Virus record (IMG/VR): IMGVR_UViG_3300025120_000318
Location: 1-30,566 of that record
DNA from: a virus
DNA length: 30,566 nucleotides
Direction: 5' to 3' (one strand)
The position numbers and the translations under genes are program-made. How positions within the stretch are numbered: the stretch's first letter is position 1; each line of letters starts with the position of its first letter. This document shows positions 1 to 30,566 of this stretch, in pieces. The notes below the pieces were generated by a model that had not been told where the DNA came from, searched no databases, and saw only the letters and a program-made list of their open reading frames with translations.

Positions 1-2268
1 GACGGAGTCGAGTGGCTTTATCCAGTCTGCGTTGTCGTTATCGTTGTCGATGTTTGTGACAATGTCAGCGGCCTTGAACAAATCAACAGCGTCGCGGATT
101 CCCTCGTTACTGTCGCTCGCCACCACCTGAGCATCGAAAGATGAGCCAATCGTGACGAACTCATACTCATCCCAAGAGCCGACTCCCGTCAGAGGGGTAG
201 ACAGAATCTTGCTTGAAGGGATTGTTGCTTTCATCACGACTCTTGGGACAGGTGTCCGCCATTCGCGTTCCGTCGCGCGCCATTCCGAAAAGTCAACCGC
301 TTGTTGTCTGTCAACAGACCACGAACTCATGGGCCGTGTCTGCACCCTTACCGCCGCCGCGCCCCCTGCGTCTTGCGCTAGCAGTCCGGCTTGCGCTAGA
401 GGGTCATCTTCCCCACGAGTCGACCCGCGCCACAAAACAACTTCATCAGTTCCCTTGAGGAAGTCCTGCGTCTGGTTGTATTGCTCGCGAACGAATCTTT
501 GTAAAACCGGCTGCGACTTACCGAGAATCTCGTCTTTCTGTTGACGAACGCTTTCAGTCATTTTCCACGGAGCAGCATCTTTGACATCGAACTCAGCAGC
601 CGCAGCCTCTTGCAGAGCCAGCGATACAGGGTTAGTCCCGTTAGACGTAGCAGCCCACGCTCTCACTAACTCCGACGCTACTGCCTCGCGGGCCAGTTGT
701 TCCGCTGCCGGGGAACCGACCATCGTAGGGTAGGCAGGCAACCCATTTTGATCGTCGTAAAACTTCAACCGCCCCTCTCCGTCTAAGTAAACAAAATCTA
801 CTGTTGAAAGAGAGTCAGGATTTCCCCTAACCGCGTACTGTACGTCTTCATAAAGGGCGCTCTGACTCGGCAAGCCCGCTTTGAGAGGCTCAGCCATTTC
901 GGTAGCGGGAACGTCAGACATTCTGCTCGCTATGTTTCTCGCTACTTCAGCCTTCAACGGAACAGCAACACCAAACTGCGCTTCTAGCGCGTCATAATCA
1001 AGTTCGAGAGTGTTGTCCATGTATTCCTGAGCAGCCCAACCAAACTGCTCCGTCCCCTCAAGCGTGCGAGGCGCACTTCCTGTCGCCCACGCTCCGTGAG
1101 TTTTCTGATCATGCGAACCCTGTTGATGCTTCACGACAACGTCAGACACCATCTCGATACTCTCGATCGCCTCGGTCTCCAACTCATCCAACCTGTCAAT
1201 CCACGGCTGCATGTTCTGACTCGGCAAGCCCGTCAAGCCCCGCGTCGGCGGTATCAAGACAGCCGTGCAACGACAATTCGGGTGGAACGGCGGCATCGAC
1301 TTACCGTTCTCAAAAACACCATTCCACGGGACACGACTGCCGTTCAGAGGCGCACACTCGTCACAGGGAGGCCCGTAGCGGCTCGTAGCCAACGCTGTAC
1401 GCAGTTCTTTCTCAGACCGAGGGTCCACTAGCCCCAAACTTTCTGTCGCCTCCCACGACGTTTGGCGGGCATAGTTTTGAGCCTGCTGAATCTCCGTCCG
1501 AGCGATCATCTCAGCGCGACGCCGAATCAGTTTCTTCCGATACCGCTCAGTCATCGCGTTAGCCGTCTCCTGCGCCTGCCGCGAACTCATTCCCTCCCTG
1601 ACAAGACGCACAAGATTCTTCTCATTGAACCTCTCAACAGCCCTCGCCCACCGTGGATGCAACCCAACTATCTGACGCAACGTGCGAGCAGTCTCATCCA
1701 CCGTCCGAGGCTCCGTGAACGCACGACTGATCACCTCACGGATCGCCAAACGATTCGACTCGTCAATCTGACGCACCAGAGTCGCCGACCTCGTGCTCGC
1801 GTAATCCGTTGCCCGCTGACTCACGAAACGGAACATTCGCTCAACAGGCTCGTTGATGAAGAACTCCACATCCGGCGCTGTAACCATCTCCGGCGTCGGC
1901 ATGATGATGCCACTCGGTAAACGCTCACCCGCGTAATTCAACTCAAGGAACGGACTGTTACCCGTCCGAGGAGCGTTACGGATCACTCGGCGCGTCTCGT
2001 TAGACGCCTGATCCATCACCGCGTCCCGCAGCGTGTCGTCAATCAACACGTTCAAATTGTCAATGTTCACGTCAGTCAACAACTGTTCAAGCAAGTCAGG
2101 GTCAAGATTCCTGATCGCCTCGGCGTACTGATCCACGTCGAAAGCAGATGACAGGGTGTTCATCGTCGACACCAGCCGGTTCACCAGCCGACTCTCCGTC
2201 ACCGTCAACGGGACAGCAGGAGGCCCGCCCCCCGGTTTGCGACGCTTACCCCCAATCGTGAGCGCCAC
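1..2268 (-). CDS. MuF-type minor head protein fused to ADP-ribosyltransferase-like domain (3' end outside window)
   Basis: The frame is open from a GTG at 2268, with GAGGAG six bases upstream, to the left edge: 756 residues with no stop. The MuF/SPP1 gp7-like part (about residues 190-340) shows RTEIQQAQNYA, then C302-x2-C305 and HPNCRC (H329, C332, C334), the usual metal-binding signature. An HDQKTHG motif at 386-392 opens a long extra C-terminal region. Within it are LWRG (R614), SSWS (S648-S651) and EYE (E701, E703), in the order and spacing of R-S-E ADP-ribosyltransferases. MuF proteins are minor capsid proteins and may enter the host with DNA, so this may be a delivered effector (inference). 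It follows the portal gene by 3 bp. The MuF call is strong; the transferase call rests on motifs only. Confidence 0.85.
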   Translation of the reverse strand, partial: MALTIGGKRRKPGGGPPAVPLTVTESRLVNRLVSTMNTLSSAFDVDQYAEAIRNLDPDLLEQLLTDVNIDNLNVLIDDTLRDAVMDQASNETRRVIRNAPRTGNSPFLELNYAGERLPSGIIMPTPEMVTAPDVEFFINEPVERMFRFVSQRATDYASTRSATLVRQIDESNRLAIREVISRAFTEPRTVDETARTLRQIVGLHPRWARAVERFNEKNLVRLVREGMSSRQAQETANAMTERYRKKLIRRRAEMIARTEIQQAQNYARQTSWEATESLGLVDPRSEKELRTALATSRYGPPCDECAPLNGSRVPWNGVFENGKSMPPFHPNCRCTAVLIPPTRGLTGLPSQNMQPWIDRLDELETEAIESIEMVSDVVVKHQQGSHDQKTHGAWATGSAPRTLEGTEQFGWAAQEYMDNTLELDYDALEAQFGVAVPLKAEVARNIASRMSDVPATEMAEPLKAGLPSQSALYEDVQYAVRGNPDSLSTVDFVYLDGEGRLKFYDDQNGLPAYPTMVGSPAAEQLAREAVASELVRAWAATSNGTNPVSLALQEAAAAEFDVKDAAPWKMTESVRQQKDEILGKSQPVLQRFVREQYNQTQDFLKGTDEVVLWRGSTRGEDDPLAQAGLLAQDAGGAAAVRVQTRPMSSWSVDRQQAVDFSEWRATEREWRTPVPRVVMKATIPSSKILSTPLTGVGSWDEYEFVTIGSSFDAQVVASDSNEGIRDAVDLFKAADIVTNIDNDNDNADWIKPLDSV

Positions 2269-2271
2269 CGC

Positions 2272-3753
2272 TTACTCCTCCGGCTCGTCGGCCCCCGCCT
2301 GCTCCGGCGCTCTACCACCGAACGGCGGGTTACCACCGGGGAACGCAGGCTTGTCAGGGACGATGCCCGTCCGCTCCGCGACGATGCGCTGCTGAGGCGG
2401 CAAAGCCATGAGAGCGCGAGCCTCCTCCGCAGACATCACATCCGTTCCCGTTTCCTCAATGCTGTGGTGCGCCGGAGGCAGACCAGCGATATCCCGCAAG
2501 TGATCTTCCAGACTCGGGTCAGGAGCGATGACACCAGCGGTCGTCATCTTCGACACGAAGTCCGCGATCTCAGGCAAGTCGACGTGAGCGACCTCGCTGT
2601 ATTGCACAGTTGGGCACCTGTTCGCGTCCATGCCGTTCAACCGAAGCAAGCGAGGGATCGCGTGCTGATTCACAGTATCCGCGATCGTTTTAGCGATCGA
2701 GTCAACTGACATCGACCACAAGTCCATCTTCGTCGAGCCGAGAGCGAACGATCCAACTCGATCCTGACCCAACAGGATGAAGTCAGACAGCACGCTCATC
2801 GCGATGCGTTGATCCAGCCGAGTGATCACCTTGTCGGTATCGAACTGACGAGCACCCCCACTCGACATCAGTTTCAAGTCGAACAGCGGCTTACCAGCGT
2901 CGTCATACATTTGCGGGAAAATGATTCCCTCGTTCTCGTTCCTCTTGATCGAGGTGACGATCTCCTTGATAGACGCTAAGACAGCCTGCTGCGAAGCCGT
3001 AGCGGCGCTCGAAAGGTACTCCGGTGGGACGTAAGCGATAGGCAGGCCAGCGAGGTCACGCTCGATACCGATCGCCTCGATCTCCTCGATGCGCCTCTTG
3101 AACCACCACGGGCGGTACGAGTTACGCAGCAGCGAGCGGCCCTCAGGGTTATTTTTCTGCGCTGACGTGCGGAACAGGAGAGCCTTCTGAATCGGGATGT
3201 CAATTCGACCGTGCCCCGTGTACGGGTCGACCTGCTGAAACCCTTGAATACCGCCGTCCTCATCGAAATTCCACAGGAACAGGGTTTCCTGACCTCGGAT
3301 CGCCCACTTCCTCCAACCGATGCGCCCGTCGGTGAACTTGGATCGCTTGGTCGGGTCTTTCTGGTCGGGGCCGACGCGCTTCTTGTAAACAATCTCGTGG
3401 AAACTGAAACCGTAAACACACATGGACATGATTTGCGAAAGCGTCGAGTCCCACGAGTCGCTCATGTCGTTCAGGCATTCCTCGACGAAGGCAGCCGTCT
3501 CAATGTCTGCATGCTCAGGGTCACCGTCGGCGCTCTGATCCTTGAACGGGTCTATGCGCCATTCGAGGCGCGTGATCACTTTCTCGATCGCGTACAGGAA
3601 CGCCCCGATGACGGGGTCGTTGTCGGACATCTCCCGGTAGGTCTTGATCCCTTGGATGCCTTGAAGGCGAGTCAGGAACTCGTCGTAGATGAATCCGCTA
3701 GTGCGTTTTAGTCCAGTAGTGCCGAGTTCCTGCATGTCGAACTTAGAAACCAT
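2272..3753 (-). CDS. Portal protein (Mu gp29/DUF935-like)
   Basis: The 493-residue product has the normal portal length. Recognisable segments are VYGFSFHEIVYK, RGQETLFLWNFD and a stretch reading FRTSAQKNNPEGRSLLRNSY then PWWFKRRIEEIEAIGIE, typical of Mu gp29-like portals. The portal forms the dodecameric ring at one capsid vertex through which DNA enters and leaves and to which the terminase docks. The C-terminus is proline/glycine-rich (about residues 455-493). The ATG at 3753 follows the 54-aa gene by 10 bp with GGGAG upstream. The next gene is the MuF minor head protein, the usual portal-MuF pairing. The terminase genes lie about 12.5 kb upstream rather than next door. Confidence 0.9.
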   Translation of the reverse strand: MVSKFDMQELGTTGLKRTSGFIYDEFLTRLQGIQGIKTYREMSDNDPVIGAFLYAIEKVITRLEWRIDPFKDQSADGDPEHADIETAAFVEECLNDMSDSWDSTLSQIMSMCVYGFSFHEIVYKKRVGPDQKDPTKRSKFTDGRIGWRKWAIRGQETLFLWNFDEDGGIQGFQQVDPYTGHGRIDIPIQKALLFRTSAQKNNPEGRSLLRNSYRPWWFKRRIEEIEAIGIERDLAGLPIAYVPPEYLSSAATASQQAVLASIKEIVTSIKRNENEGIIFPQMYDDAGKPLFDLKLMSSGGARQFDTDKVITRLDQRIAMSVLSDFILLGQDRVGSFALGSTKMDLWSMSVDSIAKTIADTVNQHAIPRLLRLNGMDANRCPTVQYSEVAHVDLPEIADFVSKMTTAGVIAPDPSLEDHLRDIAGLPPAHHSIEETGTDVMSAEEARALMALPPQQRIVAERTGIVPDKPAFPGGNPPFGGRAPEQAGADEPEE

Positions 3754-3763
3754 GTGTCTCCCA

Positions 3764-3928
3764 CTACTCCTCGTCGTTGGTCTTACGGGTCATGCCAACT
3801 AAAATCGCCAGAGCCGCGTCGTCCTCAAAACCTGCCTCCACGAGAGACTGATACATCTCGTGAGCCTGCGCGGCCCATTGACCCAACGGGCTTAGCATCA
3901 GAGGAACCCCGGCACCTTGGTCGTCCAT
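3764..3928 (-). CDS. Small conserved phage protein preceding portal (54 aa)
   Basis: This short frame begins MDDQGAGVPLMLSPLGQWAA and ends KTNDEE. It resembles the short acidic proteins often found next to phage portal genes: a helix-rich body with an LLxPLGQ-like start and EAGFxxDxALxIL in the middle. Function is unknown; it may be a small structural or regulatory partner of the portal. No Shine-Dalgarno sequence sits at normal distance. A -10-like TACACT ends 7 nt before the ATG, so the message may be leaderless. It sits between a 59-aa gene (31 bp upstream) and the portal (10 bp downstream). Confidence 0.72.
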   Translation of the reverse strand: MDDQGAGVPLMLSPLGQWAAQAHEMYQSLVEAGFEDDAALAILVGMTRKTNDEE

Positions 3929-3935
3929 TTGAGCA

Positions 3936-3941
3936 AGTGTA
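3936..3941 (-). promoter_or_regulatory. Candidate leaderless promoter of the portal operon
   Basis: On the minus strand CACCCCGG is followed by TACACT, seven bases, then ATG at 3928. A -10 hexamer this close to a start codon is the arrangement of leaderless actinobacterial transcripts. The C-rich run before the hexamer recalls the recurrent element upstream of other operons in this window. No convincing -35 was found. Confidence 0.45.
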
Positions 3942-3959
3942 CCGGGGTGACTCCCGTTT

Positions 3960-4139
3960 CTAGGCGTTCGACTGTTTGACCAATCCTGCGTCGATCAGGC
4001 CGACGGCTACTCGCCCGTAGTGCCCTTGCAGGCTCCACGCTAGGCCGGTGTCGACGAGGTCTTGGAACAGTCCGATCGTTGCGTTTTCATCGAGTTCGCC
4101 ATTCTCGTATTCGATGATCGCGCTTGTCAGATTCTTCAT
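3960..4139 (-). CDS. Small conserved phage protein, DUF7417-like (59 aa)
   Basis: The product begins MKNLTSAIIEYENGELDE and contains LFQDLVDTGLAWSLQGHYGR. This is a very recurrent signature among short phage proteins in which an acidic helix is followed by LVxxGLAWxLQGHYGRxA. Function is unknown. The start was set at the ATG at 4139 because GGAGGTGGC lies just upstream and because this is where the family similarity begins; the open frame extends further upstream without support. It follows the 148-residue gene by 2 bp, so it ends that operon. Confidence 0.8.
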   Translation of the reverse strand: MKNLTSAIIEYENGELDENATIGLFQDLVDTGLAWSLQGHYGRVAVGLIDAGLVKQSNA

Positions 4140-4141
4140 GG

Positions 4142-4588
4142 CTATGCCACCTCCTCTTTCAGGTCGTCGAGTGACCACTTGGACAGGTGGTCGAGGTATT
4201 TCGCGCCAGAGCCGAGGCTGCTCGGTTGAGCGTCGATCTTGTCGATCACCTTGTCGAGCGCACTCCACAATTTCTTGGTCGAGTATCGCTCGTTATCGAG
4301 CAACCCCACGTCGTAAACGCACCTGTAAAAGAAGTGTCCACCCTTGAACAGGGTCGTGTTGTATCCCCTGTCATGGTCCACCTCGACGTACTTGACGTAG
4401 ACTTGTATGCGCCGATTTTTCCGGTCGTTCCACGCTTCAATTCGTAACCGGGGTAGGTACGGGCGATCCGTTGACTGCGTCTTCGCCTCGATCCCGGTCA
4501 ACTTGTAGTAGACGTGGATGCTGCGATGTTTCCTCGACAGGAACGTCATCGCCATGCTGGTCGCGGCTCGCAGGCTTACGCGGCTCAT
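4142..4588 (-). CDS. Hypothetical protein (148 aa)
   Basis: No family is recognised. The protein is basic at its N-terminus (SRVSLRAAT, FLSRKHRSIHVYYKL). Its middle is beta-rich (RLRIEAWNDRKNRRIQVYVKYVEVD) and its C-terminus looks helical and acidic (SKWSLDDLKEEVA). The ATG overlaps the upstream stop as TGATG, so it is translationally coupled to the 120-residue gene before it. Both share aromatic, strand-rich composition and TYK/KYVEV-like segments, which may indicate distantly related DNA- or RNA-binding proteins, but this is only an impression. Confidence 0.7.
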   Translation of the reverse strand: MSRVSLRAATSMAMTFLSRKHRSIHVYYKLTGIEAKTQSTDRPYLPRLRIEAWNDRKNRRIQVYVKYVEVDHDRGYNTTLFKGGHFFYRCVYDVGLLDNERYSTKKLWSALDKVIDKIDAQPSSLGSGAKYLDHLSKWSLDDLKEEVA

Positions 4589-4950
4589 CAGGACAACTCC
4601 GATACCACGTTGATCAAGCGGACGAGGTTCGGCAGTTGATCGGCGTACACGCCGTCGTACTTAGTAAATTCCTTGCCGTCGATGTGCTCGCTGGCATGGA
4701 TGAATGTCGAGACGGCTCTGTTGCGATGAACCTTGTAGCCGTGGACGTTGTAGTCGTCGCGTCCACGCTTGTAGGTGATGTCGATGTATTTCCGCAGGCC
4801 GTATTGTGAGCCGAAACGGAATTGGTTGACGACGTTTCCGTCCTCGTCTATGTAGGCGCGGCGGTCTCGACCGCTCACGGCTCGGTAAGCATCGAGTCCG
4901 ATCTGCCGGTGAATGGTTTCTGCGATTTGTAGGTCTTCCTTGTTGAGCAT
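4588..4950 (-). CDS. Hypothetical protein (120 aa)
   Basis: No family is recognised. The product begins MLNKEDLQIAETIHRQIGLD, followed by a strand-rich middle (QYGLRKYIDITYKRGRDDYN) and a C-terminal helix (LVRLINVVSELS). The ATG at 4950 was chosen over an upstream start because GGGAGAGGAG lies 7-16 bases before it. The preceding recurrent promoter element and this ribosome binding site would otherwise be inside the coding region. It is the first gene of a three-gene operon ending at 3960. Confidence 0.72.
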   Translation of the reverse strand: MLNKEDLQIAETIHRQIGLDAYRAVSGRDRRAYIDEDGNVVNQFRFGSQYGLRKYIDITYKRGRDDYNVHGYKVHRNRAVSTFIHASEHIDGKEFTKYDGVYADQLPNLVRLINVVSELS

Positions 4951-4976
4951 GGGTTTCTCCTCTCCCTCAGAACCCA

Positions 4977-4985
4977 AAAGTATCA
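4977..4985 (-). promoter_or_regulatory. Recurrent promoter element, copy 1
   Basis: On the minus strand TAACCCCCG is followed by TG and the extended -10 TGATACTTT, then TTGGGTT. AACCC and GGGTT form the two arms of a partial palindrome around the -10. The stop codon of the upstream HD-domain gene (TGA, 4985-4983) lies inside the element. The next start codon, 4950, is preceded by GGGAGAGG. Confidence 0.6.
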
Positions 4986-5492
4986 CACGGGGGTTAGGTG
5001 CCGACTTACGGGGGGGACGAGTTCTGAGCCAATCTGCCAGCCCGGAATCCGGCTCCCTAGTATCTCCTCAGCCAACAACGATTTAGCCGCTAGACGCTGC
5101 CTGAGAGGCCCGTAGGGCACGTCTGCCTGCCGTGCCGCGTTATCAGCGACATCAGCGGCCTTCACATACCGGCCCATCGGGTGATTTGCAGCCTCCCGAA
5201 TGAAAGCCTCATACCCAGCGATCGACCGATCAGGAGTGGTCTTGGTGACCGCGTCGACAGCACTCACCACAGCGTCAGACGCCCCAAGGTCCGATAGATC
5301 ATCGAGGGTGTAATCGGTGTCCTCGACCACGTCATGGAGGAAACCAGCGATCACGAAGTCAGGGTCGAACCGCCACAACGCAGCGCCGACACGGGCGACG
5401 TGCAGGATGTACGGGACGCCCTGCTTATCGACCTGACCAGCGTGCGCCTGCGCCGCGAACGATAACGCGGACTCCGGCGAATCCAATCTCAT
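4983..5492 (-). CDS. HD-domain hydrolase, MESH1/SpoT-like
   Basis: The protein has 169 residues, close to the compact MESH1-type HD enzymes. Visible elements are AAQAHAGQ (H17), YILHVARV (H31), GFLHDVVEDTDYTLDDL (H53, D54, E57, D58) and VKAADVADNA (D114, D117). These match the metal ligands and second-shell residues of RelA/SpoT-type (p)ppGpp hydrolases: H, HD and a later D. A phage enzyme of this type would lower host alarmone or hydrolyse a related nucleotide. No synthetase or TGS/ACT domain is present. It starts at the ATG at 5492 after GGGAGAGGG and forms a one-gene unit between two promoter elements. The HD fold is certain; substrate is inferred. Confidence 0.85.
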   Translation of the reverse strand: MRLDSPESALSFAAQAHAGQVDKQGVPYILHVARVGAALWRFDPDFVIAGFLHDVVEDTDYTLDDLSDLGASDAVVSAVDAVTKTTPDRSIAGYEAFIREAANHPMGRYVKAADVADNAARQADVPYGPLRQRLAAKSLLAEEILGSRIPGWQIGSELVPPVSRHLTPV

Positions 5493-5512
5493 AACCCTCT
5501 CCCTTCACCCCT

Positions 5513-5518
5513 AGTTTA
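5513..5518 (-). promoter_or_regulatory. Recurrent promoter element, copy 2 (divergent version)
   Basis: On the minus strand GAGGGAC precedes TAAACT, then AGGGGTGAAGGGAGAGGG and the ATG at 5492. The segment from TAAACT to the ribosome binding site matches copy 5 closely, but the CCCCCGTATG half is replaced. The TAA stop of the upstream gene (5518-5516) forms the start of the hexamer. Confidence 0.45.
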
Positions 5519-5773
5519 GTCCCTCGGTTTTCCCTTGATGTAGCCACACCGAGGACAGACATGAAACTTCTCGATACGCAGCGGCGACGTCGAAGCGGTT
5601 CGCTTCCCGCACTTCCAGCAGTCGTGCATGTCGACACGCTCCGGTGTCACGACAATGAACTCCCCGTCGATCAGAGCATCCCGAACGCGCATCAGAATGT
5701 GCGACGTGATGTCGTCGAAGTCTCCCTCGAACTCTTGCGGCTCGCTGTCGGAGAACTCCAAGGACACCTTCAT
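5516..5773 (-). CDS. Zinc-ribbon protein (85 aa)
   Basis: The product begins MKVSLEFSDSEPQEFEGDFD and ends with a treble-clef-like ribbon: CWKCGKR, then about 17 residues, then CPRCGY. The N-terminal half is acidic and strand-rich with no recognised fold. The start at 5773 overlaps the upstream stop as ATGA, the dominant coupling style here, and is preferred to the longer frame. Function is unknown; a nucleic-acid or protein-binding adaptor is plausible. Confidence 0.75.
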   Translation of the reverse strand: MKVSLEFSDSEPQEFEGDFDDITSHILMRVRDALIDGEFIVVTPERVDMHDCWKCGKRTASTSPLRIEKFHVCPRCGYIKGKPRD

Positions 5774-5937
5774 AGCCCGATGCACTCTCCTTCTATTTTC
5801 CAGCAGCCGCCGTGATCGTCTTCGTCGTGAGCCTTGATGATCGCTGCCCCTACGGGGTCGCCGATCTCTCCATGCCCTTGACAGTAGTCAATGATGCTTC
5901 CACACACGGGACAACGCGAATCTACGATCTCGTACAT
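5770..5937 (-). CDS. Small cysteine-rich protein (55 aa)
   Basis: The product begins MYEIVDSRCPVCGSIIDYCQ, with further C and H residues (QGHGE, DEDDHGGCW, GECIGL). A CPVCG knuckle plus a late C-x5-C pair suggests one bound zinc. The ATG at 5937 was chosen because AGGGAGTGAG lies upstream and the preceding stop is only a few bases away. It is the third gene of the operon running from 6339 to 5516. Function is not recognised. Confidence 0.7.
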   Translation of the reverse strand: MYEIVDSRCPVCGSIIDYCQGHGEIGDPVGAAIIKAHDEDDHGGCWKIEGECIGL

Positions 5938-5941
5938 TGTC

Positions 5942-6106
5942 TCACTCCCTCTCAATGAAGTTGAGGTGATGACACTTCGGGCACTCGAACTCCGCGCCTG
6001 AGCCGGTCGCTCCGATGTCGACCAGCCCCTCGAAGTCGCAGCCGTGGCTTTGACAGGCCATGTCGCCCTCGTTGACGTCTCGGTACTCCTCGATGACGAA
6101 ACTCAT
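5942..6106 (-). CDS. Small zinc-ribbon protein (54 aa)
   Basis: The protein begins MSFVIEEYRDVNEGDMACQ and carries C-x4-C (ACQSHGCDF), then FECPKCHHLNF. This is a compact zinc ribbon with an acidic N-terminus. The start overlaps the upstream stop as ATGA (6106/6103), so translation is coupled; the longer open frame is not used. The function cannot be named from sequence. Confidence 0.75.
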   Translation of the reverse strand: MSFVIEEYRDVNEGDMACQSHGCDFEGLVDIGATGSGAEFECPKCHHLNFIERE

Positions 6107-6339
6107 GCCTCCTCCTTGATCGGGAAGTCGCGCTCGCGAATGAACGGACACCACTCGCCGGTCGGCTGCTTCACGACCTCGACCTCCCAGCCGTCTAAGT
6201 CGCTGACGTGCGGGCCGATGAAGACGCGGAACAGGTAGTTCTGAGCGCCCTTCTTGGTTTTGTAGAACTGGCCCACGGGTTGCGCGTCGGGCATCGTCGA
6301 CCAATTCACGATCTCGGCTCTGTTGATGTCTCTAGCCAT
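6103..6339 (-). CDS. Hypothetical protein (78 aa)
   Basis: The product begins MARDINRAEIVNWSTMPDAQ and has strand-rich middle segments (NYLFRVFIGPHV, GWEVEVVKQ). No family is recognised. It is the first gene after a strong copy of the recurrent promoter element, with GGGAGAGGGG 8-17 bases before the ATG, and leads a four-gene operon of small proteins in which the other three bind zinc. Confidence 0.7.
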   Translation of the reverse strand: MARDINRAEIVNWSTMPDAQPVGQFYKTKKGAQNYLFRVFIGPHVSDLDGWEVEVVKQPTGEWCPFIRERDFPIKEEA

Positions 6340-6365
6340 GACTTACCCCTCTCCCTCTGACCCCC

Positions 6366-6374
6366 AATTTACCA
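6366..6374 (-). promoter_or_regulatory. Recurrent promoter element, copy 3
   Basis: The minus strand reads AAACCCCCC, TA, then the extended -10 TGGTAAATT, then GGGGGTC. ACCCCC and GGGGGT are the arms of an interrupted palindrome with an 11-12 nt centre holding the -10. The stop of the upstream nuclease gene (TAA, 6386-6384) abuts the left arm. The ATG at 6339 is 26 bases beyond the hexamer. Confidence 0.68.
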
Positions 6375-6383
6375 TAGGGGGGT

Positions 6384-7022
6384 TTAGGAGGGTTTACCGG
6401 GGCACCCCATCAGGCCCAAAACATCGAAAAACTGGCAGTAATCACGGCAAAACGCGACAGGCCGCTCAGGAGCAGGAGCAGACAGCCTCGTATGCAACTC
6501 CCGCAGCCACAGCAAGCCCTCATCAGCGATATGCCGATTCCACGGCTCCGACCTTACGATCACGTCCCGCTCGTTCCCGTCCCTCGGGATACCCACCAGC
6601 GTCACCTGATGCACCGGATACCCGTTCTCAGCGAGCAGCAGCCCATACAAGTGAACCTGCATCCATTGTTGCTCCGAAGGGAACCACCGCTTCTTTTTCA
6701 GCGTGATCGTCTTCCAGTCGATGACCTCACGATCGACCGTGTCGTACACGTCGACGTGCCCCATCAGGCCAGCGAACTCGACCTCCACCTCGATCAAGTA
6801 CCGATCCTGATTCAGGTCGCTGAGGCGACGCTCGATCTTCTCGTGGATCGCGGTGCCCATGAACGCGGCAGCGCCGAGGGTCGAGTTGATCGGAGGGGTG
6901 TCCTGTAGCCGGTGCCATACGCGGCGACGACAGCCGCCGATCTCGCTCGGGCCGACTGCTCGCTGTAGCGACCGCTCCGACTCTGAGGTGTCGAAAATGT
7001 CATTCAGTAGTTGCTGGTCCAT
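6384..7022 (-). CDS. Cas4/RecB-like PD-(D/E)XK exonuclease
   Basis: The 212-residue protein has the Cas4-like order of motifs: C31 in IGGCRRR, H60 in GTAIHEKIE, D91 in GHVDVYD, IDWKT (D102, K104), a QxxxY motif (MQVHLYG) and C-terminal cysteines C192, C196 and C207. Four cysteines split between N- and C-terminus are the hallmark of the iron-sulfur Cas4/AddB group. In phages such enzymes act in recombination or DNA-end processing. There is no CRISPR array or other Cas gene here, so a CRISPR role is not indicated. It overlaps the upstream gene by 23 bp and ends at promoter copy 3. Confidence 0.82.
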   Translation of the reverse strand: MDQQLLNDIFDTSESERSLQRAVGPSEIGGCRRRVWHRLQDTPPINSTLGAAAFMGTAIHEKIERRLSDLNQDRYLIEVEVEFAGLMGHVDVYDTVDREVIDWKTITLKKKRWFPSEQQWMQVHLYGLLLAENGYPVHQVTLVGIPRDGNERDVIVRSEPWNRHIADEGLLWLRELHTRLSAPAPERPVAFCRDYCQFFDVLGLMGCPGKPS

Positions 7023-7314
7023 CTTCCTCTCCCAACGAGGCGTGACGAGCGAGAAACATTTTCACTCTCACCGCCACACTAAGGGGAGAGTCTGACGGTA
7101 GGAACGGAACGATGTTGATGTCGTACTTGTTGATCAACTCCGAGGCGTCCTGTCGACCACGCCGGTACGCGGCCTCAGCGACCGCGTGAGCCGGAACATC
7201 AGTCATACGCTCACGCTCCTGCTCACGAGCCGATGCCAACAGGCAGCATGTCGCGCACTTCTCTGGCCCGACCGCTTTCAACCCCGGACTGCATAACTCG
7301 TCGTGGTCAAGCAA
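7000..7314 (-). CDS. Small cysteine-containing protein (104 aa)
   Basis: The likely start is a TTG at 7314 overlapping the upstream stop. The N-terminus reads MLDHDELCSPG, followed by EKCATCCLLASAREQERER, giving C-x11-C-x2-CC, a likely zinc knuckle followed by a charged helix. The C-terminal half (AYRRGRQDASELINKYDINI) is helical. Similar short CEH/CxxC plus helix proteins are common in actinophages; the role is unknown. It overlaps the Cas4-like gene, suggesting co-expression with that nuclease. Confidence 0.65.
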   Translation of the reverse strand: MLDHDELCSPGLKAVGPEKCATCCLLASAREQERERMTDVPAHAVAEAAYRRGRQDASELINKYDINIVPFLPSDSPLSVAVRVKMFLARHASLGEEDGPATTE

Positions 7315-7417
7315 AGTAGCGCCCGCACTCGATGTAATTCGTGCAGCGGTAGATGATGCTTGACCGCTCGCCCGCTGCTCCGCAGTAAGGACAGGTCGGT
7401 TTACGGTTCTGGCTCAA
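7307..7417 (-). CDS. Zinc-ribbon microprotein (36 aa)
   Basis: The frame begins at a TTG at 7417, overlapping the previous gene, with CGGAG seven bases upstream. The product starts MSQNRKPTCPYCGAAGERSS and continues IIYRCTNYIECGRYFA. CPYCG and C-x5-C form a complete minimal zinc ribbon, which argues for a real gene despite its length. The stop overlaps the start of the 104-aa gene. Confidence 0.65.
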   Translation of the reverse strand: MSQNRKPTCPYCGAAGERSSIIYRCTNYIECGRYFA

Positions 7418-7532
7418 TGTCGAACTCCGGCTCGTCTTGCTCCGGCTCGTTTTCCAGAGCGGCTTTGCGGGCTAACTCCCCTTGGAACATCTCGTCCTCG
7501 AAAATGTCCCGCAACAGTCTCGGATTACTCAT
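7401..7532 (-). CDS. Small acidic protein (43 aa)
   Basis: The product begins MSNPRLLRDIFEDEMFQGEL and ends in an acidic proline tail (NEPEQDEPEFDIEPEP). The ATG overlaps the upstream stop as TGATG-type coupling. It is a helix followed by a disordered tail, with no recognised family. It lies between a small membrane protein and a zinc-ribbon microprotein, all tightly packed. Confidence 0.6.
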   Translation of the reverse strand: MSNPRLLRDIFEDEMFQGELARKAALENEPEQDEPEFDIEPEP

Positions 7533-7645
7533 CACGGTCCACAGTACCCGTACCAGCACCAATTAGCGGTTGCCATGCCGATCCCGAAGCCTCCGATTGC
7601 GGCGGCGCTGTAAACGATGATCCATGCGCGTTTGGTCAGTTTCAT
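7532..7645 (-). CDS. Small membrane protein (37 aa)
   Basis: The product begins MKLTKRAWIIVYSAAAIGGF and continues GIGMATANWCWYGYCGP: a basic start, one probable transmembrane helix (about residues 8-26) and a Trp/Tyr/Cys-rich tail. AAGGAGAG sits 2-9 bases before the ATG at 7645. It is the first gene after the terminator at 7663-7709. Function is unknown. Confidence 0.65.
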   Translation of the reverse strand: MKLTKRAWIIVYSAAAIGGFGIGMATANWCWYGYCGP

Positions 7646-7662
7646 TTCTCTCCTTGGGTTAT

Positions 7663-7709
7663 GGAAACCCCCCGTCAGCGAAGTTCTCGGTGTCAACGCT
7701 GACGGGGGG
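7663..7709 (-). terminator. Perfect 13-bp stem-loop, probable terminator
   Basis: CCCCCCGTCAGCG (7668-7680) pairs perfectly with CGCTGACGGGGGG (7697-7709) around a 16-nt loop. On the minus strand the stem is followed by TTTCC, a weak U-tract. It lies 12 bp after the stop at 7721 and before the ATG at 7645, so it probably ends the 8107-7721 transcript. Confidence 0.7.
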
Positions 7710-7720
7710 AGTCTATTTAG

Positions 7721-8107
7721 TTAGTCGATCCGACTTTCGACCCACGCTTCGATGTCCTCCTCTTGGAGGACTCCCACGAAGGCCCTCGCGTAGGCGACCT
7801 TCGTCTCGTAGGACTGACCACCGACGCTAACCGGAGCGTAGAGGCCAACGCCGTAGGCTTTCTTGGCCTTCTCGGCTTTCTTGGCCCATCGACCGAAGGA
7901 CGTGTTGCCCTTGAAGTGGATGGACGCGAAGCCACACACGCCCTGCGGGACGTAGTAGATCGTCTTGCTCGGGTCGATGTCGTCGCCCAACGGAGTGGTC
8001 GGGGTTCCGACGATCATCGGGGTAGGTATCGTTGCCTTCGCGGCGGCATGACCCGCAACTTCGGCGTTCTCCCACACCCGCTCGTAGTTCTTGCTCTTGT
8101 CACTCAT
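7721..8107 (-). CDS. Conserved actinophage protein (128 aa)
   Basis: The protein begins MSDKSKNYERVWENAEVAGH and contains YYVPQGVCGFASIHFKGNTS, then FGRWAKKAEKAKKAYGVGLY. This signature (helix, PTPM, VPxGxCGFAxV, FxxWAKK, YGxGxxV, YARAF, C-terminal SRxD) recurs in actinophages and actinobacteria. The role is unknown. The ATG at 8107 is chosen for its GGAGGAG ribosome binding site over a GTG seven codons upstream. It is a single-gene unit with its own promoter element and a terminator. Confidence 0.78.
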   Translation of the reverse strand: MSDKSKNYERVWENAEVAGHAAAKATIPTPMIVGTPTTPLGDDIDPSKTIYYVPQGVCGFASIHFKGNTSFGRWAKKAEKAKKAYGVGLYAPVSVGGQSYETKVAYARAFVGVLQEEDIEAWVESRID

Positions 8108-8132
8108 GGTTTCTCCTCCCTGTGACACAGAG

Positions 8133-8141
8133 AGAATACCA
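8133..8141 (-). promoter_or_regulatory. Recurrent promoter element, copy 4
   Basis: The minus strand reads CATAACCCCCGTA, then the extended -10 TGGTATTCT, then CTCTGTGTCACAGGGAGGAG. Here the second G-rich arm is absent. It is downstream of the SSB stop (8167) and upstream of the ATG at 8107. Confidence 0.6.
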
Positions 8142-8166
8142 TACGGGGGTTATGCCCTGTGGTGGC

Positions 8167-8607
8167 CTAGAAAGGCGGCTTTTCCTCACCCCAAGTGTCC
8201 ACACCCGCAGGCTCAGAAATCGCCTCACGGGCCGCCTGAGGGCTTCCCTGACCCCCGCTACGCTCCACCTGAGCCGTCCGACGCTTCAAGTCGAGGCCGA
8301 TGTTGTAAGCGTTGACCTTCAACGATTGACGCTCGTTGCCTTCCTTGTCCTCGTACTTCTCCATGAACGACCGACCCACCACGACAACCGGGTCACCCTT
8401 CAACAGGGTCGCCGCCACGTTCTCAGCCAACTTCTCCCACGCTGAAACCCGCCACCACGTCTCCTCCTGATTTTCCCAACTGCCGTCATCATTCTTGATC
8501 GACTTCGAGGTCACCACACTCAACGTGACAACCGCTTTCCCTGATGCCGTGAAACGCAACTCAGGGTCACGCCCCAGCGTCCCCGTCAATGTGACATTCG
8601 TGCTCAT
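8167..8607 (-). CDS. ssb: Single-stranded DNA-binding protein
   Basis: The 146-residue protein has the classic SSB opening MSTNVTLTGTLGRDPELRFT, with TLSVVTS and WWRVSAWEKLAENV in the OB-fold (about residues 1-105). The C-terminal linker is flexible and the tail reads WGEEKPPF, a degenerate version of the acidic PF tip that recruits partners. It coats ssDNA during replication and recombination, in keeping with the Rad52-like, RusA and Gam-like proteins of the same phage. It follows the WhiB pair by 29 bp and is ended by promoter copy 4. Confidence 0.93.
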   Translation of the reverse strand: MSTNVTLTGTLGRDPELRFTASGKAVVTLSVVTSKSIKNDDGSWENQEETWWRVSAWEKLAENVAATLLKGDPVVVVGRSFMEKYEDKEGNERQSLKVNAYNIGLDLKRRTAQVERSGGQGSPQAAREAISEPAGVDTWGEEKPPF

Positions 8608-8636
8608 GCTTTCCTACTTTCCGCGACGCTCTGCCG

Positions 8637-8891
8637 CTACTCACCGCTATCGAGGATGATTCCTCGCTCTCGCCTGATCCTACGTCGATCGCTACCCGTC
8701 AGTCCACCCCAATACCCGCTGTCCTCTCGATGGATTGCGTACTCCGCACACTCCGGTTGCATCTCGCAGGACATACAGACCTGTTGCAGAACTCGCTGAA
8801 TACTCGGGGTCGACGAAGTCAGGAAAAAGAACTCAGGGTCAATCGAACGGCAAGGTTCCTTGCCCGTGTACCTCGGGTAAGAAATGCTCAA
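8637..8891 (-). CDS. WhiB-like iron-sulfur regulator (second copy)
   Basis: Cysteines C14, C39, C42 and C48 give C-x24-C-x2-C-x5-C, and GYWGG (59-63) is the conserved turn, followed by a basic C-terminus (SDRRRIRRERG) that contacts DNA. WhiB proteins bind a [4Fe-4S] cluster and the host sigma factor and are restricted to Actinobacteria and their phages. The TTG at 8891 is preferred because AGGGGAG lies 4 bases upstream; a GTG at 8936 is possible and adds 15 residues. It overlaps the first WhiB gene by about 50 bp. Confidence 0.85.
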   Translation of the reverse strand: MSISYPRYTGKEPCRSIDPEFFFLTSSTPSIQRVLQQVCMSCEMQPECAEYAIHREDSGYWGGLTGSDRRRIRRERGIILDSGE

Positions 8892-9156
8892 CGTGCTCCC
8901 CTCGCTCCAATCGCATACGGATGAACCGATCCTCACGGGTGCTGTTGTCTGGTCTCACACGATACCCATTCCTCCAAACCACCGCTGCCGCTACTCCATC
9001 AAAAAAAGACTTGTTGGGGCGAACCCAATTCATGCACTCGTCGATCACTCGGCAGTTGCCACAGATACGCACCGCTTCATCGGCGGCAGGGAACGTGAAA
9101 GCGTCGAACATTTTCGGTTCTTCGCCTACGCAAGCGGCCCTCTCCAACCAACTCAC
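8839..9156 (-). CDS. WhiB-like iron-sulfur protein (first copy, atypical turn)
   Basis: The product begins MSWLERAACVGEEPKMFDAF and has C9, then ICGNCRVIDEC (C32, C35, C41), the WhiB cluster ligands. The G-[IV]-W-G-G turn is not evident; the position reads FFDGVAAAVVW. The C-terminal tail is long, with basic and acidic blocks (DRFIRMRLERGEHVEHF). The start GTG at 9156 overlaps the stop of the 30-aa zinc finger as GTGA. It may act as a transcription factor or as a decoy binding host sigma factor; this is inferred. Confidence 0.78.
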   Translation of the reverse strand: MSWLERAACVGEEPKMFDAFTFPAADEAVRICGNCRVIDECMNWVRPNKSFFDGVAAAVVWRNGYRVRPDNSTREDRFIRMRLERGEHVEHFLPEVHGQGTLPFD

Positions 9157-9245
9157 TCGTGAGACCTAATCCAATGAATTTTCCAGCCTTTCATGCCACC
9201 CGTACCGGACACATCACACAGAAAGCAGGTCCAAGTTTCCTTCAC
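9153..9245 (-). CDS. C2H2-like zinc-finger microprotein (30 aa)
   Basis: The frame begins at a GTG at 9245 overlapping the upstream stop, and ends GTGA into the first WhiB gene. The product starts MKETWTCFLCDVSGTGGMKG and ends WKIHWIRSHE. C-x2-C followed by H-x5-H is a complete classical zinc-finger ligand set. Its position between coupled genes supports translation. Confidence 0.6.
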   Translation of the reverse strand: MKETWTCFLCDVSGTGGMKGWKIHWIRSHE

Positions 9246-9349
9246 AGCGGCTCCCCCTCGCAGCACGAAGCCTTGAAGCCACAATGCGGGCAGAGCCACC
9301 TATGTCGTATTGGCTCAAACGATTTCTCGCAGGCGTCACAGGTGATCAT
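9242..9349 (-). CDS. Zinc-ribbon microprotein (35 aa)
   Basis: The product begins MITCDACEKSFEPIRHRWLC and continues PHCGFKASCCEGEPL. C-x2-C and C-x2-C pairs separated by about 13 residues form a rubredoxin-like or zinc-ribbon knuckle. The stop overlaps the start of the 30-aa zinc finger. No ribosome binding site stands out. The gene lies 41 bp after the stop of the gene ending at 9391. Confidence 0.62.
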   Translation of the reverse strand: MITCDACEKSFEPIRHRWLCPHCGFKASCCEGEPL

Positions 9350-9390
9350 CTAAGCAGTCTGACGTACATCGTCGGGCGAAGCAACGATCC

Positions 9391-9660
9391 TTAGTCTTCG
9401 GTGTCGTCCCACGCGGCGACCTCGAACTCGTCAAGCAAAACCTCACGTCCGCTGTCGAGCATCCCGATCATGCGCCAGTAAGGCATGTCGCTACAAGCGG
9501 GCATGAGTTGTTCTTCACCGTTCGCGTCGATGAACTCAATGATGGTGACCCAATTCGTGACCATCTTCGGCCCGGTCTCGAAGTATTTAGCGAAAGCCCA
9601 CAGAATCTTCGCCTCTGACGAGGCTTGCTCGTCCGGCTGATCCTCAGTTTTCTTGGTCAC
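9391..9660 (-). CDS. Hypothetical acidic protein (89 aa; start uncertain)
   Basis: No family is recognised. The core reads NWVTIIEFIDANGEEQLMPA then MPYWRMIGMLDSGREVL, and the tail is acidic (EFEVAAWDDTED). The frame is open back to an ATG at 9717, which would overlap the 49-aa zinc ribbon by 74 bp. The GTG at 9660 gives a short overlap typical of this genome and is preferred; an ATG at 9564 is also possible. Confidence 0.6.
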   Translation of the reverse strand: MTKKTEDQPDEQASSEAKILWAFAKYFETGPKMVTNWVTIIEFIDANGEEQLMPACSDMPYWRMIGMLDSGREVLLDEFEVAAWDDTED

Positions 9661-9793
9661 CCATAAAGGGTACGGCCTGCCGTTCCGAGTCCAGAGATGC
9701 ACACACGGCGCATCCAACTCGGACTAGGTTCGGCTTCCAGCGTGGCATCCCGCATCTGTCGCACTTCACGAGTCGCACATCCTCGCTCAACAT
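9644..9793 (-). CDS. Zinc-ribbon microprotein (49 aa)
   Basis: The product begins MLSEDVRLVKCDRCGMPRWK and continues with GCAVCASLDSERQ, so it has two C-x2-C pairs separated by 14 residues. The ATG at 9793 overlaps the end of the secreted lysozyme-like gene by 7 bp, consistent with coupling. The longer frame upstream lies wholly inside that gene and is rejected. Function is unknown. Confidence 0.68.
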   Translation of the reverse strand: MLSEDVRLVKCDRCGMPRWKPNLVRVGCAVCASLDSERQAVPFMGDQEN

Positions 9794-10218
9794 CCGAGGC
9801 TTCCGCTGTAGTACCAATGCTTCGCGCCCTTGCCGTGCCGCCAAACGGTGTAGAACGCCGCGTCCTGCCAGTACCGGTTCCACTTGTGGATCGACTTCTC
9901 GCGGAGAGCCTTCACTTCTTTCTTCCGATCTTTGTGCTCTGTAATCAGCATGTGTGTGAGGGGAACTCTCCACGATTTATCGAGGAACTGATAGGCCCCG
10001 CGAGCACTCGACACCCTGTTAGCGGCCCTGTAGTTGAAGCGACTCTCGCGCCACATGATGCACTTTCTGGTGCTCTCCCACTTTTCGTCGTACCACTCCC
10101 CTTGATACAGCGACGGTGCGAAGCCTTTCTTATCCATCGCAGCGCCGGAAGCGGCTGACGAGGCGACGATCGTGGGCGAGAGGAGCAGGGACAGGGACAG
10201 CAACGTGCTGATGAACAT
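9787..10218 (-). CDS. Secreted lysozyme-like transglycosylase
   Basis: From the ATG at 10218 the product starts with a signal peptide-like MFISTLLSLSLLLSPTIVAS, cleavage likely near residues 20-27. The mature part shows MWRESRFNYRAANR (E58, likely catalytic), then SSARGAYQFLDKSW, the sequence of goose-type/SLT/resuscitation-factor-like muramidases. Such enzymes cut the glycan backbone of peptidoglycan. It lies in the small-gene region, far from the holin/peptidase cassette, so it may act at the cell envelope at another stage. A GTG at 10251 would add eleven residues before the hydrophobic segment. Confidence 0.78.
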   Translation of the reverse strand: MFISTLLSLSLLLSPTIVASSAASGAAMDKKGFAPSLYQGEWYDEKWESTRKCIMWRESRFNYRAANRVSSARGAYQFLDKSWRVPLTHMLITEHKDRKKEVKALREKSIHKWNRYWQDAAFYTVWRHGKGAKHWYYSGSLGC

Positions 10219-10299
10219 ACACAATCCATTGTTAGGGGACAGGGCAGGCACTCGTCTGACAGCGAGGCGGTCAAGCCTTCATCGGCTACCAGAATTGTC

Positions 10300-10476
10300 T
10301 CACACGCGACCGACCTTCACTAACTCACGATGCTTGTGTCTACACAGGGCGCAGAATCTTGAGCCGCGAGGCTCCCCGTGATCACACTCGGTCGTCGTGC
10401 AACTCAAGTGTTGAGTCTCGCCGATCTCGGCCCACACAGGGTCGAGGGGTTCTTCGCATATCTCGCAGTATGACAT
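10300..10476 (-). CDS. Zinc-binding microprotein with HGEPRG motif (58 aa)
   Basis: The product begins MSYCEICEEPLDPVWAEIGE and contains CDHGEPRGSRFCALCRHKHR. Two sites are visible: YCEIC with a following C, and C-x-HGEPRG-x3-C-x2-CR. The second is shared with the C-terminus of the replication protein at 20957-21700. AGGAGG lies 6-11 bases before the ATG at 10476 and can pair with CTCCT just upstream. It is the sole gene after the structured leader at 10483-10602. Confidence 0.75.
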   Translation of the reverse strand: MSYCEICEEPLDPVWAEIGETQHLSCTTTECDHGEPRGSRFCALCRHKHRELVKVGRV

Positions 10477-10482
10477 TTTTCC

Positions 10483-10602
10483 TCCTAAAAAAGGAAGGAG
10501 ATGCCGGTGCAGGTCACGCCGATCCTGAGGGGTGGATCATGGGCTGGCCTTAGCGGGAAACCATGAAACCGCTTACCACCGGCACCTCCTAGTCAGGGGT
10601 TA
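10483..10602 (-). ncRNA. Candidate structured leader RNA upstream of the 58-aa zinc protein
   Basis: Arms at 10577-10589 and 10497-10509 pair over 12 of 13 positions (minus strand GGAGGTGCCGGTG with CACCGGCATCTCC). Inside, AAGCGG/CCGCT and GATCC/GGATC make two smaller hairpins, so a multibranched fold is plausible. The outer stem is followed by TTCCTTTTTT, then AGGAGGAAAAATG. CTCCT can also pair with AGGAG and hide the ribosome binding site. It could be a leader that controls either termination or translation, or simply a complex terminator of the 11184-10600 gene. No known riboswitch class was recognised. Confidence 0.5.
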
Positions 10603-11184
10603 TGAAAGAGCATACCTCAGGTTCTCTAACTCCCCGTTCAACCACTCTCGGAACTCGTCTGCCTTGTCGTCGGGCACATGCACGCCGATAGCAGTCGAGA
10701 ACACGTTCGAGGTGGGATCGGTGATTACTGCGACGTTCACGGGTGAGACGATCTTGCCCTCGTAGAGAGCCTCGGCCCACTCGTTGAACGGCAACTTCCG
10801 TTCAGCGGTCGAGTCTCCCCACCCTCCGGTCGTCCAGCCGTCGACGATCTCGGTCCAGCCTTCGATCTTCGTCTCGTAGTAGCCGCGCCAAGCGTCCGTG
10901 GAGTGGTAGGCACGCTGAAACTTGACGTTCTCGCTGTGCGTATCCCACGACCAATCGTCGCCGTACTTGTTGATCACGAAATGGTTACCAATTAGTGCTC
11001 TGATCGGCTCGTCCTCAACGGTGGCGAAATCTGGTCCGACGAAGAACGCGCTTGAACCTTCGTTGATGTCCGATGTCCAGCAGCCGTCGCAGAGTTCTTT
11101 TCCGCTGATCTCGGACGTGTGCCACACGTCGTTCTCACGCTCGATGCTTGTCTCGCATCCGGCACAGTTGAAAGTGGTTTCCAT
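10600..11184 (-). CDS. Zinc-binding hypothetical protein (194 aa)
   Basis: The N-terminus has FNCAGCETS, then LCDGCWTSD, two C-x2-C pairs 20 residues apart, followed by an acidic, aromatic body (DDWSWDTHSENVKFQRAYHS, then TDAWRGYYETKIEGW). The C-terminal half reads VNVAVITDPTSNVFSTAIGV and ends in a helix. The pattern recurs in actinophages, but no function is known. It is the last gene of the 11907-10600 operon and is followed by the structured RNA. Confidence 0.72.
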   Translation of the reverse strand: METTFNCAGCETSIERENDVWHTSEISGKELCDGCWTSDINEGSSAFFVGPDFATVEDEPIRALIGNHFVINKYGDDWSWDTHSENVKFQRAYHSTDAWRGYYETKIEGWTEIVDGWTTGGWGDSTAERKLPFNEWAEALYEGKIVSPVNVAVITDPTSNVFSTAIGVHVPDDKADEFREWLNGELENLRYALS

Positions 11185-11192
11185 GACTCCTC

Positions 11193-11675
11193 CTAAGGGG
11201 TCTCGATGTCGTTGATGATTTGTTGTGCTTCCTCTTTCGCCTCGTCGAGGTCGGTGTCTTCCTCGACGGGTTGCAGGTCGTTCCCCAGTAGCACCTCCGC
11301 GTACTCAGCGGCGGTTGTGTTGAAGACGACGCCGTCGTCATTCTCGGATGCTTGCTCGTAGTCGTCGGCTAGTTCCTCGATCGCGGCTTGCAGGTCGCTG
11401 ATCGCTTCGTTGATCTCGTCGATGGTCTCAGCGCCCTCGATCCGGTCCTCTGCGTCCTCCTGCGCGGCGTACACCTCGCTGAGGCGGCTCGACTCCAACT
11501 CGCTGTAACGCGGGTGGCAGCCGGGGCTTATGCAGCGGACATGCTTGAAGCGTGCTCGGAAGCCGATCTTGAACCATTTGTACGGGTCTCCGACGTTGAT
11601 CGGCTTGCGGCACTTGCGGCAGTTCCCCTGCGCCTTCCGGCTGCGTTGAACGGTCGTGACTTTGGCGATGCTCAT
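11193..11675 (-). CDS. Zinc-finger/coiled-coil phage protein (160 aa)
   Basis: The N-terminal 60 residues form a PARP-type-like finger: CRKCRKPINVGDPYKWFKIG, then FKHVRCISPGC, giving C-x2-C and H-x2-C-x4-C. The rest is a long acidic helical region (residues 60-160) with TIDEINEAISDLQAAIEELA, probably coiled coil. The combination of basic start, finger and acidic helix recurs in actinophages. A role in nucleic-acid binding is likely but unproven. It begins two bases after the upstream stop. Confidence 0.78.
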   Translation of the reverse strand: MSIAKVTTVQRSRKAQGNCRKCRKPINVGDPYKWFKIGFRARFKHVRCISPGCHPRYSELESSRLSEVYAAQEDAEDRIEGAETIDEINEAISDLQAAIEELADDYEQASENDDGVVFNTTAAEYAEVLLGNDLQPVEEDTDLDEAKEEAQQIINDIETP

Positions 11676-11676
11676 G

Positions 11677-11907
11677 TCAGACCTCCTCAGCGGCGATGAT
11701 TTCTACGTCCTTGAATCCGCGACTCACGAACGACTTCTTGCGAGCGACCGCGAGTTCGTAAGTGCTTGCCCACGACGCTTCGGTCGGGCCGTTGTATGTA
11801 GGCCAATCGTCTGGGAAGTAGCCGACGATGACGTATCGGTAGGTGCGTTCTTTGGTCCCGCGCTTGTGTAAGCGGCCTTTACTATCTGTTGCTTCGTACT
11901 TCTTCAT
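11677..11907 (-). CDS. Hypothetical protein (76 aa)
   Basis: The product begins MKKYEATDSKGRLHKRGTKE and contains YRYVIVGYFPDDW, a strand-rich core, then ELAVARKKSFVSRGFKDVEI. The fold looks like a small beta-sheet with one helix; no family is named. GGGAGG sits 6-11 bases before the ATG at 11907. It is the first gene after promoter copy 5 and leads the three-gene operon that ends at 10600. Confidence 0.7.
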   Translation of the reverse strand: MKKYEATDSKGRLHKRGTKERTYRYVIVGYFPDDWPTYNGPTEASWASTYELAVARKKSFVSRGFKDVEIIAAEEV

Positions 11908-11927
11908 GGTTTCCTCCCTTTACCCCG

Positions 11928-11936
11928 AGTTTAGCA
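11928..11936 (-). promoter_or_regulatory. Recurrent promoter element, copy 5 (near-consensus)
   Basis: The minus strand reads CATAACCCCCGTA, then TGCTAAACT, then CGGGGTAAAGGGAGG. ACCCCCG and CGGGGT flank an 11-nt centre containing the extended -10. The TAA stop of the upstream gene (11947-11945) forms its first bases. The predicted start of transcription falls at the second arm, leaving a short 5' leader with GGGAGG. Confidence 0.7.
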
Positions 11937-11944
11937 TACGGGGG

Positions 11945-12169
11945 TTATGTGCTATCCCACTCGGTCTCCGCGTGATCCAACCTATTGAAATACCGGCCCG
12001 CGAAAAAGACACCCTCAGTCCACCGCCAGATCACGAACGGGTCACGCGATCCCGCGTAAGCGCAAAGCACCTCGACGATCCCGAACCAACTCCGGGTATC
12101 CAAGACAATCGCCTCGCCACGAGAAAAGTGGAAAACATCCCCGACCGAGGGGACCGCGTACAGAGTCAC
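11945..12169 (-). CDS. Hypothetical protein (74 aa)
   Basis: The product begins MTLYAVPSVGDVFHFSRGEA and is strand-rich and aromatic (WFGIVEVLCAYAG, FVIWRWTEGVFFAGRYF), which looks like a small beta-barrel. No family is recognised. The start overlaps the ART-like gene as ATGA. It is the last gene of the 13369-11945 operon, whose stop lies in promoter copy 5. Confidence 0.65.
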   Translation of the reverse strand: MTLYAVPSVGDVFHFSRGEAIVLDTRSWFGIVEVLCAYAGSRDPFVIWRWTEGVFFAGRYFNRLDHAETEWDST

Positions 12170-12546
12170 GACACCGGCAGGTCAACGCGCATCGTTGTCC
12201 GCGAGACTAGATGTCTCCTCGCGATACTGCCCTCGTGCCTCCAAGCGCGAGCGTCGACTAAATGATCGGTGCTCGGTAGCCACTTCCCGGTGCGCCTCGC
12301 GTCGATCTCCCACACGTCTAATTCTCCATGCTCGACGATGTCCGGCACTAGAACCGTGTCGCCCGACGGCAGTTGAAGGTCGATCGACCCGTGGTGGTGG
12401 TAGGTCAAACGGAGCGCCATGAACGCGAACGCTTCCTCGGCTGTCTCCGCTGCATAAATCTCGTCCGCGAATCCACGCAAGCCCTCCTCCTCGATGTCCT
12501 GCCGAACGCAAACCGGAGCAGCGTGATACATGAAAAAGTTACTCAT
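12166..12546 (-). CDS. Small protein with possible ADP-ribosyl/phosphotransferase-like fold (126 aa)
   Basis: The product begins MSNFFMYHAAPVCVRQDIEE, continues EGLRGFADEIYAAETAEEAF, and later has DVWEIDARRTGKWLP and HEGSIARRHL. The order YHxAP, I-x3-GLR, a helix labelled ETAEEAFAF, VWEID and a final SI-x-R is typical of small phage proteins of the Tpt1/ART superfamily that bind NAD or ADP-ribose. No complete R-S-E or H-Y-E triad could be pinned, so activity is uncertain. The start overlaps the preceding stop by 8 bp. Confidence 0.6.
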   Translation of the reverse strand: MSNFFMYHAAPVCVRQDIEEEGLRGFADEIYAAETAEEAFAFMALRLTYHHHGSIDLQLPSGDTVLVPDIVEHGELDVWEIDARRTGKWLPSTDHLVDARAWRHEGSIARRHLVSRTTMRVDLPVS

Positions 12547-12868
12547 CTTTCTGTCTCCCCACTCGGAACTCCCTCGGGATTTGCTTGATGCACTCCGACC
12601 CGATCGGGAACCATCCCATCTCCCCGCCGTCGTGCGGGTAGGTGACGTAGTCATCGGGGTGAACGATGATGCCTCCCCCACCGGATACTAAGACACCGTA
12701 GCCTCTCCCCTGTCGTGACGTCTTCCGACCACAGGCGATGCAATTATTGTCGCTCTGAATCGCGCCTTGGCGCTCGCGCTCCCAATACTTCTCTCCCCAT
12801 AAAAAATGACCATCGTCGACGAGCACCCGATGGGTGCCCGTCGTCGTGGTCTCCAACTCGCGTATCAC
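12539..12868 (-). CDS. Cysteine-containing hypothetical protein (109 aa; start uncertain)
   Basis: The product from GTG at 12868 reads IRELETTTTGTHRVLVDDGH onward and contains NCIACGRKTSR and later GMGWFPIGSECIKQIPREF. C-x2-C and a later C suggest partial zinc binding. The GTG overlaps the previous stop as GTGA, the style used throughout; an ATG at 12907 would add 13 basic residues and overlap the upstream gene by 43 bp. Function is unknown. Confidence 0.65.
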   Translation of the reverse strand: MIRELETTTTGTHRVLVDDGHFLWGEKYWERERQGAIQSDNNCIACGRKTSRQGRGYGVLVSGGGGIIVHPDDYVTYPHDGGEMGWFPIGSECIKQIPREFRVGRQKDE

Positions 12869-13260
12869 GCTTCCGGCGTCCAGTTTTCTCTCGCGTCTTC
12901 GAGCCATAGCGAGTAGTCGTGGACGGGGACAGCGAAGTACCCGTTCGGGCCGATCCTCATCAGCGACCGACGGAACCGGCTGTCACTCGTCGCGGCGTAA
13001 CTGCCGCCGTGCGAAAGGTTCGAGTCGACCGGCACGTTCTCGAATTGACCGATGCTGTGCAGGTACTCGATGTCGGGGACGATGACGGGTATCCCGACCG
13101 TGTCATACTTCGTCGCTTGATTGACGAGCGTCACAGCGGGCTGGCTCTCCCTCGGCTTGAAAGGACCGTCGACGTTAGTGACGACAACGTCCGTCACGTT
13201 CCCGAGCAGGTTGAACGGGGAGTTGTAATCGTTCCTGAACAATTCAAGACGAAGACCCAT
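12865..13260 (-). CDS. Hypothetical protein (131 aa)
   Basis: The product begins MGLRLELFRNDYNSPFNLLG and is strand-rich (VTDVVVTNVDGPF, AVTLVNQ, GIPVIVPD), then YFAVPVHDYSLWLED near the end. There is no recognised family. The ATG at 13260 begins one base after the stop of the 35-aa zinc protein; the frame further upstream is unsupported. It belongs to the operon that starts at promoter copy 6. Confidence 0.7.
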   Translation of the reverse strand: MGLRLELFRNDYNSPFNLLGNVTDVVVTNVDGPFKPRESQPAVTLVNQATKYDTVGIPVIVPDIEYLHSIGQFENVPVDSNLSHGGSYAATSDSRFRRSLMRIGPNGYFAVPVHDYSLWLEDARENWTPEA

Positions 13261-13261
13261 C

Positions 13262-13369
13262 TCACACCTCACAATCGTGACCGTAATAAAATTCGGCGGC
13301 TTGTTCCTCGTCGAGCAGGTCGAAATCGCGACCGCACTCGACACACTTGGCTTTCGTTTGCAGTTTCAT
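13262..13369 (-). CDS. Zinc-knuckle microprotein (35 aa)
   Basis: The product begins MKLQTKAKCVECGRDFDLLD and continues EEQAAEFYYGHDCEV. CVECG and H-x-C make one zinc knuckle around an acidic helix. Proteins of this shape are frequent in phages. The ATG at 13369 follows GAGAGGG and is the first gene after promoter copy 6; the longer open frame runs through the promoter and is rejected. Confidence 0.7.
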   Translation of the reverse strand: MKLQTKAKCVECGRDFDLLDEEQAAEFYYGHDCEV

Positions 13370-13392
13370 TTGTTCCCTCTCTTTCACCCCCG

Positions 13393-13401
13393 ACCTTACC
13401 A
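13393..13401 (-). promoter_or_regulatory. Recurrent promoter element, copy 6 (perfect palindrome arms)
   Basis: The minus strand reads AAACCCCCGTA, TGGTAAGGT, then CGGGGGTGAAAGAGAGGG. The arms ACCCCCG and CGGGGGT are exact inverted repeats separated by 11 nt, and the extended -10 lies between. The upstream stop TAA (13413-13411) abuts the left arm. Confidence 0.7.
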
Positions 13402-13410
13402 TACGGGGGT

Positions 13411-14229
13411 TTAGGAATGAGCGACCCTTCGAGCGTCCATCTCCTTCTGACGAACACGGCGACGCTCCCCGTCGTACCAATCCGGCGACACCTCCCACGA
13501 CTCGTGCAAGCCGCACGCCTCGTGCTGCAACGTGAACTGCACCCTCCGGCGAACGGGAGGCCCGCCGAAATAGACATACGCCTCGACCTTCGCCTCACCG
13601 TCGCAGCCCCTCTCAGGGCACGGGATGATCGCGTGCTCCATGTTCGACTGGAACACCTCGTCCGGCAGGTTCTTGACGACGCCGCGCAGGAACGCTCGCT
13701 GCTCTTTCTCACCGCTCTTGGTCTTGACCATCTTGTCGATCAACTCGCGTGCCTTCTCCGGTGCCTCGCCGCGAACTCGAACGGAAACGCCTCGCGCCTT
13801 CCCCTTCTTGTAGACCTTCACGCCGATCGCCTTGTAGGCGTGCCGGAGCGCACGCTCAGCCTCAGCACCGAGCACGACTCGGACGACTGCTGCGTAGGCG
13901 CTGGCGAATCCGGGGTCGTGATCATCGCCGTACCCGAACTCGACGTGCCGGTGATTTATGTGGTGGGCCATTTCGTGCAGGAGAACGGCCTCGCTCCGGT
14001 TGCCTCCGAGTTTGATCAGCCCCTCGCCGTACACCGCGTATGAGCCTCGGCCTCGACCTTCCTCGACGTTCACGTCCCACAACCCGTTGTAGTTCGGGAA
14101 CGCTTTCTGGAATCGCTTCCCCTTGATGATGCGGGCGTGACGGGCCTTGAGTTTCTTGAAATCGCGGCTGGTCTCTTTCGCGTATGCCTGAACGACATCG
14201 TCGACTCGATAGATGTTGACGCGGGTCAT
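13411..14229 (-). CDS. Zinc metallopeptidase-like protein, HExxH (TIGR04338-like)
   Basis: The 272-residue protein has LLHEMAHHINHR (HExxH at about residues 84-88) followed by DDHDPGFASAYAAVV, which resembles the third-ligand region of the actinobacterial putative metallohydrolases called TIGR04338. A lysine-rich middle (KKGKARGVSVRVRG) and a zinc ribbon (CPERGCDGE, then HEAC) lie in the C-terminal half. No signal peptide is seen, so it acts inside the cell. Substrate is unknown; it could be a protease or, as in SprT-like proteins, bind DNA-protein adducts. It begins at an ATG overlapping the upstream stop (ATGA). Confidence 0.78.
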   Translation of the reverse strand: MTRVNIYRVDDVVQAYAKETSRDFKKLKARHARIIKGKRFQKAFPNYNGLWDVNVEEGRGRGSYAVYGEGLIKLGGNRSEAVLLHEMAHHINHRHVEFGYGDDHDPGFASAYAAVVRVVLGAEAERALRHAYKAIGVKVYKKGKARGVSVRVRGEAPEKARELIDKMVKTKSGEKEQRAFLRGVVKNLPDEVFQSNMEHAIIPCPERGCDGEAKVEAYVYFGGPPVRRRVQFTLQHEACGLHESWEVSPDWYDGERRRVRQKEMDARRVAHS

Positions 14230-14495
14230 GCCGCCGCTCCCCTCAGTCGAGTCTTCGCGTGAACGGTTTTCACGCGCTCAGGATCGAAGGACTTGAAGCG
14301 CCCATCGGAGGTGCGGGCGTCAATCCACATCGACGTCGGAGTGGTCACCTGTCGGGTGAAGCGGAATCGTCCGCGTTGTCCGGCGACCTTGAACTCGGTG
14401 CCCGGTCGCAGATACCGACCGTGGATTTTGATCTCGTCCTCGACGGTCCAGCCGTCGGGCGTGGTGGGTAATTGTTGCTTGCGTCGTTTCGTCAT
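14226..14495 (-). CDS. Conserved actinophage protein (89 aa)
   Basis: The product begins MTKRRKQQLPTTPDGWTVED and continues EIKIHGRYLRPGTEFKVAGQ, RGRFRFTRQV, then a WIDA strand and FKSFDPERVKTVH. This small SH3-like beta-rich layout is recurrent in actinophages (the group sometimes labelled DUF7246). Function is unknown. The ATG at 14495 has GAGGGGAG upstream and replaces a longer frame starting inside the promoter. Confidence 0.78.
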   Translation of the reverse strand: MTKRRKQQLPTTPDGWTVEDEIKIHGRYLRPGTEFKVAGQRGRFRFTRQVTTPTSMWIDARTSDGRFKSFDPERVKTVHAKTRLRGAAA

Positions 14496-14518
14496 GGTGC
14501 TCCCCTCTTGACATGTCC

Positions 14519-14527
14519 ATTTTAGCA
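14519..14527 (-). promoter_or_regulatory. Recurrent promoter element, copy 7 (leftward arm of divergent pair)
   Basis: The minus strand reads CAGGGGGGTA, then the extended -10 TGCTAAAAT, then GGACATGTCAAGAGGGGAG and the ATG at 14495. The base order before the -10 has G instead of C runs. It is back to back with copy 8, only about 34 bp apart, so one protein could control both directions. Confidence 0.62.
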
Positions 14528-14560
14528 TACCCCCCTGTATGAGGGGCTAAGGGGGGGTTG

Positions 14561-14569
14561 TGCTAAACT
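14561..14569 (+). promoter_or_regulatory. Recurrent promoter element, copy 8 (rightward arm of divergent pair)
   Basis: The plus strand reads AGGGGGGGTTG, then TGCTAAACT, then CGTGCGCGAGGGAAAGG and the ATG at 14595. The hexamer TAAACT is identical to copies 2, 5 and 9. CCCCTGTATGAGGGG between the two divergent promoters (near 14533-14547) is itself an inverted repeat. Confidence 0.62.
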
Positions 14570-14594
14570 CGTGCGCGAGGGAAAGGAAACGACC

Positions 14595-14906
14595 ATGAGC
14601 AAGATTCAAGAGGGCACGATCCTCGTTGACAAGTGGGGCTACGACCAGACGAACGTGGACTTCTACAAAGTCATGTCCGTCAAGAATGGTTGGGTCCAGA
14701 TCACGGCGATCCAGAGAGACATCACGGAGTATGCGCCTGATGCGATGGGCGAGTACGTCATTCCGTTCGACACGAGCGGCCCGGACTCCAAGAAGATGCG
14801 TCGCAAGGTGCAGCAGCACGGCGAATCCGAATACGTCAACACGTCTTCGTACTCCGCTGCCTCCATTTGGGAAGGCGATCCCGTTCTGCAAACCCACACT
14901 CACTAA
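14595..14906 (+). CDS. Conserved phage protein with WGYDQTNVDFY motif (103 aa)
   Basis: The product begins MSKIQEGTILVDKWGYDQTN and continues VDFYKVMSVKNGWVQITAIQ. The string WGYDQTNVDFYxV is a strong signature of a small phage family of unknown function, predicted as a compact beta-barrel. The ATG at 14595 is preferred over a GTG eight codons upstream because GGAAAGGAAA lies before it. It leads the only plus-strand transcription unit in the window, divergent from the 14495 gene. Confidence 0.8.
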   Translation: MSKIQEGTILVDKWGYDQTNVDFYKVMSVKNGWVQITAIQRDITEYAPDAMGEYVIPFDTSGPDSKKMRRKVQQHGESEYVNTSSYSAASIWEGDPVLQTHTH

Positions 14907-14972
14907 ACGGATACGCCGCCGCCCACCAGATCGACATCGCCAACGTCCGAATCAAGCATTAGGGAGAGCACA

Positions 14973-15152
14973 ATGAAACTCGTAATCGAGATCGACCTAG
15001 ACAACGCCGCGTTCGAGGAGCCGAACGGTCACGTCGAGGTCGAGCGCATCCTGAAGAAATACGTCACGCGCACCGGCACCTACGGTGTTTACGGCGACGT
15101 GTTACTCGACATCAACGGAAACACCGTCGGAACAGCCAAGGTGAAAGAATGA
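14973..15152 (+). CDS. Conserved small phage protein (59 aa)
   Basis: The product begins MKLVIEIDLDNAAFEEPNGH and continues with VEVERILKKYVTR, then GVYGDVLLDINGNTVGTAKV. This beta-alpha-beta layout (MKxxIEIDLDNAAF, a helix, LxDxNGNxVG) is common in actinophages; function unknown. GGGAGAG lies 5-11 bases before the ATG, and the stop overlaps the next start as ATGA. The 66 bp before it hold no gene. Confidence 0.8.
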   Translation: MKLVIEIDLDNAAFEEPNGHVEVERILKKYVTRTGTYGVYGDVLLDINGNTVGTAKVKE

Positions 15153-15580
15153 GCGAGCGGCACGAGGCGTACTACAACCTCCACAAGGGCTGCCTCTCGC
15201 TGCGTCAGGTCAACGGCGGTCGCGTCCAGCACGTCGACACCGCCGAGTTCGAGGACGTGACGTTCGCCGTGCAGCCCGCAGGTCGAGCCAAGGTTCTGAA
15301 CGAGCGGAAGAAGAATGTTCATGCGTTCGTTCGCGGGACCTTGACTCGCGCCACCGCGTACAGCGGTGACTCAATCCTCGGTAGTTGCATTGACAAGGCA
15401 TACGAACCGTTCTACCGGGTGTTCGAGCCTGACGATCGCATCGTCAAGGTCACCTACAACCCGTACAAGTTCGAGTCGTTCGTGATCGCGGAAACTGAGC
15501 AGCCGATCTTCGAGTCACCGAGGGTGCTCATCGAAGGCCGGACGATATTCGCTGCACAGACCACAACCCCCGTAGGGTAA
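15149..15580 (+). CDS. Conserved phage protein (143 aa)
   Basis: The product begins MSERHEAYYNLHKGCLSLRQ, continues VNGGRVQHVDTAEFEDVTFA, VQPAGRAKVLNERKKNVHAF, and ends near YNPYKFESFVIAETEQPI. The YYNLH, VxHVDxxxxxDVTFxVQPxGRxxVL and KNVHAF segments recur as a phage protein family of unknown role, beta-rich in appearance. It overlaps the 59-aa gene as ATGA. Its TAA stop coincides with the TAAACT of the promoter for the deacetylase-like gene. Confidence 0.78.
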   Translation: MSERHEAYYNLHKGCLSLRQVNGGRVQHVDTAEFEDVTFAVQPAGRAKVLNERKKNVHAFVRGTLTRATAYSGDSILGSCIDKAYEPFYRVFEPDDRIVKVTYNPYKFESFVIAETEQPIFESPRVLIEGRTIFAAQTTTPVG

Positions 15581-15583
15581 ACT
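15578..15583 (+). promoter_or_regulatory. Recurrent promoter element, copy 9 (before the deacetylase gene)
   Basis: The plus strand reads ACAACCCCCGTAGGG then TAAACT, GATGGTCAAGGGAGAGG and the ATG at 15608. Here TGG is replaced by GGG, so the extended -10 is imperfect. The stop of the upstream gene is the first three bases of the hexamer. It would let the deacetylase-like gene be expressed apart from the genes before it. Confidence 0.58.
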
Positions 15584-15607
15584 GATGGTCAAGGGAGAGG
15601 AGACCAC

Positions 15608-16504
15608 ATGAAAGATTTAGTCATATGCCACGACCCGTCCTATGAAGGGTGGGTGTTCGATCCGCAGCACCCGACGCAGGGTCGCAGGTTCACGAACGGA
15701 TACCAACAAGTAATCACTCACGCCGAGGAAGCAGGACTGCGCCACGACACGATCGGGCCGTTCCACGTCACGGACTCGGAACTGCAACTCGCTCACACTC
15801 CCGAATACATCGACCAAGTGCTCAATCAGCACAGGTCGAACGAGTGGAGGGGCGAACGCTCCGACCTCAGCACGTTGGCGAGCCTGTTCGCTGGAGGCAC
15901 GCTCTCGGCGTTATGGGCGCTACAGAACGGGGAGACCCTGACCGCTGTTCACCTGCCCGGAGCGAAGCATCACGCTATGGCGAACACGTCGAGCGGGTTC
16001 TGCGTTTTCAACGACTTCGCGATCGCGGCTCGACTACTCGCGGACGCTGGTCATCGTGTCGCGATTCTCGACGTCGACGCGCACCACGGCGACGGCGTGG
16101 AGGCTCTGTGCTTCGACGAGCCGGACATCCTGACGTACTCGATCCATCAGTATGGAATCTTCCCCGGCACGGGATTGGAGAGCCACGACGAGCGGAACGC
16201 TCTCAACTGGCCTCTGCCTGCCCGAGCCGGAGACCGTGACCTACGCGACGGTGTCGCTGACTTCCTGCTCACGTTGCGGGCTTTCAAGCCTCACTACATT
16301 TTCATCACGGGTGGCGCTGACGGTCACAGGCAAGACCCGCTCGCCGAGTTGGAATACACGCTCGACGGGATGGAGTCCGCGATGCGGATGGTCCGGTCGA
16401 CCTACGACTCGACACCGATCCTGTTCGGTGGCGCTGGCGGGTATCAGCCCGACGGTGCTACTCCGCTCGCGTGGGCACGGATGGTGACAGCCCTAGCCTC
16501 CTAG
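15608..16504 (+). CDS. Histone-deacetylase/AcuC-family zinc hydrolase
   Basis: The 298-residue protein has every hallmark of the arginase/deacetylase fold: LPGAKHHAM (H121, H122, active-site pair), GFCVFNDFAIAA (about 130-141), ILDVDAHHGDG (zinc ligands D157, H159), GIFPGTG (183-189), TGGADGHRQDPL (third ligand D238) and FGGAGGY (Y279, catalytic tyrosine). The nearest families are AcuC and acetylpolyamine amidohydrolases; removal of an acetyl group from lysine or a polyamine is expected. A near-consensus GGGAGAGGAG precedes the ATG. It is the last gene of the plus-strand cassette and meets the 16501-16716 gene tail to tail with 4 bp overlap. The family is certain; the substrate is not. Confidence 0.93.
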   Translation: MKDLVICHDPSYEGWVFDPQHPTQGRRFTNGYQQVITHAEEAGLRHDTIGPFHVTDSELQLAHTPEYIDQVLNQHRSNEWRGERSDLSTLASLFAGGTLSALWALQNGETLTAVHLPGAKHHAMANTSSGFCVFNDFAIAARLLADAGHRVAILDVDAHHGDGVEALCFDEPDILTYSIHQYGIFPGTGLESHDERNALNWPLPARAGDRDLRDGVADFLLTLRAFKPHYIFITGGADGHRQDPLAELEYTLDGMESAMRMVRSTYDSTPILFGGAGGYQPDGATPLAWARMVTALAS

Positions 16505-16716
16505 GACTGCCGGAACTCCGTGCCTCGCGTTGTGGTCGAGGATTGACGCGCTGCGTTCACGGCGACGCCGAGACTGTCGGTGACTTTGTTCGCTGTCCCG
16601 ATGCGCCCGACGACTGTGTCCTGATCGGTGACGGTCGTGAGCATCGTGTGACGGTATCGAGTGTCTGACGTGGTGCGAACTTTGATGAACGTGAACGGTC
16701 TGAGAATTTTAGCCAT
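16501..16716 (-). CDS. Small hypothetical protein downstream of terminase (71 aa)
   Basis: The product begins MAKILRPFTFIKVRTTSDTR and continues with YRHTMLTTVTDQDTVVGRIG. It is threonine- and serine-rich with beta propensity and no cysteine. The ATG at 16716 has AGGA upstream and comes 9 bp after the large terminase stop. It converges with the deacetylase gene. No family is recognised; being between TerL and the plus-strand cassette it may be a packaging accessory or virion protein. Confidence 0.62.
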   Translation of the reverse strand: MAKILRPFTFIKVRTTSDTRYRHTMLTTVTDQDTVVGRIGTANKVTDSLGVAVNAARQSSTTTRGTEFRQS

Positions 16717-16725
16717 GGTCCTAGT

Positions 16726-18348
16726 CTAAAGCACGAGACTGCCGCTGAACCCCTGATTCGAGAACTCGTTTGTTTGACCGAAACTGATCGGCTCAACATC
16801 CATGACCCTGCTCTTACCCTCGTACAAGGCGAGCAGCAGAGCCTCCGCTTGGTCAGGGCTTGCGACCCCTCGACGTTTCATCTCCGCTTTCGCCTCGATC
16901 TGCACGCGACCGGCGCTGTCGCTCCTGAACGTCGGCCCCGCCAACTGCGAGAGCACTTTCCGTTCGACCCGCAGAGCGACGTCCTGCTGCCCGTCCTTGT
17001 CTGGTTGCAGCAGCGTGCGCCCGTTCCACCACAACTCCGCTCGAATGTTCCTGAACTTCTGACCGTCCTTAGCCCGCTCAGCGACGTTCACGGGGACGAT
17101 CACGGACTCGTGCTTACCTTCCTGACCCCACTTTTGCAGCAGGCTGACGACACCCCACCCGACTCCGATCGTGTCGATCTTCACGCGCACCCGATCAGTA
17201 ATGTCCCGCTCTCGGTGCAGGTCCTCGGCTTCCCTGATGTGCCGTAGGCACACCTCGGCGACGTCGACGGCGTTCTCGTTGACCTTCCCGCTCGACTTGT
17301 GGGTGATCGTGCCGGTGAAGCCGTCGGCTTTCGCTATCACGAACTCGTCGCCTCCGTCCGCAGCGATGTCGATGCCGAGGCGAACCTGCGATCCGCTGAC
17401 CGGCTCCTGATTGTCGACGGATGCCTCGCACCACCCGAATGGGATGACTTTGTTCGCTGAAGATCGAGGGAATCGAGCGTGGACGCGAGCCTCAACGAAC
17501 GCGGAGTCCTCCCCGAACTCGGTGATCACCTCGTCCACCCACCTCTGGTCTACGAGGTGTTTCGTGATGTGGTGCTGCGGCACTTGCGGCGGGCACGTCT
17601 TACAGAGACCGACCTCCTCCCCGGTGAAGTTCGGTGTGTCGTAGGCGCTGATCGTGATCGTGTTGTAGAGGGGCGACTCGTAGCAACGCTCGAACCACGA
17701 GTCCTCCTGATCCGTTGGAGGGTTCCCTAGCAGCAGCAGTCGAGTGTTCCCTCCGGTCATCAGGGCCTCTAACGCTTGACCGACTGTCTCCCCGATGCCT
17801 CCCGCCTCGTCGACAACGATCAGCAGGTTCGGCGCGTGGATGCCCTGCGTCGCTGCCTCGTCGTAAGGCGAGGGGCTGAAACCGTAGGACACGATGTCGC
17901 CATTGACCTTCCACGACTGAGTGAGCACCTCTCCGGGCAGGTTCGCTAGGAAGTGTGCTCTACGGATGTGAGGCCAAATAATGTTCCTGACCTGCCTGTG
18001 AGTCGGCGCGATCGTGATCGCTAGGGCTGTGCCCGGAGCGTGTGAGGCGATCCACCATGCGACGATGCGAGCGGAGAGGTGGGATTTACCGGGCGCGTGG
18101 CAGGCCGCAACTGCTGTCCGGGTGTTCGCTACGACGCTGTCCGATATTTCCTTCTGCTTGCTCCACAGGCTCTCTCCGAGGCCCTCCTGAATGAAGCCGA
18201 CAGGGTCGGTCTCGAACCTCGCCCACGGATTGTTCTCCTCAGCCTCAAGGAGCATCGAGAGGGCGTTCCGTTCCTCGGTCGACAGGCTTGAATAGATCGC
18301 GAAGCGTTCCTGACTGCTCGCTTCGAGGACTCGGTCAACGAGCCTCAT
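16726..18348 (-). CDS. terL: Large terminase subunit (packaging ATPase-nuclease)
   Basis: The 540-residue protein has an N-terminal ATPase: Walker A ACHAPGKSH (82-90), Walker B LLIVVDEA (175-182) and a LLLLGNP coupling motif (204-210). The C-terminal RNase H-like nuclease shows GIDIAADGGDE (D327), then VKIDTIGVGWG and SPDQAEALLLA with the later acidic residues. It cuts concatemers and pumps DNA through the portal. It overlaps the small subunit as ATGA. The portal gene is not adjacent but about 12.5 kb downstream. Confidence 0.95.
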   Translation of the reverse strand: MRLVDRVLEASSQERFAIYSSLSTEERNALSMLLEAEENNPWARFETDPVGFIQEGLGESLWSKQKEISDSVVANTRTAVAACHAPGKSHLSARIVAWWIASHAPGTALAITIAPTHRQVRNIIWPHIRRAHFLANLPGEVLTQSWKVNGDIVSYGFSPSPYDEAATQGIHAPNLLIVVDEAGGIGETVGQALEALMTGGNTRLLLLGNPPTDQEDSWFERCYESPLYNTITISAYDTPNFTGEEVGLCKTCPPQVPQHHITKHLVDQRWVDEVITEFGEDSAFVEARVHARFPRSSANKVIPFGWCEASVDNQEPVSGSQVRLGIDIAADGGDEFVIAKADGFTGTITHKSSGKVNENAVDVAEVCLRHIREAEDLHRERDITDRVRVKIDTIGVGWGVVSLLQKWGQEGKHESVIVPVNVAERAKDGQKFRNIRAELWWNGRTLLQPDKDGQQDVALRVERKVLSQLAGPTFRSDSAGRVQIEAKAEMKRRGVASPDQAEALLLALYEGKSRVMDVEPISFGQTNEFSNQGFSGSLVL

Positions 18349-18830
18349 TTCTCGATCTCGCGTGTTTCAAGGATACGCATGACCTTCCGCTCTAGTTCCT
18401 CAGTCGAGACGTTGATCTCGATCGGTTTGCCGTCCGGCCCCGAGAGTTCCGTCCGGTCGAACCTCCCCCACTTACGGGGTTGCTTCCGTTCCAGTATCCA
18501 CGCGCTCGCTTGCCATGTCCCGTTCTTGGCGGCGTTGTCGATGTTCATCACATGACTGATGATGCCTTCGGCGTCAGCCATTTCTACTGTCTCCAAAAAC
18601 TCCAAGAATGGTCTCTCGTCTTCCTCGATTTCGAGTCCCGCGCCTTCCCGTTCTCGCTGCGTGTTTCCTCGGTTGAGCCAGTTGTAGAAGGTGCTCGGGG
18701 CTATGCCGACTGACTTGCAGGAGTCGTCGATGTACGCGCCGCTGCGGAGCATGGCGGCTATGGCTTCCTGCCTCTGCTCTGTGAGGAGGCTTGGGCGGCC
18801 TGTTTTCTTCTTAGCCGGGGTCGTTGCCAT
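18345..18830 (-). CDS. terS: Small terminase subunit
   Basis: The 161-residue protein begins MATTPAKKKTGRPSLLTEQR, then a homeodomain-like helix-turn-helix, AAMLRSGAYIDDSCKSVGIA followed by PSTFYNWLNRG. A helical acidic centre and a C-terminal tail (ELSGPDGKPIEI, then ERKVMRILETREIEK) match phage small terminases, which recognise the packaging site and hand DNA to the large subunit. Its gene overlaps the large subunit. The basic, GRP-rich start is also frequent in such DNA-binding proteins. Confidence 0.85.
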   Translation of the reverse strand: MATTPAKKKTGRPSLLTEQRQEAIAAMLRSGAYIDDSCKSVGIAPSTFYNWLNRGNTQREREGAGLEIEEDERPFLEFLETVEMADAEGIISHVMNIDNAAKNGTWQASAWILERKQPRKWGRFDRTELSGPDGKPIEINVSTEELERKVMRILETREIEK

Positions 18831-18851
18831 GAGGGTTTATGTTACTCGGGT

Positions 18852-19205
18852 TCAGGTGTATTGACCTACGGGTTCGGCTGCGAATTGGTTTTTGTGGGCG
18901 CTGGCGAGGCTCCTGCCGACCTCGATTTGTGTGCCGAGGGTTCGGATGCGTTCTTTGATTGCTCTTACCTTCGCGTGGGAGAGTTCGGTGTGGAGGTTTT
19001 CTTCTCGGGTCTCGTAGTTGGCGATTTGTCTTCGGAGTTCCATGCTGCCTATGGCGTCTAGGAACGCTCGGGCGTAGGCGACTTCGTAGAGTTGTTTCGC
19101 TCTGACGGCTTCCTCGTCTGCTTCGGCTATCTCGTCGGTTGCTTTGTCGAGGAGTCGGGACAACTCGGCTAGGCGTTCGAGGGCTTGCTGGTGGCTTGGG
19201 ATCAT
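18852..19205 (-). CDS. Conserved coiled-coil phage protein (117 aa)
   Basis: The product begins MIPSHQQALERLAELSRLLD, continues with KATDEIAEADEEAVRAKQLY, then EVAYARAFLDAIGSMELRRQ, and ends FAAEPVGQYT. Almost all is predicted helix with heptad character. The segments RAKxxYExAYARAFL and KERIRTLGTQIEVGRSLAS recur in many phages just before terminase genes; they may assist nuclease or recombinase proteins. It starts 3 bp after the PD-(D/E)XK gene. Function is not established. Confidence 0.8.
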   Translation of the reverse strand: MIPSHQQALERLAELSRLLDKATDEIAEADEEAVRAKQLYEVAYARAFLDAIGSMELRRQIANYETREENLHTELSHAKVRAIKERIRTLGTQIEVGRSLASAHKNQFAAEPVGQYT

Positions 19206-19208
19206 TTT

Positions 19209-19667
19209 TTACATCTTCCATCGGGAGAGGTCTTTGTTCCAGTCGAGGTAGCAGACCGGCTCCTCATCGGTTGCTAGGCCCCGGTAGTTGCGTCGGCGGG
19301 GTGGGTCTTCGAGTGGGAGGTTGAGGAGGTTTTTGGGTCTGGCTGCGTACACGTCGCCTTCCCCGTTGTTGAACGCCCACACGACCCAAACGTCGCTTTT
19401 GGTTGAGTCCGCGAGGGTGGCGAGTTCTACGATTTTCTTGTGCTTGAGCATGAGGCCGCCGTAACTCATTACTTGCTCGGCGGTTTCTTTCCTGATCTTC
19501 AACTCCATGAAGTAACGGACCTCGGTTTTGTTCGTGATGACGTAATCGCACACGGAGTATTGGGGCATCCTGTAGTAGGTGATGTCGGTCGGCATGATCG
19601 ACAGGAACCGCTGCATGAACCTGTCTTCGTGGTAGCGGTCCCACTCTGTTTCCAGCGTGACGTTCAT
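19209..19667 (-). CDS. PD-(D/E)XK nuclease-like protein (152 aa)
   Basis: From the ATG at 19667 the product reads MNVTLETEWDRYHEDRFMQR, with the motif CDYVITNKTEVRYFMELKIR: an aspartate, then E-x-K about 13 residues later, the core of PD-(D/E)XK nucleases. The helix AEQVMSYGGLMLKHK and strand SDVWVVWAF follow as in that fold. It may act in recombination or DNA-end processing. The start overlaps the preceding zinc ribbon as ATGA. Confidence 0.68.
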   Translation of the reverse strand: MNVTLETEWDRYHEDRFMQRFLSIMPTDITYYRMPQYSVCDYVITNKTEVRYFMELKIRKETAEQVMSYGGLMLKHKKIVELATLADSTKSDVWVVWAFNNGEGDVYAARPKNLLNLPLEDPPRRRNYRGLATDEEPVCYLDWNKDLSRWKM

Positions 19668-19921
19668 TCTTCCATTTTCCATCCTCGACAGTCGCATACG
19701 ACAGTTCGCTCCCACTCGACGTCGATGACGATTCTTTGCACGCAGATGGAGATCGCTCTGTCGCCGTGTTGTCGTTTCGCGTGCCCGCAGTTGCCGCATT
19801 TCTCGTCTTTCTCATCCATCCTGACGTCGAATAGGCACGGGTCGCAGAGAGTGTCCTCCCCGTGACGGATGTGTGCGCCTAAATGTCCGCATCGGCGGCA
19901 TCGAATGATTGCGTTTTCCAC
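19664..19921 (-). CDS. Zinc-ribbon protein (85 aa)
   Basis: From the GTG at 19921 the product reads VENAIIRCRRCGHLGAHIRH onward, with GEDTLCDPCLF, then EKCGNCGHAKRQHGD and a final VVCDCRGW. This gives two complete ribbons (CRRCG/CDPC and CGNCG/CDC). The gene overlaps the resolvase by 43 bp, more than usual, and the start is chosen to keep the first ribbon. Function is unknown. Confidence 0.65.
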   Translation of the reverse strand: MENAIIRCRRCGHLGAHIRHGEDTLCDPCLFDVRMDEKDEKCGNCGHAKRQHGDRAISICVQRIVIDVEWERTVVCDCRGWKMEE

Positions 19922-20322
19922 AACTTGATGCTCACCCCCTCGCTTCCGGGGCGGGCGTAGTGCTTCTCGCAGTAGAGCCGAGTGACTTGCGAATCGTCTA
20001 GCCAGACCGTTCTGGCGTCGGTTATGGCGTCGAGTACGGCTCGGGCTAACTTGTCGAGGTCCGGTCGTACTGCCGGTTGCGCGTGTTTCGGTTTCTTGGG
20101 TCTGCGGAGATAGAACTCGATCTTCACGTTGACCGGGCCTTCGCTCAACTCCCACTTCTGCTTCGCCGCCTCTCCACGGATCACCCACGTCACGGCTTGC
20201 CTCCAATTTTTCAGAGGAACGCCTGCCATTTCGACCATCGAGACTCTGCCGGTCTTCGTCACGAACCCGCGCTTTGATCCTTGGGGTTTCGCGGTCCCTT
20301 TGACGAAGGCTTGCAGGATCAT
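19879..20322 (-). CDS. RusA-like Holliday junction resolvase
   Basis: The 147-residue protein shows FVKGTAKPQGSKR at the start, then RPDLDKLARAVLDAITDARTV (D88, D90, D98) and WLDDSQVTRL (D109, D110). These acidic residues are the RusA catalytic and metal-binding set. RusA cuts Holliday junctions in dimer form, needed to resolve recombination intermediates before packaging. K91 replaces the usual asparagine in PDxDN. It starts 4 bp after the HTH gene. Confidence 0.9.
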   Translation of the reverse strand: MILQAFVKGTAKPQGSKRGFVTKTGRVSMVEMAGVPLKNWRQAVTWVIRGEAAKQKWELSEGPVNVKIEFYLRRPKKPKHAQPAVRPDLDKLARAVLDAITDARTVWLDDSQVTRLYCEKHYARPGSEGVSIKLWKTQSFDAADADI

Positions 20323-20326
20323 GGCC

Positions 20327-20563
20327 TTACTTGCTTTCCTTCTTCTTCTTTATGTCCTCCCGGAGAATCTTGTAGACGCTCTGCTCGGTCACGTCCATCG
20401 CTTCAGCGATCTCGCGGTAAGTGATCCGGTGTCGCCGTAGCGAGAGGATCACATTTTTTCGAGTTTTAGATATTTCTGTTATCGCGCTTTGGTGATTACG
20501 AATCATTACGGTGAGTTGTTTGACTTCGCTCAACTCGGGAAGGTCCGGTGTTTCAGAAAACAT
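20327..20563 (-). CDS. Small helix-turn-helix protein (78 aa)
   Basis: The product begins MFSETPDLPELSEVKQLTVM and its C-terminus reads RHRITYREIAEAMDVTEQSV, then YKILREDIKKKK: a clear sigma70 region 4/MerR-like helix-turn-helix with a lysine tail. It is likely a DNA-binding regulator. The start overlaps the HNH gene by 11 bp. The RKNVIL and RTRKNVI segments suggest a helix before the HTH. Confidence 0.78.
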   Translation of the reverse strand: MFSETPDLPELSEVKQLTVMIRNHQSAITEISKTRKNVILSLRRHRITYREIAEAMDVTEQSVYKILREDIKKKKESK

Positions 20564-20960
20564 TTTCTTCTGATTCCTCTCTAAGGGGTTGATTTGATCC
20601 TACTAGGGGTTCATCAAAAGCCTCCGGTGGTGTGATCGCTATTTTCGAGTCCTCGTACAACAACCACCATTGGCCTTTCCGGTCACGGAACGGAGTCAAG
20701 GCGGGCCAGAAACCCATGCGGACGAGCCAACCATTCGCGTAGCCCTCCTGTCGGTGACTTTCGACGTAACCGTGGCATCCAGTCGTCCCGGTGCCGCAAA
20801 GAACGAGCAGGTTCTCGTTGTCGTTGATTCCCTCCCATTTCGTGCCGCCCATTTTGCGGGGTCGGCGATGGTGGACACTCAAAACGTCGATCGGCCCGTA
20901 GCACAACTCACAGACGTAATTAGCCCTGTGGGTCAATGTGGGTCGATCTATCTGTTTCAT
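20553..20960 (-). CDS. HNH endonuclease-like protein (135 aa)
   Basis: From the ATG at 20960 the product shows ANYVCELCYGP (C17, C20), LSVHHRRPRKMGG (H30, H31), NDNENLLVLCG and GCHGYVESH (C62, H63). This is an HNH fold with two zinc knuckles and the catalytic histidine pair. Free-standing HNH proteins help cut DNA in packaging or act as homing endonucleases. It lies in the replication block rather than beside the terminase. The start overlaps the replication protein as ATGA. Confidence 0.85.
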   Translation of the reverse strand: MKQIDRPTLTHRANYVCELCYGPIDVLSVHHRRPRKMGGTKWEGINDNENLLVLCGTGTTGCHGYVESHRQEGYANGWLVRMGFWPALTPFRDRKGQWWLLYEDSKIAITPPEAFDEPLVGSNQPLREESEENVF

Positions 20961-21700
20961 GCCTTCTCCGTTGCTCTGAGGGCCTCTGAGCGGCATATGG
21001 GGCATAATCCTGACCCCCGAGGCTCCCCATGAGAGCAGGGCTGGTCTGCGTACTGCTCGACCATCGTCGGGACACCCGTCGGCTTCACCGGCTCCACTTC
21101 GTCCAGCCAACGCTCCCCGTTCAGCCACGTCGAGGCATGAGCGGTGAAGGCAGGGTCACGCTTCGGGTCTTTCGCGTACTCAGCAGCAGCAGCGATAATC
21201 GTTTCAGCGTCACACTTCCCCAAAGCCGACTTGAAAGCCCTAACGGCTGCTCCTTTCGCCACTCGATTCGGGTACACCTTCCAGAACTCATCGAAGTGCT
21301 CGGGAATCGCTTTATCTTTATTGGGTGGTTCTATGGATGGTTTGGGTGACATGGGTGTCACCCCGTCGACGTCATGGGTGTCACCCCGTAGATCATCACG
21401 GGATGACGTGGATGTCACCCCGTCGGGGGTTACCCAATAACGGTTAGGTCGACGGTCATCCCGCATCTCACGAGTACCGCCAGCCTGCTTCTCAACTCGC
21501 ACCAGACCCCTCTTTTTCAGAGACGTCACGATCCGTTGAGCCTGCCTCGGTGACAGGCTTGACTTCCGAGCAATCGTCGCGATCGAGGGCCACGAGTTCC
21601 GTCCCTCATCATCGGCATGGTCAGAAAGCACAAGCAGGACCATCTTCTCGCTCGTGGAAATGTCTAAATCCCACACGAGACTCATAACTCGAACGCTCAC
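20957..21700 (-). CDS. Winged-helix replication initiation-like protein (247 aa)
   Basis: The N-terminus reads DISTSEKMVLLVLSDHADDE then SWPSIATIARKSSLSPRQAQ and RIVTSLKKRGLV, a winged-helix domain typical of phage replication initiators (HTH_36). The middle carries a linker, then EHFDEFWKVYPNRVAKGAAV with WLNGERWLDE, as in DnaT/DnaD-like C-terminal helices. The tail has a zinc knuckle PCSHGEPRGSGLCPICR. A GTG at 21700 with AGGGGAG upstream is the likely start. It probably melts the origin or loads helicase. Confidence 0.82.
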   Translation of the reverse strand: MSVRVMSLVWDLDISTSEKMVLLVLSDHADDEGRNSWPSIATIARKSSLSPRQAQRIVTSLKKRGLVRVEKQAGGTREMRDDRRPNRYWVTPDGVTSTSSRDDLRGDTHDVDGVTPMSPKPSIEPPNKDKAIPEHFDEFWKVYPNRVAKGAAVRAFKSALGKCDAETIIAAAAEYAKDPKRDPAFTAHASTWLNGERWLDEVEPVKPTGVPTMVEQYADQPCSHGEPRGSGLCPICRSEALRATEKA

Positions 21701-21745
21701 GAACTCCCCTAAGGTTTCTACAAATCTGCTCCCCGGACGTGGACA

Positions 21746-22378
21746 TTACCCGGCCTCAACCGGGGTTTTCACACGTTCCGCAGAAATCTTGTAAGCGTCC
21801 AATAGCGTGTTACGATCGCGCGTCGAAATATCAGCGCCCTTGATCTGGTCAGTAACGACCGCCAACTGATCGACACTTTCGGCGGCCTCCATCGCAGCGA
21901 GCCACGTCTCTACGTTCTCGGCGTCCTCGAACGTGTGTTCTACGACATCACCGACGGTCGCCTCGACGCTGCCGTTCTTGTAGAGAGACATGCCGAACTG
22001 ATCTCCGAGGTTGACGCAGGCCCTCTTGAAAGCCTGTGACTCGGCTGTCTTCATCGCTTGATCGTGCGCGTCCGCTCGACTCGGGTAGTTAGTTGCATCG
22101 CCGCCAGCCCACTCGCTGTAAACAGCGCCGTCCACCGTTACGACACACAGAGCACGGTAGGCAACCGACCAGCGAGTCTTGCTGCCTGAAACCTCAGTCT
22201 CGTAGATCAACTCCATCTTCTCGACCTCACTCGACCACTCGCCGATGCCGAAAATCTGATTCATCCTCTTACGGATATCCCAAGCCTCAACGTGACTGAA
22301 ACCTTTCCCGTCACGACCCACACGAGACGGGTCAATCGGCTTCAATAATTCCTTGACTTGCTCATTGGAAAAACTCAT
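21746..22378 (-). CDS. Rad52-like single-strand annealing protein
   Basis: The 210-residue protein begins MSFSNEQVKELLKPIDPSRV and continues with GFSHVEAWDIRKRMNQIFGI then GEWSSEV. The helix AMKTAESQAFKRACVNLGDQ FGMSLY matches Rad52-type phage annealing proteins. It pairs complementary ssDNA, and the Gam-like and RusA genes fit that recombination module. The start overlaps the 67-aa gene as ATGA. The C-terminal 60 residues are helical and less conserved. Confidence 0.88.
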   Translation of the reverse strand: MSFSNEQVKELLKPIDPSRVGRDGKGFSHVEAWDIRKRMNQIFGIGEWSSEVEKMELIYETEVSGSKTRWSVAYRALCVVTVDGAVYSEWAGGDATNYPSRADAHDQAMKTAESQAFKRACVNLGDQFGMSLYKNGSVEATVGDVVEHTFEDAENVETWLAAMEAAESVDQLAVVTDQIKGADISTRDRNTLLDAYKISAERVKTPVEAG

Positions 22379-22578
22379 TTCTCTACCTCCGCTACATAGT
22401 CAGCAGCCGACAAAAAACGGTCGCCGCTACTGCCATACACACAAATGTCATTGAATAGGAGCGGGACGACATGCGGGTTCGCTTTGGTTCCGTACCAATC
22501 CCAACCCTTATCGCCGTGAGCCTTGACGGCTGCTCCGATGCGCTGCTCGGCTTTCGCCAACTGCTCTACCACACTCAT
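22375..22578 (-). CDS. Small hypothetical protein (67 aa)
   Basis: The product begins MSVVEQLAKAEQRIGAAVKA and continues with HGDKGWDWYGTKANPHVVPL, a helix followed by an aromatic turn. No family is recognised. It is fused in expression to the Gam-like gene before it and the Rad52-like gene after it (ATGA overlaps on both sides), so it likely serves the recombination module. Confidence 0.7.
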   Translation of the reverse strand: MSVVEQLAKAEQRIGAAVKAHGDKGWDWYGTKANPHVVPLLFNDICVYGSSGDRFLSAADYVAEVEK

Positions 22579-23129
22579 TCCGTCACCTCCACGCTGTAAT
22601 TGACTCCACCCGACTCGACAGCCACTCCGGGGATGATTTCCCCCTGATCAGTCATAGCCACAAGACCAAGAGTTCTCGTGTGCTCGACGCTCGACGCATC
22701 CTTGATCGCGCTTACCGACGGCGTAATTTTGACGCTGACTGCGTCAGGAAGATTCTCCGTCGCCCACTCTAAAAACTTCTCCTCGTCGACGACCTTGAAC
22801 TTGTCCTGTGTCGAACGTGATTTGACGACCCCATAGGGTGTGTCGATCGTCTTTCGATCTTGCTGACTCCTCTGTTTATGCGCGTACTGAGTCAAGATTC
22901 CCTCGAAGTAATCGACCTCGGGCTGAAAGCGACTATCGACACGTTTGCGCCATGCCTCGATACGAGTCATTTCAGCATTCATCATTCGTTCGTTCGCGCC
23001 CATTCGCCGCCGAACATGAAGTAGTTTCCGCATAGCCCATGCGGCTTGCTCGTCGTCCTCAATCTCAAAGCGTTCACGATCAGGCTCAGGGTCTACGTCA
23101 AAGTTATGAATATCGACAGGTTCACTCAT
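22575..23129 (-). CDS. Gam-like host nuclease inhibitor (184 aa)
   Basis: From the ATG at 23129 the product has a long helical N-terminus (DEQAAWAMRKLLHVRRRMGA) with RIEAWRKRVDSRF, then ILTQYAHKQ. A beta-rich C-terminus follows: KTIDTPYGVVKSRSTQDKF, VVDEEKFLEWATEN, and VKITPSVSAIKD. This is the layout of Mu/lambda Gam-type proteins, which bind DNA ends and block host exonucleases. AAGGAGAG lies 6 bases before the ATG; the longer TTG frame runs through the promoter region. It starts the recombination/replication operon. Confidence 0.8.
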   Translation of the reverse strand: MSEPVDIHNFDVDPEPDRERFEIEDDEQAAWAMRKLLHVRRRMGANERMMNAEMTRIEAWRKRVDSRFQPEVDYFEGILTQYAHKQRSQQDRKTIDTPYGVVKSRSTQDKFKVVDEEKFLEWATENLPDAVSVKITPSVSAIKDASSVEHTRTLGLVAMTDQGEIIPGVAVESGGVNYSVEVTE

Positions 23130-23144
23130 AGCACTCTCCTTGCT

Positions 23145-23176
23145 AACGGGGTCTAGGAAAGCATACACCCCCCGTT
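23145..23176 (-). promoter_or_regulatory. Inverted repeat with promoter-like TATGCT before the Gam-like gene
   Basis: AACGGGG (23145-23151) and CCCCGTT (23170-23176) are exact inverted repeats. On the minus strand the centre holds TGTATGCTT, a -10-like sequence. The arrangement resembles the recurrent element but with the G and C arms exchanged. It would drive the 23129-16501 block. Confidence 0.5.
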
Positions 23177-23273
23177 TACTTCTTTCAGTTCGGGGTCCGA
23201 ATGATTTATGAAACAATTAGTACGCATCGTCGACGACTCATCCTCTCCCCCCTTTTGAGTCTCCGATGTGCTA

Positions 23274-23315
23274 GAGGCGGGACTTCGATTTGGGGTCTTA
23301 TTGGAGTCCCGCCTC
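23274..23315. repeat. Perfect 11-bp inverted repeat
   Basis: GAGGCGGGACT (23274-23284) and AGTCCCGCCTC (23305-23315) are perfect inverted repeats with a 20-nt spacer. There is no T-tract on the minus side, and on the plus side only AAACAAAAAC follows. Between the terminator and the promoter of the recombination operon it may be a second terminator, an operator or an origin-like site. The 256 bp from 23130 to 23385 hold no gene. Confidence 0.6.
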
Positions 23316-23317
23316 GC

Positions 23318-23352
23318 AAACAAAAACCCCCCGCTCCCAAAAGCAGGGGGTT
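23318..23352 (-). terminator. Strong intrinsic terminator after the lysis cassette
   Basis: On the minus strand AACCCCCTGCT, a short loop and AGCGGGGGGTT form a stem, followed by TTTTTGTTTG. The stem arms are 23325-23332 and 23346-23352 with inner GCT/AGC pairing. It lies about 34 bp after the peptidase stop at 23386. Confidence 0.85.
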
Positions 23353-23385
23353 ATTGAGCAAATCTCAACTCATACCAAAGACTTG

Positions 23386-23925
23386 CTAGTTCTTGACGGT
23401 TCCGTTCAACCGTAACTTCATTTTCTTCCGCGTCTTCATCAGATCACGAGTGCTAATGCCACGAGCAATAGCGAAGTGCATCGGGTCATTCCCAGCCTGA
23501 GTCCTATGCGTCCTACCCGCGTAATCCACACCCGGCGCTTGACTGCTCGCACCCCACAAGAAAATGTAACGACCGTCAGGCGTCTTGTAATCCTCAAGAA
23601 TCTTACTGATTTTCTTGGCCTTGCCCTTCGGCATTTTGCTAGGCCAACGATGAGCGCCAATGTCATCGCTCCAACAGTCAATCGCATAGCCAGCGTGATC
23701 ACTCACAGCCTTACCCATGCGGATAGCACGATAGTTGTAAGACCAAGTGTTCCGCTTACTCAGCGTCTTCACTTCCTTATCAAGGCGTCTAGCCAAGTGC
23801 AGGAAAAGCGGAAGGCACGAGCGGCGAGTCCGCAAACTTATTTTCGTGCCCGGTATTTTCCTAGCAGCCAAAAGGGAACTCGACCACGACTTGATCGCAT
23901 TATGACCGCTAACAGTTTTACTCAC
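23386..23925 (-). CDS. M15-type D-Ala-D-Ala peptidase (endolysin catalytic module)
   Basis: The 179-residue protein has SDHAGYAIDCW (H77, D83) and NDPMHFAIARG (D147, H150), the metal ligands of M15/VanY-like zinc peptidases, which cut peptidoglycan stem peptides. The N-terminal 60 residues are basic and helical. It lacks its own cell-wall binding domain; such a domain is encoded separately at 24435-24779 in the same cassette. The ATG overlaps the holin stop by one base. It is the last gene before the terminator. Confidence 0.82.
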   Translation of the reverse strand: MSKTVSGHNAIKSWSSSLLAARKIPGTKISLRTRRSCLPLFLHLARRLDKEVKTLSKRNTWSYNYRAIRMGKAVSDHAGYAIDCWSDDIGAHRWPSKMPKGKAKKISKILEDYKTPDGRYIFLWGASSQAPGVDYAGRTHRTQAGNDPMHFAIARGISTRDLMKTRKKMKLRLNGTVKN

Positions 23926-24197
23926 TACCGATCATCCTCTGGTTCATCAACCGGAGCATCATCCATATCAGGCTTACGAGCCACCAGAGACGGCTTTCCG
24001 TAGTCACCGATCTCCGCGCTCACCAGAGAGGTCAAGATTGACAAGACGGCAGCACCGAGGCTCACACCGACCAACGTCAACCAATCAGCAGAGAAAACAT
24101 CAAAAACCGCCACCGCGCTAACCGTCGCTAAGAAAGTCTGAGCAAAAGTCTTCACAGCCCGCTCAGCGGCCTCTAACCAAAATTCTTTAGTGAACAT
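23925..24197 (-). CDS. r1t-family holin
   Basis: From the ATG at 24197 the product begins MFTKEFWLEAAERAVKTFAQ, continues TFLATVSAVAVFDVFSADWL and has a second hydrophobic stretch (TLVGVSLGAAVLSILTSLVS). This match to r1t holins (FWxxAAERAxKTFAQ, then DW, then VLSxLTSL) is strong: two membrane helices and a charged C-terminal tail. Holins perforate the membrane so the endolysin can reach the wall. Longer starts exist up to 24230. It overlaps the preceding gene by 11 bp. Confidence 0.88.
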   Translation of the reverse strand: MFTKEFWLEAAERAVKTFAQTFLATVSAVAVFDVFSADWLTLVGVSLGAAVLSILTSLVSAEIGDYGKPSLVARKPDMDDAPVDEPEDDR

Positions 24198-24438
24198 GAG
24201 GTTCTTCATCTCCCATATCTTCTTCTTCATTGAGTCGCCTTAGTCGAACATCCTCGTAGGCGCTGCCACCAACGTAGGCAGCAACAACAGTACCTATCAA
24301 ACCGAAACTACCGATAGCAAGAGTCTCAGCGAGTCGCGTTGAGTCCCAACGGAACATCACATACAGCAAGATCACGCCCGCAAAAAACATTGAGCCGAAG
24401 ACTGCTCTCCGACGCAAAGTCCATGAGGGCTGATTCAC
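24187..24438 (-). CDS. Two-helix membrane protein (holin-like accessory, 83 aa)
   Basis: The product begins MNQPSWTLRRRAVFGSMFFA and contains two hydrophobic helices (AVFGSMFFAGVILLYVMF and TLAIGSFGLIGTVVAAYVGG) followed by an acidic/His tail. Small proteins like this (helix, a short loop, helix, AYxxGxxxEDV) are common in lysis cassettes as an antiholin or second holin. It overlaps the peptidoglycan-binding gene as ATGA and the holin gene. Confidence 0.78.
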   Translation of the reverse strand: MNQPSWTLRRRAVFGSMFFAGVILLYVMFRWDSTRLAETLAIGSFGLIGTVVAAYVGGSAYEDVRLRRLNEEEDMGDEEPHVH

Positions 24439-24779
24439 TTAGATTCCTGAGAAAATAACGCTTCCCACGTCGGGCCATTTACCTCACCCGTTATCTTCAA
24501 CCCCCGCGAGTCTTGGAATCGTCGAACCGCCTTCGACATCATCTGCCCAAATCGACCATCCATACGAAACCCATCGAAGCCAAGTTCCACGAGACGATCC
24601 TGAGTCTGCATTACCTGACCACCGATGTCGCCCTGCGAGAGTGTGTGACGCAACTGCAAGGTAAGGGCCGAGTATCGAGGACTGTCGGGTGACTCAACTG
24701 CGGGTTGCTTCTCGACAGCCGGTGACTTCTGAGCGGTCTTCTTCGCCGGGGCCTTCTTCGCTGCTTTCTTATCAGTCAT
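24435..24779 (-). CDS. Peptidoglycan-binding protein with K/A-rich N-terminus (114 aa)
   Basis: The N-terminal 35 residues (KKAAKKAPAKKTAQK and onward) are lysine/alanine/proline-rich, like a histone H1-type tail. The C-terminal domain, residues 45-112, reads MQTQDRLVELGFDGFRMDGR, then FGQMMSKAVRRFQDSRGLKI and NGPTWEALF, a peptidoglycan-binding_1 fold. It lacks a catalytic domain. With the M15 peptidase nearby it may be the binding half of a split endolysin, or a wall-tethering protein. It starts 10 bp after the preceding gene. Confidence 0.82.
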   Translation of the reverse strand: MTDKKAAKKAPAKKTAQKSPAVEKQPAVESPDSPRYSALTLQLRHTLSQGDIGGQVMQTQDRLVELGFDGFRMDGRFGQMMSKAVRRFQDSRGLKITGEVNGPTWEALFSQESK

Positions 24780-24789
24780 ACGAGAGAGT

Positions 24790-25143
24790 CTAATCCTTGT
24801 TGACGCAAGCCCAGATTTCTTCTTGCTTTATCTCCATCGTGTCGACACGCTGATCCAGTTTGCCTGTCTCCTCTAGCAGTTTCTCGACCTTGTCCCTCAG
24901 GGAATCTCCACCGTTCCTCTGGAATTGCCCGTCGATCTCGTTCAGGCGCTCCATGATCCCCGGTTGGGCGCTGCGTCCCGGTGTTGCAGCCTCCCCCTCC
25001 CAATCTCGTCTGAACTGACCCAGCCACAAAGAAAAGTCGTGAACGGAGTGAATCATGTTTTTTAGGAACATTCGATACACGAGACCTATCAAGGTCAGCA
25101 CCGCTATGGCTGCCGCGACAACTGCTAAAAACTCGTTAGACAT
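24790..25143 (-). CDS. Membrane-anchored coiled-coil protein (DUF2746-like, 117 aa)
   Basis: The N-terminus has a transmembrane helix (LAVVAAAIAVLTLIGLVYRM); the rest is helical with RLNEIDGQFQRNGGDSLRDK and VEKLLEETGKLDQRV, a coiled coil containing the GGDSLRD signature known from actinophage DUF2746 proteins. It probably acts as a lysis-cassette membrane partner. It is the first gene of the cassette. A weak GGAT lies before the ATG. Confidence 0.72.
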   Translation of the reverse strand: MSNEFLAVVAAAIAVLTLIGLVYRMFLKNMIHSVHDFSLWLGQFRRDWEGEAATPGRSAQPGIMERLNEIDGQFQRNGGDSLRDKVEKLLEETGKLDQRVDTMEIKQEEIWACVNKD

Positions 25144-25214
25144 GTGTGATCCAAAAGGAAGTGAGAAGACAGCAACATTGTGATTACTATGGTGCCAGAT
25201 GTTTCAACCCTGTC

Positions 25215-25232
25215 AGAGGTTTTCTGACCTCT
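25215..25232 (-). terminator. Hairpin after the methyltransferase gene, possible terminator
   Basis: On the minus strand AGAGGT, CAGAAA and ACCTCT form a perfect 6-bp stem starting inside the TAG stop of the methyltransferase. An alternative GTCAGA/TCTGAC pairing overlaps it. No U-tract follows, so it may only stabilise the 3' end or weaken read-through into the lysis cassette. Confidence 0.45.
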
Positions 25233-25833
25233 AATCAGGATTCACGACTCGCTTAGCGCCACGATCAAGATACTCACGTTCATCGACAATATCTCCCGAG
25301 TCGCCTACCAGAATGTCGATGTAGGGCACCGCTCGTGGATTACGCTTCTCGACCAAAACCAACTCGGGGTAGAACTGTATTCCTAGGATTTCCTCGTAAG
25401 GCAGCCATGTGTAGGAGTCAGCGCAGATCGAGGTCATCAGGTTGCACACGCGCTGCGGGTCGTAGTGCTCGATAACGAAATAGCCACCGACCTTCAACCA
25501 AGGCCACGTCGAGCCGTCAGCGTGCCCCATCGAATCTATGATCACGTCGAACTTACGATCCCCGAAAAGGCTCTCCATCCAACTCCGGTCGGATGTGCGC
25601 CCCACAGCGACTCCCGACAGGTCAGAACACTCGGCCCGTTCATCCACAGCGACGACCGTCGACCCAGCAGGTAGACACGACTCCCACACTTGCTTCGAGC
25701 CGCCGTTATCAACTCCGATAAGCAGCATCTCTACAGGCGTCTCGCCGAGGCACCGATCCATGACGTGCAAAAAAATCTCACTATGACAGGCCAAGGGACC
25801 GTCATGTTTCAAGAAAGCAGAACGGAAGCCCAT
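25231..25833 (-). CDS. Class I SAM-dependent methyltransferase, CmcI/Methyltransf_24-like (200 aa)
   Basis: The fold is recognisable from VEMLLIGVDNGGSKQVW (SAM motif I), STVVAVDER (motif II acidic residue), FDVIIDSMGHAD, then WPWLKVGGYFVIEHYDP. CmcI-like and Methyltransf_24 members methylate sugar or antibiotic hydroxyls. Following two glycosyltransferase genes it would be expected to methylate a sugar added to a phage protein or a cell-surface glycan (inference). It overlaps the GT gene by 25 bp. Confidence 0.75.
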   Translation of the reverse strand: MGFRSAFLKHDGPLACHSEIFLHVMDRCLGETPVEMLLIGVDNGGSKQVWESCLPAGSTVVAVDERAECSDLSGVAVGRTSDRSWMESLFGDRKFDVIIDSMGHADGSTWPWLKVGGYFVIEHYDPQRVCNLMTSICADSYTWLPYEEILGIQFYPELVLVEKRNPRAVPYIDILVGDSGDIVDEREYLDRGAKRVVNPD

Positions 25834-26861
25834 TCATCCCCCTTTGCTCTCATATCGAACTCCTTCTCGACGATTGCTCGTTGACGCTCAGCCTCACTAA
25901 TCCTCACGTTGACATCCAACAATTCCTCCGCGTGATCCCGCCACTCATCTGCCGACTCGGCGAGACGCCCCACGCCCAGAGAGTGCAGCAAGCGATACTC
26001 GTAAGTCGGCGACGCGATAAAGGGAATACCGGATGCGGCATACTCAAGACCTTTCAAGTAGGACTTTGCTTCGTTGAAGTCATTCATCATCAAAGGAACA
26101 AGCCCCACATGGATTGGAGAGAGCAAACGTGGGTAGTCGCTCACAAGTGACATCGGGGAGGTGCCGACCCGCCGCAGGCCCGTGCGAACAGCAAAATGCC
26201 TCGTGTCGTTCGGTATGTGTCCAGAATGATGCACCGCGACACCTTTATCTTGCACAAAGCGTGGCATCCACTCTCGCAGCAATTCCAGATCACCGCTGCG
26301 CCATAACGTGCCTCCGACCCACCCGAAGGTAGGAGAATCCGGCTGCGAGTGCATCTCGTAACGCTCCACGTCGAGCGCGTTTCTCACAAGCCTTACCTTG
26401 CGGCAGCGGCGCTCGTAGAAATCCGCAAGAAATGTGGTGGAGGTTGTGACTAGATCGGCCTGACGAATCCCCATCTCAAAGAACATCCGATTGTTGTCCG
26501 GGTGCTTGTTAGGGTCACTTTGACTCGCCGCTATGTTCGCCGGGTCGATACCGAAGTGAAAATCATCCACGTCAACAATAATTTTTGATCCGCTATCTTG
26601 CATGATCTTGAAGTGCGTCGGGACGGTCTCGTGCATCATAAGTTTGTAGATACTCATGTCGAAACCGAATAACGCCCCATCCTCGTAAGCAACTCCGATA
26701 CCACCCTCAGGGTGCTCCCGAGGCAAACCCATGACGGTGTCCCAGCCTGACTTTTGCAACTCTCGTGACGGCAAGACCATCCGGTAGTGAGCACAGCCGT
26801 TCGGCTCAGGCTTTTTCACATGTAAGGCATAGTCACCCGTAATGAAAGCCGCAGTAGTCAT
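25809..26861 (-). CDS. Glycosyltransferase, GT4/GT-B-like (350 aa)
   Basis: The N-terminus shows NGCAHYRMVLPSRELQKSGW, then KIIVDVDDFHFGID, and the C-terminal half LVSDYPRLLSPIHVGLVPLM, then AKSYLKGLEYAASGIPFIAS and VEKEFDMRAKGDEW. This layout, with a K-x-LEYAASGIP stretch binding the nucleotide sugar, is that of GT-B glycosyltransferases. It may glycosylate tail fibers, capsid or host surface. It lies between the tail genes and the lysis cassette, next to a second glycosyltransferase and a methyltransferase. Confidence 0.83.
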   Translation of the reverse strand: MTTAAFITGDYALHVKKPEPNGCAHYRMVLPSRELQKSGWDTVMGLPREHPEGGIGVAYEDGALFGFDMSIYKLMMHETVPTHFKIMQDSGSKIIVDVDDFHFGIDPANIAASQSDPNKHPDNNRMFFEMGIRQADLVTTSTTFLADFYERRCRKVRLVRNALDVERYEMHSQPDSPTFGWVGGTLWRSGDLELLREWMPRFVQDKGVAVHHSGHIPNDTRHFAVRTGLRRVGTSPMSLVSDYPRLLSPIHVGLVPLMMNDFNEAKSYLKGLEYAASGIPFIASPTYEYRLLHSLGVGRLAESADEWRDHAEELLDVNVRISEAERQRAIVEKEFDMRAKGDEWASVLLS

Positions 26862-26887
26862 GCTGTCCTCTCCCGTCGGCTAAAAGC

Positions 26888-27550
26888 CTACTCAGTAGGA
26901 CGCGGACGCTCATCCCAACGCAACTTCAAGTACGGATTCTGGTACTCGTTTGCCTGCCAGACTCCGAACTTCTTCCCGGTATCCCACAATAAGAACGGAA
27001 GGCTTATCTGATCCTGAATTGACCACTCAACTTGCTCGTCGAACCAACGCTGACCGAGGTCGCGTGTCTCCTCATTGAATACCCATCCAACTGTTCCGGC
27101 AGCGAACAATCCCCAATGCTGTGGCATACCTAAATCAACGTAGTGCGCCAACTGTTCCCTCAAGGGATACCGCTCATACTTCGGGAACGACCAGCAGACA
27201 TCGACTTCCTGTCGAATATCTGTCCGACCCTCAGGGTGCATCCACACAACAAAATCGTTGAAAGACAGGTGGCTACGAGTCCAGTCCGAGAAACCCTCCC
27301 CAACGATCTCGAAACTAGCGTCCATCCACACGGCTGCGTCACAATCCGTGTAGAGCCACGGCATCATTTTAGGACGCTTCGCCGCTAAACGGGGTTCCTC
27401 AGTAGACGGCTTGTGATCAACTCTCCACCCCTCCCCGACGACCTCAGGAGTGTCCGTGACGCATACGGCGTCATCGAACCCGTGCCACTCAGGTAAAGAA
27501 CGTATGGGGTCGTAGGAGCCGTAACAGCCGGTTATTAGAGCAACCCTCAT
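26888..27550 (-). CDS. Glycosyltransferase-like protein, DUF616/TOD1-like (220 aa)
   Basis: The product begins MRVALITGCYGSYDPIRSLP, with VCVTDTPE, then AAVWMDASFEIVG and SIQDQISLPFLLW. The acidic WMDAS and late D-Q pair are features of the DUF616/TOD1-type glycosyltransferase fold (GT-A-like, nucleotide-sugar binding). Size is slightly short for the family. It starts 3 bp after the small tail-associated gene and precedes the GT4-like gene, forming one module. Confidence 0.72.
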   Translation of the reverse strand: MRVALITGCYGSYDPIRSLPEWHGFDDAVCVTDTPEVVGEGWRVDHKPSTEEPRLAAKRPKMMPWLYTDCDAAVWMDASFEIVGEGFSDWTRSHLSFNDFVVWMHPEGRTDIRQEVDVCWSFPKYERYPLREQLAHYVDLGMPQHWGLFAAGTVGWVFNEETRDLGQRWFDEQVEWSIQDQISLPFLLWDTGKKFGVWQANEYQNPYLKLRWDERPRPTE

Positions 27551-27553
27551 GCT

Positions 27554-27811
27554 TTACTCAGTCGCGTCCGGCTCCTCGGTCACGGGGGCCACGAACTCAT
27601 TCGCGGAAGCGTCGTAAGAGAAACCGATACCCGCATAACGACCACGACGAGAACCCAAATACGAGGTATCCATCCAAGTCCCCGCCAACCCAATGCCGTT
27701 GCAGTAAGCCGTTATCTCATTATCATCATCGTTGAAGTACGGGATCACGATGACTTCCCGAACGATCCCGTCCTCAACGCGAGCCGCGTGAGCATTATCA
27801 GAGTGTGCCAT
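27554..27811 (-). CDS. Small conserved phage tail-associated protein (85 aa)
   Basis: The product begins MAHSDNAHAARVEDGIVREV and ends TSYLGSRRGRYAGIGFSYDA onward. The combination of a VEDGIVxxVIVI opening, a WMxTSY middle and GRYAGIGFSYDASANEFVAP is found in many tailed phages beside tail-fiber genes and is thought to be a small structural or assembly protein. Its exact role is unknown. It lies 14 bp after the larger glycine-rich protein. Confidence 0.8.
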   Translation of the reverse strand: MAHSDNAHAARVEDGIVREVIVIPYFNDDDNEITAYCNGIGLAGTWMDTSYLGSRRGRYAGIGFSYDASANEFVAPVTEEPDATE

Positions 27812-27825
27812 TACTTTTCCTATTC

Positions 27826-29475
27826 CTAGATTGCGTACCTAATAATTACGACACCGCTGCCGCCAGTACCGCCCGTACCTCCATAAGCACCGCCGCCCCC
27901 ACTTCCAAGATTAGTGCCCCCGCTGGTCGCGGTGCCGCTAGTCGTTCCAGCGCCGCCTCCTCCTGAGCCGCCAGCACCGTTGCTACTGCCTCCACCGCCA
28001 CCACCACCACCGGCACGAACTACCGCGCTGCCCGAAATGCTTGAAGATGACCCGGCACCTCCGGCTCCCCCGGTCGAACCGGAGCCGTTACCCCCGACTG
28101 CGCCAGCACCACCACCACCTCCGCCGGAGTCGCTGCCGCCGTTCCCACCATTGTTCCCTTGGCCCGGAACAGCAGATCCACCTGTCTGACCGCCGCTGTC
28201 CAAAGATCCACCAGATCCGCTGCCGCCGTACTTTGCGTTTGTTCCAGTTAGACGGTTACCACCAGCACCGCCGACAGCCGTAACAAGGTTGTCGATCTTG
28301 GATGCGGCACCTGTATTGCCAGCGACTCCACCTGCACCGACGGTAATCGTTTTAGAACCAGCACTAAAGTGAACGCTTGATACTTCCGCGTATCCACCGG
28401 CACCACCAGCAGGCCCATTTGATGAGCCGCCGCCACCTCCAGCCCCCACGACGAGACAGTCCACGAACCCAGCCGCACTAACAGTCAAAGAGCCGCTAGA
28501 AGTAAACGAGTGAACCTTGTAGTTCTGACCAGCGACACCAGTCGCTCCGTCACCCGTGTAAGTAGTTTCCGTGCCACCCGACGCGACGACACCCGCAGCA
28601 GAGCCACCGATGATCGTCCGAACAATCACGATGCCTGAGCCACCAGCACCACCTGTGCCACCGCTAACTGCCGTGAAGCCACCGCCACCTCCACCGCCCG
28701 TGTTTACGGTTCCGGCAACGCCGGTTGTTGCTGCCGCAGCACCGCCGCCACCAGCGCCGCCTGCACCCTTGCTCGTGCCGTGGCCCCCGCCACCGCCACC
28801 ATACGTTTGTGCGCTGCCTGTTTGCAGCGAGGATGCTTGACCTGCCCCGCCTGCACCACCAGTTGATCCGGAGCCTGCCGCACCGACAGCACCGGCCCCC
28901 CCGCCACCGCCAGATCCTTGACCCGCAGAGTTAGTACTTACGCCTGCCCCACCGTTATTGCCTTGACCGGGAACACCCGTCCCAGCGGTCTTGCTCACGT
29001 TTGTCTGAGTGTTACCTCCCCCACCGGACGCGCCATTTATCCCGACGTAGTAGCCGCCGATGTTCGTCCCGTCATGGGCACCACCAAGGCCACCACCAAA
29101 GGCGTACAACTCATCAACCCGACTGCTCGTGCCTTGTGTCCCTCCAGCGGCAGCCCCAGCCCCAACGGTCACCGCAAAGGAACCCGCTTCAAGGAAATGT
29201 GAGCCGACCTCAATAACACCTCCGGCTCCACCGCCACCCGCGCCATAGAACGCTCCTGACCCGCCAGCACCCGCACCGCCAACAACGAGAACATCGACAA
29301 CGCCGGAACCGCTTACAGTCAAAGTGCCAGTCGCGGTAAACGTATGCACACCGAAGGTAGTTGATCCACTCGTGTACGTCGTGTAAGTGCCGCCAGAAAG
29401 TTGAGCGAACCGACCCGCCGAAGGGACTGTCGATCCCGCACCGAGAGTCGCTTGCGATAAACGTTGAATACTCAT
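27826..29475 (-). CDS. Glycine-rich tail fiber/adhesin-like protein, tandem domain (549 aa)
   Basis: Two glycine-rich domains lie in tandem. Each begins with a strand unit (FGVHTFTATGTLTVSGSG, and YKVHSFTSSGSLTVSAAG), then VVDVLVVGGAG or VDCLVVGAGG, a long Gly/Ser run with GGAGG repeats, and ends in GSGIVIVR or GSGVVIIR. Such proteins are expected to form polyglycine sandwich adhesins at the tail tip. The first Met is at 29475, four bases inside the previous gene (ATGA). Domain duplication is visible at the DNA level. Low complexity makes annotation by homology unreliable. Confidence 0.78.
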   Translation of the reverse strand: MSIQRLSQATLGAGSTVPSAGRFAQLSGGTYTTYTSGSTTFGVHTFTATGTLTVSGSGVVDVLVVGGAGAGGSGAFYGAGGGGAGGVIEVGSHFLEAGSFAVTVGAGAAAGGTQGTSSRVDELYAFGGGLGGAHDGTNIGGYYVGINGASGGGGNTQTNVSKTAGTGVPGQGNNGGAGVSTNSAGQGSGGGGGAGAVGAAGSGSTGGAGGAGQASSLQTGSAQTYGGGGGGHGTSKGAGGAGGGGAAAATTGVAGTVNTGGGGGGGFTAVSGGTGGAGGSGIVIVRTIIGGSAAGVVASGGTETTYTGDGATGVAGQNYKVHSFTSSGSLTVSAAGFVDCLVVGAGGGGGSSNGPAGGAGGYAEVSSVHFSAGSKTITVGAGGVAGNTGAASKIDNLVTAVGGAGGNRLTGTNAKYGGSGSGGSLDSGGQTGGSAVPGQGNNGGNGGSDSGGGGGGAGAVGGNGSGSTGGAGGAGSSSSISGSAVVRAGGGGGGGGSSNGAGGSGGGGAGTTSGTATSGGTNLGSGGGGAYGGTGGTGGSGVVIIRYAI

Positions 29476-30323
29476 GCTGTCCTCACTCGTACAACAACCA
29501 CACCGCTGCCGCCTGCCCTGCCGTCGCTCGTGACGGTTTCGACGCCACCGCCACCGCCGCCCGTGTTGGCAGACCCATCAGCGCCAGCGTCCCCGCCGCC
29601 ACCAGAGCCGCCGGTTCCCGACGTTCCACCACCGCCGCCACCGCCGTACAGGACAGACGAACCGGAGTAACTGCTTGACTTGCCTGCGCCACCGGTCTGA
29701 TTAGAGCCACTCGTGCCAGCCGCACCAGCACCGCCACCAGAGCCGCCGCTTGAGGAACTGTTGCCACCAGCACCGCCGTCATTCCCTAAACCGCTTACTC
29801 CCGTCCCACCGGCAGGAGCAGAGCCACCAAGATAGCCTGAACCGCCGCCGCCACTTGCGCCGTTTCCTCCAAGGTCGCCTCTGATCTGTGTGCCAGAAAC
29901 GCTTGATTCACGAGTGAAGCCACCGCCTCCACCACCGCCGGGTGAATAAATGTCGCCAACCCGTGACGGGAAACCATTAGCGCCGTTGCGTCCTGCACTT
30001 GTTCCTGTAGATGCGACACCCGCACCCCCGGCCCCGACCGTGACCGTGACGCTTCCGGCACTTAGGTAACTTTGACTCGTTTCGAGAACGCCCCCGCCGC
30101 CGCCGCCGCCACCGTAGCCTGATCCAGAACCTCCCCCGCCGCCCACAAGAAGATAATCCGCGAGACCAGCAGTAGTCACGTTCAGGGAACCAGATGCCGT
30201 CAGCGTCCAAAAACTGTACGAAGCAGAGCCAGACGTATACGTTCCAGTAGGCGTATCACTAATCACCGCGTTACCCGGTGTAGAACCAATCAGTCCTGAC
30301 CCGCTGAACGAACTCATCGCCAT
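29472..30323 (-). CDS. Glycine-rich tail fiber/adhesin-like protein, single domain (283 aa)
   Basis: From the ATG at 30323 the product begins MAMSSFSGSGLIGSTPGNAV and has one copy of the domain: FWTLTASGSLNVTTAGLADY, LLVGGGGG, Gly/Ser runs, and VVVVRVRTA at the end. It shares its organisation with the following 549-aa protein, so the two probably derive from one duplicated module. The ATG at 30323 lies one base after the upstream stop; the longer frame is a shadow of the preceding gene. Likely a tail tip or fiber subunit. Confidence 0.78.
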   Translation of the reverse strand: MAMSSFSGSGLIGSTPGNAVISDTPTGTYTSGSASYSFWTLTASGSLNVTTAGLADYLLVGGGGGSGSGYGGGGGGGGVLETSQSYLSAGSVTVTVGAGGAGVASTGTSAGRNGANGFPSRVGDIYSPGGGGGGGFTRESSVSGTQIRGDLGGNGASGGGGSGYLGGSAPAGGTGVSGLGNDGGAGGNSSSSGGSGGGAGAAGTSGSNQTGGAGKSSSYSGSSVLYGGGGGGGTSGTGGSGGGGDAGADGSANTGGGGGGVETVTSDGRAGGSGVVVVRVRTA

Positions 30324-30324
30324 G

Positions 30325-30566
30325 TTATGAGATCTCCGAAAGGAACGCCGAGAACGCAATCGTGTTCGCTGAACTAGACACGCGGATAAACTTACCCGCA
30401 TCCATCGTGATACCCAACGTCAATGCAATCGTGTCATTCCCAGCAACTGAAGCGTCATACACGAGGAACTCAGATGCACCCGGAGTGCCAGCCGTCGCGT
30501 CTAATCCGACACGCACCGTGATAGCCGACGAGGACTGATTACAGATAACGAGGGACGATATCACCG
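30325..30566 (-). CDS. Virion-like protein, C-terminal part (5' end outside window)
   Basis: The visible part reads VISSLVICNQSSSAITVRVG onward with EFLVYDASVAGNDTIALTLG and FIRVSSSANTIAFSAFLSEIS at the end. This ASVAANDTxxLTxGxTMxxxxxIxVxSSxxxxxFxxFxxEI pattern is frequent in small phage tail or head-tail proteins with an immunoglobulin-like beta-sandwich. The GTG at 30564 may be an internal valine; the true start is probably beyond the right edge. Confidence 0.7.
   Translation of the reverse strand, partial: VISSLVICNQSSSAITVRVGLDATAGTPGASEFLVYDASVAGNDTIALTLGITMDAGKFIRVSSSANTIAFSAFLSEIS

Follow-up and report, generated by a model that had tools for sequence, protein, structure and literature searches.

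An HDAC-family gene beside the terminase of an actinophage and the K-type subfamily of putative deacylases to which it belongs

Does a gene of the histone deacetylase (HDAC) family found in a virus record belong to the phage itself, and what would its product act on? The question is raised by an IMG/VR virus record that spans 30,566 bases and may be a fragment; it was analysed over its whole length (hereafter, the window), and an intact plus-strand open reading frame in it at 15608–16504 (ATG to TAG) encodes a protein of 298 amino acids. The sequence-only reading of the window regarded this product as a zinc hydrolase of the AcuC type, encoded by an actinophage and not routine among phages, which might remove acetyl groups from proteins or polyamines.

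Identity and phage context of the HDAC gene

In a Pfam profile search, the HDAC protein matched PF00850 (Hist_deacetyl) at 1.5e-56 (192 bits; cut-off, 27.9), and chance is therefore excluded. The AlphaFold2 model, built with 48 aligned sequences (pLDDT 97.2, pTM 0.94), has four tied best structural matches, namely, the Burkholderia HDAC-family protein 5ji5, lysine deacylase 5zmp, HDAH and Acinetobacter Kdac1 (VIA Z 39–40, rmsd 1.8–1.9, 287–292 residues), and the single-domain chains recovered in a profile search with the protein were headed by class I HDACs. Profile match and predicted arginase-deacetylase fold concur in assigning the protein to this family of zinc hydrolases, as originally proposed; searches of PHROGs with the gene and of NCBIfam with the protein returned no family.

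The residues initially listed as the active site (H121, H122, D157, H159, D238 and Y279) are all intact at those positions. The catalytic double histidine closes the motif G118-A119-K120-H121-H122 (15959–15973, plus strand), which also contributes a foot-pocket lysine (the foot-pocket role of the motif is taken from PMC11532494), and is followed by the zinc ligands D157 and H159 (16076–16084, plus strand), the third ligand D238 (16319–16321, plus strand) and the XGGY element A276-G277-G278-Y279, that is, foot-pocket loop and catalytic tyrosine (16433–16444, plus strand); a GFC motif is present as well. In an alignment of 81 viral proteins, 11 proteins of the same type from actinobacterial genomes or MAGs and 37 other, AcuC-like homologues, the catalytic residues, including the zinc ligands and Y279, are invariant, and no loss-of-function active site was seen among the close relatives in this alignment. 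Catalysis by the HDAC protein is thus a well-supported prediction, in which D157, H159 and D238 would hold a single zinc ion within the arginase/HDAC fold, H121 and H122 would activate water and Y279 would polarise the acyl carbonyl. The gene is under purifying selection, with a dN/dS of 0.14 relative to its counterpart in contig L003; its GC3 of 0.75 agrees with the values for the gene of the large terminase subunit (terL; 0.78) and for that of the portal (0.73).

The HDAC gene closes a short run of plus-strand genes (about 14595–16504) with minus-strand genes on either side, in agreement with its initial description as the end gene of a plus-strand cassette; other long plus-strand open reading frames mostly overlap conserved minus-strand genes. 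The run starts with a gene of unknown function (14595–14906; phrog_37844) and continues with a small open reading frame (14973–15152) that is conserved in contigs L002, L003 and L005–L007, and with a member of the Mycobacterium phage L5 gp82 family (15149–15580; PF25735) directly upstream of the HDAC gene, all on the plus strand. Downstream, the HDAC gene converges with terL (16726–18348, minus strand), the ends of the two genes being separated by about 220 bases, and the small terminase subunit is encoded next to it (18345–18830, minus strand). Apart from both terminase subunits, the surrounding minus-strand genes encode a Mu-type portal, a Mu F-like head protein, a RusA-like resolvase and a replication initiator, as well as a Rad52-like annealase and a Mu Gam-like protein, which adjoin each other as a recombination pair (21746–23216, minus strand). 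Elsewhere on the minus strand, two adjacent proteins of the same family (27826–30401; phrog_2295, glycine-rich domain) are probably paralogous structural proteins, and the product of 13411–14229, 92% conserved in L003, has a weak SprT-like metallopeptidase match (E 0.0011, under the Pfam cut-off).

The HDAC gene was also suggested to have its own promoter-like element, which we consider weakly supported. Some 30 nt upstream of the ATG lies a TAAACT box, combined with a GGGARAGGARAC ribosome-binding site, and the pair also precedes the first plus-strand gene; the box with the GGGAGAGGAGAC ribosome-binding site forms the leader of the HDAC gene (15578–15604, plus strand), in the same layout as at 14564–14590, the pattern having been derived from those same two sites. 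TAnnnT boxes at comparable distances are seen in several relatives (L003, L013, L015 and L017), but a strict consensus scan of 14400–16900 yielded no sigma-70-type site.

The assignment to an actinophage is well supported because the best matches of TerL are Arthrobacter and Microbacterium phages (51–53% for the top ones) and the upstream gene belongs to the L5 gp82 family; the cellular homologues most similar in type are likewise actinobacterial. A megablast search with the record found no DNA match to named phages. The possibility that the gene is a host contaminant or dead cargo might draw on the presence of genes of this type in host chromosomes, but the gene is embedded among phage genes and evolves under the constraint noted above. 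Moreover, a separate IMG/VR record, contig L002, is 99.97% identical to the studied record over 9.5 kb, L003 retains the gene order at 93% protein identity, and in every contig from L002 to L007 the HDAC gene and this terL are direct convergent neighbours. Given that synteny with terL is conserved in many independent contigs, we reject host contamination, the outcome that was to overturn the initial assignment, and assign virtually no probability to this scenario.

The K-type subfamily and its distribution

Inspection of the alignment revealed that the lysine directly preceding the catalytic histidines is present in 80 of 80 viral and 11 of 11 actinobacterial proteins with a letter at that site and in none of the 37 other homologues, which have Leu, Met, Phe, Tyr or His instead. 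We refer to the lysine-bearing proteins as K-type. The loop before the catalytic tyrosine (GGY) is likewise diagnostic, with Ala or Ser in all K-type proteins and Gly in 37 of 37 others; the search patterns that retrieved the aligned loci included neither site. Further group-specific residues lie at the N-terminus and in the L2 loop (W15, T23, E79 and W80), the latter carrying the signature E79-W80-x-G-x-R. In the tree, which has no fixed root and contains no experimentally characterised AcuC references, a branch with 98/100 support separates the 24 AcuC-like rows from the K-type rows. Several host genomes hold a K-type gene together with a separate AcuC-type (GGLHH) paralogue. As judged from these sequence features, the K-type is a distinct, phage-centred subfamily common to actinophages and their actinobacterial hosts rather than a stray host AcuC, and the original AcuC-type label does not fit. 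Three actinobacterial K-type proteins (L100, L108 and L119) have Ala in place of H160, as well as insertions, and form a diverged branch.

A family search of viral databases provides a two-sided answer to the claim that this is not a routine phage gene. The claim holds for named phages, with two credible HDAC-family records among 50,697, but not for uncultivated viruses, in which K-type genes were found in at least 142 distinct sequences after removal of near-identical ones. One of the two named phages, Microbacterium phage Magritte, encodes a genuine K-type protein (gp204, ‘hypothetical protein’; GAKHH, AGGY) that is 43% identical to the HDAC protein, whereas gp202 of Rhodococcus phage E3 (‘putative histone deacetylase’) is an HDAC-family protein of a different type (GLHH) on a very long branch. 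HDAC matches from Staphylococcus and Pseudomonas ‘phages’ were left out because the two records inspected (GenBank OR844993.1 and OQ572411.1) are flagged UNVERIFIED and lack annotation; their HDAC-family genes may be host DNA. AcuC-type (GLHH) genes are, for their part, common in contigs classed as viral (loci L313–L392; at least 120 pattern-matching stretches), where they are not accompanied by the cassette described below.

On the cellular side, 17 of 166 genomes from the order of genome G002 contain a strong match, of the K-type, and a gap sets these matches apart from the AcuC-type ones; G[AG]KHH is present in all 17. At least one copy, in L086, is plainly chromosomal, being located beside SbcC/SbcD-like and aldehyde dehydrogenase-like genes (assigned by eye). 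Dual-specificity phosphatases are encoded beside or near the K-type gene in the cellular loci L084, L085, L089 and L100, as well as L168, and occur in tandem twice, in L084 and L085; genes for VWA, NUDIX, WhiB and GIY-YIG-like proteins (mostly assigned by eye) also recur near cellular K-type genes, resembling a host island. On the tree, the virus label has to change at least four times, and the gene has therefore probably passed between phages and hosts on several occasions.

A recurrent gene cassette next to terL

Clustering of the neighbours of viral K-type genes revealed two recurring partners besides terL. The first is a peptidase of about 187 residues (PHROG 1040, ‘peptidase HslV family’) with invariant T2, D18, K35 and S139 and a proteasome-type fold whose nearest match is BPH (Z 20.3, rmsd 2.8); in many actinophage-like contigs among L008–L083 (e.g., L032:8910–9488 and L075:6847–7413), it is encoded with the full catalytic set beside the K-type gene. 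The second is a dual-specificity (DSPc) phosphatase with an invariant Cx5R loop. Within 7.5 kb of the gene in the 142 distinct viral sequences, terL was found in 94, the peptidase in 92 and the phosphatase in 45; clustering at 70% identity leaves 33 sequences, with terL in 19, the peptidase in 12 and the phosphatase in 9. A second set of 117 viral loci, fetched solely by an AKHH...GFC DNA pattern and overlapping the first, contained within 4 kb the peptidase in 73 cases, the phosphatase in 45 (mostly on the same strand at a distance of -4 to 63 bases) and matches to one of two terL types in 62. By contrast, among 78 AcuC-type viral loci used as a control over the same 4 kb, there was no terL, no peptidase and a single phosphatase.

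Three arrangements predominate in our description: HDAC–peptidase–terL, with terL on the opposite strand; peptidase–phosphatase–HDAC–terL, with terL on the same strand; and HDAC–terL, with terL on the opposite strand. The studied record displays the third of these, and in the subclade of its HDAC gene terL is the only cassette neighbour. Genes for an HslV-like peptidase or phosphatase were not found in the 30,566-base record, which may be a fragment, nor in Magritte, unlike in its cassette-bearing relatives; the cassette is therefore not obligatory. The peptidase neighbour of the sister phages is similar in kind to the phage proteasome homologues, PPH and AAH, reported previously (PMC8665760). 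That 2021 survey detected AAH in no actinobacteria-specific phage, and its consulted passages do not link proteasome homologues to HDACs.

The joint occurrence of the K-type gene with peptidase and/or phosphatase genes in one run by terL points to a programme for editing protein modification and turnover during infection. Phages with such neighbourhoods probably alter the chemical tags that proteins of the host or of the phage carry.

Candidate substrates and relationship to known deacylases

The two motifs that distinguish the K-type both line the foot pocket, which takes up the acyl product and sets the acyl-chain preference (Graf et al., 2024; PMC11532494). When published structures are aligned by motif, K120 would fall within this pocket in place of Leu or Met; with Ala or Ser replacing the opposite Gly, the acyl group removed should therefore change. 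The most likely natural substrate would be acylated lysine on host or phage proteins, to the presumed benefit of the phage. We accordingly favour, at somewhat better than even odds, a phage lysine deacylase that takes acyl marks off host or phage proteins and does not use acetylpolyamines, a reading built on the K-type features and the cassette context.

The alternative raised at the outset, deacetylation of polyamines, envisages that spermidine is freed from N-acetylspermidine for phage replication, as by the acetylpolyamine amidohydrolases (APAHs) of giant viruses. Viral APAHs with the HDAC fold have indeed been biochemically proven in Imitervirales, and T4, T7 and other such phages replicate more slowly without spermidine (PMC9992855). 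Nevertheless, the tested bacterial polyamine deacetylases all belong to cluster 4, with a PIS motif and a dimerising L2 loop (Graf et al., PMC11532494), and the APAH homologues identified by Li et al. (PMC9992855) come from Imitervirales only. The HDAC protein is short (298 amino acids), carries GAKHH in place of the RPPXHH of cluster 4 and has DPL (D243-P244-L245; Leu in 81 of 81 viral proteins) at the gatekeeper site instead of PIS or the PEG of HDAC10; no polyamine gene was seen adjoining K-type genes. Polyamines are thus disfavoured as substrates, and we consider this option quite improbable. Nor does GAKHH with AGGY correspond to the RPPXHH and EGGY of the robust deacetylases of cluster 1 (HdaH), or to the GGG(F/Y)HH or SGGYHH pocket of the HDAC11-like long-chain deacylases of cluster 5.

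An AcuC-like metabolic switch, whereby deacetylation of the host acetyl-CoA synthetase (AcsA) or a similar enzyme would yield more acetyl-CoA during infection, is unlikely, even though cluster 2 (class I/AcuC) is the nearest known cluster by motif and profile, given the lack of RPP and the presence of (G/A)GGY, here A276-GGY. The XGGLHH foot-pocket motif of that cluster is replaced by PGAKHH, the L2 signature differs as well, and it is the K-type form that the phage carries, whereas several hosts have the GGLHH paralogue in addition.

The product could also be an amidohydrolase acting on a small molecule that is not a protein, for example the amide of a nucleotide, a sugar or a defence signal. 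HDAC-fold enzymes include hydrolases of dimethoate and propanil, and RwDmhA and RsPrpH (cluster 1b) turned to such substrates with changes in the very same foot-pocket motif (PMC11532494); the positive charges of K120 and R84 could suit an anionic ligand. However, the alignment shows that the Leu gate and the aromatic residues of the substrate tunnel (F131 and F185) are retained, as an acyl-lysine tunnel would require, and the neighbours in relatives are protein-acting families, namely, the peptidase and the DSP-type phosphatase, which makes this possibility a rather doubtful one.

Returning to lysine deacylation, the pocket lysine together with the conserved R27 suggests a preference for anionic acyl groups, and one report attributes histone desuccinylation to class I HDACs (PMC10425439). 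The bolder version of this idea, that a cationic K120–R27 pocket strips succinyl, malonyl or glutaryl groups and joins the peptidase and phosphatase in an infection cassette that de-modifies and degrades its targets, strikes us as a long shot.

The protein families involved are known, but the K-type subfamily and its cassette appear to be undescribed in the literature searched. The main texts of the 2024 survey of bacterial deacylases (PMC11532494) and of a class IV HDAC survey (PMC13325672) mention no phages or viruses, the 2023 survey of viral polyamine metabolism (PMC9992855) reports HDAC-fold APAHs in giant viruses (Imitervirales) only, and our search, thin on subscription journals, found no paper naming a phage HDAC or deacetylase of the K-type sort.

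Phages are known to modify host proteins with acyl, ADP-ribosyl or phosphate groups. If the reading favoured here is true, a widespread phage lineage of erasers, in the form of a deacylase often encoded next to a phosphatase and a proteasome-fold peptidase, would represent a different strategy of host control and allow direct tests of bacterial lysine acylation as a field of conflict with phages, with the foot-pocket lysine as a concrete structural variant whose acyl specificity can be tested.

Among known viral enzymes, the closest parallel is provided by the APAHs and HDACs of Klosneuvirus, Tupanvirus and Hyperionvirus (PMC9992855), which are likewise virus-encoded and share the HDAC fold. 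Giant-virus enzymes were the only clear matches to the HDAC model among the predicted viral structures of BFVD, at 16–19% identity to the BFVD entries; they differ in hosts and origin. Cluster 2 deacylases, including Bacillus subtilis AcuC and class I HDACs (PMC11532494), share with the K-type the fold, the catalytic residues, (G/A)GGY, the Leu gatekeeper and the lack of RPP. The K-type differs from them in the lysine that replaces Leu before the histidines (91 of 91 versus 0 of 37), in the Ala or Ser of the GGY loop, a site occupied by Gly in the AcuC-type proteins sampled, in its own N-terminus and L2 loop (W15 and E79-W80) and in its phage context.
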